Of a DNA stretch of 47,996 nucleotides, positions 1 to 47,996 are shown piece by piece. How positions within the stretch are numbered: position 1 is the stretch's first letter; every line of letters begins with the position of its first letter. A program made the translations under genes and the position numbers. The stretch comes from an uncultured Selenomonadales bacterium (lineage in GTDB: Bacteria; Bacillota; Negativicutes; Selenomonadales; Selenomonadaceae), in assembly GCA_947307055.1 (NCBI GenBank), contig CAMZHX010000017.1:1-47996 (forward strand), read 5' to 3'. The notes beneath the pieces were generated by a model. The model was not told where the DNA came from. It saw only the letters and a list, made by a program, of their open reading frames with translations, and did no database searches.

Positions 1-849
1 ATTGTCCTGCCGCAAGCCAATCCTCTGCGCCAAGACGTGCCGCCCATGATTGTCGGTTCCTGTCCTACTGACGGCGGAAATTTTTTGCTGACAGCTGAAG
101 AACGCAAAGACTTCATCAAACACGAACCCGCTGCTGAAAAATGGATTCGTCGCTATGTCGGCTCCAACGAGTTCATCAACAACATCATGCGCTATTGTCT
201 GTGGCTCAAAAATTGCCCGCCTAACCTGCTTCGTAAAATGCCTCGTGTCATGAAACGCGTTGAGGGCGTCCGAGATTTTCGCCTTGCAAGCAAAAAAGCA
301 CAGACTCGCCGCCGCGCTGATACTCCCACTCTTTTTGCCGAAGACAGATTTGTTGACGCGTCCGCTCTCTTCGTACCTATGGTTTCTTCTGAAAATCGCC
401 GCTACATTCCTATGGGCTTTGTCAATGGCGTTGTCATCAACAATAAAGCTCTATTCATTCCAAACTGCGACCTTTATACCTTCGGCACGCTCACAAGTTC
501 AATTCATATGACTTGGGTGCGCACTGTTGCTGGACGTTTGGAAATGCGATACAGCTATGGGACGACGACCGTCTACAATACTTTTCCGTGGTGCACTCCG
601 AGCGATAAACAACGACGAGCAATCGAAGCCGCCGCGCAAAAAATTCTTGACGTGCGAGCCAATTATCCCGACGCTACTCTTGCCGACCTATATGACCCGC
701 TTTCCATGCCCAAAGATTTACGCGACGCTCACAAAAAAAACGACCGCGCTGTTGCCGCTGCATACGGTTTTGAAAATATCTTGGAGGACGAATCGAAAAT
801 CACCGTCGAGCTGTTAAAAATGTACAACCAATATTCGCAAGAAAATTAA
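1..849 (+). CDS. MmeI/YeeA-type class I DNA methyltransferase, C-terminal part (cut by window edge)
   Basis: The reading frame is open from base 1, so the gene begins upstream; the ATG at 37 is internal. What remains is the target-recognition and C-terminal helical region of the large single-chain adenine methyltransferases related to MmeI and YeeA. Recognisable family segments include RYVGSNEFINNIMRYCLWL, RLASKKAQTRRRADTPTLF, SSENRRYIPMGF and the helical tail with LADLYDPLSMP. The catalytic NPPY motif and any nuclease domain would lie outside the window, so whether it is a restriction enzyme or a lone methylase cannot be decided. It ends about 50 nt before the tRNA promoter. A second, different restriction-modification gene lies 3.2 kb downstream. 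Confidence 0.85.
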   Translation: MVLPQANPLRQDVPPMIVGSCPTDGGNFLLTAEERKDFIKHEPAAEKWIRRYVGSNEFINNIMRYCLWLKNCPPNLLRKMPRVMKRVEGVRDFRLASKKAQTRRRADTPTLFAEDRFVDASALFVPMVSSENRRYIPMGFVNGVVINNKALFIPNCDLYTFGTLTSSIHMTWVRTVAGRLEMRYSYGTTTVYNTFPWCTPSDKQRRAIEAAAQKILDVRANYPDATLADLYDPLSMPKDLRDAHKKNDRAVAAAYGFENILEDESKITVELLKMYNQYSQEN

Positions 850-900
850 AAGGCAAGTCTTATATTAAGACATAAAAGAACATCAGCGCGAAAAAATTTC

Positions 901-929
901 TTGACAGTTTTTGAATCAGCGTATATAAT
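901..929 (+). promoter_or_regulatory. Sigma-70 promoter of the tRNA cluster
   Basis: TTGACA at 901-906 and TATAAT at 924-929 are separated by exactly 17 nt, a perfect consensus promoter 21 bp before the first tRNA. Such strength is usual for stable RNA genes. The three tRNA genes are probably co-transcribed from it. Confidence 0.85.
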
Positions 930-950
930 TGCGCTTGTCCTAAGGGACAT

Positions 951-1027
951 GGGGTTGTAGCTCAGATGGTTAGAGTGCCTCGTTGACATCGAGGAGGTCA
1001 CAGATTCGAGTTCTGTCAGCCCCACCA
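951..1027 (+). tRNA. tRNA-Val (anticodon GAC)
   Basis: A cloverleaf folds with acceptor GGGGTTG pairing CAGCCCC, D-stem GCTC/GAGT, anticodon stem CCTCG/CGAGG, loop TTGACAT (anticodon GAC) and T-arm ACAGA-TTCGAGT-TCTGT. The 3' CCA is encoded (1025-1027). It would read GUC and GUU codons. Confidence 0.9.
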
Positions 1028-1042
1028 ATTTTTTTTATAAAG

Positions 1043-1118
1043 GCTCGCTTAGCTCAGTTGGTAGAGCACTTCCGTCACATGGAATAGGTCGGGGGTTCGA
1101 GTCTCTCAGCGAGCACCA
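1043..1118 (+). tRNA. tRNA-Val (anticodon CAC)
   Basis: Acceptor GCTCGCT pairs AGCGAGC; D-stem GCTC/GAGC; anticodon loop GTCACAT gives anticodon CAC. The T-stem GGGGG/CTCTC contains two G-U pairs, and the outermost anticodon-stem pair (27-43) is a C-U mismatch. CCA is encoded. A dedicated CAC valine tRNA, beside the GAC one, is uncommon in bacteria, which usually rely on UAC and GAC. The loop has the conserved U33 and A37, so the anticodon assignment is firm, but the stem is weaker than its neighbours. Confidence 0.8.
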
Positions 1119-1125
1119 AGTTTTA

Positions 1126-1202
1126 CGGGTTGTGGCTCAGTTTGGTAGAGCACCGTGTTCGGGACGCGGGGGTCGCAGGTTCAAATCCTGTCAACCCGAC
1201 CA
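1126..1202 (+). tRNA. tRNA-Pro (anticodon CGG)
   Basis: Acceptor CGGGTTG pairs CAACCCG; D-stem GCTC/GAGC; anticodon stem CCGTG/CGCGG around loop TTCGGGA (anticodon CGG, codon CCG); T-arm GCAGG-TTCAAAT-CCTGT; encoded CCA. It is separated by 7 nt from the previous tRNA, consistent with one precursor transcript. Confidence 0.9.
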
Positions 1203-1218
1203 ATATTTGAAATTTCCA

Positions 1219-1246
1219 ACGGCTCCTCAATCTGAGGGGTCGTTTT
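1219..1246 (+). terminator. Rho-independent terminator after the tRNA cluster
   Basis: ACGGCTCCTCA and TGAGGGGTCGT form an 11-bp stem with two G-U pairs and a 3-nt loop, followed by TTTT. It lies 17 nt after the last tRNA and 20 nt before the hydrolase start. Confidence 0.7.
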
Positions 1247-1265
1247 CCGTTAAGAGGAGGTCATC

Positions 1266-2165
1266 ATGAAAAAAATTTTAGCCGCCGCAATAATTCTTTT
1301 AGCTTGCGCGGGATATTTCGTCGGGAATTACTTCGTCGACTTCGCATTAAAGCGCGGTGAAGACTTATCGCCGCCTAAAGCTTGCGCAAATATCGCTGAC
1401 CCAAATTTGAAAGCTCCACCCATTCCAAACTTCCAAAATGAAGATTTGACGATTGAAAGCTTCGACGGGCTTAAACTTCACGCAAAAAAATTTTTTCCCG
1501 CTCAAAATTCTAATCGCTGGGCAATTCTCGTTCACGGCTACGGTCGCGACGGTACTTTTGCTTACGATTACGCCGATGAATACCTCAAACGCGGCTGGAA
1601 TGTTTTAATTCCCGATTTGCGCGCTTCAGGACAAAGTCAAGGCGAATTTATCACAATGGGCGCACTCGAAAGCAAAGATATAGCTTTTTGGACGCAAAAA
1701 TTGCCTCCAGACGCAAAAATTGTCCTTCATGGCGTCTCAATGGGTGCTGCAACCGTTTTATTGACCGCATCCACTCAAAATATCCAAAATTTATGCGCCG
1801 TCGTCGAAGATTGCGGCTATTCTTCCGCTTACGACATGTTTACCGCTCAACTTAATAAAATTTTCGGACTCCCTGAACATCCCGTCATGCCCTGCGCCAA
1901 TTTCGTCTGTAAAATCAAAACCAGCGTCAAAATTTCCGACGCCGCACCACTCGAAGTCGTAAATAATATCAAAGTGCCCGTACTTTTTATTCACGGCGAC
2001 GCAGATAAACTTGTTCCCGTAGAAATGTTGGAAAAACTTTACGAAAAAACTACCGCGCCTAAAGAAAAATTCATCGTGGCAGGCGCAGGACACGCCGATT
2101 CCAAAAGAAATGACCCCGTCGCGTATTTCGATAAAGTTTTTACGTTCTTGGAGGCTAATTTATGA
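1266..2165 (+). CDS. Membrane-anchored alpha/beta hydrolase
   Basis: A 299-residue serine hydrolase of the alpha/beta fold. Residues 4-24 form a hydrophobic signal anchor without a clear cleavage site. HGYG at 90-93 fits the oxyanion region, GVSMG at 156-160 is the nucleophile elbow (Ser158), Asp247 in HGDADKLVP and His276 in GAGHADS complete the triad. The best resemblance is to the extracytoplasmic BEM46/YqkD-like hydrolases found in Firmicutes; the substrate is unknown. AAGAGGAGG lies 7 nt before the ATG. Its TGA overlaps the ATG of pth by 4 nt (ATGA), so translation is probably coupled. Confidence 0.85.
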   Translation: MKKILAAAIILLACAGYFVGNYFVDFALKRGEDLSPPKACANIADPNLKAPPIPNFQNEDLTIESFDGLKLHAKKFFPAQNSNRWAILVHGYGRDGTFAYDYADEYLKRGWNVLIPDLRASGQSQGEFITMGALESKDIAFWTQKLPPDAKIVLHGVSMGAATVLLTASTQNIQNLCAVVEDCGYSSAYDMFTAQLNKIFGLPEHPVMPCANFVCKIKTSVKISDAAPLEVVNNIKVPVLFIHGDADKLVPVEMLEKLYEKTTAPKEKFIVAGAGHADSKRNDPVAYFDKVFTFLEANL

Positions 2166-2770
2166 AAATCTTCGTCGGATTGGGTAATCCTACGCCCGAA
2201 TACGCCGCAACTAAACATAATGTCGGCTTTATGCTCGCTGACAGGCTCGCCGATAAAATTTCTGCGTCCGACTGGCGCGAAAATTTCAATGCGCTCGTTG
2301 CCGAAGCTTTTTTCAACGGTGAAAAGATTTTAATCGTCAAACCGCAAACTTTTATGAACCTTAGCGGCGAGGCCGTCGCTCCTATCGTGAATTTTTATAA
2401 AATCGACGTTCAAAATCTCGTAGTCGCGCATGATGATATGGATTTGCCGCTCGGTATGATTCGTTTGCGCCCAAAAGGCTCCGGCGGCGGGCATCACGGC
2501 ATTGAATCCATTATCCAACACCTCGGAACACAAAATTTTCCAAGAATTCGTATCGGCGTAGGTCGTCCGCCGCAAAATTGGTCGGTAAATCATCACGTCC
2601 TCAGCCCGTTCACTCAAGACGACGCCGATAAAATTTCTGCCACGCTCGATGAACTGGTGTCCGCCGTATTTTGCATTTTCAGCGAGGGCATTAACAACGC
2701 CATGAATAAATTCAATCCCAAGAGGCAAAAAGCTAATGAACAATCGGATAACAGCACTGATAGCCAATGA
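2162..2770 (+). CDS. pth: Peptidyl-tRNA hydrolase
   Basis: A 202-residue cytoplasmic enzyme that recycles peptidyl-tRNA by cleaving the ester bond. The N-terminal GLGNP with Asn9, the catalytic His19 in KHNVGF, the AHDDMDLPLG segment with the conserved Asp, and GSGGGHHGIESI all match bacterial Pth. GGAGG lies 7 nt before the start. The last 35 nt overlap the next gene. The C-terminal tail after residue 185 is polar and probably disordered. Confidence 0.95.
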   Translation: MKIFVGLGNPTPEYAATKHNVGFMLADRLADKISASDWRENFNALVAEAFFNGEKILIVKPQTFMNLSGEAVAPIVNFYKIDVQNLVVAHDDMDLPLGMIRLRPKGSGGGHHGIESIIQHLGTQNFPRIRIGVGRPPQNWSVNHHVLSPFTQDDADKISATLDELVSAVFCIFSEGINNAMNKFNPKRQKANEQSDNSTDSQ

Positions 2771-3974
2771 CGCAGGCGAAATTTTCGACGTGCCGGGCGT
2801 GGAGGGCGTCGGGCGTGTCGGCGAAAAATTTTTCCACCTCAAGCCCGATGATTTAATCAAGCTCCCAAATTCGGCGGACTTAATGTTTTTGCCAGACCGT
2901 CAAGCCGTAGGATTTAAGCGCGGAGAATTTATCCCGTTAAAAGGTCGAGCGGTCTCGGCGATTTTGCCGCAAGGTTTCACTCGAACTCATTTGCCCGCCT
3001 TCAAAAAAGCTCCGGACGCGCAAATTTTGCCGCTTTACGGTTATACAGCCGTCGTGCTCTACAAAGACGAACTTCACGCCGCCGCGCTTTACACCGACGA
3101 AAATCACAAGTGGAATCCTGAGCACTTCAACACGCCAAAGCTTAAAAATTTTATCCGCCGCGTCAAAAAAGACCTTCCAAACAATCGAATCGTCGCGCAA
3201 GTCGCTAATTGTTCGCTGAAATGGCATTGCCTCACCGCGCAGAATTTATTTTATCGGCGTTGGGAATGCGGAATCCCGACTTCCCCGACTTGCAACGCGA
3301 ATTGTTTGGGCTGTATCTCCTTGCAAGCCGCAGAATGTTGTCCCAGCCCGCAAAGTCGCATAAATTTTAAGCCAACCGCTCAAGAAATCGCCGAAGTCGG
3401 AATTTATCATCTGAATCACGCGCCCGAAGGCATTATCAGCTTCGGACAAGGTTGCGAGGGCGAACCTAGTTTGCAAGCCGAAAATATCTGCGCGGCGATT
3501 GAAAAAATTCGCTCGACCACTTCCAAAGGGCAAATTAACATCAACACCAACGCCGGTTTCACCAACGGCATTAAAAAAATCGTCGACGCTGGCTTAAACT
3601 CAATGCGCGTCTCGATTATCAGCGCGAACCCCGACAATTACCAAAAATATTACCGCGCAGGTTACAATCTCGACGCCGTGAAAAATTCCATTCGCTACGC
3701 GCTTGCAAGCGGCGTTCACGTCTCGTTGAATATGCTTTTCATGCCCGGTTTCAACGATAGAATTTCCGAATTCGCCGCGTGGAAAAGTTTTTTAGCCGAA
3801 TTGCCCGTCCAGATGATTCAGATTAGAAATTTGAATTACGACCCCGACGAATTTTTTACCGTCATGCCGCCCGATGAAAATTTTCTCGGCACCAAAGAAT
3901 TTCTGCGCGAACTCCAAAAAATTTTCCCCGCGCTGACAATCGGGAACTTCAGCCACTACCTACATAATGAATAA
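2736..3974 (+). CDS. Radical SAM protein
   Basis: A 412-residue protein with a CX3CX2C cluster motif (Cys186, Cys190, Cys193) for the S-adenosylmethionine [4Fe-4S] centre, followed by a TIM-barrel-like region with FGQGCEGEPSL and ININTNAGF. About 180 residues precede the radical SAM domain and form a separate region with its own HCLTAQNLFY segment. Further cysteines after the motif (AECC) could bind a second cluster or metal. The reaction is not recognisable. The start lies inside the end of pth, with AGAGG about 10 nt upstream. Confidence 0.8.
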   Translation: MNNRITALIANDAGEIFDVPGVEGVGRVGEKFFHLKPDDLIKLPNSADLMFLPDRQAVGFKRGEFIPLKGRAVSAILPQGFTRTHLPAFKKAPDAQILPLYGYTAVVLYKDELHAAALYTDENHKWNPEHFNTPKLKNFIRRVKKDLPNNRIVAQVANCSLKWHCLTAQNLFYRRWECGIPTSPTCNANCLGCISLQAAECCPSPQSRINFKPTAQEIAEVGIYHLNHAPEGIISFGQGCEGEPSLQAENICAAIEKIRSTTSKGQININTNAGFTNGIKKIVDAGLNSMRVSIISANPDNYQKYYRAGYNLDAVKNSIRYALASGVHVSLNMLFMPGFNDRISEFAAWKSFLAELPVQMIQIRNLNYDPDEFFTVMPPDENFLGTKEFLRELQKIFPALTIGNFSHYLHNE

Positions 3975-4058
3975 AATTTTCCCCTCAAAACCGATTTCAG
4001 CCGCCCAAATCCATTTCAAACCAACTTCAAACGATAATTTCGTCCTTGACGCATGATT

Positions 4059-4064
4059 TATAAT
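4059..4064 (+). promoter_or_regulatory. Probable -10 box of the restriction-modification gene
   Basis: TATAAT at 4059-4064 lies 31 nt before the ribosome binding site-supported start. No good -35 is seen at 16-18 nt. The box overlaps the ATG at 4063, which argues against that codon being the start. Confidence 0.5.
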
Positions 4065-4089
4065 GAAAAAAACGTCTGGAGGTGGTCTG

Positions 4090-7000
4090 ATGCTCGTTTC
4101 CGATAAATTTTTCTCCGATTCAACTCACAAATCTACTATTTTCTCCCCCGCGCAAATAAATTTCCTCGAAACTAACGCTTACACCAAAATTATTCGCGGT
4201 AAACCCACTTTTTTTATCAAATGCCTCGTTCGCGGCAAAGAAATTCGCCTCACACCCGAAGAAGCCGTTCGACAAATGTTTATTCGCAAATTAATCGACG
4301 ATTACGGCTATAAAATCGCTCAAATGGCTGTCGAACACCCAATTAAATTCGGTAGAGAGACTAAACGCGCTGATATTGTCATTTTTGAACCAAATAATCC
4401 GACCGTCGAATATATTATCGTCGAAGTTAAGAAGCCTAAGCTAAAAGACGGCAAAGAACAACTCAAATCTTACTGCAATGCAACCGGCGCGCCTATGGGC
4501 GTATGGTCAAACGGCGAAAAAATTTCTTTTTATCACCGCAAAGACCCTAATTACTTTGAAGATATTCCAGATATTCCTAAATACGGGCAAAAATTAAAAG
4601 ATATTCTACGCGAACGCCGTACAATCGCTAATTTAATCGCCGATGATAAACTTTTGCGCGAAAATAAAACTCTAGCCGATTTAATTCGCGAACTTGAAGA
4701 CGAAGTGCTCGCTAATGCCGGCGTCGACGTCTTTGAAGAGGTTTTTAAGCTAATTTATACCAAACTTTTCGACGAAATGCTCAGCGGGCGCGATAAATCC
4801 AGATTTTTGGAGTTTTGGAACTACGGAGAGAGCGATAACCAATTAAAAGATACGATTCAAACAATTTTCGACCGCGCTAAGGATAAATGGCCTGGAGTTT
4901 TCGCCGCTGATGATAAAATTAAGCTAACTCCGTCGCATTTGGCTATTTGCGTCTCTTCTCTGCAAAATGTTAAGCTTTTTAATTCAAATCTCGACGTTAT
5001 CGACGACGCTTTTGAATATTTAATGACTAAATCGCAAAAAGGCGAAAAAGGGCAATTTTTTACGCCTCGTTACGTTATTGATATGTGCGTTCGCATGTTA
5101 AATCCTAAAATTAACGAAACTATGATTGATACTGCAGCGGGTTCGTGCGGTTTTCCGGTTCATACGACTTTTTTTGTCTGGAAAAATATTTTAAACGCTA
5201 AAAATATCCCACAAAGTCATCTTTTTAGCCTGGAACGTAAGCCGCAAGAGTGCGAAGACTACGTTAGCAAGAATATTTTCGCGATTGATTTCGATGAAAA
5301 GACAGTTCGAGTGGCTAGAACGCTGAATTTAATCGCCGGCGACGGAAAAACTAACGTTTTGCACCTAAACACGCTTGATTATGAACGTTGGAACGAAATT
5401 ATTGATGAAGATTGGCTAGATATTTACAATGACGGCTGGAAGGGCTTAAGAAAACTCCGCGCCGCTAAAAATGACAACTCGAAATTTAATTTTGATATTG
5501 TAATGGCTAATCCGCCGTTCGCTGGCGATATTAAGGAGAGCAGAATTATTGCAAAATACGAATTGGGCAAAAATTCTCGCGGAAAATATCAATCAAAGGT
5601 CGGGCGCGACATACTTTTTATTGAACGCAACCTTAATTTTCTAAAATCTGGCGGGCGAATGGCGATTATTTTGCCGCAAGGGCGTTTTAATAACTCAAGC
5701 GATAAATATATTCGCGATTTTATTGCTGAACGCTGCAGAATTCTTGCGATAGTCGGTTTGCACGGAAATGTTTTTAAACCGCACACCGGAACTAAAACTA
5801 GCGTGCTTTTTGTGCAGAAATGGGACGAAAAACTTTGTCCATATCGCGAAGATTACCCGATTTTCTTTGCGACCATGCGCGAACCGTCAAAAGATAATTC
5901 CGGCGATAAAATTTTAGAATATGACGGCGAAAAACTCCTGCGCGACGACCATAATCACACAATCGTTAAGCACGACCTTTTTAATCACGACGGAAAGACT
6001 AAAGACGGCATCGCGGAGGCTTTTATTGAATTTGCCAAGCGCGAAGGGCTAAGTTTTTTTGAGCAAAGCTCCTTCGACGCCGCTAAATATAAAATTTTGT
6101 CGGAGGAGCTTGAATTCACAGAGATTTTTTTATCAGAATTAAACGAAGAACATAGATTAGACGCTGAATATTTTTCAAATCTCGCAATGCAAACAGATTT
6201 ATTTATCAAATCACGAAAACATTTTTATCTAAGTAAATCTTCTGTAGTTAGCGGACCTTTTGGCTCAACTTTGACAAGTTCATCGTATCTTAAATCCGGA
6301 ATTCCGTTTGTAAGGATTGAAAATATACGTGGAAGCTTTCGTATCAACACAACGGATATAATTTACATATCTGCAGAAGATAATTTACGAATTTTAAATT
6401 CTCAGCTGTTCACGGACGATATAATTTTATCTAAAGTTGGAAATTCAATCGGATTTTTTGCACGAGTAGACGAAAAACTTTCAAATTGCAATATCAGCGA
6501 AAATAATATTGGAATTAAGCTCGGAAGTTTCGATAAAGCAACACGACATTTTATTTTGACGTATCTGAACAGTAAATTTGGGCAGATATTGATTTTAAGA
6601 AGGCGAAGCGGAAATGCTCAGCCAAAACTTAATGTTGATGACGTTTGCAAGGTACCTATACCAGAATTTAGTGATGATTTTTATAAAATTATCAGCTCAT
6701 TTATTTTGAAAAGCGATTTTATAAGCGAGCGAGCCGACGAAAACTATCACGCGGCGGAAAAAATATTGTCATCGGCATTGAACTTGGAAAATTTTAAACC
6801 GAGTAGCGAAAACGTCGCGATAAAAAGTTTCAGCGCGTCATTTTCAGTTAGCAGACGCCTTGACGCTGAATTTTATCAGCCAAAATACGACGACTGGAAA
6901 AATTTAATGAATATTGCGGGCACGGTCGGCGAACTTTGCAGAATTCACGACAAAAATTTTATGCCGAAGCCTAAAACGATTTATAAATACATTGAACTTG

Positions 7001-7494
7001 CAAACGTTGAATTAAACGGAAATATTTCGACGCCAGATGAGATTTTAGGCGAAGAATTGCCGACGCGAGCGCGGAGAATTGTAAAATCTGGACAAGTAAT
7101 CATTTCATCAATCGAAGGTTCATTGCAGAATTGCGCATTGATAACGGAAGAAAACGACGGCGCGTTATGTTCGACAGGATTTTTCGTCATAGATTCAAAA
7201 AATTTTAATTCGGAGACGTTGTTAGTATTGTTTAAGTCGGAGTTAATGCAAAATTTAATGCGTCAACAATGCACGGGCACGATTTTAACGGCAATATCAA
7301 TCGAAAATTTTTCAAATTTGCCGTTGCCGGTCGTATCGAAAGAAATACAAGAAAAAATCGCCGCACAGGTGTCGGAATCATTCAGACTGCGCCGCGAATC
7401 GGAAAAATTGTTATTTAGAGCGAAAAGAGCGGTGGAAATTGCGATTGAACAGAGCGAAGACGCCGCGATAAACTTTTTGGCGACAATTTTATAA
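4090..7494 (+). CDS. Single-chain type IIG/type I-like restriction-modification enzyme
   Basis: A 1134-residue fusion of restriction, modification and specificity functions. The N-terminus resembles the HsdR_N nuclease domain, with Asp95 (ADIVIF), and Glu112-x-Lys114 in VEVKKP as the PD-(D/E)XK site. An N6-adenine methylase follows, with motif I DTAAGSCGF at 347-355 and motif IV NPPF at 474-477. Two HsdS-like target-recognition halves end the protein, beginning near EHRLDAEYF and SRRLDAEFY, each closing with a coiled helix. This start was chosen over the in-frame ATG at 4063 because GGAGGT lies 6 nt upstream and the -10 box covers 4063. Restriction and methylation would be in one chain. Bases about 6115-6750 (first recognition half) are visibly more AT-rich than the rest, suggesting domain exchange. 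Confidence 0.9.
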   Translation: MLVSDKFFSDSTHKSTIFSPAQINFLETNAYTKIIRGKPTFFIKCLVRGKEIRLTPEEAVRQMFIRKLIDDYGYKIAQMAVEHPIKFGRETKRADIVIFEPNNPTVEYIIVEVKKPKLKDGKEQLKSYCNATGAPMGVWSNGEKISFYHRKDPNYFEDIPDIPKYGQKLKDILRERRTIANLIADDKLLRENKTLADLIRELEDEVLANAGVDVFEEVFKLIYTKLFDEMLSGRDKSRFLEFWNYGESDNQLKDTIQTIFDRAKDKWPGVFAADDKIKLTPSHLAICVSSLQNVKLFNSNLDVIDDAFEYLMTKSQKGEKGQFFTPRYVIDMCVRMLNPKINETMIDTAAGSCGFPVHTTFFVWKNILNAKNIPQSHLFSLERKPQECEDYVSKNIFAIDFDEKTVRVARTLNLIAGDGKTNVLHLNTLDYERWNEIIDEDWLDIYNDGWKGLRKLRAAKNDNSKFNFDIVMANPPFAGDIKESRIIAKYELGKNSRGKYQSKVGRDILFIERNLNFLKSGGRMAIILPQGRFNNSSDKYIRDFIAERCRILAIVGLHGNVFKPHTGTKTSVLFVQKWDEKLCPYREDYPIFFATMREPSKDNSGDKILEYDGEKLLRDDHNHTIVKHDLFNHDGKTKDGIAEAFIEFAKREGLSFFEQSSFDAAKYKILSEELEFTEIFLSELNEEHRLDAEYFSNLAMQTDLFIKSRKHFYLSKSSVVSGPFGSTLTSSSYLKSGIPFVRIENIRGSFRINTTDIIYISAEDNLRILNSQLFTDDIILSKVGNSIGFFARVDEKLSNCNISENNIGIKLGSFDKATRHFILTYLNSKFGQILILRRRSGNAQPKLNVDDVCKVPIPEFSDDFYKIISSFILKSDFISERADENYHAAEKILSSALNLENFKPSSENVAIKSFSASFSVSRRLDAEFYQPKYDDWKNLMNIAGTVGELCRIHDKNFMPKPKTIYKYIELANVELNGNISTPDEILGEELPTRARRIVKSGQVIISSIEGSLQNCALITEENDGALCSTGFFVIDSKNFNSETLLVLFKSELMQNLMRQQCTGTILTAISIENFSNLPLPVVSKEIQEKIAAQVSESFRLRRESEKLLFRAKRAVEIAIEQSEDAAINFLATIL

Positions 7495-7501
7495 GAAAAA
7501 G

Positions 7502-7531
7502 AACCCTCAAGCGATTTGCTGGAGGGTTTTT
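7502..7531. terminator. Bidirectional terminator between convergent genes
   Basis: AACCCTC and GAGGGTT form a 7-bp stem with an inner AGC/GCT extension. T-runs follow on both strands (TTTTT to the right; TTCTTTTTC on the minus strand), so it can end both the restriction gene and the sorbitol operon. Confidence 0.85.
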
Positions 7532-7565
7532 AAATTTTGGGGGGTAAGTGGTAAGGAAAAGTGGG

Positions 7566-8774
7566 TTATCCGCGAGTTTTGCCGCCCGCGACGTTGACTG
7601 TTACGCCGTCGACATAAGAAGCTCTGTCGCTCGCGAGGAAAACGACTGCATCGGCGACTTCGGACAGTTTGCCGCTACGTCCGAGCGGAGTAGTCTTGGT
7701 TGAGCTGTAACCTTTGCGCAAATCGTCAACGGTAATGCCGCGAGTATAAGCGAGTGCCTCTTCATAAGCCAAAGTTCTAAGTCCAGTCGCCTCCATAATG
7801 CCGGGAGCCATGCCGACGACGCGAACATTATATTTGCCGAGCTCCTTAGCCCAACTGCGCGTGAAGCTGTTGACGGCATTTTTGGTTGCGGCGTAAATGC
7901 TTTGCCCTTCGGAGCCTTCCAAACCAGATTCGGAACTCATATTGATGATGACGCCGCCGCCCGCCTTAACCATTTCATGACCGACGGCTTGCGCGACGAG
8001 ATAAACGCCTTTGATATTGACGCCGGTAACTTTATCGTAAATTTTCTCGTTGAGTTCGTATTTGCCGTGCGGGTCTTTGGGATCGACGAGCAAGCAAGGA
8101 ATATTAATGCCGGCGTTGTTGACGAGAATATCAATCTGCCCGAAGGTATCGAGCGCAACTTTTACCATAGCCTCGACGCTAGCGGCTTCGCAGACGTTTG
8201 TAATGACGTATTTAACTTTGCCGCTGTTCTCGGTGATATTGAATTCGGGTTCGTTGGGGTTGAGGTCGCAGACTACGACATTTGCGCCGTTATCGAGGAA
8301 AGCTTGAGCGACAGCCTTGCCGATACCTGAAGCCGCGCCGGTTACGACAGCGGTTTTGCCTTTGAGACCGAGCCAAGAGCCGTCAGCGACTTTTTTATCC
8401 GCCGCTTTGAAAATCTCAATCATATCGCCGGGTTTGATTTCGGGAACGGGTTTATTTTCGACGTGAACGGAGCCTTCCAAAAGTTCGCCCTCGCCGCCGT
8501 CGAATTTAATCGTGATGTGGCCGAGATTCATCAAATTTTTCTGGACTTCGGAACCGACTTTGAGAATCTTGAATTCGGTGCCCGCGATTTTGTAAGTGTC
8601 GCCGGGTTTAATCATGCCGGTGAGTTGATTGCCGGTGTGCATGACGCAAGCGTCGCGCAATTCGGGCAGAGCCATTGACTCCTCAAACATGATGATCATA
8701 TTGGCCGCCGTGATGAAATCTTTGACTTGGCCGCCGAGTTCGACAACCTTACTTGAATAAATCTTTTCTGCCAT
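7566..8774 (-). CDS. Fusion of sorbitol PTS enzyme IIA and sorbitol-6-phosphate 2-dehydrogenase
   Basis: 402 residues. Residues 1-123 are a complete glucitol/sorbitol-specific IIA domain (SrlB family), with the phosphorylatable His46 in VMHTG and the LGHITIKFDG segment. Residues 134-402 are a short-chain dehydrogenase of the SorD/GutF type, starting WLGLKGKTAVVTGAASGIG (glycine-rich loop 145-152), with active-site Ser280/281, Tyr294 and Lys298. The IIA domain phosphorylates the transporter; the dehydrogenase would oxidise sorbitol 6-phosphate to fructose 6-phosphate. In E. coli these are separate proteins, SrlB and SrlD. It is the last gene of the operon. Its ribosome site (GGCAGGT) is weak, and a small GGTC/GACC hairpin (8805-8816) precedes it. 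Confidence 0.93.
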   Translation of the reverse strand: MAEKIYSSKVVELGGQVKDFITAANMIIMFEESMALPELRDACVMHTGNQLTGMIKPGDTYKIAGTEFKILKVGSEVQKNLMNLGHITIKFDGGEGELLEGSVHVENKPVPEIKPGDMIEIFKAADKKVADGSWLGLKGKTAVVTGAASGIGKAVAQAFLDNGANVVVCDLNPNEPEFNITENSGKVKYVITNVCEAASVEAMVKVALDTFGQIDILVNNAGINIPCLLVDPKDPHGKYELNEKIYDKVTGVNIKGVYLVAQAVGHEMVKAGGGVIINMSSESGLEGSEGQSIYAATKNAVNSFTRSWAKELGKYNVRVVGMAPGIMEATGLRTLAYEEALAYTRGITVDDLRKGYSSTKTTPLGRSGKLSEVADAVVFLASDRASYVDGVTVNVAGGKTRG

Positions 8775-8828
8775 TGTATAATTACCTGCCTTTTTAATTT
8801 TTATGGTCGAAAGACCTATTTTTTTTAA

Positions 8829-10265
8829 TTATGATTCGTAAAGACCGAAACTTGCGAGCCAAGCGAGGATAACGGAGACTGGACCGGTGATAAAGCGGGA
8901 ATAGAGGACGGAAGGCACGCCGACTTCGACGGTTTCAGCATCAGCCTCAGCAAGACCTAAACCAACAGGGACGAAGTCGCAAGCACATTGAGCATTGATA
9001 GCGAACAGCGCGGGCAATGCCAAATGCGGCGGAATATTGCCTTCGCCGATTTGAACGCCGATTAAAACACCGATAACTTGAGCGATAACCGCGCCTGGTC
9101 CCAAGAAGGGCGATAAGAGCGGGAAAGAACAAATACAAGCGAGGATAACGAGCCCGACGACGTTGCCAGCGAGCGGCGAGAGCAAATTTGCGATGACATC
9201 GCCGACGCCTGTTCCCAAAATTACGCCGATGAGCATTGAGACGAACGCCATAAACGGAAGAATCGTACGGATAATGGTGTTAATCGAATCGCGGCCGGCC
9301 TGATAGAACACGGAGACTATGCCGCCCATGAACTGACCGATTTTAGCCATGAGACTGCCGGAAGTTTGTTCAGTAATCTTTTTGGAAGTGTCGTAGCCGC
9401 CCTTTTTGATTGCGGAGCCGGAATCGCCGGAAGTATCTTTAGCGGGCTCGGCGGCAGGAGCCGGAGCGGGAGCAGCAGATCCGTCCGCGTAAGAAATATT
9501 TTCGGGCTTAACGGCCGAGACGTAAATATCAGCTTTGATATGGTCGGCGAGCGGGCCGCTAGGACCTGTGGCGTTAAGGTTAATTGTATAAATTCTTTTC
9601 TGGGGATAAATGCCGCAACGCAACGTTCCGCCGCAATCGATAACGACGACCAAAATTTCATCATCAGGTACGCGAGTTTTGAAACCGTCGACGAGTTCGC
9701 AACCAGTCATTTCGGATAAAGTCTTCGCAACTTGAGACATAACGCCGCCGGTAATGTTGACGACTTTATTTTTCTTCGCGTCGGGAACGAGTGTAAGAGG
9801 GCCGCCGAATCCGCCGCTACCCGCCTTGACAACGACCGATTTAAAACCGCCGCCAGCAGAGGGAGCCGCACTTGCCGCAGGAACTGCGACGCCTTCCGCG
9901 TAGGAAATATTTTCGGGCTTGACTGCCGAAACGTAGATGTCTGCTTTGATAAAATCTGCTAACGGACCTGAGGGACCAGTTGCGTTAAGATTTATAGTAA
10001 AAATTCTTTTCTGGGGATAGATGCCGCAACGAAGAGTTCCGCCGCAGTCGATAACAACGACCAAAATTTCATCATCGGGAACGCGAGTTTTGAAGCCGTC
10101 GACGAGTTCGCAGCCAGTCATCTCGGAAAGGGTTTGCGCGACTTTGGACATAACGCCGCCAGTAATGTTGACGATTTTATTTTTCTTGCCGTCCGGAATG
10201 AGTGTCAAAGGTCCGCCGAAACCGCCGCTGCCCGCCTTGACTACTACCGCTTTATAATCAGCCAT
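8829..10265 (-). CDS. srlE: Sorbitol PTS enzyme IIBC component with duplicated IIB domain
   Basis: 478 residues, against about 320 for E. coli SrlE. The extra length is a second copy of the cytoplasmic IIB domain: residues about 4-122 and 141-259 are nearly identical, and each carries the phosphocysteine motif [10 protein letters not shown] (Cys74 and Cys211). A Pro/Ala linker follows, then the conserved [11 protein letters not shown] and the membrane part, with [24 protein letters not shown] and [13 protein letters not shown]. The protein accepts phosphate from the IIA domain and passes it to incoming sorbitol. AAGGAG lies 8 nt before the ATG. It stands between srlA (21-nt gap) and the IIA-dehydrogenase fusion. 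Confidence 0.95.
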
Positions 10266-10286
10266 TTAAATTCACTCCTTTAAATC

Positions 10287-10835
10287 TCAAGCAGTCTTCA
10301 AAGTCTTGCTGAGCGAAATGCCCTGCTGTTTCTGAACGTAAGCCGTGCAAAAGTCAGTTACCCAACCGCGCAGGAAGTTAATCACGATACCAATCAGCAA
10401 ATATCTAAGTGCCAAGTCAACGTGATTCAGTCCTAAAGTTGTAATACCGTTTGCAACGCCGAGATAAACGAACAATTCACCGGGATTGATGTGCGGGAAA
10501 AGTCCGTTCAAAGTGTGACAACTTCCGGAGGCACTTGCATAGTAGGAAGGTTTGTAAAATTCCGGTAAGAACTTGCCTAAGGATAAAGTCATCGGGTTGC
10601 AGAAGAAAAACGTTCCGATAACGGGCAGGACGATGTAACGAGTGAGCGGATTGCCCGCGCAGACTCCTGCAAATTTCTCGATTCTCTCGTTACCAATCAT
10701 TTTAACGATAGCATTCATAGCGACGAGCAGGACGATAAGTGTTGGAATGATTCCTGTTACCCAGCCCGCGAGAGTTTCACCGCCGCGATTGAATAATCCG
10801 ATGAACGCCTGCGCGAAAGATACCATTGTGTCCAT
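10287..10835 (-). CDS. srlA: Sorbitol PTS enzyme IIC, SrlA
   Basis: 182 residues, the usual length of the glucitol IIC2 subunit. Highly conserved family segments are visible: [63 protein letters not shown] and [10 protein letters not shown]. Several hydrophobic membrane segments are present. With SrlE it forms the membrane channel for sorbitol uptake. AGGAGGG lies 7 nt before the start. Confidence 0.96.
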
Positions 10836-10857
10836 AAAATTCCCTCCTAGAAAATTT

Positions 10858-10873
10858 TTAATCTATAGATTAA
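10858..10873. promoter_or_regulatory. 16-bp perfect palindrome between gutM and srlA
   Basis: TTAATCTATAGATTAA is a perfect palindrome in the 76-bp gap, just upstream of the srlA ribosome binding site. TTAATCT recurs twice more in the same gap. It could be an RNA hairpin that tunes the relative expression of gutM and srlA, or a protein site. Its role is not known. Confidence 0.4.
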
Positions 10874-10911
10874 GGCCGAAGACTGCGCGCTTTAATCTCC
10901 GACCGTTAATC

Positions 10912-11316
10912 TCAACCAGTCGCCAAATTCTCTTCAGCCTTCATGAGTTTATAAGATTCGTACTCCTGTTGAGCGGAGATAACGGCTAAAGTTTGTTGGC
11001 GCGAAAGTTTCATAGACTTGCAGAGGTCTTCGCTTAGTTCAAAGAGCGTCAAGCCGTTGAAGTTGTCAAAGGCCTTGAAGCCGGCAAAAACTGTGCGCCC
11101 TTCCATAATTTCGCCGCGCTGAATTCTGCAATCGGCATCGATTATAAAAAGAATAAGGACGCCCGCCGAAAAATGCCCGCGAGCACGTCCGATAGCGACG
11201 CGCCCTTCCTGGCGGAGTTCCCTTATATGGTTGTTGAACTTTTTAAACTGCCGAAAGCCTAAAATAGTCTGCGCAATCCAAACTGTGACGGCGGCGGCTA
11301 CGAAATATCCCAGCAT
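10912..11316 (-). CDS. gutM: GutM/SrlM-type glucitol operon activator
   Basis: 134 residues of the GutM family (SrlM is 119 in E. coli). An N-terminal hydrophobic segment (residues 3-21) is followed by the family pattern QFKKFNNHIRELRQEGRVAIGRARGHF and ILFIIDADCRI. GutM proteins are described as accessory activators of sorbitol operons; the mechanism is poorly understood and the N-terminal membrane segment is compatible with a membrane location. GGGAGG lies 7 nt before the ATG. It is the second gene of the operon. Confidence 0.9.
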   Translation of the reverse strand: MLGYFVAAAVTVWIAQTILGFRQFKKFNNHIRELRQEGRVAIGRARGHFSAGVLILFIIDADCRIQRGEIMEGRTVFAGFKAFDNFNGLTLFELSEDLCKSMKLSRQQTLAVISAQQEYESYKLMKAEENLATG

Positions 11317-11328
11317 AATTTCCCCTCC

Positions 11329-12267
11329 CTACTCGTTGAGCATAATTTTGGCGGTCATCTCGTCGGTTATGAGGACGTTAATCGCTTGCCCTTTGCACGC
11401 GCCCATAATCGCCGGAACTTTTTCTCGCGAAGCCGCCATTCCAATGGAGTAATTCAAATTGCGGAGCGTGTCGAGGTCTACGCCGATAATCCTGTCAGAA
11501 AAATCGGTTTTGACTTCGCGACCGTTCTTGTCGTAGAAAACCGAACAAATTTCGCCAACCGTACCGGTGCGCGACAAACTCTCAATCGCTTGCCGCCCAA
11601 ATTCGCCCATCCAAACCAAATTCGACGACTTAACCGGCGCACCGATTCCGACAAGCCCTATGTCCAATTTCTTCCAGAAGTCGGAAATTTTTTCGTAGTT
11701 AGCGTCCTGAACGATAGCATTTCTGATTTCGGCCGTGCGCGTGATAACCGGCGCGTAAATGTAGTGGCAACGCCCGCCGAAAGCTCGCGCCAATTCGTAG
11801 CAAAGGGTGTTGACGTGCAATTCGCTATCGATATTTTCGGGGCCGCCGTCGAGAGGAACAAAATCCGAATCAATCTGCGGGACTTTGGAATTTTGCGCGT
11901 GTCTGGTGAGTTCGCGAATTGAAGTGCCCCACGCAAGCCCGATAACTTGTTTGTTGTCGACGATTCGGCGCAAAAGTTGAAGTCCGGCGCGTCCCATAGC
12001 CTGTTTGACGGCTAAGAGGTCATAACTCTTCGGGACGATAAAACATTCCTTCAAACCAAAACGTTTTTCCATTGCCGATTCAATGTCCTCAAAATTTTCG
12101 TTGGCTACCGTTATCGTCACGATTCCTTGATCCAGTGCCCGTTTTAAATGCTTGCTGACCGTCGTGCGCTCCACTCCCAAGCGTTTTGCAATTTCAGTCT
12201 GCTTCATGTGTTCGAGATAGTACATCGTCGAAACTTTGATTAAAATTCTGCGCTCAACCGGTGTCAT
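11329..12267 (-). CDS. SorC-family sugar-binding transcriptional regulator
   Basis: 312 residues. An N-terminal helix-turn-helix (about 15-45, MKQTEIAKRLGVERTTVSKH) is joined to a SorC/CggR-type phosphosugar-binding domain, with LAWGTSIREL, FVPLDGGPENI and GIGAPVKSS. It heads the sorbitol operon and most likely controls it in response to sorbitol 6-phosphate or a related phosphate ester. E. coli uses a DeoR-type SrlR instead. GGGAGGAGG lies 8 nt before the ATG, and a promoter (12313-12341) lies just upstream. gutM starts 12 nt after its stop. Confidence 0.88.
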   Translation of the reverse strand: MTPVERRILIKVSTMYYLEHMKQTEIAKRLGVERTTVSKHLKRALDQGIVTITVANENFEDIESAMEKRFGLKECFIVPKSYDLLAVKQAMGRAGLQLLRRIVDNKQVIGLAWGTSIRELTRHAQNSKVPQIDSDFVPLDGGPENIDSELHVNTLCYELARAFGGRCHYIYAPVITRTAEIRNAIVQDANYEKISDFWKKLDIGLVGIGAPVKSSNLVWMGEFGRQAIESLSRTGTVGEICSVFYDKNGREVKTDFSDRIIGVDLDTLRNLNYSIGMAASREKVPAIMGACKGQAINVLITDEMTAKIMLNE

Positions 12268-12312
12268 GCGATTTCCTCCTCCCGAAGTTTTTATCTGTCC
12301 TATGTTGGCGCG

Positions 12313-12341
12313 ATTGTAAAAGAATTTTTGTGACTCGGCAA
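12313..12341 (-). promoter_or_regulatory. Promoter of the sorbitol operon
   Basis: On the minus strand, TTGCCG (12336-12341) and TACAAT (12313-12318) are separated by 17 nt, placing a start site about 40 nt before the regulator ATG. A GTCACA motif (inverted, at 12328-12334) lies within the spacer and could be an operator half-site. Confidence 0.7.
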
Positions 12342-12383
12342 GGATTTTGCGACGATTTAGCCCGATTTCAGCTCAAAAACTTA

Positions 12384-12429
12384 AAAATCGCCGTTTCATC
12401 GTCACATTTGAGCTTTTCACGGCGATTTT
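12384..12429. promoter_or_regulatory. 11-bp inverted repeat in the divergent promoter region
   Basis: AAAATCGCCGT (12384-12394) and ACGGCGATTTT (12419-12429) are perfect inverted repeats around 24 nt that contain GTCACAT. The element sits upstream of both divergent promoters. It may be a regulator-binding site for the SorC-type protein or for the two-component regulator. Confidence 0.4.
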
Positions 12430-12469
12430 GAAATTTTACGGGATTGCGCGTCACATAAAAGCTTTTTGT

Positions 12470-12498
12470 TTGTACTTTTAGCCAATACCTGTTATAAT
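12470..12498 (+). promoter_or_regulatory. Promoter of the two-component system
   Basis: TTGTAC (12470-12475) and TATAAT (12493-12498) are spaced by 17 nt, 30 bp before the response-regulator start. A GTCACAT motif lies at 12450-12456, just upstream of the -35. Confidence 0.75.
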
Positions 12499-12528
12499 CA
12501 TGAAAAATTTTTCGGGAGTGATTGACAG

Positions 12529-13203
12529 ATGATGAGAATTCTGCTCGCCGAAGACGATAGCCGACTCGGCAAACTCATTGAGTACATGCTCGCCCAAAAT
12601 AAATTCAACGTCGAGTGGATTACTAACGGCGCGGACATTTTTGAATACGCTATGTACTCCGAATACGATATTTTGATTCTCGATTGGATGATGCCGAACG
12701 TTTCGGGTCTCGAAGCGTGCAGACAACTGCGCGAAGCCGGCTACGAACGCGCAATCATCATGTTGACCGCCAAAGATACCGTCGAAGACCGCGTTATGGG
12801 GCTCGATGCTGGCGCAGATGATTATTTGGTTAAACCTTTCGAGTTTGAAGAACTTTTAGCCCGTCTTCGCGCTCTCGGCAGGCGTTCTACTCAAAAAATT
12901 CAACAGGAAGTCATCGAAATCGGCGAATTCACACTCAATCGCACTACTAAAGTCTTAATGCGCAAAAATCAAGTTATTCAGCTCTCGCCGCGCGAATTTC
13001 AGATTTTCGACCTGCTCGCGCAAAATTTGGGCGTCGTCGTCCCTCGCGACATTATTTTAGACCGCATTTGGGGCCTTGAACGCGATATAACCTCCAATAA
13101 CATCGATTCCTACATGAAAATTTTGCGCAAAAAGCTCATGGACGTTGACGGAACCATTGCAATTAAAACTGTGCGCGGTATCGGCTACCGTTTAGAAGCC
13201 TGA
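12529..13203 (+). CDS. OmpR/PhoB-family response regulator
   Basis: 224 residues: a receiver domain (acidic pocket Glu8/Asp9/Asp10, phosphoacceptor Asp52 in LILDWMMP, Lys in LVKPFEF) and a C-terminal winged-helix DNA-binding domain (LSPREFQIFDLLAQN, VRGIGYRLEA). It receives phosphate from the kinase encoded next. ATG codons stand at 12529 and 12532; GGGAG at 12514 favours either. The family does not reveal the regulon; the divergent sorbitol operon is one candidate because of the shared intergenic region. Confidence 0.92.
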   Translation: MMRILLAEDDSRLGKLIEYMLAQNKFNVEWITNGADIFEYAMYSEYDILILDWMMPNVSGLEACRQLREAGYERAIIMLTAKDTVEDRVMGLDAGADDYLVKPFEFEELLARLRALGRRSTQKIQQEVIEIGEFTLNRTTKVLMRKNQVIQLSPREFQIFDLLAQNLGVVVPRDIILDRIWGLERDITSNNIDSYMKILRKKLMDVDGTIAIKTVRGIGYRLEA

Positions 13204-13204
13204 A

Positions 13205-13262
13205 AAGCAATTCTTAATGCGCAATGCGTAATGCGTAATGAAATTAGGAGTTAGGAGTTAGA
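13205..13262 (+). repeat. Short degenerate tandem repeats before the kinase gene
   Basis: The gap holds AATGCG-type repeats (about 13216-13239) followed by TTAGGAG twice (13244-13259). The second set provides the ribosome binding site of the kinase. Comparable heptamer-like repeats occur at other gene borders in this window. Confidence 0.6.
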
Positions 13263-13264
13263 AA

Positions 13265-14557
13265 TTGGAAATTTTCGGGCGCAGTCGCAAACAATTAGCC
13301 TTTGCCTACGCGCTTATCATGTGTTTGTTCATGGCGTTAATTATTTTCGTCATGCATATGGCTATGAATTGGTCAATGTTCTCCGAACAGGCGCAGGAAC
13401 TCTCCGACGCCGCAAATGGAGTCGCTGAAGCGCAAATTATTTACCTGCAGAACCCTAACGCCGTCGCTGATGATAATCGCTATTATAAAAGCGTCAACGA
13501 CCGACTTTTTTTCTACATTTTTAACGAAAATAAGCAGTTAGTCAATTTTGAGCGCGCCTCGTTCCGAATTGAGCCCTTTGTTTATTCAGTTATCGAAAAT
13601 TGGAGCATTGACGACGGCGAAGTCGAAGTTTTTCAGCATACCAACGAGACCGGGCAGCTTTCAACCGTCATGATGACTTCAAAAAAAATTGTCGTCGGTG
13701 ATTTGGTTCAAAAACTCTACGTCGGCAAAGATGTTACCGCGCTTTACTCCGGACTTCGCAAAGCAACTTACGCGCAAGTTTTTTTAGGCTTCGTCGCACT
13801 GCTAATCGCCTCTGCAATCGGCTACTACATGGCAGGACGCGCAATTATTCCGCTCAAAGAGGCTTATGATAAGCAAAAACAGTTCGCAGCGGACGCTTCG
13901 CACGAATTGCGCACGCCACTTGCCGTTTTGTTGTCGTCGGCTGAACTTTTGCTCGCTGATCCGTCGATTAAAAACCCTTTCTTGCGCCAAGTACTCGAAG
14001 ATGTCAAAAGCGAAGTCAAAAAAATGACTAATCTTGTCAGCGATTTGCTTATGGTCGCTCGTAGCGATAACAACGCACTTAAATTTAAAATTCAACGCGT
14101 CGATTTGGCAGAAATTCTTCAGCAGGTCGTCAGAATGATGATTCCGCTCGCTGAAAAGAAAAATATCCGTCTCGTCGGCGAAAATTTTAACAAGCTCATG
14201 ATTAACGCGGACGAACAGAAACTTAAACAGCTCGCGATTATTCTTGTCGACAACGCGATTAAATATACGCTCGAAGGCGGCACGGTTCTCGTCGAAATGG
14301 GTAATTCGGACGGCAAGCGCGTTAATTTTTCCGTCATGGATAGCGGAATCGGAATCGCCGCCGAAGATTTGGATAAAGTTTTCGAGAGATTTTACCGCGT
14401 CGACAAAGCACGCTCGCGCGAAATGGGCGGAAATGGTCTCGGCCTCGCTATTGCCTCCGAAATTATCAAACTTCACGAAGGAAAAATTTCTGTCGCGTCA
14501 AAACTCGGCGAAGGTACCAAATTTACCGTCGAGCTCAAAATCAATCTCAAGAAATAA
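13265..14557 (+). CDS. Membrane sensor histidine kinase
   Basis: 430 residues. Transmembrane segments at about 11-33 and 168-188 enclose a 130-residue extracytoplasmic sensor region with no recognised fold. The HisKA domain has the phosphorylated His213 in ASHELRTPL, and the HATPase domain carries the N-box (VDNAIKYT), G1 (DSGIGI) and G2 (GGNGLGLA). It pairs with the response regulator just upstream. The start is TTG, with GGAG about 8 nt before it; a later in-frame ATG would cut into the first membrane segment. The signal sensed is unknown. Confidence 0.9.
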   Translation: MEIFGRSRKQLAFAYALIMCLFMALIIFVMHMAMNWSMFSEQAQELSDAANGVAEAQIIYLQNPNAVADDNRYYKSVNDRLFFYIFNENKQLVNFERASFRIEPFVYSVIENWSIDDGEVEVFQHTNETGQLSTVMMTSKKIVVGDLVQKLYVGKDVTALYSGLRKATYAQVFLGFVALLIASAIGYYMAGRAIIPLKEAYDKQKQFAADASHELRTPLAVLLSSAELLLADPSIKNPFLRQVLEDVKSEVKKMTNLVSDLLMVARSDNNALKFKIQRVDLAEILQQVVRMMIPLAEKKNIRLVGENFNKLMINADEQKLKQLAIILVDNAIKYTLEGGTVLVEMGNSDGKRVNFSVMDSGIGIAAEDLDKVFERFYRVDKARSREMGGNGLGLAIASEIIKLHEGKISVASKLGEGTKFTVELKINLKK

Positions 14558-14621
14558 AAATTCATTATAGCGGATTTTGTCATTTGCAACTCAAAATCGC
14601 CCCAAAATTAATATTCAAGCT

Positions 14622-14660
14622 TAACAAAAAAAGAGCCTATGCCTTTGAGCATAAGCCCTT
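14622..14660 (-). terminator. Terminator of the RTX protein gene
   Basis: On the minus strand a 12-bp stem (14631-14642 with 14649-14660) forms with two G-U pairs and a 6-nt loop, followed by a T7 tract. On the plus strand the same positions are A-C mismatches, so it folds best for minus-strand RNA. A T-run also follows on the plus strand and it may partly serve the kinase gene. Confidence 0.8.
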
Positions 14661-14686
14661 AATTTTTTTTACGTCAAGTTAAATTG

Positions 14687-17600
14687 TCAGGTTGTCGTGG
14701 TGTTTGGATTAGTTGTCGTGGCCTTGACTGCCACAATGTCATTCTTAGCTAGGTTGGTCGAGTAGTTCAGGTCGATTACCGCATAGCCGTCGCTGGGGGC
14801 ACTCTTGAGCCTGTTTTCCGTCGTGATTAACGTGCCTGGAGCTAAAGTGTCGCCCGTGCTTGCAGAATAGTACGTATCACCACCGGACTCTGTGAACCAG
14901 TAGTACGTGTTGTTCGCCTTGATTGCAACTTTGCTAAAGTCGGTAACCGCCGCAGTGCTGCCGTTTTTAATACCGCTCATGATATTGAACGAACCGACAG
15001 CAGCGTCTGTACTCTTGCCATTCGTCATGCTGAACTTAATCGCACTATCGCCCGACTTTTCGATTTTGCTGATGATGCCACTGGAGACTTTGATCTTGTC
15101 GTTTGCGAAGTCGAATTTAGCAATAGTCGCGTCGCCGGTGTTGCCCTTGGCGTAGAAGAAGGTATCCTTGCTCGCGCCGCCGACTAAACTATCTGCGCCG
15201 CCGCCGCCTCTGAACATCGTCTTCCTATTCTTATTGCCGCCGCCAATCAGCGTTTCAGCGTCCGAAGAGCCCTTGAACGTCAAGTTCTTCTCGACATTCC
15301 CGCCATTGACCGTCGCCGCTGTGGGCAGTGCCGTCCTATTGCTGTCCTGCGTCTTGAACGTACCACTAAACGCGCTAGTCAAACTAACTGAGCCAACTGA
15401 GCCTTTCGACTCGCCTATCGCGTTCTTGAAGTAAATATTCTTATCGTCGTTGATTTTCAACTCGCCGCTCATTGTCTCGTTCGACTTAATCGTCAGCACG
15501 TTTTTGTTGTCGAACTTGAACTTAATCGACTTCTTGGCCGCGGTTATCTTCGCGCTTTCGAGGCTATTGTTAAAATTACCCGTGAGCGAAATTTGGTCAC
15601 TGCCACCAAAGTTTTGAATGACATCTTTGCCCCCCGTGTAAACGAACAGGTCAGCGGCGTCGCCCGTGCTGCCGATAAGTTTATCATTCTTCGCGCCGCC
15701 CGAAAGGCTGACTTTATTAGTTGCCTTGCTCGCGTCGATTACAGTGTTATACTTGTCGCCCGCTCTTATGCTTGCTCCCGCGTCGGCGTCCGTCACGTAA
15801 ATCTTTTTGACTGTCTGGGCGTTATTGGTGCTATCAGCAAAGGAGTAACTGTCTACGCCCGCCGAAACAGTCGCCATTGTCGGATTCTTTGCCTTGTTCT
15901 GAACTACGCCCGTCGCCGCGAACACCATCTTTTTGTAGCCATTGCCCTTAGTCGGGTCACGCAGGAGGACTTCATTACCTTTCGCGCCCTTTATCGAAAT
16001 TGTTTTGTTTTCGCCGAGTGTAAGGTTTTCGCCGAGTGTAAGGACAACACCATTATCGTCGACTGTAAAGCTACTAAGCGAAGCATCGCCGAGGTCGATT
16101 CTATCTCTTCCGCCCTCGTAGCCGCTTATCGAAACTGTGCCGCCGCCGTACTCGAAGCCGTCTCTTTGCTTGTTGCCGTCGTAGTACTTGAACAGGCCGC
16201 CTTTTGTGCCGCCGACTAATGTCACGCTTTGCGACTTCACTTTTTCGGCGTCGACCGTTGAAATGGCACTAGCTCCAGCTATGCTGTAAAGTTCGTCGTT
16301 GAGGTTGATTCTGCCCTTCGCGCTCGCGAACAACGTCAGGCTCCTAGGACTATTATCCCCGCTCGTGACGCTTACTACGCCGTCCTTAGTGAGGTAAGCA
16401 CTACTTTGCAGCGAAACACTTTCAAACGGGGCGTTGTCGCCGAACTTGAACGTCAAAGAGTTGTTCTTGTCGACTGTGAAAGTCAATTTGCTGTTGGTCA
16501 GCTTGCCGTTTGCAATTTTCTCAACCCGCGTGTCTTCGATTGCCAACTTGTCAGTGCTCGCGCCGAAGTTTTCGATAACGTCTTTGCCCGCCGTGTAGTA
16601 GAACAAGTCTGCTTCTGCTGGCAATGTGCCGCCGACCAAAGTATCATCGCCTGCGCCGCCGTTGAGGCTGTTGCTCTTAGTCTCGCTTCCTATGATGTAG
16701 TTATTGTTTGCGTTGCCGACGATTGAAATGCCGCCTTCGACCAAGCCCGCGTTTATCGTCTCGTAATTCGTGTTGCCTTCGGCCGCGCCGTCGAAAACCT
16801 TATTTCCGGCAGCGTCAGTTTCAGCCGCATAACCCGCTGTGAGAGTTATAGACTTGCCGTTGAGCGCAATGTAATCTTTCGTGACGGCGTAGTTGTTGCG
16901 CCCGCTCGTCAACGAAATAACGCTATTTGCTGCCGCGCCGCCCGATATCAAAAGTTGATTGCTGTTGTCGAACTTAATCAGCAAGTCAGAATTGCTTGCC
17001 GGTGTCGAGACCGTGACGTCAGCGAAGGAAACTTCACGACCCGTCACGTTGATTAAGTTGCCAGTGCCGTAGTTTTGAATTGAATCGGAGCCTTCGCTGT
17101 AGATGAAATAATTATAACCATTGTCATTGTCACTGCCAATAAGTAAGTCATTACCCGCGCCGCCGTTCAGCGTCAAGCTGGCCGCAACTCCCGAACCAAC
17201 AAGCGTATCTTTGCCGTCGTTGCCCTCAAGCACGCCGCCTAAACTGCTGCTGACGATATAATTTGCCTTGTCGTTGCCGCGTATCCTGATTGCTTGCGTG
17301 ACGTTCGAGGCGTTTATCGTTGCATAATTTTCATTGCTACTAGCACTGCCATTGAATTGCGAATTGGTATAACCTGCGCCGAGCGAAATTGCGCCATCGC
17401 CACTGGTAGCCGGCGTCAACGCAATGTACTTCAATTTGTTACCTGCCGCCTCGTAAGTGTAGATGCTGTCATTTTGCGCAACGGCAACCGTCGCCGCGTT
17501 ATTGAACGTCAAGATATTGTTGCTGTCAAAGTTGATTGTTAAATTGCTGCCGTCAAAGGTCGCCTTGGTAAAGTCAGTCGGAGCCGTCACGCCCGTTGCC

Positions 17601-19783
17601 GTCACGGAGACAACGTCGGTGTCGTAGGTGTAGTTACTGATTGAATCCGTGCCCGAACTGAAAATAAAAGTATCGGTGCCAGAACCGCCGACTAAGCTAT
17701 CATTGCCTTCGCCACCGTTGAGAGTTACGCCGTCCTCTGCAACCGCCGTGAGGCTGTCAGCACCCGCGCTACCTAAGATTGACGTGATGTTGTCGTTGCC
17801 TGTTATGTTGAGTTTGACTATATCAGCAGTTATTATTTTGGATGCGTCGATAGTCTTGAATTTATCGGGGATAGCACTAAACAAAGTGTCGCTAAGGTCA
17901 ACCGCAATAACAGAAGCATATTTAGTGTCAGCGGTTAATGTCGTCGTGAGTGCTAAGGTATCGTCACTATTATTACCGCTTACTTCTTTGGGAGCCATAG
18001 TGACAATTAATTCGGCAGCAGCTTCACCTCCTGTTCTCTTTGTCAAATATAACCACGTGTTGGCAGTATCCGCAGCATCTGCAGCATCATCTTTGCTGTA
18101 AACCGTATTATAATTGTTCCAGCCATCATTAACGACAACGTAGTTTGGAGCCGCTTCCGTTCCTATGTTATACTTGAGCGAAGTCGAATCGAAGGTTCCG
18201 ACTTTTTCTAATGTGATTTCTTTTGTTTCTTCATCTACGACTACTTTAGCCATAGTGACTGTGGCAGTTGGGGCGATTGTGATACCGGTAGTTGACGAGC
18301 CTGGTTGGGTGTCGGTCGTGGCGAAAGTGGTTTCGAGCTGCCCTGCAAACGTTACATCGCCGTCAATAGTGATAGACGATCGGCTGTCGGCAGCTTTTGC
18401 AGAAATAGCCGCTTCACCGGAGGCTGTGCTCACGAAAGTACCGCCGCTGAGTGTTGCCGTAATTGTACTATCTTTGTCTGTATTATCTACTGGGTTTTCA
18501 ACCGCCAAAGCAATTTGACCTGTAGCTTTAGCATCTCCGCTAACTTTGACATCGATATTTTGTTTTGTGGTATGTTGCGCAACGGCGATAGCCGCACCAA
18601 ATGTCTGACCGCCGCTGCTTGTAGATGAATTCGTATTAACTGAATATTCTTTGGTGGCTGTACTCGTAACAGTGCCGCCCGTGAAATCCAACTTACCTGC
18701 GCGGAGCTCAACGGCTGTACCGGTGGAAGTAATTTCGCCGCCCGAAATGGTAAGCTTGGTATTGCCGCCGGCATAAATAGCATCGGGGTTGCCGACAGGC
18801 TTGCCGTCAGTACCAAAAAAGTTCTTCTTAGTTTCTTCAGTATAATTGTTATAGCCTGCATTACTAAATTCAACCGTGCCGCCGGTGATTGTAAGCTTAG
18901 CGTATTTATCATCTTTTCCGACACTACCACTGATTTGAATCGCCGGAAGTTGTGAATTTTCTCCAGATTTGAGGGTGCCGCCGGAAATGGTTATCTCGCC
19001 GCCGCCGGGGCTGTTGTTGCCGTAGTAAATGCCGCAAGACTTTGAACTTTCTGTCGTGCCGCCGCTTATGTTGACAACAGCATTATCTGACATGGAAATA
19101 GCGGTGCTCACGCTCTTAATGATACCGCCCTGCATGTTGAACTGGGCTTTGTCAATACTTGAGCGATCCTGAGTGTATTTGCCGACTACTTGGCCGACTT
19201 GAATAGCAGCAGAAGCTCTGGCCGTTCTGATTGCCTCACTATAATTCTCCGAGGAATCGGGATCCCAAGTGTAATCTATTGTGCCGGTTTTCTCCTCAGC
19301 AGTAGTGCCGGTTACGTTGAAAGTGACGCCGTCTTGAACCACGATAGCTGACGGTTGCTTTGAGTTGTCCCATGCTATGCCTGATATTGTAGCATTATTA
19401 CTTGAACCATCTGTGCGCTTGATAGTCAGTTTGCTAGTGCCAAGATTGAGGGTGGCGTTTCCAGCTACTTTGATTACTTCAGCTATCGTTGCGCCGAGGT
19501 TTACGTCAACGTCTTCTGTCAGCGTGATGTTGCCCAAAATTTTAATTTCAGTTGCGTCGCTCAATTTATCGGTCGTAAAGTCGGAAGATGATGTGCTGTA
19601 CCAAGTATTGTCGCCACTCTTAAAAGAGAAGAGCGCGTCGCTTGGTACAGTATCACCTGTCTTTAATTTCAATGTCATTGTTTCCGACAAGTTGAAACGC
19701 TGAAGGTCGAAGGTGAATGCGTCAGGGGAAAATGCTATTCGGGGGGGGGTGCCGTTGCTATATAAAAAAATCTTTCCGTCCAT
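14687..19783 (-). CDS. Large RTX-type repetitive surface/secreted protein
   Basis: 1698 residues, with no classical signal peptide. Near the N-terminus is FDLQRF (25-30). Residues about 60-560 are Ser/Thr/Gly-rich with recurring ISGGT motifs, as in right-handed beta-helix proteins. From about 690 onward, five GGxGxDxLxGG-like calcium-binding motifs (near 694, 878, 1048, 1364 and 1527) are each followed by a pattern like ADxFxYxxGxDxIxNFG. This suggests type I secretion and calcium-dependent folding, but no secretion genes are in the window. A C9 tract lies 36 nt into the coding strand (19741-19749); a one-base change would shift the frame. AAGGAG precedes the ATG by about 11 nt. Function is unknown, possibly adhesion. 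Confidence 0.85.
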   Translation of the reverse strand: MDGKIFLYSNGTPPRIAFSPDAFTFDLQRFNLSETMTLKLKTGDTVPSDALFSFKSGDNTWYSTSSSDFTTDKLSDATEIKILGNITLTEDVDVNLGATIAEVIKVAGNATLNLGTSKLTIKRTDGSSNNATISGIAWDNSKQPSAIVVQDGVTFNVTGTTAEEKTGTIDYTWDPDSSENYSEAIRTARASAAIQVGQVVGKYTQDRSSIDKAQFNMQGGIIKSVSTAISMSDNAVVNISGGTTESSKSCGIYYGNNSPGGGEITISGGTLKSGENSQLPAIQISGSVGKDDKYAKLTITGGTVEFSNAGYNNYTEETKKNFFGTDGKPVGNPDAIYAGGNTKLTISGGEITSTGTAVELRAGKLDFTGGTVTSTATKEYSVNTNSSTSSGGQTFGAAIAVAQHTTKQNIDVKVSGDAKATGQIALAVENPVDNTDKDSTITATLSGGTFVSTASGEAAISAKAADSRSSITIDGDVTFAGQLETTFATTDTQPGSSTTGITIAPTATVTMAKVVVDEETKEITLEKVGTFDSTSLKYNIGTEAAPNYVVVNDGWNNYNTVYSKDDAADAADTANTWLYLTKRTGGEAAAELIVTMAPKEVSGNNSDDTLALTTTLTADTKYASVIAVDLSDTLFSAIPDKFKTIDASKIITADIVKLNITGNDNITSILGSAGADSLTAVAEDGVTLNGGEGNDSLVGGSGTDTFIFSSGTDSISNYTYDTDVVSVTATGVTAPTDFTKATFDGSNLTINFDSNNILTFNNAATVAVAQNDSIYTYEAAGNKLKYIALTPATSGDGAISLGAGYTNSQFNGSASSNENYATINASNVTQAIRIRGNDKANYIVSSSLGGVLEGNDGKDTLVGSGVAASLTLNGGAGNDLLIGSDNDNGYNYFIYSEGSDSIQNYGTGNLINVTGREVSFADVTVSTPASNSDLLIKFDNSNQLLISGGAAANSVISLTSGRNNYAVTKDYIALNGKSITLTAGYAAETDAAGNKVFDGAAEGNTNYETINAGLVEGGISIVGNANNNYIIGSETKSNSLNGGAGDDTLVGGTLPAEADLFYYTAGKDVIENFGASTDKLAIEDTRVEKIANGKLTNSKLTFTVDKNNSLTFKFGDNAPFESVSLQSSAYLTKDGVVSVTSGDNSPRSLTLFASAKGRINLNDELYSIAGASAISTVDAEKVKSQSVTLVGGTKGGLFKYYDGNKQRDGFEYGGGTVSISGYEGGRDRIDLGDASLSSFTVDDNGVVLTLGENLTLGENKTISIKGAKGNEVLLRDPTKGNGYKKMVFAATGVVQNKAKNPTMATVSAGVDSYSFADSTNNAQTVKKIYVTDADAGASIRAGDKYNTVIDASKATNKVSLSGGAKNDKLIGSTGDAADLFVYTGGKDVIQNFGGSDQISLTGNFNNSLESAKITAAKKSIKFKFDNKNVLTIKSNETMSGELKINDDKNIYFKNAIGESKGSVGSVSLTSAFSGTFKTQDSNRTALPTAATVNGGNVEKNLTFKGSSDAETLIGGGNKNRKTMFRGGGGADSLVGGASKDTFFYAKGNTGDATIAKFDFANDKIKVSSGIISKIEKSGDSAIKFSMTNGKSTDAAVGSFNIMSGIKNGSTAAVTDFSKVAIKANNTYYWFTESGGDTYYSASTGDTLAPGTLITTENRLKSAPSDGYAVIDLNYSTNLAKNDIVAVKATTTNPNTTTT
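19741..19749 (-). repeat. C9 homopolymer in the start of the RTX gene (phase-variation candidate)
   Basis: Nine consecutive G on the plus strand encode part of residues 12-15 (Thr-Pro-Pro-Arg) of the RTX protein. It is the longest G/C homopolymer noticed in the window and lies where a frameshift would abolish the whole 1.7-kb-residue product. Confidence 0.8.
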
Positions 19784-19791
19784 AGAATTTT

Positions 19792-19836
19792 TTACTCCTT
19801 TCTATGATTGTTTCCGGTGCCGACCAGTTCTTCCAT
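19792..19836 (-). CDS. 14-residue leader ORF coupled to the RTX gene
   Basis: An ATG at 19836 preceded by GGAG (10-nt spacing) opens a 14-codon frame, MEELVGTGNNHRKE. Its last codons and stop (AAGGAGTAA) are the Shine-Dalgarno of the RTX gene, 8 nt before that ATG. Translation of this peptide would carry ribosomes across the RTX start. No homolog is recognised, and it may be chance. Confidence 0.35.
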   Translation of the reverse strand: MEELVGTGNNHRKE

Positions 19837-19865
19837 ACAAACTTTTCTCCGATTCTTAGTGGGGG

Positions 19866-20009
19866 CTAAGCCTTCTTCAAAAAATTTCTATTTCTTTCTG
19901 CGTCGGCTTTGATGATGATGTCGCTTGCCGCCTCGTGACGGTTGCGACCGGTCAATACGTCTTCTTTATCAGCCTCCCTTTCAAATTTCTTTTTGGGTTC
20001 GACTCGCAT
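19866..20009 (-). CDS. 47-residue charged small ORF upstream of the RTX gene
   Basis: ATG at 20009 runs to TAG at 19866-19868. The product is strongly charged, with segments such as VEPKKKFEREADKEDV and GRNRHEAASDIIIKADAE. The -10 box at 20016-20021 would place the transcript start at or next to this ATG, so it would be leaderless. There is no Shine-Dalgarno. No family is recognised. The region is otherwise a 220-nt 5' leader. Confidence 0.35.
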   Translation of the reverse strand: MRVEPKKKFEREADKEDVLTGRNRHEAASDIIIKADAERNRNFLKKA

Positions 20010-20015
20010 ACATAA

Positions 20016-20042
20016 TTTATACGATTATCGCCGAGTTGTCAA
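20016..20042 (-). promoter_or_regulatory. Probable promoter of the RTX protein transcript
   Basis: On the minus strand TTGACA (20037-20042) is followed by TATAAA (20016-20021). The 15-nt spacer is short, but both boxes are good. It gives a long 5' leader of about 225 nt before the RTX ATG. Confidence 0.5.
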
Positions 20043-20070
20043 TAACTTTTGTATTAAATTTTTCTTAATG

Positions 20071-20103
20071 AAAAAAGAGCCCATGCCTTTGAGCATAAGC
20101 TCC
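20071..20103 (-). terminator. Terminator of the aminotransferase gene
   Basis: On the minus strand GAGCTTATGC and GCATGGGCTC pair (10 bp with two G-U) around a 6-nt loop, followed by TTTTTT. It shares its loop and most of its stem with the terminator at 14622-14660. Confidence 0.85.
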
Positions 20104-20109
20104 GAAATC

Positions 20110-21273
20110 TTACAAGTCGATATTTGCTTGAATCTGCGCGGCGACTTGCTTCATAGTGTCGGCGGTCTGCACCAATGCCATTCTGACAAAACCTTCGCCG
20201 CTCGGTCCGAAGGCACTGCCCGGCGTCATCATGACATTTGCCTTGTTGAGCAGAATTTTGACGAACTCTTCGGACGTGTCGAATTTTTTCGGGACGGGAG
20301 CCCATACAAACATAGTCGCCTTAGGCTTGTCGATATGCCAGCCCGCCGCGTTCAAGCCGTCAATCAAAGCGTCAATCCGTTCGACGTAAGCCGCGCGCGT
20401 TTTGTCGATAACTTCCTTTGGACTTTGCAGAGCCGCAATCGCCGCCTTTTGAATCGGCAAAAATAATCCGTAATCGATATTGCTTTTGAGAAGTTTGAAA
20501 CGCTTGACGACCTCGCGATTGCCTAAGCAAAAACCGACTCGCGCACCGGCAATCCCGTAAGTTTTCGACAGGGAATTGAATTCGACGCCGACATCCTTTG
20601 CGCCCTTGAAACTTAAAAAGCTTAAGCCCTTCGAGCCGTCGAAAATCAATTCGCTGTAAGCGTTATCGTGCAGGACGATGATATTATTTTTCTTGGCGAA
20701 GTGAATCAGGCGTTCGTAAAAATCGGCGGGCGCAGTGGCGGTCGTAGGGTTGTTTGGGTAGGAAACGACCATAAATTTTGCGCGGGCAGCGACATCACTT
20801 GGGATTTTGTCGAGCTGAATAATATAATCGTGCTCCCTAAGTTGCGGCATGTAAAAAATCTCCGAGCCAGCAAGCTTAGCCCCGTCCGCGAAAATCGGGT
20901 AGCAAGGGTCGGGCACTAAAGTCAAGTCGCCGTCGTCAATCAAAGTCAGCGCGATATGCGAAAGTCCTTCCTGCGAGCCATAGAGCGAACAAACTTCGGA
21001 CGCGGGGTCAATCTCGACGTTGTAGCGGCGGCGATACCAATTAGCGACTTCGTTTAAAAGTTCGCGGGTATCGGTTATGGCGTAGACGTAATTTTCAGGC
21101 TTGAGGGCTTCCTCCGCCAAAACTTTCATGACGTGCGCGGGCGGCGGAATATTGGGTGCGCCGATTGATAAATCAATAACCTTTGCGCCCAACGAAATTT
21201 TTTGTTGTTTCATGGCGGCGAGCCGAAAGAAAACTCCCTCGCCGAAATTTTCCATGCGCTTTGCAAATTTCAA
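20110..21273 (-). CDS. PLP-dependent class I/II aminotransferase (LL-diaminopimelate aminotransferase-like)
   Basis: 387 residues of fold-type I. The cofactor lysine is in FNSLSKTYGIAGAR; VSYPNNPTT and HDNAYSELIFDG provide the Asn and Asp/Tyr cofactor contacts. The whole-length pattern (DLSIGAPNIPPP, LYGSQEGLSHIALTL, FVWAPVPKKFD) resembles the clostridial proteins annotated as LL-diaminopimelate or generic aminotransferases, so the substrate is uncertain. The start is TTG, with GGAG 7 nt upstream; the only nearby ATG is out of frame. It follows the acyltransferase by 12 nt. Confidence 0.85.
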   Translation of the reverse strand: MKFAKRMENFGEGVFFRLAAMKQQKISLGAKVIDLSIGAPNIPPPAHVMKVLAEEALKPENYVYAITDTRELLNEVANWYRRRYNVEIDPASEVCSLYGSQEGLSHIALTLIDDGDLTLVPDPCYPIFADGAKLAGSEIFYMPQLREHDYIIQLDKIPSDVAARAKFMVVSYPNNPTTATAPADFYERLIHFAKKNNIIVLHDNAYSELIFDGSKGLSFLSFKGAKDVGVEFNSLSKTYGIAGARVGFCLGNREVVKRFKLLKSNIDYGLFLPIQKAAIAALQSPKEVIDKTRAAYVERIDALIDGLNAAGWHIDKPKATMFVWAPVPKKFDTSEEFVKILLNKANVMMTPGSAFGPSGEGFVRMALVQTADTMKQVAAQIQANIDL

Positions 21274-21285
21274 AGCTTCATCTCC

Positions 21286-22413
21286 TTACTGTAAGAAAAG
21301 TTTCCAATCGACTGGCGGTTCTCCGTCAAAAATTCCGTCGTCGAGTGACGAGATAATTTTAACGTCGGTATCCCAAAGATAATCGAGAGCTTCGAGCGTC
21401 GACATTTCGCGGGTCGTGATGAAATGAGTAGCTTTTCGGAGCGCGGCGGGCGAAAAAATTTTGTCGTGTTTGAAGATGAGAATATTTTTACTGTCGCCAA
21501 TGGATTCAGTCAGCGAGCGCGAATTTTCTTCGGTCGCGTCCTTATCAAGCCAAATCACGAGCAAAGCATTTTCCGAGTTCGCTTGCTTAAATTTTTTAAC
21601 GACCTTAGGCCACAGCGGATTCATAGCTTTGAAGTCCGTAATGAATTGATAAACACGGCACCCTCCCCCTAAACCGTCAAGCTGGCGACTGGCTTGTAAA
21701 AAGTCTTTGACGATTTCAGGCGGTAACGAGTTTTTAATATCAAAAGCCCTTAAGAATTGATAAGCATCGCCGCCAATAAAGCTGTCAATTTGTCGGCTGA
21801 AGTCGTCTTCGGGAAAATTTTCAAGTTCGGGCGAGTAATGCGTCTGCAAAAATTTTTCAACGTCATTCATGAGCGGCAAATTATCAGCGATTTTTTCCAA
21901 GTCCCAATTCCACCACTTAACCGCGAGAAATTTTCTAATCGTTTCCTCGTCAAAGCGATATTTGATAACCCGTACGGGATTGCCGACAGCGATTGCATAA
22001 GGCGGAATGTTTTTGGCAACGACAGAACCTGCGCCGATAACCGCGCCGTTTCCAATCTTGACGCCGCCCATAATTGTAACGCCATGACCAATCCACACGT
22101 CATTTCCAATAATTATTTGATGCGGATTTTTTGCCTTACATTTAGGAGGAGGTAATTTTTTTGATTTGTTTATTGAACTTAATGGATAAGTAGTTACAAT
22201 TTTAAAATTATGATTTCTGCCAATATTAAAAACAAGTTGACGAGCAAGCGAACAATATTTGCCCACTATAACATGATTACTAGGTTTAGGAAGCCAGTAG
22301 GCATAATCTATGGCATAGGTATTGGCTCCAACATTCATAGTAACAAAAGTTATTTCGCCATTGTTATGGGTTAATACTTTTGGCTCAGATGAACGAACGA
22401 TACACTTTCCCAT
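21286..22413 (-). CDS. Hexapeptide-repeat acyltransferase with C-terminal extension
   Basis: 375 residues. Residues about 20-170 are a left-handed beta-helix acetyltransferase of the CatB/Vat type, with the likely catalytic His68 in [38 protein letters not shown] and [13 protein letters not shown]. The remaining 180 residues have no recognised domain. Antibiotic resistance should not be assumed; many relatives modify sugars or polysaccharides. The 5' 280 bp (22130-22413) are clearly more AT-rich than the rest, suggesting recombination or recent acquisition of the N-terminal part. AGAGGAG lies about 7 nt before the ATG. Confidence 0.8.
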
Positions 22414-22431
22414 CTTTATCTCCTCTTAAAA

Positions 22432-23643
22432 CTACTTCTTGACCTTGACGCAAGCCGCGAACTTTTCGTAATTCTCTTGAACAACGGGATTGGTGGAACT
22501 TTGCGCGGCGGCTTTTTGCATATTCTCCCAAGCTTCCTCGTATTTTTTCTGCTTGAGATATGCAATCGCGATGTTGCTATAAGCTTCGGCGTTAATGGTC
22601 TCGATAGCCAGCGAGGATTCAAAATCTTTAATCGCGCCCTTGAAGTCGTTTTGAATAAGCTTGAGGCGTCCGCGATTGTACCACGCAATGGCAAATTTTT
22701 CGTCAACCTTCAATAGCTCGTCGTAAATCTTAATGGCATCGGCGGGCTTGCGAGTATTTTCTTGAGCAAGCGCGAGGTCGAAAAGGGCTTCGGGCAATTC
22801 AGGCTCGACTTGCAACGCCGCTTGAAAATCTTCCTTTGCGCTGTAAAAGTCTTCGCGCTCCATGTTGACCAGCCCGCGATAAACATAAGCCGCCGCTTTG
22901 TCGTCCTCCAAAGCTATTTTCAAATTAGCGGCGTCCATTGAGGCTTCAGAGGCGTCAGGCATTTGCGCTTGTAGCCATAAATTTAAAATGTCTTCGCCGT
23001 AGTGATTGCCCGGCACAGCCCATACGCCATTTAAATCCGTCCACTTAGTGAGCTTGCCGAAAATTTGCGGGCGGAACTTCTGAATCAATTCGTAGCGTGG
23101 GTCGACGATTTCGACTTTGGGCGGGCGTTTCGACGTGTAGGACAGCAAATGTTGAATATGGGCGCGGACTCCGAGTTGAGGCGTCGCGAAGAATGCTCCT
23201 TTGACGCCGCCGCCGGTCGTGCCCAATCCGCAATAATTATTTTGTTCGGGGATAACGTCGCCGCCGTAATTCCAAACGCCCGTCTCTTTAATCGCCTGGC
23301 AAATCGCAATGTCGGGGCGAATACCTTCGCGCTCGCCTTCGACGTAGTAGAGGTGAACGAGCTGACTGACTGTGCAATTTATTTTCGGGTCGGGATTGCG
23401 TTTGTTGATGAAGTTGACCATTTGGTCTTGAGAGGCGACCGCCTCGCCCATTATCGGCACGTCGGAATAATCTTCGCGCAGGACAATCATCGGCATTCCT
23501 TGAGTCGGTGCTATTGTCAGTTCGATTTTCTTGAGTTTACCCTTATCAAATTTCACTTTAGGTTTTTTATCTGCGGCGGCCGCGCAGGCTGTCAGCGATA
23601 AAATTAACGTCACGATTAGCGCGAGGCTAAAAAATTTTTTCAT
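22432..23643 (-). CDS. Lipoprotein with glucosaminidase-like and TPR domains
   Basis: 403 residues. The signal peptide ends in a lipobox LTAC (Cys19-20). Residues about 90-230 resemble the muramidase/glucosaminidase family of peptidoglycan hydrolases (AICQAIKETGVWNYGG, NNYCGLGTTGG, GVRAHIQHLLSY). At least three tetratricopeptide repeats follow (AYVYRGLVNMEREDFYSAKE, ALFDLALAQENTRKPADAIK, AYSNIAIAYLKQKKYEEAW). It probably acts on or near the cell wall. The ATG at 23643 was chosen over an upstream TTG because AAGGAG lies 9 nt before it and the signal peptide starts there. Its 5' end lies just 13 nt after the trpS stop. Confidence 0.85.
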   Translation of the reverse strand: MKKFFSLALIVTLILSLTACAAAADKKPKVKFDKGKLKKIELTIAPTQGMPMIVLREDYSDVPIMGEAVASQDQMVNFINKRNPDPKINCTVSQLVHLYYVEGEREGIRPDIAICQAIKETGVWNYGGDVIPEQNNYCGLGTTGGGVKGAFFATPQLGVRAHIQHLLSYTSKRPPKVEIVDPRYELIQKFRPQIFGKLTKWTDLNGVWAVPGNHYGEDILNLWLQAQMPDASEASMDAANLKIALEDDKAAAYVYRGLVNMEREDFYSAKEDFQAALQVEPELPEALFDLALAQENTRKPADAIKIYDELLKVDEKFAIAWYNRGRLKLIQNDFKGAIKDFESSLAIETINAEAYSNIAIAYLKQKKYEEAWENMQKAAAQSSTNPVVQENYEKFAACVKVKK

Positions 23644-23656
23644 AATCCGAAACTCC

Positions 23657-24676
23657 TTACACGTTGAAATAATCAATCTTCATTGCACGTTTGACGCGGT
23701 TAAGAACCTTCGACGCCTTAGCGCGAGCCTTCTTAGTGCCTTCCTTGAGAATGTCCATAACTTCATCTGGACGCGCCTCGTATTGAGCATGGCGGCGGCG
23801 AATCGGCTCTAAAGTTTCTTCGAGGACTTCGCGCAGATATTTTTTAACAGCGACATCACCCAGCCCGCCGCGTTGATAATGTTCCTTGAGTTCAGCGACT
23901 TTGGCAGTATCTTCGGCTAAGGCGTCAAGGTATGTGAAAACGACGTTGCCTTCGACGTGACCGGGGTCTGAAATTTTGATATGGGTCGGGTCGGTGTACA
24001 TGTCTTTGATTTTTGCGGCGACGGTCGCGGAGTCGTCGCTGAGGTAAATGCAGTTGCCGAGCGTCTTACTCATTTTGGCTTTGCCGTCGATACCGGGCAA
24101 GCGTCTGCAAACTTGACTGCGCGGGAGGAATATTTCAGGCTCGACTAAAATTCCTTCGCCGTAAAGCTCATGCATTTTGCGGACGATTTCGCGAGTTTGT
24201 TCGAGCATAGGGGCTTGGTCTTCGCCGACCGGAACTAAATTTGCGTCAAAGGCGGTGATGTCGGCGGCTTGGCTGACAGGGTAGCACAGGAAGCCAGCAG
24301 GTATACTCGTCTCGAAATTTTTTTGCGCGATTTCGCTTTTGACAGTCGGATTGCGTTCGAGGCGCGAGACCGTAACAATATTCATGTAGTAGGCAGTGAG
24401 CTCGAAAAGTTGCGGGATTTGCGACTGGATAAAAATTGTGGACTTAGCAGGGTCGAGCCCGACGGCAAGATAATCAAGCGCGACGTTCAAAATATTTTCG
24501 TGAACCTTAGCGGGTGTGCCGGCGTGGTCGGTGAGGGCTTGGGCGTCGGCAATCATAATGTAAATCTCATCGAACTCGCCGGAATTCTGTAAGCGCACGC
24601 GCTCGCGAAGGCTACCGACGTAATGTCCGAGATGAAGTTTGCCTGTAGGTCTGTCGCCCGTCAAAATTATTTTCAT
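23657..24676 (-). CDS. trpS: Tryptophanyl-tRNA synthetase
   Basis: 339 residues of class I synthetase. The HIGH-type motif is HLGH in [17 protein letters not shown], and KMSKT serves as the KMSKS loop. It charges tRNA-Trp in the cytoplasm. The start at 24676 is supported by AGAGGAG 8 nt upstream; a longer reading frame exists but adds 29 residues not seen in the family. A -10 (TATAAT, 24708-24713) lies upstream and no T-box is seen in the short leader. Confidence 0.95.
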
Positions 24677-24707
24677 GGTTAAAACTCCTCTGTGAAAGAT
24701 TTCGTCG

Positions 24708-24713
24708 ATTATA
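24708..24713 (-). promoter_or_regulatory. -10 box upstream of trpS
   Basis: TATAAT on the minus strand, 32 nt before the trpS ATG and just after the larE terminator. A -35 at the usual distance is poor. Confidence 0.5.
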
Positions 24714-24744
24714 ACACACGCCAGAAAATTTTCATACACGGCGC

Positions 24745-24771
24745 AAAAAAAATCCCTCCGCATTTGGAGGG
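24745..24771 (-). terminator. Terminator of larE
   Basis: CCCTCC/GGAGGG stem with a 6-nt loop, followed on the minus strand by a run of eight T. It lies directly after the larE stop. Confidence 0.9.
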
Positions 24772-24775
24772 GAAT

Positions 24776-25555
24776 TTATTTATTCAAGTTCATGCTACCT
24801 GTTCGATAGCCTTGCAAGTCCAGCGTCACGTAATCAAAGCCCAAAGTTTTCAGCCGCGCAGAAATTTTTTCGCGAAGGCTCAGGAGCATGTCGAATTGTT
24901 CAGGCAAAATTTCTATTCTTGCAATGTTGCCGTGAACCCGAACGCGCATTTGCTTAAAACCCGCGCTTAGTAAAAAATCTTCAGCCGCCTCGACCGCCGC
25001 GAGTTTTGGAGCAGTCAAAGTTTCGCCGTAGACAAAGCGCGACGCTAAACACGCCATAGACGGCTTATTCCATGTCGGCAAGTTCATTTCCCGCGACAGC
25101 TCGCGAATCTCTGCCTTGTAAAGTTCGGCGGAAATCAGCGGGCTTTTTACTTTGAGTTCGGCAATCGCCTTCATGCCGGGTCGGAAGTCTTTTGTGTCGT
25201 CCATGTTCGAGCCTTCGACTAAAATTTTCCCTTCGGCGAGGCGCAAGAAATTTTTAAACAGTTCGCGCTTGCACAGGTAACAGCGATTGACGGGATTTTC
25301 TGCGACGCCCGCGATTTTCAAAACGTCCGCCTCGAAAATTACTTGGCGGATTTTATTATCAGCGCAAAATTTTTTAGCCGCGTCGAGTTCGGAGCGCGGA
25401 ATGAATTTACTTGTCGCCGTCAACGCCAAAATATTTTCGCCTAAGACATTATGCGCGACTTTGAGCAGAAAAGTTGAATCGACGCCGCCCGAATATGCAA
25501 CAGCGACGCTCCTCAACCCGCAAAGATAATTTTTCAAGTTGTCAAGCTTAGTCAT
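24776..25555 (-). CDS. larE: LarE-type ATP-dependent sulfur transferase
   Basis: 259 residues of the PP-loop family. The PP-loop is SGGVDST (residues about 22-28), used to adenylate the substrate. LarE inserts sulfur into the nickel-pincer nucleotide cofactor of lactate racemase. Three conserved cysteines are visible, CYLC plus the one in MACLASR; that layout fits the iron-sulfur-dependent subgroup more than the sacrificial single-cysteine type, but this is inference. larB, larC and larA are not in the window. GGAG lies 8 nt before the ATG. Confidence 0.85.
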   Translation of the reverse strand: MTKLDNLKNYLCGLRSVAVAYSGGVDSTFLLKVAHNVLGENILALTATSKFIPRSELDAAKKFCADNKIRQVIFEADVLKIAGVAENPVNRCYLCKRELFKNFLRLAEGKILVEGSNMDDTKDFRPGMKAIAELKVKSPLISAELYKAEIRELSREMNLPTWNKPSMACLASRFVYGETLTAPKLAAVEAAEDFLLSAGFKQMRVRVHGNIARIEILPEQFDMLLSLREKISARLKTLGFDYVTLDLQGYRTGSMNLNK

Positions 25556-25583
25556 TGCAATCGCTCCAGAAAATGAAATCTAC

Positions 25584-25612
25584 TTGAAAAGAAATCGTTC
25601 ATGATTTATAAT
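25584..25612 (+). promoter_or_regulatory. Promoter of peptide unit A
   Basis: TTGAAA (25584-25589), 17 nt, TATAAT (25607-25612). Transcription would start near 25619, at the GCTTGA that pairs with the 3' end. Confidence 0.85.
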
Positions 25613-25679
25613 ATGCTCGCTTGATGCCTTGCGGCAGGGCGGTTTAAATCCAAAGCCCCCAGAAAGGGGGCGGATAGTG

Positions 25680-25754
25680 ATGATAAAGGTTATAATTCGT
25701 GTGATTATTCTCACCGTCATAATCCTCTTAATCCTCACAAGAACAGCCGCCTAA
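25680..25754 (+). CDS. 24-residue hydrophobic peptide A (candidate type I toxin)
   Basis: ATG at 25680 to TAA at 25752-25754. The peptide is one hydrophobic Ile/Leu/Val stretch with Lys3 and Arg7, closing with LTRTAA. Size and composition match membrane-acting type I toxins, but it is not recognisably a member of a named family. The G-rich Shine-Dalgarno is 9 nt upstream inside a hairpin. Peptide B shares VI...IIRV and the TAA (Thr-Ala-Ala) end. Confidence 0.7.
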   Translation: MIKVIIRVIILTVIILLILTRTAA

Positions 25755-25867
25755 GCCTTCCCACAGCATAGCGGCTGAATCTTGTTTCATCTGTCTATAT
25801 AAGTCGGGGGCTAAACCGCCTTCAAGCAATTTTCGCCTCGCAACTCGCGAGGTATTTTTTATCTGTC
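25740..25867 (-). ncRNA. Predicted antisense RNA to unit A
   Basis: Predicted from the opposing promoter to the hairpin CAGCCGC/GCGGCTG (25744-25777), which spans the stop codon of peptide A. It would be about 130 nt and fully complementary to the 3' untranslated region and last codons of the mRNA. The exit after the hairpin (TTCTTGT) is a poor U-tract, so its end is uncertain. Confidence 0.5.
25836..25860 (+). terminator. Terminator of unit A
   Basis: CCTCGC/GCGAGG stem with a 5-nt loop, then TATTTTTT. The identical sequence closes unit B. Confidence 0.85.
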
Positions 25868-25873
25868 AGCAGA

Positions 25874-25902
25874 ATTATAATCGACAAGGAGAATTTTTGC
25901 AA
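25874..25902 (-). promoter_or_regulatory. Opposing (antisense) promoter of unit A
   Basis: On the minus strand TTGCAA (25897-25902), 17 nt, TATAAT (25874-25879). Transcription would begin near 25867 and run back across the 3' half of the peptide A mRNA. The segment is a duplicated piece of trpG that no longer codes for anything here, yet both boxes are intact. Confidence 0.65.
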
Positions 25903-25922
25903 GCAGTAAAAATGAAAGTCAC

Positions 25923-25951
25923 TTGAAAAGTAGTAGCAGATATTTTATAAT
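25923..25951 (+). promoter_or_regulatory. Promoter of peptide unit B
   Basis: TTGAAA (25923-25928), 17 nt, TATAAT (25946-25951); same boxes and spacing as unit A although the spacer sequence has changed. Confidence 0.85.
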
Positions 25952-26020
25952 GTGCTCGCTTGATGCCTAGCGGCAGGGCGGTTTAAATCCGTAGTCTCCC
26001 CCAGAAAGGAGATGAGGATT

Positions 26021-26101
26021 ATGCGCGTGATTAAATTTATTATCCGCGTGACATTGCTTACGGGAGCAATCCTGCTCCTTCTCAGCAAAACAGCCGCCTG
26101 A
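26021..26101 (+). CDS. 26-residue hydrophobic peptide B (candidate type I toxin)
   Basis: ATG at 26021 to TGA at 26099-26101, with GGAG 9 nt upstream. An in-frame ATG at 26012 lies too close to the Shine-Dalgarno. The peptide has a basic N-terminus (Arg2, Lys5, Arg9), a Leu-rich membrane stretch and the ending LSKTAA. It aligns with peptide A at its IIRV core and C-terminus but differs elsewhere, so the two may no longer be interchangeable. Confidence 0.7.
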   Translation: MRVIKFIIRVTLLTGAILLLLSKTAA

Positions 26102-26124
26102 GCCCCACTCAAAGCGACTGTTTT
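26087..26124 (-). terminator. Minus-strand terminator inside unit B (antisense RNA / trpEG read-through)
   Basis: On the minus strand CAGTCGC pairs GCGGCTG with one G-U, extended by AAAA/TTTT, and ends in TTTT. On the plus strand the same position is a C-A mismatch, so it is built for minus-strand RNA. It is the first canonical terminator after trpG. Confidence 0.65.
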
Positions 26125-26222
26125 AAGTAATCCTTATTATTTTCGACACTTAGATATAGTCGGGGGTAAACCGCCTTCAAGCAATTTTCGCCTCGCAACT
26201 CGCGAGGTATTTTTTATCTGTC
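26088..26222 (-). ncRNA. Predicted antisense RNA to unit B
   Basis: Bounded by the opposing promoter and the minus-strand terminator. It covers the 3' untranslated region and the last codons of peptide B, including the TAAACCGCC segment needed for the 5'-3' closure. It also overlaps the very end of trpG. Confidence 0.5.
26191..26215 (+). terminator. Terminator of unit B
   Basis: CCTCGC/GCGAGG stem, 5-nt loop, then TATTTTTT. It abuts the stop codon of the convergent trpG. Confidence 0.85.
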
Positions 26223-26819
26223 AGCAGAATTATAATCGACAGGGAGAATTTTTGCAAGCTCCAAAAAGTTTTTCATCATTACGCCCCCTTGAGGAGTCAA
26301 AATCGATTCGGGGTGAAATTGAATCCCTTCCACGTCGAAAACTTTGTGGCGCACGCCCATAATAGTCCCGTCGTTAAGTTCGCTCGTAATCTCTAGGCAA
26401 TCGGGCAAAGTCTCGCGCTCGATAATCAGCGAATGATAACGCCCGACCTCGACGCCCTGCGCAAGTCCGCGATAAAGCCCTTTGCCGCTGTGAATCAATC
26501 GCGACGTTTTGCCGTGAACAATTTCCTTTGCACGAATGATTTTTCCGCCGAAAACTTCGCCTATCGCTTGATGACCTAAACAAATGCCCAAAATCGGCAA
26601 CGCGCCCTTAAGTTTATCAATCAACTCCTCCGAAATGCCCGCGTCACTCGGCACGCCCGGACCTGGCGAAATTATCACGGCGGAGAAATTTTTCACCTCG
26701 TCGACAGAAATTTTATCGTTGCGCACGACTTCGACCGCCGCGCCCAATTCCGACAAAAGTTGATAGACATTGTAAGTAAACGAATCGTAGTTATCAAGGA
26801 GTAAAATTTTTTTAGCCAT
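26214..26819 (-). CDS. trpG: Anthranilate synthase glutamine amidotransferase subunit
   Basis: 201 residues of class I glutamine amidotransferase. The catalytic Cys is in LGICLGHQAIGE, and His and Glu are in GIQFHPESILT; LLLDNYDSFTYN is the family's N-terminal signature. It supplies ammonia to TrpE and could also serve PabB in folate synthesis. The start at 26819 overlaps the trpE stop by 8 nt and has GGAGG 9 nt upstream. The last 45 bp hold the opposing promoter of the small-peptide unit and are duplicated at 25861-25904. Confidence 0.92.
   Translation of the reverse strand: MAKKILLLDNYDSFTYNVYQLLSELGAAVEVVRNDKISVDEVKNFSAVIISPGPGVPSDAGISEELIDKLKGALPILGICLGHQAIGEVFGGKIIRAKEIVHGKTSRLIHSGKGLYRGLAQGVEVGRYHSLIIERETLPDCLEITSELNDGTIMGVRHKVFDVEGIQFHPESILTPQGGVMMKNFLELAKILPVDYNSADR
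26229..26257 (-). promoter_or_regulatory. Opposing promoter of unit B inside the trpG 3' end
   Basis: On the minus strand TTGCAA (26252-26257), 17 nt, TATAAT (26229-26234), all inside the last codons of trpG. It would give an antisense RNA starting near 26222 and ending at the 26087-26124 terminator, about 135 nt. Confidence 0.6.
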
Positions 26820-28305
26820 TGTTCTCGACCTCCTCGACAACCTCAAAGAGTGCCTTAGCCTTCTGCAAAAATTCTTTGTACTCGTTTAGCGGAATGGAAT
26901 CGGCGACAATGCCCGCGCCGGTCTGAATCACCGCGTCGACGTCGTTATCAATACGCAAAGTCCGCAGCGTTATGCACATATCCATATTGCCGCAAAAATC
27001 CATATAGCCGACCGTGCCCGCGTAACTTTTGCGGCGGACGGGTTCGAGTTCGTGAATAATTTCCATAGCGCGGAGTTTGGGCGCACCGCTGACCGTTCCG
27101 GCGGGGAATGTCGCTTTCAAAACGTCAATCGGCGTGAAATTTTCTTTGAGCTTGCCGACGACGCTTGAGACCATGTGCATGACGTGGCTAAAGTATTCGA
27201 CCTCGCGGAGCTTCTCGACTTTGACGGTGCCCGCTTCGGAAATCCTGCCCAAATCATTCCGCGCCAAGTCGACAAGCATAGAATGTTCCGCGCACTCCTT
27301 GACATCGGTTTTAAGTTCGGCGGCAAGAATTTTATCTTCATCTGGGGTCGAGCCGCGACGACGAGTGCCGGCAATCGGGTAGGTGTAAACTTTTTTGCCC
27401 GCGACCTTGACGAGCATTTCGGGCGACGCGCCAACCAATTTCACGCTGCCAAAGTTCAAGTAAAACATATAGGGCGACGGATTGACTTGGCGGAGCTTGC
27501 GATAGAAGAGGAAGGCGGGCTTTGAAATTTTAGCGCGGAATTGTTTAGACGGCACGACTTGGAAAATATCGCCCGCGAAAATGTATTCCTTAGCGCGTTC
27601 GATAGCCGCTAAAACTTCGGGCGGAGCCTCGCCATATTTTGACATAAAGTTTAGGGACATGGGACAAGGGACATGGGACAAGGGCATTAGTGGCGCGGCA
27701 ATTTTTTCGGAAATGGCGTTCATGCGCGAAGTTATTTCGGCGTAGAGTTCGGGCAAATTTTTATCCTTGACATCAGCGAGATAGATTAGCCGCGCAGAAT
27801 TTTTCAGGGCGTCGAGGACGAGCATAACGCGACAAATCATGAACTGCCCTAAAAGTTCTTCGTCATCGAGTTCGAGACCGCGAATCCTGTCGAACGTCGC
27901 GGCGATTTCAAAATTAAAGTAGCCGACCATGCCGCCATTAGCGAGCGGCAAATTTTTATCGAGCGCGGCGGGTTTGTATCGCGCCATGAAATTTTTAATC
28001 GCGCTGACGGGTTCGCCGTCAATGCACTTCATCAAGTCGCCGTCGCGAATCATCAACTTGTTCTTGAAAACTTGCAACTCAACGAAAGGTTCCGCGCCGA
28101 TAAAAGAAAATCGCCCGAAGGCCTGTTGCGTGGTGTCGACCGATTCGAGGATAAAGCCGCGCCCGTTTTCGACCAGCTTATAGAAGAGCGAAACGGGCGT
28201 ATCTAAATCGGTGTTGAGGTTAGCCGTCACGGCGATTAAGTTTGAACTTTGCGCGAAGTTTTGAAATTCTTCGAGCGTCGGGGAAATTTTAAGCAAAACA
28301 ATCAC
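26812..28305 (-). CDS. trpE: Anthranilate synthase component I
   Basis: 497 residues. The feedback-binding ESVDTTQQAFGRFSFIG segment and the chorismate-binding core (IFQVVPSKQF, GASPEMLV, GTRRRG, HSMLVDLARNDLG, FPAGTVSGAPKLRAMEII, QTGAGIVADS) identify TrpE rather than PabB. It converts chorismate with ammonia to anthranilate. The GTG at 28305 is only 2 nt from GGGA; a TTG three codons later (28296) has better spacing. Around 27654-27684 a 14-bp repeat, GGGACATGGGACAA twice, is read in frame as an inserted loop (PLSHVPCPMSL). The rest of the trp pathway is not in the window. Confidence 0.93.
   Translation of the reverse strand: MIVLLKISPTLEEFQNFAQSSNLIAVTANLNTDLDTPVSLFYKLVENGRGFILESVDTTQQAFGRFSFIGAEPFVELQVFKNKLMIRDGDLMKCIDGEPVSAIKNFMARYKPAALDKNLPLANGGMVGYFNFEIAATFDRIRGLELDDEELLGQFMICRVMLVLDALKNSARLIYLADVKDKNLPELYAEITSRMNAISEKIAAPLMPLSHVPCPMSLNFMSKYGEAPPEVLAAIERAKEYIFAGDIFQVVPSKQFRAKISKPAFLFYRKLRQVNPSPYMFYLNFGSVKLVGASPEMLVKVAGKKVYTYPIAGTRRRGSTPDEDKILAAELKTDVKECAEHSMLVDLARNDLGRISEAGTVKVEKLREVEYFSHVMHMVSSVVGKLKENFTPIDVLKATFPAGTVSGAPKLRAMEIIHELEPVRRKSYAGTVGYMDFCGNMDMCITLRTLRIDNDVDAVIQTGAGIVADSIPLNEYKEFLQKAKALFEVVEEVENNG
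27654..27687. repeat. In-frame low-complexity repeat inside trpE
   Basis: GGGACATGGGACAA occurs twice in direct succession followed by GGG. The same word family (GGGACATGGG, GGGAAATGGG, GGGAAAAGGG) is found at gene starts near 34218-34258 and 38940-38972. Confidence 0.75.
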
Positions 28306-28314
28306 TTCCCTAAA

Positions 28315-28779
28315 TCATTTTGATTTTTCTTTCAAAGCGCGTTCGATGTCGCGTTTGGCGGATTTTTCATGGAGCGCGGCGCGTTTATCGTAATTATGTT
28401 TGCCGCTCGCCAAAGCCAATTCCAATTTCGCCCGCCCGCGCTTGAAATAAATTTTCAGCGGGATAAGCGTAAAACCTTTTTCGCGTGTCTTGCCGAAGAG
28501 CTTTAAAATTTCTTTCTTGTGCATGAGCAAGCGTCGTCGCCTCAACGGCTCGTGATTAAAAATATTTCCTTGCTCGTAGGGGCTGATGTGCATATGCTCA
28601 AGGAAAAGTTCGCCGTCCTTGACTTCGGCGTAGCTGTCGCGCAGATTTGCTTTGCCAGACCGCAAACTTTTAACTTCGGTGCCCTTTAGCTCAATGCCCG
28701 CCTCGTAAGTCTCGTGGATAAAATAATCGTGGCGAGCCTTGCGATTTTCACACGCAATTTTTATCTCGTCTTTGCTCAT
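28315..28779 (-). CDS. smpB: SsrA-binding protein
   Basis: 154 residues. Conserved SmpB segments include [64 protein letters not shown] and KRAALHEK. It binds tmRNA and delivers it to stalled ribosomes; no ssrA gene is seen here. GGGAGG lies 7 nt before the ATG. The first 32 nt overlap the end of the upstream glycosyltransferase gene. Confidence 0.95.
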
Positions 28780-30331
28780 AGGAATCCTCCCGTAAAATTT
28801 TTTTGAAAGCCGCCTCGACCTCGCGAATGTAATTTTCCGAATCCATAAGCGGCGACTTTTTCATCATGCCGCGCATATTTCTTCGCAAAATCGTTAGCAA
28901 CTCCCAATCGCCTGCTAAAGCAATCGCCCGCTCGACGTAATCATCATAAGTAGCAACCGCCAATTCCTCAAGCCCGATATTTTTCAAAATGCTAAGTCCG
29001 AAGCGCGAGCCATGCCGATTGCCGTAGAGACTGACGACCGGCACGCCCATATATAACGCCTCGCAAGTGGTGACGCCTCCAGTATAGGGGAAGGTGTCAA
29101 GCGCAATGTCAATGTCGTCATATTGGCGGAGGTAGTCGCCCGAAAAGTTGCGCAGTTCCACCCGCGAAACGTCCAGCCCAATAAATTTTAATCGATTGAC
29201 GAAAAAAATTTTCCCGTCGTCGGTGTTGAAAGTTTTGTTTTTGAGAATCAAGCGGCTTTGTGGCACGGCGTCCAAAATTTTTTTCCAGGTCGTTAACATT
29301 GAATCATTTAACTTGCTGGGCTGATTGAAACTGCCGAATGTCACAAAATTTTTCTTCAGACACGGCGGGCTTGAAACGTCCAAATCGGTCGAAGCCTCGT
29401 AGCAAATATGAGTATGCGGCAAGCGAATCAATTTCTCCGTGAAAAATTCTTCCGAACCTGCCGCGCAGATTTCGTCCGACAAAAAATAATCAAAGCAAGG
29501 CAGACCGGTGCTATTCACGTAGCCTATGCCGCTGACTTGAACTGTGGCCGGACAATAAGCCGCGACCCGAAGTCGATTGCCGCCCGTATGCCCCGACAAG
29601 TCAATCAAAATGTCAATCTCATCGTCTCGAATCAATTTTGCCGCCTCAACGTCGCTTAAGGTCGAAATGTCGCGCCAGCCTTTGACAGTCGCGCTGATGT
29701 GTTTCGTGACAATGTCAGAACTTTTTCCGGCACTGTAACAATAGGTCTCGAAAGAATTTTTATCCAACGCAGTCAACAATGCCCACGCCCATTTAATGAC
29801 GGGGTGTATCCTGAAATCCGCCGACAAAAATCCGACGCGAATTTTTTTATGCGCATAAAATTTTCTGGGATAGGGCGTAATGTCCGACAGATATTTTTTA
29901 TACTCGGCGTAGAGCTTTTTGAAGTCGTCAGCTGAAAATTTTTCGACAGCATTGGCGACTATAATTGCATTACTTATTTCGGAGCAAGCTTCGGCGTTGT
30001 TTTTTGCAGTCTCGCCCGATAAGCGCAAAAGTTCCGACGCCGATTCCACCATTCCCAATTTTGAACCGGCCATTCCCAAAAGGTTCAACACGTCCGACAA
30101 AAGCTCTTTTTCTTCGGGCAGCGTGGCGTCGAAGAGCGGCAAAATTTTTTGAGCAAACAAGAACAACTCGACGGTTTTGCCCTGCTCGCGCAAGATGTAC
30201 GCTTTGAGCAGGAGTGGTTTTTTCCAATGCGGTGCGGCGATTTTAACTTCCGCGAGAGTTTTTAAAGCATCGTCGTAATTTTTAGCTTTGAATTGTGCTA
30301 GAGCTTTTTTGTAGATTTTTATTGCGTCCAT
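28748..30331 (-). CDS. GT41 (O-GlcNAc transferase-like) TPR glycosyltransferase
   Basis: 527 residues. The N-terminal 150 are TPR-like helices ([20 protein letters not shown]); residues about 165-510 are the C-terminal domain of the OGT/SPINDLY family, with [45 protein letters not shown], and [25 protein letters not shown] near the sugar-nucleotide site. It probably glycosylates cytoplasmic or flagellar proteins; a FliB-like flagellin-modifying gene lies 3 kb away. AAGGAG lies 6 nt before the ATG. Confidence 0.88.
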
Positions 30332-30340
30332 GAATTCTCC

Positions 30341-30868
30341 TTAAACCGTCGGGACATTATGAATGACTTGATAGAAGGCGGGTTTTTCGCTACGGTCGAA
30401 AGGGCTACCCTTTTCGACGATTTGAATTTGAATTGCTTCCATGCGTAGACTTGCGCCCGCCGATCCAGCAGGTTCACCATTTTTAGCCCAACCAAGCCAG
30501 CCCGCGTTCTCAACATGCGCCCGATAATATATGTCATAATATTGTGCCGCTTGCCCCTCAAGTTGAATTCTGATAGCCTCCATGCGCAAGTTTTGTCCGA
30601 CAGTCCCGGCGACGCCGCCCGAACCTACCCAACCTTGCCAGCCGATATTTTGGACGTGCGCGCTGTATTTTATGCCGCCGTCGAAATTTATAATCAGAGC
30701 TTCGAGGCGTTTAGCTTGCATTGTCGTGCCCGCGACTTGACCGGCTCCAACAGGTTGCATCCACCCTGCGCCCTCTACGTTCGCTTGATAACTGAACTGC
30801 GCCGAAACATTTTGAGCACAAAACAAAATCGCCGTCAAGAGAAAGGCCGCGAAAATTTTCCTGACCAC
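30341..30868 (-). CDS. Secreted ChW-repeat protein 1
   Basis: 175 residues: a signal peptide (to about residue 23) and three ChW (clostridial hydrophobic with conserved Trp) repeats, of the pattern GWxGWxxxGxxAGTxGxxLRMEAIxIxL. ChW proteins are thought to be extracellular, binding to surfaces or polymers. The start is GTG. It follows the related gene upstream by 4 nt, so the pair arose by duplication and is co-expressed. Confidence 0.85.
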   Translation of the reverse strand: MVRKIFAAFLLTAILFCAQNVSAQFSYQANVEGAGWMQPVGAGQVAGTTMQAKRLEALIINFDGGIKYSAHVQNIGWQGWVGSGGVAGTVGQNLRMEAIRIQLEGQAAQYYDIYYRAHVENAGWLGWAKNGEPAGSAGASLRMEAIQIQIVEKGSPFDRSEKPAFYQVIHNVPTV

Positions 30869-30872
30869 TTAA

Positions 30873-31436
30873 TCACCACCCGTAGTCGTCATCGTCATAA
30901 CGCCCATATCTGCCATATCTGTCGCGATTATATCTGTCGCGGTCGTATCTGTCATAGTCGTCATCGTAATATTCGCCCTTGCGCACAATGCGGATTTGAA
31001 TTGCTTCCATGTGCAAGCCCTCGCCGGTCGTGCCAGCCACTTCGCCATTGCTGACCCAATCGAGCCAGCCATAATCTTTAATGTGCGCCCGATAAACGAC
31101 GTCGTACTTGTCAGCATATCTGCCCGAAAGTCTGATTCTGATAGCTTCCATGCGTCGACTTTCGCCGATAGTGCCGGCGACTTGCCCCGAATACCTCCAA
31201 CCTTGCCAGCCGATTTCTTTAACATGCGCGTTGTACTCTATGCCGTCAAAATCTATGACGATAGCTTCCATGCGCCTGTTCTCGCCGACTGTGCCGGCAA
31301 CTTGACCATCTCCGACGGGCTGCATCCAACCGTAATCCTTGACGCTCACCTGATACGTTATGTGCGCGGCCGAAACATTTTGAGCAAAAAACATTATCGC
31401 CGTCAAAAGGAGCGTCGCAAAAATTTTTCTGAACAT
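30873..31436 (-). CDS. Secreted ChW-repeat protein 2 with a Tyr/Asp/Arg-rich tail
   Basis: 187 residues: signal peptide, three ChW repeats (DYGWMQPVGDGQVAGTVGENRR, etc.) and, after residue 155, an unusual tail built of DRY/GRY/DDD units that ends in YGW. The start at 31436 is supported by GGAGGTG 6 nt upstream; a longer frame lacks a signal peptide at its end. The tail is absent from its neighbour and looks like a low-complexity expansion, possibly for binding metal or polymer. Confidence 0.85.
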   Translation of the reverse strand: MFRKIFATLLLTAIMFFAQNVSAAHITYQVSVKDYGWMQPVGDGQVAGTVGENRRMEAIVIDFDGIEYNAHVKEIGWQGWRYSGQVAGTIGESRRMEAIRIRLSGRYADKYDVVYRAHIKDYGWLDWVSNGEVAGTTGEGLHMEAIQIRIVRKGEYYDDDYDRYDRDRYNRDRYGRYGRYDDDDYGW

Positions 31437-31455
31437 GTCAATCACCTCCGCCGCA

Positions 31456-31484
31456 ATGATAACAATCGCGTCGCCTTTTTGCAA
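31456..31484 (-). promoter_or_regulatory. Promoter of the ChW/GT41/smpB/trpEG transcript
   Basis: On the minus strand TTGCAA (31479-31484), 17 nt, TATCAT (31456-31461), about 20 nt before the ChW protein 2 ATG. The genes down to trpG follow with gaps of under 10 nt, except for overlaps, and no terminator, so they may form one transcript. Confidence 0.65.
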
Positions 31485-31487
31485 ATT

Positions 31488-31521
31488 AAAAATCCCTTAG
31501 CCATTGCCGCGGGATTTTTTT
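31488..31521. terminator. Terminator after the aminotransferase gene
   Basis: AAAAATCCC and GGGATTTTT form a 9-bp stem with a 14-nt loop and T-runs on both strands. On the minus strand it follows the aminotransferase stop at once. Confidence 0.75.
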
Positions 31522-31523
31522 AT

Positions 31524-32690
31524 TTACTTATGAGTTTTCAAGAAGTGTTCGATACGGTTCAACGCTTCGGAAATTTTGTCAATGCTTGTAGCGTAGGAGC
31601 AACGGACGTGCCCCGCGCCGCATTTGCCGAAAGCCGTACCGGGTACGAGCGCGACGTGTTCAGCTTGAATCAATTTTTCGGCAAAGGCTTCGGAAGTAAA
31701 TCCGCTTTTCGTGATGTTCGGGAAAATGTAAAATGCTCCGCGCGGCTCGAAACTCTCCAAGCCCATAGTCTTAAAGCCGTCGTAAATCAAGCGGCGTCTC
31801 CTGTCGTAATCGGCGACCATTTTTTTCATATACTTTTCGCCGCGCTTGAGAGCCTCGACCGCCGCGAGTTGAGCAGTTATCGGCGCACAAAGTATCGTGT
31901 ACTGATGAATTTTAGTCATCGCCCCGATGAAGTCGGGATTACTAAGCGCGTAACCGATTCGCCAACCGGTCATGGCGTAGGCCTTGCTGAAACCGTTTAG
32001 CAAAATAGTTCGGTCGCGCATTTTCGGCAACGCGGCAAAACATTCGTGAACGCCGCCGTAAGTCAAGTCGCCATAAATTTCGTCGCTGATAACAATCAAG
32101 TCGTGCGCCTCTGCGAAGTCGGCAATTTTCAACAGGTCATCGCGCTCCATAATTGCACCGGTCGGGTTGTTCGGATAGCCGATTAAAATTGCTTTGGTCT
32201 TGGGCGTCACGAAAGGTTCCAGCTCTTCGGGTGTGATTCGGAATTCGTTTTCGATTTTGGCGGGCACGCTAACAGGGATTCCATTCGCCATGAAGGTGCA
32301 CGCTTGATAGGAAACGTAGCAGGGCTCCGGAATCAGAACTTCATCGCCTGGATTTAAAATGGCTCGCAAAGCCAAATCCAAAGCCTCGCTGACACCGACC
32401 GTAACCAAAATTTCCGTGTCAACGTCGTAGCTGACATTGAACTTTTCGACGTAGTGGCGGGCAATTTCTTCGCGCAATTTGAGCATACCGCGATTAGCCG
32501 TATAGCTCGTGTAGCCGCGTTCCAAACCGTAAACGCAACTTTCGCGAATCGGCCAGGGCGTCACAAAATCCGGCTCGCCGACGCCTAAAGAAATTACGTC
32601 CTGCATTTTGGCGGCAATGTCGAAAAATTTCCTAATGCCGCTGGGCGCGACGGATTTAACCGCAGTCGACAATTTATCTTGCCAAGTCAT
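31524..32690 (-). CDS. PLP-dependent class I/II aminotransferase (PatA/AspC-like)
   Basis: 388 residues, fold-type I. The cofactor lysine is in LLNGFSKAYAMTGWRIGY; IGYPNNPTGA and ISDEIYGDLTYGG carry the other cofactor contacts. It belongs to the group that pairs with Lrp-type regulators in Firmicutes; substrate probably an aromatic, branched or dicarboxylic amino acid. Its ATG overlaps the stop of the regulator gene by 4 nt, so the two are translationally coupled. Confidence 0.9.
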   Translation of the reverse strand: MTWQDKLSTAVKSVAPSGIRKFFDIAAKMQDVISLGVGEPDFVTPWPIRESCVYGLERGYTSYTANRGMLKLREEIARHYVEKFNVSYDVDTEILVTVGVSEALDLALRAILNPGDEVLIPEPCYVSYQACTFMANGIPVSVPAKIENEFRITPEELEPFVTPKTKAILIGYPNNPTGAIMERDDLLKIADFAEAHDLIVISDEIYGDLTYGGVHECFAALPKMRDRTILLNGFSKAYAMTGWRIGYALSNPDFIGAMTKIHQYTILCAPITAQLAAVEALKRGEKYMKKMVADYDRRRRLIYDGFKTMGLESFEPRGAFYIFPNITKSGFTSEAFAEKLIQAEHVALVPGTAFGKCGAGHVRCSYATSIDKISEALNRIEHFLKTHK

Positions 32691-33166
32691 GGCGCAACCA
32701 CCAACCTGCGGTCGCGGTCGTCGTCTTCCATTATCACGCCGTCTTTTTTGTACGCCTTCAACATGAAATGACTGCGCGTCTGTGTCACGCCTTCAATCGG
32801 TGCCAGGCGTGTCGCTACGAAATTTGCCACGTCCTTTAGCGATTTGCCCTCGATTATGACGAGCAGGTCGAAATTGCCGCTCATTAGATAAACCGTGCGC
32901 ACCTCGTCGAAGCGGTAAATTCTCTCGGCGATTGCATCGAAGCCGACTTCGCGTTGAGGCGTCAAATTGATTTCGATTACCGCCGTGACGTTATCATCGC
33001 CGAATTTTTCCCAATTTATCAGCGCGCCGTAGGACAAAATGATTTTCTCCTTTTCGAGCACGGCTATTTCCTTTTCGATTTCGTACTCCGACTTTTGCAG
33101 CATTGACGCAAGTTCGCCGGTCGTGAGCCGCGCGTTATGCTCCAACAATTCCAATATTTCTTTCAT
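32687..33166 (-). CDS. Lrp/AsnC-family transcriptional regulator
   Basis: 159 residues: N-terminal winged helix (residues 1-50, LTTGELASMLQKSEYEIEKEI) and a C-terminal RAM ligand-binding domain (VRTVYLMSGNFDLLVIIEGKS). It probably responds to an amino acid and controls the coupled aminotransferase. GAGGTG lies 7 nt before the ATG. Confidence 0.88.
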   Translation of the reverse strand: MKEILELLEHNARLTTGELASMLQKSEYEIEKEIAVLEKEKIILSYGALINWEKFGDDNVTAVIEINLTPQREVGFDAIAERIYRFDEVRTVYLMSGNFDLLVIIEGKSLKDVANFVATRLAPIEGVTQTRSHFMLKAYKKDGVIMEDDDRDRRLVVAP

Positions 33167-33220
33167 AAGCTGTCACCTCTTTTTAGTGGTTAGTGATTAG
33201 GTTATTAGAATTCTATCCAC

Positions 33221-34243
33221 CTATTCAATCATTATCGAGTAGAAAATTTCGGCGTCGTGAAGCGCAGCAAAATTTTTAATCGCCTCCATACCGCCTTTGC
33301 TATGGTCGAGTTTGTCATTGACCGCGCAGAGCAATTCTAAAAAATCTTCCAAAGTCAAATGCGTCCGCGAAATCGTCGTCAAGACCGCCGCGAACTCAAG
33401 AGCCCGATAAGCCGTCACGAATACCCGACAATTAAATTTCTCATCGCCAACAAACGCGCAGGGATAACACCGCATGAAAAATTCGTTGACGAGATAATTT
33501 TCTAAGACGTCCGAAAAATTTCCGCGCAGTTGAATTAGAATATTTTCGCGATTGGCTTGATAAGTCGCGGCGAGCTGATTTTTTTTGCCGACGGTCAAAT
33601 TTGCGTCGTACATCTCGCCAAAAATTTCAGCTAAAGTCGCCGCGTGGTTTTCCGCGTCGAAGTCGACGGGCACAGAAATTTTTTCGCCGAAGTACTCGCA
33701 AAGATTCCGTAGCCGCTCATTTATCGACAAGTCGCGCCGTTGCAGAATTTTAATCGCGGCTCGCTGTCGTGACAGGAATTTTTCAACGTCAGGGATTTTT
33801 TCTGTGAAGTCGAAAATTTGCCGCGCCTTGAGGTTGTCGGTCGTCTCGAAAGTTATCGGCTCCAAGAGGATTGAGATTGCCGCGACCGGACAAGTCAACG
33901 TCATTGCCTGCAGGAAAAGTTCATCGCCGAGCTTGTAAGTTACTCGCGGGAAGCTCTGACAAATCGCGGGCAGAAAATCTTCGCCGTGCTTGAGTTGCAA
34001 TTTGCATAGAAAATTTTCGTCGAGGAAAGGACATGCGCCCGAACTCTGCAACTTGAAAGCCTGCGCTGACTCGTCGACGTGCTTAAAAATTTCGTCGTGG
34101 TCGGGGAGCGTTAAAAACTTTTGGCGGGTCTCCTCGTCAAGCAAAATTCGCCAGTCTCGACAACACCGCGAATCACAAAGTTTGCCGTCGCACTTGAAAT
34201 TTTTGATGTAACTCGGACACAAAACCCTTTTCCCTTTTCCCAT
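33221..34243 (-). CDS. FliB-like flagellin lysine-N-methylase
   Basis: 340 residues. The Cys-rich N-terminus (CPSYIKNFKCDGKLCDSRCC, then CPFL and CKLQ) and the following AICQSFPRVTY are typical of the FliB family, which methylates lysines of flagellin. No flagellin gene is in the window, so the substrate is inferred. The assumed start lies in a GGGAAATGGG-type repeat that supplies both the purine-rich ribosome site and the first residues (MGKGKR); a TTG eight codons in (LCPSY) is an alternative. Confidence 0.82.
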   Translation of the reverse strand: MGKGKRVLCPSYIKNFKCDGKLCDSRCCRDWRILLDEETRQKFLTLPDHDEIFKHVDESAQAFKLQSSGACPFLDENFLCKLQLKHGEDFLPAICQSFPRVTYKLGDELFLQAMTLTCPVAAISILLEPITFETTDNLKARQIFDFTEKIPDVEKFLSRQRAAIKILQRRDLSINERLRNLCEYFGEKISVPVDFDAENHAATLAEIFGEMYDANLTVGKKNQLAATYQANRENILIQLRGNFSDVLENYLVNEFFMRCYPCAFVGDEKFNCRVFVTAYRALEFAAVLTTISRTHLTLEDFLELLCAVNDKLDHSKGGMEAIKNFAALHDAEIFYSIMIE

Positions 34244-34258
34244 TTCCCATTTCCCTTA
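34218..34258. repeat. Degenerate GGGAAA-type repeat at the FliB-like gene start
   Basis: On the minus strand, GGGAAATGGGAAATGGG followed by AAAAGGGAAAAGGG spans the end of the flavoprotein gene gap and the start of the methylase gene. It is the same word family as the repeats in trpE and at 38940-38972. Confidence 0.7.
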
Positions 34259-34876
34259 CCTTATAAAATGAGTGGGCGTCCATTCTTCGTGAACGGGCAA
34301 GCCGAATTTTTCTTTGCCGAGCGCGATAGACTTCATGAGGAAAATCATATTGCGTGCGAGCGTGCGCATAGTCTGAAGGCCTTCGGCGTCTTGAGTGGCC
34401 TCGCCGGGATTCATGCCGTAAACCATATTCCAATATTGGCTGCCCGCGACCGCCATATTATTCATCAAGAAATATTTGTTGAGCACGTCGAAAGCCGCAC
34501 TCGACCCGCCACGCCGAGAAATTACAACACCCGCGCCAACTTTGCCGGACTTGTCCTGCGTGAACGTGCTGTAAAAAAGTCTGTCGAGGAAAGAAATCGC
34601 CGTGCCATTGGGCGAGCCGTAGTAAACCGGCGCACCGATTACAAAGCCGTCAGCCTCCATGAAAATCGGCGCAATCTCGTTAACAACGTCTTTGAAGACG
34701 CAATGCCCAAGATTGAAACAACTTTGGCAGGCGACGCAGCCGCGAATAACCTTGTTGCCGATATGGAAATAATTTGTCTCGACGCCCTCCGCCTCGAAAA
34801 CTTTAATCATCTCGTTGAGCGCGATGCTCGTATTGCCATTTGCTTTGGGCGAGCCGTTGACCAATAAAACTTTCAT
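34256..34876 (-). CDS. Iron-sulfur flavoprotein / NADPH-dependent FMN reductase family protein
   Basis: 206 residues of flavodoxin-like fold. LLVNGSPKANGNTS binds the FMN phosphate; the compact cysteine motif CVACQSCFNLGHC matches the [4Fe-4S] site of Isf-type flavoproteins; GAPVYYGSPNG is a second FMN loop. It is a cytoplasmic electron-transfer or reductase protein; the partner is unknown. AAGGAG lies 8 nt before the ATG at 34876, which was preferred to a frame extension of 6 residues. Confidence 0.87.
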   Translation of the reverse strand: MKVLLVNGSPKANGNTSIALNEMIKVFEAEGVETNYFHIGNKVIRGCVACQSCFNLGHCVFKDVVNEIAPIFMEADGFVIGAPVYYGSPNGTAISFLDRLFYSTFTQDKSGKVGAGVVISRRGGSSAAFDVLNKYFLMNNMAVAGSQYWNMVYGMNPGEATQDAEGLQTMRTLARNMIFLMKSIALGKEKFGLPVHEEWTPTHFIR

Positions 34877-34940
34877 GATAAGCACTCCTTTCATACGCTT
34901 AGTAAATATTTTGACGCCGATTGAAAAAATCCTGTTGCAA

Positions 34941-34966
34941 TGAAAAAAGCCGGCGGTTGTCGGCTT
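34941..34966 (-). terminator. Terminator of mutL
   Basis: On the minus strand AAGCCG/CGGCTT stem with an 8-nt loop followed by TTTTTT, 10 nt after the mutL stop. Confidence 0.8.
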
Positions 34967-34975
34967 AAAAATTTT

Positions 34976-36781
34976 TCAAGTGCGTTTGAACATCTTAGCA
35001 AGGTCGGCGGCGGAAAATTTTATTATAGTCGGTCTGCCGTGCGGACAAGTATGCGGGTGAGGCGTCTTTGACAGGTCGTCTAAAAGAATTTCCATTTGCC
35101 GCTGATTGAGTTCCTGCCCGGCTTTGATTGCGGCCTTGCAAGCGGTCGTTGCCAAAACTGCTTGACGAATATTTTTGGCTAAGTCGTCGGCAGAGTTCAC
35201 GCCGTTGAAAATTTCTGTGATGATTCCGCGCAGGAGATTTTCGGCGTCGGTGTCGGAGGCGTCAGCGGGCACTTCCATTAGTCGGAATTCATTTGCGCCG
35301 CTCGGCTCCATAGTGAAGCCCAAATCCGCGAAGACGCTAAGATTTTTTTCGATAAGCTCGGACTCTTGCGAATCGAACTGCAACACGCGATGAATCAGCA
35401 AACCTTGCGCGGGAATCCGTTCAGCGTAGCCGCTCAATTTGTCGAACAAAATTCTTTCGTGCGCGGCGTGCTGGTCAATCAAATATAAATCGTTGCCGCT
35501 CTGCGCCACTATGTAGCAACGCGCAACTTGCCCAATAGGCTCAAGCTCAAGCGCGGGCTTTTTAGGCGGTTCAGATTTTTTGGGCGGTTCGGACTTCTTA
35601 GGCGGCTCGGACTTCTTAGGCGGCTCAGACTTTTTAGGCGGCTCAGATTTTTTGGGCGGTTCAGATTTCTTAGGCGGCTCAAAATTTTGGGGTGGGTCGT
35701 CTTCCGAAAAATCATCGCCAAGATTTATCTGCTCAAAGTGCGGAGTTTCGGGCGCGGCGGCTACTTCTGTCAAGTCGTGTTCAGAGGTCTCGCGCTTACC
35801 CTCGACGGCCTCGCGCACCGCATGATAAATCGCCTTGAAAATTCTGCCCTCGTCCTCGAACTTTATCTCAATCTTCTGCGGGTGGACGTTGACATCGATT
35901 GAATCTTGCGGCAAGTCGATTTTGACGAACGCGAACGGAAAACCGGTCTTAGGAATCAGCGACTTATACGCCTCGTCGAGAGCTTTGGCAATCGTCCTGT
36001 TCTCGACGACGCGCCCATTTACTACAAACGTCTGCCAACTGCGATAACTTTTCAAAATGTTGGGCTTAGTGACGTATCCGCGCAGGTTTAGACTTTCCAT
36101 ATCGCTTTGCAACGTCAAAAGGGAATCAGTCAGCTCGGTTCCGTAAATCGCGCTCAAAGTGTCGAGGACATTACCATTGCCGGGCGTAGCGAGCGCAACG
36201 CGGTTACCGTTCACGAATCGGAAGGCGACTTCGGGGCGACTAATCGCGAGCTTGACGACGAAGTCATTTATTTTATTTGCTTCGGTCGGGGTCGCCTTTA
36301 GGAATTTCAATCGGGCGGGCGTGTTGAAAAATAAATCCTCAACCAAAATCGTCGTGCCGACTTTGCAACCTACCTCGTGAACGTCAGACAATTTCCCACC
36401 GTCAATCGTGAGCTTCGTGCCGAGTTCGTCTTCAACGCGGCGCGTCTGCAAAATAAATTTCGACACGGCAGCAATCGTCGGTAAAGCCTCTCCGCGAAAG
36501 CCCAAAGTCGAAATGTTTGTCAAATCGGCGACGCTTGAAAGTTTGCTGGTAGCGTGGCGGCGCACGGCAAGCGCGGCATCTTCGCGGGTCATGCCTGAGC
36601 CGTCATCAGTCACGCGAATTAAAGCCTTGCCGCCGTTCTGAATTTCAATTTCGATACGATTTGCGCCGGCGTCAATAGAATTCTCGACAAGTTCCTTGAC
36701 GACAGAGGCCGGACGCTCAACGACTTCGCCCGCCGCAATTTTATTTATCGTGTTCGAGTCGAGCAATTTTATCTTAGTCAT
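34976..36781 (-). CDS. mutL: DNA mismatch repair protein MutL
   Basis: 601 residues. GHKL ATPase motifs in the N-terminus (ELVENSIDAGA, DDGSGM, GFRGEAL) and the C-terminal endonuclease/dimerisation domain (DQHAAHERILFD, ACKAAIKA, CPHGRP). In the usual DQHAx2Ex4E metal-site motif the last Glu is Asp here. The linker between them (about residues 366-407) consists of seven copies of Glu-Pro-Pro-Lys-Lys-Ser/Pro, encoded by an 18-bp repeat. mutS is not adjacent, and a solute-binding protein gene lies upstream. The repair system couples to replication in the cytoplasm. Confidence 0.96.
   Translation of the reverse strand: MTKIKLLDSNTINKIAAGEVVERPASVVKELVENSIDAGANRIEIEIQNGGKALIRVTDDGSGMTREDAALAVRRHATSKLSSVADLTNISTLGFRGEALPTIAAVSKFILQTRRVEDELGTKLTIDGGKLSDVHEVGCKVGTTILVEDLFFNTPARLKFLKATPTEANKINDFVVKLAISRPEVAFRFVNGNRVALATPGNGNVLDTLSAIYGTELTDSLLTLQSDMESLNLRGYVTKPNILKSYRSWQTFVVNGRVVENRTIAKALDEAYKSLIPKTGFPFAFVKIDLPQDSIDVNVHPQKIEIKFEDEGRIFKAIYHAVREAVEGKRETSEHDLTEVAAAPETPHFEQINLGDDFSEDDPPQNFEPPKKSEPPKKSEPPKKSEPPKKSEPPKKSEPPKKSEPPKKPALELEPIGQVARCYIVAQSGNDLYLIDQHAAHERILFDKLSGYAERIPAQGLLIHRVLQFDSQESELIEKNLSVFADLGFTMEPSGANEFRLMEVPADASDTDAENLLRGIITEIFNGVNSADDLAKNIRQAVLATTACKAAIKAGQELNQRQMEILLDDLSKTPHPHTCPHGRPTIIKFSAADLAKMFKRT
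35559..35684 (-). repeat. 18-bp, 7-copy repeat in the mutL linker
   Basis: Seven 18-bp units encode EPPKKS-type hexapeptides. Units differ mainly at third codon positions (GAT/GAC, TTT/TTC, TTA/TTG), so the repeat is preserved at the protein level and is only partly slippage-prone at the DNA level. Confidence 0.9.
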
Positions 36782-36790
36782 GCGTTCTCC

Positions 36791-37594
36791 TTAGAAAAAT
36801 TCCGCGAATTCCTTCAAAGTCACGTAATTAACCTCGTCTTGATAGTAAGGCTCGGTGACGGCGACTCCTTCTGGGGTGTCGAAATCTTTGGGGCGTTGCG
36901 AATCGTCAGCGGGCACGACTACCCAAAAAATAACGTCGACTTGAGCGGAAGTCAACGCGGCGGCGCGCGCTCCGCTATTTATTTGCACGAGTTCGATATT
37001 TTTGTTGACGCGCTTAGAAATTTCAGAGAGCACAGCGGTATTGAATCCTGCGGGCGTGCCGTCGGCTAAAATCAAATCCAAAGGCGGCAAGTCTCCCGTA
37101 ATTCCGACTTTGATTGTCGCCGCGCCGTCAATTTGCGGCATTGCTACCGACGGCGGAATTTCTAGCGGGTGAGTTATATATTCGTCAACCAGCTCGTTGA
37201 GGGTGCCGTCAGCTTTCATTGCCTCAATCGCCGCGTCGAATTCATTTTTCAAATCGGCATCTTGCTCGCGCATTGCGCAACAAAAATTATCAACGAGCTT
37301 GACGGTCTGGGATTCTTTTATCACGAAGTCGGGATTATTCGCGGCCATGTAGCGGGCAACGCTGCCGTGAGTTTGAACCGCTTTAATTTTCTCGGACGAA
37401 AGAGCCAGTTGCATTGAGTTAAAATCGTCGTAGAAATTTAACGCGTCGCCCTTTGCAAATTTTTTAGCTTGTTCGGGCGTCGCATTCAGTTGAGTAATCA
37501 CGCCGATAATCATCTTGTCTTTTTCGCTAGGCTCATTGCCGCCGCAACCGCTCACCGTCAAAATCATCAAAAGGAGCAGTAAAAATTTTTTCAT
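36791..37594 (-). CDS. Amino-acid-type solute-binding lipoprotein
   Basis: 267 residues. Lipoprotein signal with lipobox VSGC. The rest is a periplasmic-binding type II fold of the SBP_bac_3 family in two halves, with IKAVQTHGSVARYM, ITGDLPPLDLILADGTPAGFNTAVLSEISKRV and ALTSAQVDVIFWV. The canonical order of the two lobes looks permuted or partly lost: an amino-terminal lobe with LNFYDDFNSMQLALSS precedes the PPLD signature. No ABC transporter genes accompany it. The start at 37594 has AGGTGG 5 nt upstream; a GTG 3 codons earlier is less likely. Confidence 0.82.
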   Translation of the reverse strand: MKKFLLLLLMILTVSGCGGNEPSEKDKMIIGVITQLNATPEQAKKFAKGDALNFYDDFNSMQLALSSEKIKAVQTHGSVARYMAANNPDFVIKESQTVKLVDNFCCAMREQDADLKNEFDAAIEAMKADGTLNELVDEYITHPLEIPPSVAMPQIDGAATIKVGITGDLPPLDLILADGTPAGFNTAVLSEISKRVNKNIELVQINSGARAAALTSAQVDVIFWVVVPADDSQRPKDFDTPEGVAVTEPYYQDEVNYVTLKEFAEFF

Positions 37595-37603
37595 TACAAC
37601 CAC

Positions 37604-37849
37604 CTACTTTATAACATTAAGATAAATCGCCAGCACGATTAGACCTGGCACACCGAATACGCCGACAATCAGCGCGTGTATGAAAGTTATTTTTATCATG
37701 ATAATCCCGGTCAAGTTCACGAGGTAGAGAATCGCCGCGCCGACTAGGCTATTCCAAATTATTTCAAACGGCAGCTCGATAAAAAATTTCAGCGCGAGGA
37801 TTATCAAAATGCCCGCGACTAGCCCGATACCAATTTCAATCATTTTCAT
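37604..37849 (-). CDS. BofA-family membrane protein
   Basis: 81 residues with three hydrophobic segments and the VGVFGVPGLIVLAIYL C-terminal pattern of BofA, the inhibitor of pro-sigma-K processing in sporulation. The family also occurs in non-sporulating Negativicutes, so the role is uncertain. It sits in the minus-strand set with the solute-binding protein and mutL. Confidence 0.75.
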   Translation of the reverse strand: MKMIEIGIGLVAGILIILALKFFIELPFEIIWNSLVGAAILYLVNLTGIIMIKITFIHALIVGVFGVPGLIVLAIYLNVIK

Positions 37850-37858
37850 TCCCCCAAG

Positions 37859-38974
37859 TCATTTAACGTAAATTGTCAACGTGTTATAAGCAAGCGATTG
37901 CAAAGTCAATTCAGCGGGCGTCAAAGCTCTCAACTCATTGAAAAGTGTTTGCGGCGAGCCGCCATAACTTATATTGAAAACTGCGCGGCCGTTATCGTAG
38001 CTCGAAAGGTTTACGTTACTGACGTGACTAACTCTGCCGAGCGCACTCTGAACAAGATTTATTTGCGAGAAGTCCGCCGCGTAAACGATGACCTCGACGC
38101 CTTGCCGCGAAGTGTACATGCCGGTTATCTGCTCGACAAAATAATTTCCCATTTGCTCGCCGGCCTTAGCAAGTGCTTTCTTAGCGGCGATAGCTTGCGA
38201 GTTGTCGTAGGCCGAACCGTATTTGCCGTCCGCCGCGATTACTTGACCAGTTCGCACGATAAACATTTTTGCCTCGACGCGAGCTCGACAAGCTTGCATG
38301 TTCGTAACCTGATTGCCCGGCAAATAATTCCCCATATCGCCAACGCCCTCGCTGAAACTCTCGCCGACAATCATAATGTCCGCGCCGTAACGTTCAGCGG
38401 CCTGTTTCATCTGCGCGACGTTCATTGCCATAGGGCTTTGATAATTTAGACCCGTGCCGACCTCGATGACATTTGAAAAGCCCGCGTTCAAAAGAATTTT
38501 AACAATCGCGGTCTCGCCGCCCGCCCCCCCAACATTATAATTCAAATGCTGTTCGGGGACGTAGACGGCGATTTTCGGATTGCGCAGTTGCACATTGATA
38601 ATTCCGAGCCGCGTCAATTCGTTCATAAGTTTTGAGTTGGGGTAATCGTCGACGGTCGCGTTAATAGTGACGCGCCAAAGTCCGCCGACTTCCTCGCTAC
38701 TCAAAACGGCGTAATCTGTTATGAAGCCGCGCGACTGCGTATAAATCTGGTCGTTGATAACCATGCTGTTCTGAACCAAAGTTTGCGAATCGACGAGCAC
38801 GCCCAAAGTATTTTCGACCGCCGCACGAAATGCATCCCTTGCCGCCTCGTCCTTAGTGACCCCCATTCCAGTTACCGTCACATTTTTAGCCGACGCCGTA
38901 GCGCAAATCATCAACAAAATAAAAGCAATTAGGAATATACTTTTCCCATGTCCCTTTTCCCATTTCCCTTTCAT
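37859..38974 (-). CDS. Secreted FlgT/LPP20-like protein
   Basis: 371 residues with a signal peptide ending near ATASA. Residues about 30-115 follow the N-terminal pattern of flagellar assembly protein T and LPP20 lipoproteins (VTVTGMGVTKDEAARDAFRAAVENTLGVLVDS, ITDYAVLSSEE). The middle part resembles a TolB/CsgG-like domain (IAVYVPEQHL, ADIMIVGESFSEG), so it may assemble with the CsgG-like protein encoded 2 nt upstream. The N-terminal residues KGKWEKGHGK come from the GGGAAATGGG-type repeat. A G7 tract (about 38524-38530) is read as Gly-Gly in NVGGAGGE. Confidence 0.75.
   Translation of the reverse strand: MKGKWEKGHGKSIFLIAFILLMICATASAKNVTVTGMGVTKDEAARDAFRAAVENTLGVLVDSQTLVQNSMVINDQIYTQSRGFITDYAVLSSEEVGGLWRVTINATVDDYPNSKLMNELTRLGIINVQLRNPKIAVYVPEQHLNYNVGGAGGETAIVKILLNAGFSNVIEVGTGLNYQSPMAMNVAQMKQAAERYGADIMIVGESFSEGVGDMGNYLPGNQVTNMQACRARVEAKMFIVRTGQVIAADGKYGSAYDNSQAIAAKKALAKAGEQMGNYFVEQITGMYTSRQGVEVIVYAADFSQINLVQSALGRVSHVSNVNLSSYDNGRAVFNISYGGSPQTLFNELRALTPAELTLQSLAYNTLTIYVK
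38940..38972. repeat. Degenerate GGGAAA-type repeat at the FlgT-like gene start
   Basis: On the minus strand GGGAAATGGGAAAAGGGACATGGG forms the first codons after the ATG. It matches the words found in trpE and at the FliB-like start. Confidence 0.7.
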
Positions 38975-38975
38975 C

Positions 38976-39632
38976 TCACCAACCCCAATCCGAATCGTTA
39001 CTAGGAGCGGGCGCGGGCGGCGGAGTTGATTGAGTTCCTGCGAAATCTTTTAGGAAATTTTCGGCGGCATTCTTGCAAGAGTTATGAAAGGCACTGGCGA
39101 CACTCGCGCCGCTCTTAGAGCCTTCGACGATTTTAACGTTGATAATTTCGCCGGTCGTGTTGTCGACCAATCGATATTCAAAACCGATTCGCCCTTTGAA
39201 CTTTGGAATGAATCCGCCAGCCGTCTCGGTGAAGCCGCCTAAACCTAAAGCCGCGCCGATTGTCTGAATGGTCGTAGCCGTCGGATTTTCCTCGACAAAT
39301 GCCATAGTCACTTTGCCGACCAAAGTATAATCCGCGCCCGCCAATTTTCCCAGCTCAATGGCTCGGCTTGGGTCGACCGCGATATTTTGAAAACCTTGCT
39401 CGCGGAGTATCGCGCCAAGTTGCGTCCGCTCGACCACCGTATAATTTCCTGTGGCGTGTATGGCAGCGATTATTTGTTCGGTCATAATCTCGGCAACTTT
39501 TTCTTCGTTGTAGCCCGAAATATTTTCCAGCGGCATAACTGCGACGAGTTTTTTTGCGGCGGCGCAATTCAGCGAAAATATTATCATGAGTGCGCACATC
39601 GCCGCGATTATTTTTCTCATGAACTTTAGCAT
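38976..39632 (-). CDS. CsgG/HfaB-family secreted protein
   Basis: 218 residues: signal peptide (to CAAA), then the CsgG pattern with VAVMPLENISGYNEEKVAEIMTEQIIAAI, YTVVERTQLGAILREQGF, ADYTLVGKV and FEYRLVDNTTGEII. CsgG relatives form outer-membrane pores or assembly factors, in keeping with a diderm envelope. The start at 39632 has GGGAGGAG 6 nt upstream. Its TGA is 2 nt before the next ATG. The C-terminal tail is Pro-rich and ends DWGW. Confidence 0.8.
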   Translation of the reverse strand: MLKFMRKIIAAMCALMIIFSLNCAAAKKLVAVMPLENISGYNEEKVAEIMTEQIIAAIHATGNYTVVERTQLGAILREQGFQNIAVDPSRAIELGKLAGADYTLVGKVTMAFVEENPTATTIQTIGAALGLGGFTETAGGFIPKFKGRIGFEYRLVDNTTGEIINVKIVEGSKSGASVASAFHNSCKNAAENFLKDFAGTQSTPPPAPAPSNDSDWGW

Positions 39633-39662
39633 TGTAGTCTCCTCCCTATCCAAATTTTTTTT

Positions 39663-39691
39663 ACTATATCAAAGCCGCATTAAAATCTCAA
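39663..39691 (-). promoter_or_regulatory. Promoter of the CsgG-like/FlgT-like operon
   Basis: On the minus strand TTGAGA (39686-39691), 17 nt, TATAGT (39663-39668), about 30 nt before the ATG. Confidence 0.6.
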
Positions 39692-39726
39692 TAGAAATTT
39701 GTAAATGTCCGCTCAAAAAATAAGGC

Positions 39727-39755
39727 TTGATATATTTAGCGGATTCTAATAAAAT
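39727..39755 (+). promoter_or_regulatory. Promoter of the hybrid histidine kinase gene
   Basis: TTGATA (39727-39732), 17 nt, TAAAAT (39750-39755), 41 nt before the ATG. Confidence 0.65.
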
Positions 39756-39796
39756 CAACGTAGCGAAGCGCATAAACATTTCAACGAGGTCAAGTC

Positions 39797-42700
39797 ATGG
39801 AAGATAAAAATAAAAGTACGATGTCAATGGCGATTATCGGGGGCGCAGTAATTGTCGCGCTGGTGATTTTGTCAACGTTATGGATAAATCGCAGTGAGCA
39901 GGCCGCGACCAATGAAACGGTACATTCAGTCGGCTCGCTGTACTTGCGCGAACTCACCGACCGCCGCGAGCAAGTCATTAACGCTCGAATAAATGTCCGC
40001 GTCGATAATCTTCGTGCGGCAATGAAAGCACTGACGCCCGCCGACTTGCAAAGCGTCGAAACTCTAAGCGCGTACCTTGCCAAAATGAAAATTCTTTACG
40101 AGGTAGACCAATTCGCGCTGGCGAGTTCAAACGGCATGGTTTTTACGCCCGAAGGAGTTGAGCCCAATTCGAGCAAATATTTTTTCTCGACTTTGACAAT
40201 CAACGCGTCGAAAATTTACACGCATGATAAAAAAGTTTTCGTGGCGATTCCCGTAGAAAATGTCGTTTTTCAAGGCATGCCGATTAAAAATTGTTTTATG
40301 GAGCTATCGATGTCGAGATTCTTGCAGGGCATTTTAGTTCACACGACTAAGAGCGAAATGACATTTTTTAATCTGTACTACACGAATGGCAATTCGCTAA
40401 CGGACGCGGTTTTAGGTGGGCTGGCTAAAGGCACCAATCTATTGGACGCGCTCAAAGACGCTGACTTTGACGAAGGCTTTTCGAGTGAGCAGGTTAACGA
40501 CGACTTCACAAACGCGCGGCAAGGTATGGCGTCTTTTACCTATCGGGGCGTGAAGGAATCGCTTTACTATCGTCCGGTCGGCAGTACCGGTTGGATGTTG
40601 TCCTATTTGATTCGCGAAAATAAAATTCAGGAAGAAATTGCCGCGGTCAATGCCGAAATTCGCCAACGCTCGATGATTCAAATGCTATTCACGATTGCGG
40701 CTATGGCGGTCGTATTCTGGCTGATAATTTCGCAGGCAAAGAAAAATCAAAAACTTATCCACCAGAAAAATTTATCCGACGCGGAGAACCGAATTAAGCG
40801 CGAGGAAATGGAAGAGAAATTCCGGTTGCAGACGCAGTTATTATCGGAAGAACGCCGCCGCCGTCGTCAAAGCGAAATGATTCAGGCTCTGACGGTTGAT
40901 TATCGATTGGTTTACCATTTGAACCTTGATTCTGATGAGGCGGTTTGCTATCGCGTTGCGCCCGATGTCAGCTCACAACTAAAGCGCAGGCAAAGCGACG
41001 TTGTAAAATTCCAAGCGGCTCTCCAAAATTACGCGCAAGAATTCGTTCACCCTAACGACCGCGAGGCTTTATTGGAATTCATTCAGCCCGAAAATATTCG
41101 TGCGCGGCTCGCCAATAAGGAAATCATTTCGCACCGCTACTTGATGCTTAGATATGGCGTGGAACATTTTATGATGTTGCGGGTTGCCAAAATTGATGAG
41201 GGCTTGCACGCGGTCGGTGTCGGCTTTGCGAATGTCGACGAGCAAACCCGCGAAGCTCTAGCTAAGAATCAGCAACTAGCGGCCGCGCTTGCGCAAGCTC
41301 AACACGCTAACGCCTCTAAAACAACGTTCCTATCGAATATGAGCCACGACATCAGAACGCCTATGAACGCGATTATAGGTTTTACGAACTTAGCCCTGCG
41401 CCACTTCGATAACCGCACGCAAGTTAAAGATTCGCTCGAAAAGGTTCTGACTTCAAGCAATCATCTGCTAGGCTTGATTAACGACATTTTAGATATGAGC
41501 CGAATTGAAAGTGGGCGCGTCGAAGTCGCTGAGCAAGAATGTAATCTTTCCGACCTCGTGCACAATCTGATTCACATAATCCAGCCGCAAATTAACGCTA
41601 AGCAACAGAAATTCCAAATCGACGCGTTCAAAGTCAAGAACGAGGACATTTACGCCGACCAACTCAAAATAAATCAGATACTGATAAACATTTTGAGCAA
41701 CGCGGTCAAGTACACGCCCGCGACCGGTTCAATTTTCTTCCGCATATCGCAATACGAATCGGCGATTGAAGGCTATGCCAAATACGAATTCCGCATTAAG
41801 GATAACGGCTTGGGCATGAGCAAGGAATTTTTAAAGCACGTGTTCGACGCGTTCGAGCGCGAAGAAACTTCGACGAAAAGCGGCATACAAGGTACAGGCT
41901 TAGGCATGAGCATTACTAAAAAAATGGTCGAGCTAATGGGCGGCACCATTACGGTCGAGAGCGAAAAGGATAAGGGTTCGGAATTCACCGTGACGCTTGA
42001 CCTAAAACTTCAGCAGAACGTCAAGCAAATCCCGATTCAAGAGCTCAACGACTTGCGGGCGTTGGTAGTTGATGACGACTTTAACACTTGCGAATCGGTG
42101 ACGGCTATGCTAAAGCAAATGGGAATGCGTTCGGATTGGACGACCTCGCCGCGTGAAGCGGTATTCCGCGCAGGCCGCGCCCTAGATGATGACCCCTTCG
42201 ACGCATATATTGTTGATTGGCTAATGCCCGACCAAAACGGCATTGAGACTGTGCGGCAAATACGGCGCATAGTTGGCGACACTGCGCCGGTGATAATTTT
42301 GACGGCCTACGACTATTCGGACATTGAGATTGAGGCGCGAGCGGCGGGCGTTACGACTTTTTGCACGAAGCCTTTGTTTATGTCGGATTTGAAAAATGCG
42401 TTGTCTAGGGCGATACGCGGTCGTGAAGAGGAGGAAGTTAATCAGCACGACTTATCGGCGACGAATTTTGACGGGAAGCGCGTTTTGTTGGTTGAGGATA
42501 TTGAAGTTAATCGCGAGATAGCAAAGGCGGTTCTGACGGAAATTGGGCTAGAGGTCGAGGACGCAAGCGACGGTTCGGACGCCGTGCAAATGGTTAAGGA
42601 TTCGCCGACGAATTACTACGACTTGATTTTAATGGATGTGCAAATGCCGACGATGAACGGCTACGACGCGACAAGGAATATCCGCGCACTCAAACGCAAG

Positions 42701-42850
42701 GACGCTAAAACTATTCCGATAGTCGCTATGACGGCGAATGCATTTGAGGAGGATAAAGCGAACGCGCTAAAGGCGGGCATGAATGACCACTTAGCTAAGC
42801 CGCTCGATATTCCGAAGCTGATTGAGATGTTGAACAAATATTTAAAGTGA
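39797..42850 (+). CDS. Hybrid sensor histidine kinase with two receiver domains
   Basis: 1017 residues. Transmembrane segments near 9-30 and 293-312 enclose a roughly 260-residue extracytoplasmic region, probably Cache-like. After a coiled coil and a PAS-like stretch come HisKA (His near 517 in MSHDIRTPMNAI), HATPase (NILSNAVKYT, GLGMS, GTGLGMSI) and two receiver domains (phosphoacceptor Asp near 806 in IVDWLMPDQNG and near 946 in LILMDVQMPTMNG). There is no Hpt or output domain, so it must signal to a partner. GAGG lies 10 nt before the ATG. Confidence 0.92.
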   Translation: MEDKNKSTMSMAIIGGAVIVALVILSTLWINRSEQAATNETVHSVGSLYLRELTDRREQVINARINVRVDNLRAAMKALTPADLQSVETLSAYLAKMKILYEVDQFALASSNGMVFTPEGVEPNSSKYFFSTLTINASKIYTHDKKVFVAIPVENVVFQGMPIKNCFMELSMSRFLQGILVHTTKSEMTFFNLYYTNGNSLTDAVLGGLAKGTNLLDALKDADFDEGFSSEQVNDDFTNARQGMASFTYRGVKESLYYRPVGSTGWMLSYLIRENKIQEEIAAVNAEIRQRSMIQMLFTIAAMAVVFWLIISQAKKNQKLIHQKNLSDAENRIKREEMEEKFRLQTQLLSEERRRRRQSEMIQALTVDYRLVYHLNLDSDEAVCYRVAPDVSSQLKRRQSDVVKFQAALQNYAQEFVHPNDREALLEFIQPENIRARLANKEIISHRYLMLRYGVEHFMMLRVAKIDEGLHAVGVGFANVDEQTREALAKNQQLAAALAQAQHANASKTTFLSNMSHDIRTPMNAIIGFTNLALRHFDNRTQVKDSLEKVLTSSNHLLGLINDILDMSRIESGRVEVAEQECNLSDLVHNLIHIIQPQINAKQQKFQIDAFKVKNEDIYADQLKINQILINILSNAVKYTPATGSIFFRISQYESAIEGYAKYEFRIKDNGLGMSKEFLKHVFDAFEREETSTKSGIQGTGLGMSITKKMVELMGGTITVESEKDKGSEFTVTLDLKLQQNVKQIPIQELNDLRALVVDDDFNTCESVTAMLKQMGMRSDWTTSPREAVFRAGRALDDDPFDAYIVDWLMPDQNGIETVRQIRRIVGDTAPVIILTAYDYSDIEIEARAAGVTTFCTKPLFMSDLKNALSRAIRGREEEEVNQHDLSATNFDGKRVLLVEDIEVNREIAKAVLTEIGLEVEDASDGSDAVQMVKDSPTNYYDLILMDVQMPTMNGYDATRNIRALKRKDAKTIPIVAMTANAFEEDKANALKAGMNDHLAKPLDIPKLIEMLNKYLK

Positions 42851-42860
42851 GTGACAATTT

Positions 42861-44360
42861 TTGTACAAACCTAAAATTCTTTGGCGCGGACGTAGCAATC
42901 ATTTACCGAACGCTCAAGTTGTCGGGGAAATTTCTTTCAGAGGCGCGGCAGAACGCGGAGAATTTATAATTCCGGCGAACGTCGCGGCGGCTGACGACTA
43001 CAAAATCAATAACGGCGACTTCCAAATTTTTCTGGACGGCAAAGAAATTTCCGTTGACGCGCTGAAAAATATTTTGGACGGCGCGGCGGACTATATTGTC
43101 ATTGAGAGCCACGACGAATTTTTATTGCGGTTCAGGGAGCTTTACGCGCTCGGACTGATTGACCGCGTTATCACGTTGCCGACGCTTTGTAATTATGCGA
43201 CGAATAATTTTTTCTCGCTGAATAACGCCGTTCAAATTTTCAATCTGATTCACGCGCTGAAGCTTGAGCGCACGCTCGATGTTGACGGCTTTTTCGCGAA
43301 GAATGATTATTACATGTTCCCCGAATTCAATTCCAAAATCGCGGGTGTTGCCGAAGTCGAAAGTTATCCCGCGCTGAGGAATTTTTACGTCGAAATTTAT
43401 CCTTCGCTCGCCGAGTTCCGCTATAAATTTTTTGACGCGCTCCTTTTGACTGACGAACGCACGCCCGAAGAATTTATCGACGCGCTGATTGAGGCCGACG
43501 CCCTTGCCGAAAATATTTTAACGTTTGCTAGGAAAAATTCCGCGCTTGAAAAGTTTCTGGCGGCTAACGAAAACGCTTTTGAAAAAATTTCTTCTTTCCC
43601 TGCCGTCAATGGTCAGTGGCTGTTGCTGAAAAAATTCGTCCGCGCAGATTCCAAAATTTACGTCGTGACGCATAAGGACGCTAAGCTTGACGCTTTGCCC
43701 GAAGGTTACGAAATAATTCATGCAGGGCACGCGCAAGCTAAAATTGATTTTGGCTACATAGGCGACGATACCGGCGACAACATTAGCCGATTGAATCTTT
43801 ATCTGAACGAGATAACCGCGCTGTATTGGCTTTGGAAACACACGCGACATAAACTTATTGGCTTTGTGCACTACCGACGCTTTTTCACGAGCGACGGCGA
43901 AAATTTTTTATCGCTTGAGGCGGCGGAAGAAATTTTGCGCGAAAATGATATTATAGTCAACGATTGCAAATTTGGCTACATTGCGCTTTACGATTGGAAA
44001 ATCATGCAGAGCGGCCGCGAGCTTTCCGAGCACGTCATGAACACGATTAGAAAATATATTGCGGCGCGCCAACCCGATTACCTTGCGGCTTATGACCGCG
44101 TCAATAATAGTTTTGGCGTCTTCTGCTACGAGATTTTCATTACGCGGCGGAAAATTTTCGACGATTATTGCGCGTGGCTGTTCTCGTTTATAATTGACGC
44201 GACCGAAGAAATTTTAGCGACGACGAACCTTGCGAGTTCCGACGACCCGCGAGAGTATAGAATCATAGGTTCTGTTGCTGAACATTTGCTGACGGTTTGG
44301 CTGATTAAAAATCGCTTGAAGATAAAAATTTTGCCGATTATTTTTAGGGACAATGTTTAG
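42861..44360 (+). CDS. DUF4422 (glycosyltransferase-like) protein with a long N-terminal region
   Basis: 499 residues. The C-terminal half (from about 270) shows the DUF4422 signature: IYVVTHKDAKLDALPEGY, DDTGDNIS, LNEITALYWLWKHT, GFVHYRRFF. DUF4422 proteins are predicted sugar-transferases in surface polysaccharide pathways. The first 260 residues have no recognised domain and may set the acceptor. The start is TTG 10 nt after the kinase gene, with only a weak purine tract, so translation may depend on coupling. The 3' end overlaps the frame around the FtsW start. Confidence 0.75.
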   Translation: MYKPKILWRGRSNHLPNAQVVGEISFRGAAERGEFIIPANVAAADDYKINNGDFQIFLDGKEISVDALKNILDGAADYIVIESHDEFLLRFRELYALGLIDRVITLPTLCNYATNNFFSLNNAVQIFNLIHALKLERTLDVDGFFAKNDYYMFPEFNSKIAGVAEVESYPALRNFYVEIYPSLAEFRYKFFDALLLTDERTPEEFIDALIEADALAENILTFARKNSALEKFLAANENAFEKISSFPAVNGQWLLLKKFVRADSKIYVVTHKDAKLDALPEGYEIIHAGHAQAKIDFGYIGDDTGDNISRLNLYLNEITALYWLWKHTRHKLIGFVHYRRFFTSDGENFLSLEAAEEILRENDIIVNDCKFGYIALYDWKIMQSGRELSEHVMNTIRKYIAARQPDYLAAYDRVNNSFGVFCYEIFITRRKIFDDYCAWLFSFIIDATEEILATTNLASSDDPREYRIIGSVAEHLLTVWLIKNRLKIKILPIIFRDNV

Positions 44361-44373
44361 AGGAGTTGATTTG

Positions 44374-45516
44374 ATGGCTGAAGTTCAGAGAAAAGAGCTG
44401 AATCAAGCCGGCGTGAAAAAATTTTGGACAAGCGACATGGAAGCGATAATCGCGATAACGCTCGTGCTGATAGTTTTGGGCACTATAAATGTATTCAGCT
44501 CAAGTTTCATATTCGCCGAGGCGGAATTTGCAACGCCTTACTTTTTTTTGAAGCGGCACATTTTGAACGTCGTTATCGGGATAATTGCGTTCCTCGTGTG
44601 CTTCCGCTTCGACTATCATATTTGGCGCAGAGTGATATTTGTAATCGTGCTTGGGACATTCCTTGCGTTGATAGCAGTTTTGATATTCGGCCCGGTCGTC
44701 AATGGTGCTCAACGTTGGCTACCGTTACCAATGGGGCAATTTCAGCCGGCGGAGTTGGCAAAGTTGGTATCGATAATGATTGCGGCGGCGTATATTTCGA
44801 CGAAAATAAAATTGGAACAGGAATTGAATTATTGGACGATACAAATGGCGATAATAGCGGCATTTGCGGGCTTGACCGAGCTTGAACCGGACATGGGCAC
44901 GGCGTCGATAATTTTAGGGATACCGCTTTTGATGTTGATAATATCGGGCTTGAGCAATATGAAGATAGCGCAGTTGGTAGGCGCAGGGATTATAGGCGCG
45001 GCGATTTTGATTTTTCGCGAGCCCTACCGGCTTAAGCGACTGCTGATAACATTCGACCCTTGGTCAGATGCGCAAAACGTCGGCTATCAAACTGTGCAAT
45101 CGTTATCGGCAATCGGTTCGGGCGAATTGACTGGCATGGGCTTAGGCGTGGGCGTCAGCAAGTACGACTATTTGCCTGAAGCGCATACGGATTTTGCCTT
45201 TGCAATATTCTGTCAGGAGAATGGCTTTTTAGGCGCGATATTTGTTTTCCTATTATTTGCGGCGTTTGCGGTTTATGCGGCGCGGATTGCAAACAAGGCG
45301 CGGGACGAATACGGGCAAGTTTTAGCAATGGGGATAATAATTTTGATTGTAGGGCAGGCAATAGCAAATTTGTTAATGGTCGGCGGCATGATTCCTGTAG
45401 TCGGAGTGCCCTTGCCGTTTATAAGTTACGGTGGCACTTCTCTTATCGTCACTATGGCTGCAATCGGCATTCTCGTAAATATCGGCAAACAAGGCGAAAA
45501 ATCGACTAGAAACTAG
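44374..45516 (+). CDS. ftsW: FtsW/RodA-family peptidoglycan glycosyltransferase
   Basis: 380 residues, about ten transmembrane segments of the SEDS family. FQPAELAKL, YLPEAHTDFAFAIFCQENG and VVGVPLPFISYGGTSL are the conserved signatures and favour FtsW over RodA. It polymerises lipid II at the septum. The start at 44374 has GAGGAG 7 nt upstream; a frame extension begins inside the previous gene. The pairing with a DUF4422 gene suggests an envelope role for that neighbour. Confidence 0.88.
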   Translation: MAEVQRKELNQAGVKKFWTSDMEAIIAITLVLIVLGTINVFSSSFIFAEAEFATPYFFLKRHILNVVIGIIAFLVCFRFDYHIWRRVIFVIVLGTFLALIAVLIFGPVVNGAQRWLPLPMGQFQPAELAKLVSIMIAAAYISTKIKLEQELNYWTIQMAIIAAFAGLTELEPDMGTASIILGIPLLMLIISGLSNMKIAQLVGAGIIGAAILIFREPYRLKRLLITFDPWSDAQNVGYQTVQSLSAIGSGELTGMGLGVGVSKYDYLPEAHTDFAFAIFCQENGFLGAIFVFLLFAAFAVYAARIANKARDEYGQVLAMGIIILIVGQAIANLLMVGGMIPVVGVPLPFISYGGTSLIVTMAAIGILVNIGKQGEKSTRN

Positions 45517-45555
45517 AAAAGACTCCGGATTTTTGTTGCGCATTGAAAAAAACTC

Positions 45556-45597
45556 TTGCCGTTTTGATATTTTGAAAGTATAATGTCAAAATATCAA
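45556..45597 (+). promoter_or_regulatory. ctsR promoter with palindromic operator
   Basis: TTGCCG (45556-45561), 17 nt, TATAAT (45579-45584). A perfect 12-bp inverted repeat, TTGATATTTTGA (45564-45575) and TCAAAATATCAA (45586-45597), with a 10-bp gap, flanks the -10 box. The TCAAA words resemble the CtsR heptad (GGTCAAA), so CtsR autoregulation is likely. The layout is inverted rather than the direct repeat of the classical site. Confidence 0.8.
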
Positions 45598-45612
45598 GAA
45601 GAGGTGATTAAC

Positions 45613-46089
45613 ATGCTCAACAATAAAGCAGATACGATTGAAGAATATATTTTGAAACGATTAAAGCAGAACGCTGACCGGCAAATCGAACTCAAGCGGA
45701 CGGAATTGGCGGACAAGATAAGTTGCGCACCGTCGCAGATAAGTTACGTATTGAGCACGCGTTTTACGACGGCTCGCGGCTTCGTAGTGGAGTCACGGCG
45801 TGGCTTGGGCGGCTACATTAAAATCGCGCTGATTCCCGAAGAGCTCGACCAAAAACAAATTTTATATCGCGACATGATAGAGACACTCGACGAGGAAGCG
45901 ACTTTTGATGACGTAAAAGAAATGTTAACGCTCCTTTTGGAAAGCAGACTAATCACGCAACGAGAGGCAGAACTAATTGCGCAAATGTCGGCGAATCTCT
46001 ACAAGTCGGAAGCGGCAGGGCAACTCGTGCCCGAAGAACGTACAAAACTAATTCGTTCAATCTTCGCCACGCTTGCAAAAATAACTTAA
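45613..46089 (+). CDS. ctsR: CtsR-family heat-shock repressor
   Basis: 158 residues. The winged-helix N-terminal domain shows RTELADKISCAPSQISYVLSTRFTTARGFVVESRRGLGGYIKI, the DNA-recognition wing of CtsR; the C-terminal domain is helical. CtsR represses clp and other chaperone/protease genes. The start at 45613 has GAGGTG 6 nt upstream; the ATG at 45583 lies inside the -10 box. Unlike the usual ctsR-mcsA-mcsB-clpC operon it stands alone here. Confidence 0.88.
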   Translation: MLNNKADTIEEYILKRLKQNADRQIELKRTELADKISCAPSQISYVLSTRFTTARGFVVESRRGLGGYIKIALIPEELDQKQILYRDMIETLDEEATFDDVKEMLTLLLESRLITQREAELIAQMSANLYKSEAAGQLVPEERTKLIRSIFATLAKIT

Positions 46090-46115
46090 AAGATATGCGC
46101 ACGTACCATCAGTTA

Positions 46116-46144
46116 TTGCCAATATATTTTGCTTATGCTATAAT
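46116..46144 (+). promoter_or_regulatory. Promoter of the potD-like gene leader
   Basis: TTGCCA (46116-46121), 17 nt, TATAAT (46139-46144). It would start a transcript near 46151, about 60 nt before a strong terminator and 118 nt before the gene. Confidence 0.7.
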
Positions 46145-46150
46145 CGCGCA

Positions 46151-46240
46151 AGTTGTTTGAATCATGAGTACAGCTTAGCAAAATATGACTGGAGATATAT
46201 AGCAAAATAAAAACCCTCCGGTGGCGGAGGGAATTTTTTT
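46151..46240 (+). ncRNA. Leader RNA with attenuator-like terminator
   Basis: Between the promoter and the terminator are a repeated AGCAAAATA (46178-46186 and 46201-46209 approximately) and two very short reading frames, MSTA and MTGDI. The predicted RNA is about 90 nt. It could be an attenuator for the gene downstream, or a free small RNA. No known riboswitch class was recognised. Confidence 0.4.
46211..46240 (+). terminator. Terminator in the potD-like leader
   Basis: CCCTCCG/CGGAGGG stem with a GTGG loop, then AATTTTTTT. It lies 29 nt upstream of the gene's ATG. Confidence 0.85.
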
Positions 46241-46268
46241 AAGGATAAAAATTTTAGGAGGTTTTCTT

Positions 46269-47330
46269 ATGAACAAGATTAAAATTCTAATTCTTATCTT
46301 GGTGAGTTGCTTGACGTTCGGTTGCGGTTCAGACGGCGGCAACAAGAAAGAAGAAGTCGTCTACGTCTACAGCTGGGGCGATTACCTTGACCCGGAAACG
46401 CTCAAAATTTTCGAGAAGGAAACGGGCATTCACGTTATCCTTGACGAATTCGACACTAACGAGAGCATGTATCCTCGCGTTGCAGAAGGTGCAGTTCATT
46501 ACGACGTTCTTTGCCCGTCCGATTACATGATTCAAAAACTTATCAGCAACGATTTGATTCAGCCACTCGACTTAACCAAACTTCCTAACGCCAAAAAGTA
46601 TATCGGCGAGGAATTTTTCAAGCAATCCGAAACTTTCGACCCCGGCAATAAATATTCTGTACCTTATTGCTGGGGCACCGTCGGCATTATCTACGACAAA
46701 ACTAAAGTCACTGAGCCTGTTGACAGTTGGAATATTCTTTGGAATGAGAAATACGCCGGACAAATTTTGATGCAAGATTCTGCCCGCGACGCTTTGATGA
46801 TTCCGCTTAAACTTATGGGGCGCAGTCTCAACGAGACCGACGAAACTTATTTGCAAAAAGCTAAGGAAATGTTAGTTAAACAAAAACCGCTGGTTCAGGC
46901 TTACATCGTCGACGAAGTTAAAGATAAGCTCATAAATTCCGAAGCGGCAATGGGCGTTGTCTTTTCGGGCGAAGCTCTGATTATTTTGGAAGAAAATCCG
47001 AATATGGCCTTTGCAGTTCCCAAAGAGGGCACGAACTTTTGGATTGACGGCTGGGTTATCACCAAAGATTCCAATAATGTCGACAACGCGCACAAATTTA
47101 TTGACTTCATGTGCCGCCCCGATATCGCCGTCATGAACTTCGATTATCTGGGCTACTCGACTCCCAATATCGGTGTCAAAGACCTTGAGGAGAACGAAGC
47201 TTATAAAAATTCGCCGATTGCCTTCCCGTCGCCCGAAATTTACAATGGTCAAGAGACTTACAAATATTTGGGCAACAAAATGGACGAATACTATAATAGT
47301 TTGTGGATGAGCGTTAAGGTTGATAAATGA
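46269..47330 (+). CDS. PotD-like polyamine-binding lipoprotein
   Basis: 353 residues. Lipoprotein signal with lipobox LTFGC. The mature part matches spermidine/putrescine-binding proteins: VVYVYSWGDYLDPETLKIFEKETGI, YDVLCPSDYMI, CWGTVGIIYDKTKV, SWNILWNEKYAG, WIDGWVITKDSNN. The potABC transporter genes are not in the window, so it would serve a distant transporter. AGGAGG lies 8 nt before the ATG at 46269. Its TGA overlaps the next ATG by 4 nt. Confidence 0.9.
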   Translation: MNKIKILILILVSCLTFGCGSDGGNKKEEVVYVYSWGDYLDPETLKIFEKETGIHVILDEFDTNESMYPRVAEGAVHYDVLCPSDYMIQKLISNDLIQPLDLTKLPNAKKYIGEEFFKQSETFDPGNKYSVPYCWGTVGIIYDKTKVTEPVDSWNILWNEKYAGQILMQDSARDALMIPLKLMGRSLNETDETYLQKAKEMLVKQKPLVQAYIVDEVKDKLINSEAAMGVVFSGEALIILEENPNMAFAVPKEGTNFWIDGWVITKDSNNVDNAHKFIDFMCRPDIAVMNFDYLGYSTPNIGVKDLEENEAYKNSPIAFPSPEIYNGQETYKYLGNKMDEYYNSLWMSVKVDK

Positions 47331-47905
47331 AACTGGAACGCGAATTTTATCAGCGTGACGGCTTGACGGTTGCTCGCGAATTGATTGGCAAAAAACTCGT
47401 AACAAATTTGCCTGAAGGTTTGACGAGCGGAATAATTGTTGAGACGGAGGCTTACATGGGCGCGATTGACGCGGCGGCTCACTCGTATCGCGGCAAGACC
47501 GAACGCACGAAAATTTTTTATGGCGTGGGCGGTTTCGTCTACGTCTATTTAATTTACGGAATGCACATTTGCACAAACGTCGTCGCTAATGTCGAAAATA
47601 TTCCCGAAGCGATTTTGATTCGGGCGTTGCAACCTGTGGACGGCGTTGACTTGATGAGACTTCGGCGCGGTAAAAAAAATTTGCGCGAGCTATGTTCGGG
47701 GCCCGGCAAGCTCTCAAAAGCTCTGGGCATTACGAAAAATTTTTATGGCGCGGACTTATGCGACGACGAAATTTTTATTGAGTCGACTGATTTCCGCGCA
47801 GAGGTCACAGCAACCAAAAGAATCAACGTCGATTATGCGGGCGAAGCGGCAAATTTTCTTTGGCGATTCGTCGCAGTGGGTAATGAATTTCTGAGCGTCA
47901 AATAA
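47327..47905 (+). CDS. DNA-3-methyladenine glycosylase (AAG/Mpg family)
   Basis: 192 residues of the AAG/Mpg family. ARELIGKKLV, IVETEAYMGAIDAAAHSYRGKTERT with the catalytic Glu, GGFVYVYLIYGMHICTNVV, AILIRALQP and SGPGKLSKALGI are the conserved blocks. It removes alkylated bases from DNA. Its start overlaps the potD-like gene (ATGA), an odd functional pairing. Confidence 0.93.
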   Translation: MKLEREFYQRDGLTVARELIGKKLVTNLPEGLTSGIIVETEAYMGAIDAAAHSYRGKTERTKIFYGVGGFVYVYLIYGMHICTNVVANVENIPEAILIRALQPVDGVDLMRLRRGKKNLRELCSGPGKLSKALGITKNFYGADLCDDEIFIESTDFRAEVTATKRINVDYAGEAANFLWRFVAVGNEFLSVK

Positions 47906-47996
47906 AAATGGTTATGATTGCATCTTGTTAAGATAAAAAAATTTTGCGGCGGCAGGAATTTTTTTTGCGGCATTGAACAGGTTATTAATTCAGCGT

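What the first reader, a model, noticed from the sequence alone, without database searches (positions are those of the whole stretch)
25571..26259. Tandem pair of type I toxin-antitoxin-like modules with no recognised family
Each unit has a consensus promoter (TTGAAA-17-TATAAT), a folded leader, a frame for a 24-26 residue basic-hydrophobic peptide, a terminator, and a consensus opposing promoter (TTGCAA-17-TATAAT) firing into its 3' half. This is the full architecture of a type I toxin-antitoxin locus. The peptides do not look like a Hok, Fst, Ibs, TisB or AapA member known to me, so it may be an undescribed family.
Basis: partly seen in the sequence, partly recalled or inferred. Interest (0 to 1): 0.88.

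Follow-up and report, generated by a model that had tools for sequence, protein, structure and literature searches.

The report
BsrG-like toxin-antitoxin pair in Quinella
Two tandem copies of what looks like a small self-toxin module (a tiny membrane peptide whose messenger is probably silenced by an antisense RNA) sit in a rumen bacterium; the peptide family appears undescribed, but the RNA layout matches a known system of Bacillus.

Summary
Window 25571-26259 carries two tandem units of about 345 nt, 77% identical, each with a sense promoter, hidden Shine-Dalgarno site, 24/26-aa hydrophobic basic peptide, terminator and consensus opposing promoter. The genus is inferred to be Quinella (Selenomonadaceae). 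A model of the unit matches 57 of 66 genomes of the genus (1-20 matches each). The peptide frame is under purifying selection (median dN/dS 0.29, 83 peptides). Opposing promoters of at least 10 of 12 matches occur in 69 of 85 units (0.7% of shuffles). The leader pairs with the 3' UTR, and the pairs covary. A hairpin at the stop codon would end the antisense RNA at 130-140 nt, so it would cover only the mRNA's 3' half. This is the plan of txpA/RatA and bsrG/SR4. The window units match no Pfam, NCBIfam or Rfam family, yet a model built without Hol_Tox loci ranks 13 of 13 Hol_Tox/BsrG loci tested above everything else in those loci (the weakest narrowly). Best reading: type I toxin-antitoxin modules on a BsrG-like RNA scaffold with an undescribed peptide. 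Transcription, antitoxin action and toxicity are untested.

The parts
25584..25612 (+). unit 1 sense promoter TTGAAA-17-TATAAT (predicted start ~25619)
   Evidence: kept in relatives
25619..25646 (+). unit 1 leader: 25619-25624 (GCTTGA) and 25638-25645 (GGCGGTTT), the 5' arms of the 5'-3' closing helix, around a small GCC..GGC hairpin
   Evidence: sequence; MFE fold; covariation
25655..25671 (+). unit 1 SD hairpin GCCCCC-AGAAA-GGGGGC; hides the Shine-Dalgarno run
25680..25754 (+). unit 1 peptide frame, 24 aa MIKVIIRVIILTVIILLILTRTAA
   Evidence: purifying selection in the family
25744..25777 (-). unit 1 hairpin over the stop codon; proposed antisense terminator (arms 25744-25750 / 25771-25777), tail on the minus strand TTCTTG
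25806..25827 (+). unit 1 3' closing element: AAACCGCC 25813-25820 pairs 25638-25645; TCAAGC 25822-25827 pairs 25619-25624
25835..25860 (+). unit 1 sense terminator and T run
   Evidence: terminator stem covaries
25874..25902 (-). unit 1 opposing promoter TTGCAA-17-TATAAT; predicted antisense RNA ~25867 down to ~25737 (about 130 nt)
   Evidence: RNA ends inferred
25923..25951 (+). unit 2 sense promoter TTGAAA-17-TATAAT
25958..26215 (+). unit 2 predicted toxin mRNA, about 258 nt, with the same leader, SD hairpin, closing element and terminator (26190-26208)
26021..26101 (+). unit 2 peptide frame, 26 aa MRVIKFIIRVTLLTGAILLLLSKTAA
26087..26124 (-). unit 2 hairpin over the stop codon, proposed antisense terminator
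26229..26257 (-). unit 2 opposing promoter TTGCAA-17-TATAAT; predicted antisense RNA ~26222 down to ~26080 (about 140 nt); it also encodes the last codons of pabA
   Evidence: RNA ends inferred

Best explanation
Each unit is a type I toxin-antitoxin module working like B. subtilis bsrG/SR4 and txpA/RatA. Shown by sequence and comparison: a unit of ~240-260 nt codes for a 24-26 aa basic, very hydrophobic peptide under purifying selection; its Shine-Dalgarno run sits in a hairpin; its two ends are complementary and covary (5'-3' closure); a conserved opposing promoter lies just past the sense terminator; and a hairpin at the stop codon is often followed by a T-rich tail on the antisense strand. 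Inferred: the opposing promoter makes a ~130-140 nt antisense RNA that stops at the toxin's stop codon, pairs with the whole 3' UTR and last codons of the mRNA, opens the 5'-3' closure and marks the mRNA for RNase III decay. Also inferred: the peptide inserts in the membrane and stops growth when antisense falls behind, and the SD hairpin and 5'-3' helix keep new transcripts silent until they are paired or degraded. Tandem copies probably arose by duplication, and divergence of the peptides and 3' UTRs may reduce cross-silencing.
For: Homologues: 57 of 66 genomes of the genus match R1 at E<=0.01, 286 matches when the table is summed, partial ones included; own genome 4 strong copies plus one weak match at E 0.003. 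Coding: median dN/dS 0.29 in frame against 0.79 and 1.68 in shifted frames, 83 peptides, 1860 of 3403 possible pairs used; pooled pN/pS 0.50 against 0.84 and 1.37. Promoters at least 10 of 12: sense 79 of 85, opposing 69 of 85, against 1.4% and 0.7% of shuffles. RNA: 36 named pairs, 92.9% of cells paired, 17 pairs with double-sided changes, 0 of 500 shuffles as high, slid controls 34-46% paired; the end-to-end helix has 5 of 6 pairs with double-sided changes. Closure of at least 10 expected pairs in 70 of 81 units. Stop-codon hairpin with at least 4 T of 8 on the antisense side in 59 of 84 against 33 of 84 on the sense side; Hol_Tox 10 of 10 against 6 of 10. BsrG likeness: R2 ranks 13 of 13 Hol_Tox/BsrG loci first (E 4e-10 to 0.014; next off-site hit 0.024; separate control best 0.17). 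The published antitoxins of txpA, bsrG and others pair with the 3' ends of the mRNAs over 100-140 bp (PMC6562991 section 2.2, read).
Against: No transcript, antitoxin or growth data; the Quinella units come from fragmented draft genomes, the named ones MAGs. The SD run is predicted paired both in the full-length and in the 3'-truncated RNA (about 20% unpaired in each), so no translated state was found. The antisense terminator tail is weak in 25 of 84 units. Within the KTAA group a leader pairs hardly better with its own 3' UTR than with others' (-35.1 against -33.5; own in top 5 of 118 for 6 of 85), because both are near invariant. Profiles of leader, ORF or 3' end alone find few Hol_Tox loci (3, 1 and 1 of 13 in place), so likeness to BsrG rests on the combined model. 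Four of 112 distinct units had no frame called (L070, L084, L135, L163); L070 and L084 look broken. The related sequences share descent, so shuffle controls overstate independence.
Confidence: 0.82

Rival explanations
1. A small membrane peptide with a housekeeping or stress role, controlled by a cis-antisense RNA, that is not toxic at natural levels (a regulator rather than a toxin).
For: The same anatomy would be expected; purifying selection on the peptide; no toxicity data.
Against: 0-20 matches per genome, tandem arrays and presence or absence at a given site between species fit a dispensable addiction-like element better; peptides of quite different sequence sit in the same scaffold.
Confidence: 0.1
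2. A mobile or selfish repeat (small non-autonomous element) whose spread, not a toxin function, explains the copies; the peptide is a passenger.
For: Many dispersed copies per genome; at the pabA-larE junction G012 has no insert while the window has two units flanked by similar TTTTTGGAG/TTTTCTGGAG stretches.
Against: In-frame purifying selection and both promoters kept. The inverted repeats found in the region are largely those of the 5'-3' closure; I did not search for a transposase. It may be true in addition to the toxin-antitoxin reading.
Confidence: 0.05
3. A dual-function or trans-acting small RNA: the sense RNA acts by base-pairing and the frame is incidental.
For: Strong conserved structure; near-invariant leader GGCGGT.
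Against: dN/dS 0.29 against 0.79/1.68; 108 of 112 distinct units have a hydrophobic frame at SD distance.
Confidence: 0.03

Closest known systems
bsrG/SR4 (Rfam RF01412 BsrG; SPbeta prophage of B. subtilis)
   Same: Leader complementary to the 3' UTR (duplex -47.3 kcal/mol), SD in a CCCC..GGGG hairpin, small hydrophobic peptide, hairpin at the stop codon after an A run, sense terminator followed by an opposing TTGCAA-18-TATAAT promoter; antitoxin binds the 3' end (PMC6562991 section 2.2, read).
   Different: Toxin is 38 aa and unrelated by eye; the window units give no RF01412 match even at E<=10; R1 sees the SPbeta locus only at E 0.26, R2 at 0.014.
Hol_Tox (Pfam PF16935) loci across Firmicutes
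   Same: Same order of parts by eye; own leader:3' UTR pairing in the top 5 of 118 for 9 of 10 loci that could be parsed; 6 of the 12 fetched loci (L255, L260, L262, L263, L264, L266) match RF01412.
   Different: Peptide family: the window's genome G000 had no PF16935 match.
txpA/RatA (B. subtilis skin element)
   Same: Antitoxin and mRNA pair at their 3' ends, RNase III decay (PMC6562991 section 2.2 read, further passages).
   Different: Not compared by sequence here; longer toxin (recalled).
aapA/IsoA (Helicobacter) and hok/Sok
   Same: 5'-3' long-distance interaction of the toxin mRNA (passages of PMC6733600).
   Different: Peptides differ (recalled); antisense lies opposite the 5' part there (recalled for aapA), opposite the 3' half here.
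ibs/Sib (E. coli)
   Same: Very short hydrophobic peptide (19 aa IbsC, passages of PMC8309996); repeated copies (recalled).
   Different: No Sib match in the Rfam search of the window; overlap of antisense with the whole frame there (recalled).

Membership tests
type I toxin-antitoxin (general) | short hydrophobic peptide with ribosome-binding site, truly coding | tested here: met
   (GRAVY median 1.73, net charge +3 over 85 peptides)
type I toxin-antitoxin (general) | opposing promoter for a cis antisense RNA overlapping the toxin mRNA | tested here: met
   as sequence only; no transcript seen
type I toxin-antitoxin (general) | peptide stops growth when expressed | not testable with these tools
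   needs an experiment
type I toxin-antitoxin (general) | antisense RNA neutralises at the RNA level | not testable with these tools
   needs an experiment
BsrG RNA family RF01412 | reaches the Rfam gathering score | tested here: not met
   no RF01412 match for the window units
Hol_Tox PF16935 peptides | peptide matches the Pfam model | tested here: not met
BsrG/TxpA-type architecture | 5'-3' closure of the mRNA and SD in a hairpin | tested here: met
   bsrG locus itself
BsrG/TxpA-type architecture | antisense RNA limited to the 3' half, ending at the stop codon | tested here: inconclusive
   promoter position shown; end inferred from a hairpin with a T-rich tail in 59 of 84 units
BsrG/TxpA-type architecture | common descent of the RNA scaffold | tested here: inconclusive
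   whole-model detection 13 of 13, pieces mostly not
ibs/Sib, hok, aapA families | match to a curated RNA or protein family | tested here: not met
   no family of these libraries matched above threshold; it was not checked which of these toxins the libraries hold

The most novel reading that the evidence does not exclude
The Quinella units are one branch of a Firmicutes-wide type I scaffold: a self-closing mRNA with a built-in opposing promoter and a stop-codon hairpin that ends the antisense RNA. In it the RNA chassis is what is inherited, and the toxin peptide has been replaced several times: IIxRV..TGxILL..KTAA in Quinella, M..YDF..KA in other Selenomonadaceae, NETNVTL..QKK, Y-G..ILVLI..AIKKK in viral contigs, Hol_Tox in Bacillus and other Firmicutes.
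Probability: 0.45. Interest if true: 0.68.

Novelty: new variant of a known kind. Interest (0 to 1): 0.52.

Why it matters
It would add an undescribed toxin family, matched in 57 of 66 genomes of a rumen genus, and a wider set of scaffold-sharing units in 157 of 189 Selenomonadaceae genomes (R2), to a kind of system reported so far from Proteobacteria, Firmicutes, Tenericutes and lately Cyanobacteria (PMC12390103, abstract and passages). It also suggests that such systems are better found by their RNA scaffold than by their peptides, which are too short and variable for protein searches: R2 found Hol_Tox loci that were not used to build it, and 13 of the 65 places it lists in a phylum sample coincide with PF16935 places.

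Tried and rejected
Protein families: no match for the window peptides in Pfam or NCBIfam even at E<=10 (the first query began one codon late, at 25683 instead of 25680, and the second at the earlier ATG 26012; the exact 26-aa peptide of unit 2 was, also without a match). Peptides of relatives gave nothing relevant either: 7 of 8 had no Pfam family and one (from L182) two sub-threshold hits, 0 of 6. PHROGs gave three unnamed weak hits at E 0.19-0.27 for one of 4 peptides, taken as chance. Rfam at E<=10 on the two units gave five sub-threshold hits (best Clostridiales-2, 20.3 bits against 58.6), taken as chance.

Contig pattern: 52 stretches. Seven were printed; L198, L203, L213, L229 and L238 show no unit and were rejected, L222 (Candidatus Merdivicinus) and L224 (Quinella sp. 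1Q7) do show one. The other 45, mostly Selenomonadaceae or Selenomonadales by title, were not printed one by one; many were scanned by profile. All 5 viral-contig hits show a unit. One viral-contig peptide was not found in the annotated phage collection.

An attempt to see 3'-truncation free the SD site failed: it stays paired. A leader-to-stop-segment alternative pairing rises after truncation (median 0 to 1.85 pairs, IQR 0.18-7.3) but too unevenly to claim a switch. Profiles of separate parts did not carry the BsrG link. Literature: searches pairing (type I) toxin-antitoxin with Negativicutes, Quinella, Selenomonas, Selenomonadaceae and rumen listed nothing that looked like a description of this system in the held open library; that is not proof of absence. 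The T1TAdb and Fozo 2010 papers are not held; PMC11264685 does not contain the words I looked for.
Full report
What is there. The region between larE and pabA/trpG of the window holds two head-to-tail units of about 345 nt, 77% identical. Each has, in order on the + strand: a promoter TTGAAA-17-TATAAT; a leader GCTTGATGCC..GGC..GGCGGTTT; a hairpin that contains the Shine-Dalgarno run (GCCCCC/GGGGGC in unit 1, TCTCC/GGAGA-type in unit 2); a frame of 24 or 26 codons; a hairpin over the stop codon (ACAGCCGCCT..GCGRCTG); a 3' element TAAACCGCCTTCAAGC complementary to the leader; a terminator; and, on the - strand, TTGCAA-17-TATAAT firing back into the unit. Both predicted transcripts fold far better than dinucleotide shuffles (z -5.5 and -6.5, 0 of 200).

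Where it comes from. Genome G000 has 56 contigs and is unnamed. A same-genus genome, G060, has a contig of 11150 bases with a unit at 4325-4574; the named record JADEZP010000090.1, Quinella sp. 1Q7, has the same length and a pattern match at 4432-4553. I therefore call the genus Quinella; this is an inference from contig length and position. Centipeda periodontii DSM 2778 (record of 2749943 bases) corresponds in the same way to G301, a same-family genome, so the family is taken as Selenomonadaceae.

Distribution. By blastn over 60 genomes, strong relatives occur only inside the genus; the 23 genomes of other families gave no match better than E 0.014. A sequence model of 45 transcript units (R1) matches 57 of 66 genomes of the genus at E<=0.01, 286 matches when the table is summed, partial ones included. 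In a class sample, which includes genomes of the genus, it matches 71 of 300, and in a phylum sample 20 of 299, mostly weak. A second model (R2, 43 units including other Selenomonadaceae and viral contigs) matches 157 of 189 genomes of the family at E<=1e-5 and 37 of 299 of the phylum at E<=1e-4. Arrays of two or three full units, some with a partial one beside them, are seen (L060, L061, L068). Nine genus genomes, four of them at least 90% complete and at most 5% contaminated (G067, G003, G073, G004), show no R1 match: the module looks dispensable.

Is the peptide real? Of 257 profile hits in the fetched loci, 202 were long enough and inside the locus, and 112 remained after removal of duplicates; 108 have a hydrophobic frame, all starting 7-12 nt after the SD run (distances of 3-13 nt were allowed). 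Four had none called (L070, L084, L135, L163). I split the 108 into 85 ending in T-A-A-like residues and 23 others; the 23 include three Quinella peptides ending KIAA. For 83 of the 85 (length at least 24 aa) the median dN/dS is 0.29 in frame and 0.79 and 1.68 in the two shifted frames (1860, 2091 and 2006 pairs); the pooled pN/pS is less extreme, 0.50, 0.84 and 1.37. The start and the last three columns were left out. R at alignment column 11, I at 19 and L at 20 are kept in 82, 82 and 81 of 83. Net charge is +3 and GRAVY 1.73 at the median of the 85.

Is the opposing promoter real? In the 85 units the best opposing site reaches at least 10 of 12 matches in 69, against 0.7% of shuffles; the sense site in 79, against 1.4%. 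In the 23 others the figures are 18 and 15, against 1.3% and 0.4%. Common descent contributes to this, so the comparison with shuffles is not a probability; but the distant group has mostly another -35 (TTGACA/TTGACG, 15 of 23) while keeping both sites.

RNA structure. On the 45-unit alignment I named 36 pairs in six helices. 92.9% of cells pair, 17 pairs show double-sided changes (shuffle mean 8.1, 0 of 500 as high), and sliding the partners by 1-3 columns drops pairing to 34-46%. The end-to-end helix 1-6/282-287 has double-sided changes in 5 of 6 pairs, for instance U-A to C-G in 8 sequences; the second closing helix has them in 2 of 8. RNAalifold on its own kept the second closing helix and the terminator but not the first. 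Thermodynamically the closure has at least 10 expected pairs in 70 of 81 KTAA units and 15 of 18 others; 4 and 5 units were left out because no good promoter or no 3' motif was found. A swap test gives the same message across groups and not within the close group: own leader:3' UTR energy against same-group swaps is -51.8 against -33.6 for Hol_Tox (own in the top 5 of 118 for 9 of 10), -45.5 against -38.2 for the others (14 of 23), and -35.1 against -33.5 for KTAA (6 of 85) (10 of 12 Hol_Tox loci were parsed, one of them, L265, with an over-long start).

How far does the antisense RNA reach? A hairpin starts at or before the stop codon in 84 of 84 KTAA units in which one was found (85 examined), in 17 of 23 others and in 9 of 10 Hol_Tox loci. 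The eight bases after it hold at least four T on the antisense strand in 59 of 84 and on the sense strand in 33 of 84; others 17 against 8 of 23; Hol_Tox 10 against 6 of 10. So I infer that the antisense RNA begins near 25867 (unit 1) and 26222 (unit 2) and ends at the stop codon, about 130-140 nt, covering the whole 3' UTR but not the SD site. A by-product of this reading: the A-rich codons at the end of many of these peptides (Lys) may be kept partly because they are the T run of the antisense terminator. That is a proposal, not a result.

Comparison with known systems. Six of 12 fetched Hol_Tox (PF16935) loci match Rfam RF01412, BsrG. Reading the 12 by eye shows a leader, an SD hairpin, a stop-codon hairpin and a 3' complement of the leader in the same order; their opposing promoters were not scored. 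The bsrG locus of SPbeta has them too: SD hairpin CCCCTATGAAAGGGG, 3' element complementary to the leader, A run and hairpin at the stop codon, opposing TTGCAA-18-TATAAT promoter beyond the terminator. Model R1, built only from Quinella units, already puts ten Hol_Tox/BsrG places first (E 2.7e-5 to 0.26); two more come after one off-site hit and L258 is missed. R2 puts all 13 of 13 on top, E 4e-10 to 0.014, though the weakest (SPbeta, 0.014) is close to the next off-site hit (0.024). In 83 kb of larE loci used as control nothing is better than E 0.17. In the phylum sample 13 of the 65 places listed for R2 coincide with Hol_Tox places. Models of leader, ORF or 3' end alone mostly fail (in place for 3, 1 and 1 of 13), so I leave open whether the scaffold is inherited or convergent; the control also did not contain other small hydrophobic genes. 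In the review PMC6562991 (section 2.2 read, other passages seen; [quoted passage not shown] PMC6733600 (passages) describes the 5'-3' long-distance interaction of aapA mRNA and likens it to hok. PMC12390103 (abstract and passages) says type I systems had been found only in Proteobacteria, Firmicutes and Tenericutes before its cyanobacterial case. Other passages seen: PMC6563280, PMC8309996.

Context. In the window the order is trpE, pabA/trpG, two units, larE, trpS, with the four genes on the - strand (NCBIfam names). Of 30 larE loci read (the window's own included, up to 1.5 kb each side, some cut by contig ends), only the window and G024 have a unit beside larE, and only the window and G012 have pabA beside it. 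In G012 pabA runs straight into larE; in the window the last codons of pabA are read from unit 2's opposing promoter, and a short TTTTTGGAG-like stretch lies on both sides of the array. The antisense strand of both units has the direction of these genes, so read-through from trpE-pabA would add antisense RNA; this is inference.

Verdict. The peptides are, as far as these searches reach, an undescribed family; the RNA plan is that of the BsrG/TxpA systems. Function as toxin and antitoxin remains to be shown by experiment.

Noticed in passing
window 26214-26260 and L275 2270-2340: The PabA/TrpG frame of the window ends with about a dozen codons read from unit 2's opposing promoter; in G012 (L275) the same gene ends ..NFLEKF and abuts larE, an empty site. 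TTTTTGGAG / TTTTCTGGAG flank the array in the window.
   Followed up: partly
L250-L254 (viral contigs): Five contigs of the viral collection carry units with a different peptide (M-D/E-Y-G-x-IILVLI..AIKKK or MEYIIALIVILVLIDCIHNGRKGK); L252 has two close together.
   Followed up: partly
L158-L175, L184, L193-L196: Many units of other genera seem by eye to lack a separate sense terminator hairpin; a T run follows the 3' closing element directly, so the end-to-end helix itself may be part of the terminator.
   Followed up: no
L189, L190, L191: A subclass in Quinella with a changed stop segment (e.g. GGCCAGCTAAGC) and peptides ending TAS or TVS; the opposing site looks weaker at its -10 by eye.
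   Followed up: no
G066 (20 matches) and G032 (17 matches): Two genomes hold unusually many matches, the best only at E about 1e-16 to 1e-18, so diverged copies; they were not read. L094, a diverged unit of another genome (G007), codes for MSKFYVMMIVIIAILWLLSGKAA.
   Followed up: no
L178, L179, L181 (G556): Units in a genome outside the class code for peptides of a different style (e.g. L179, MIRITLHLGFITISIEFERRKNRR, translated by eye) in a scaffold of the same order.
   Followed up: no
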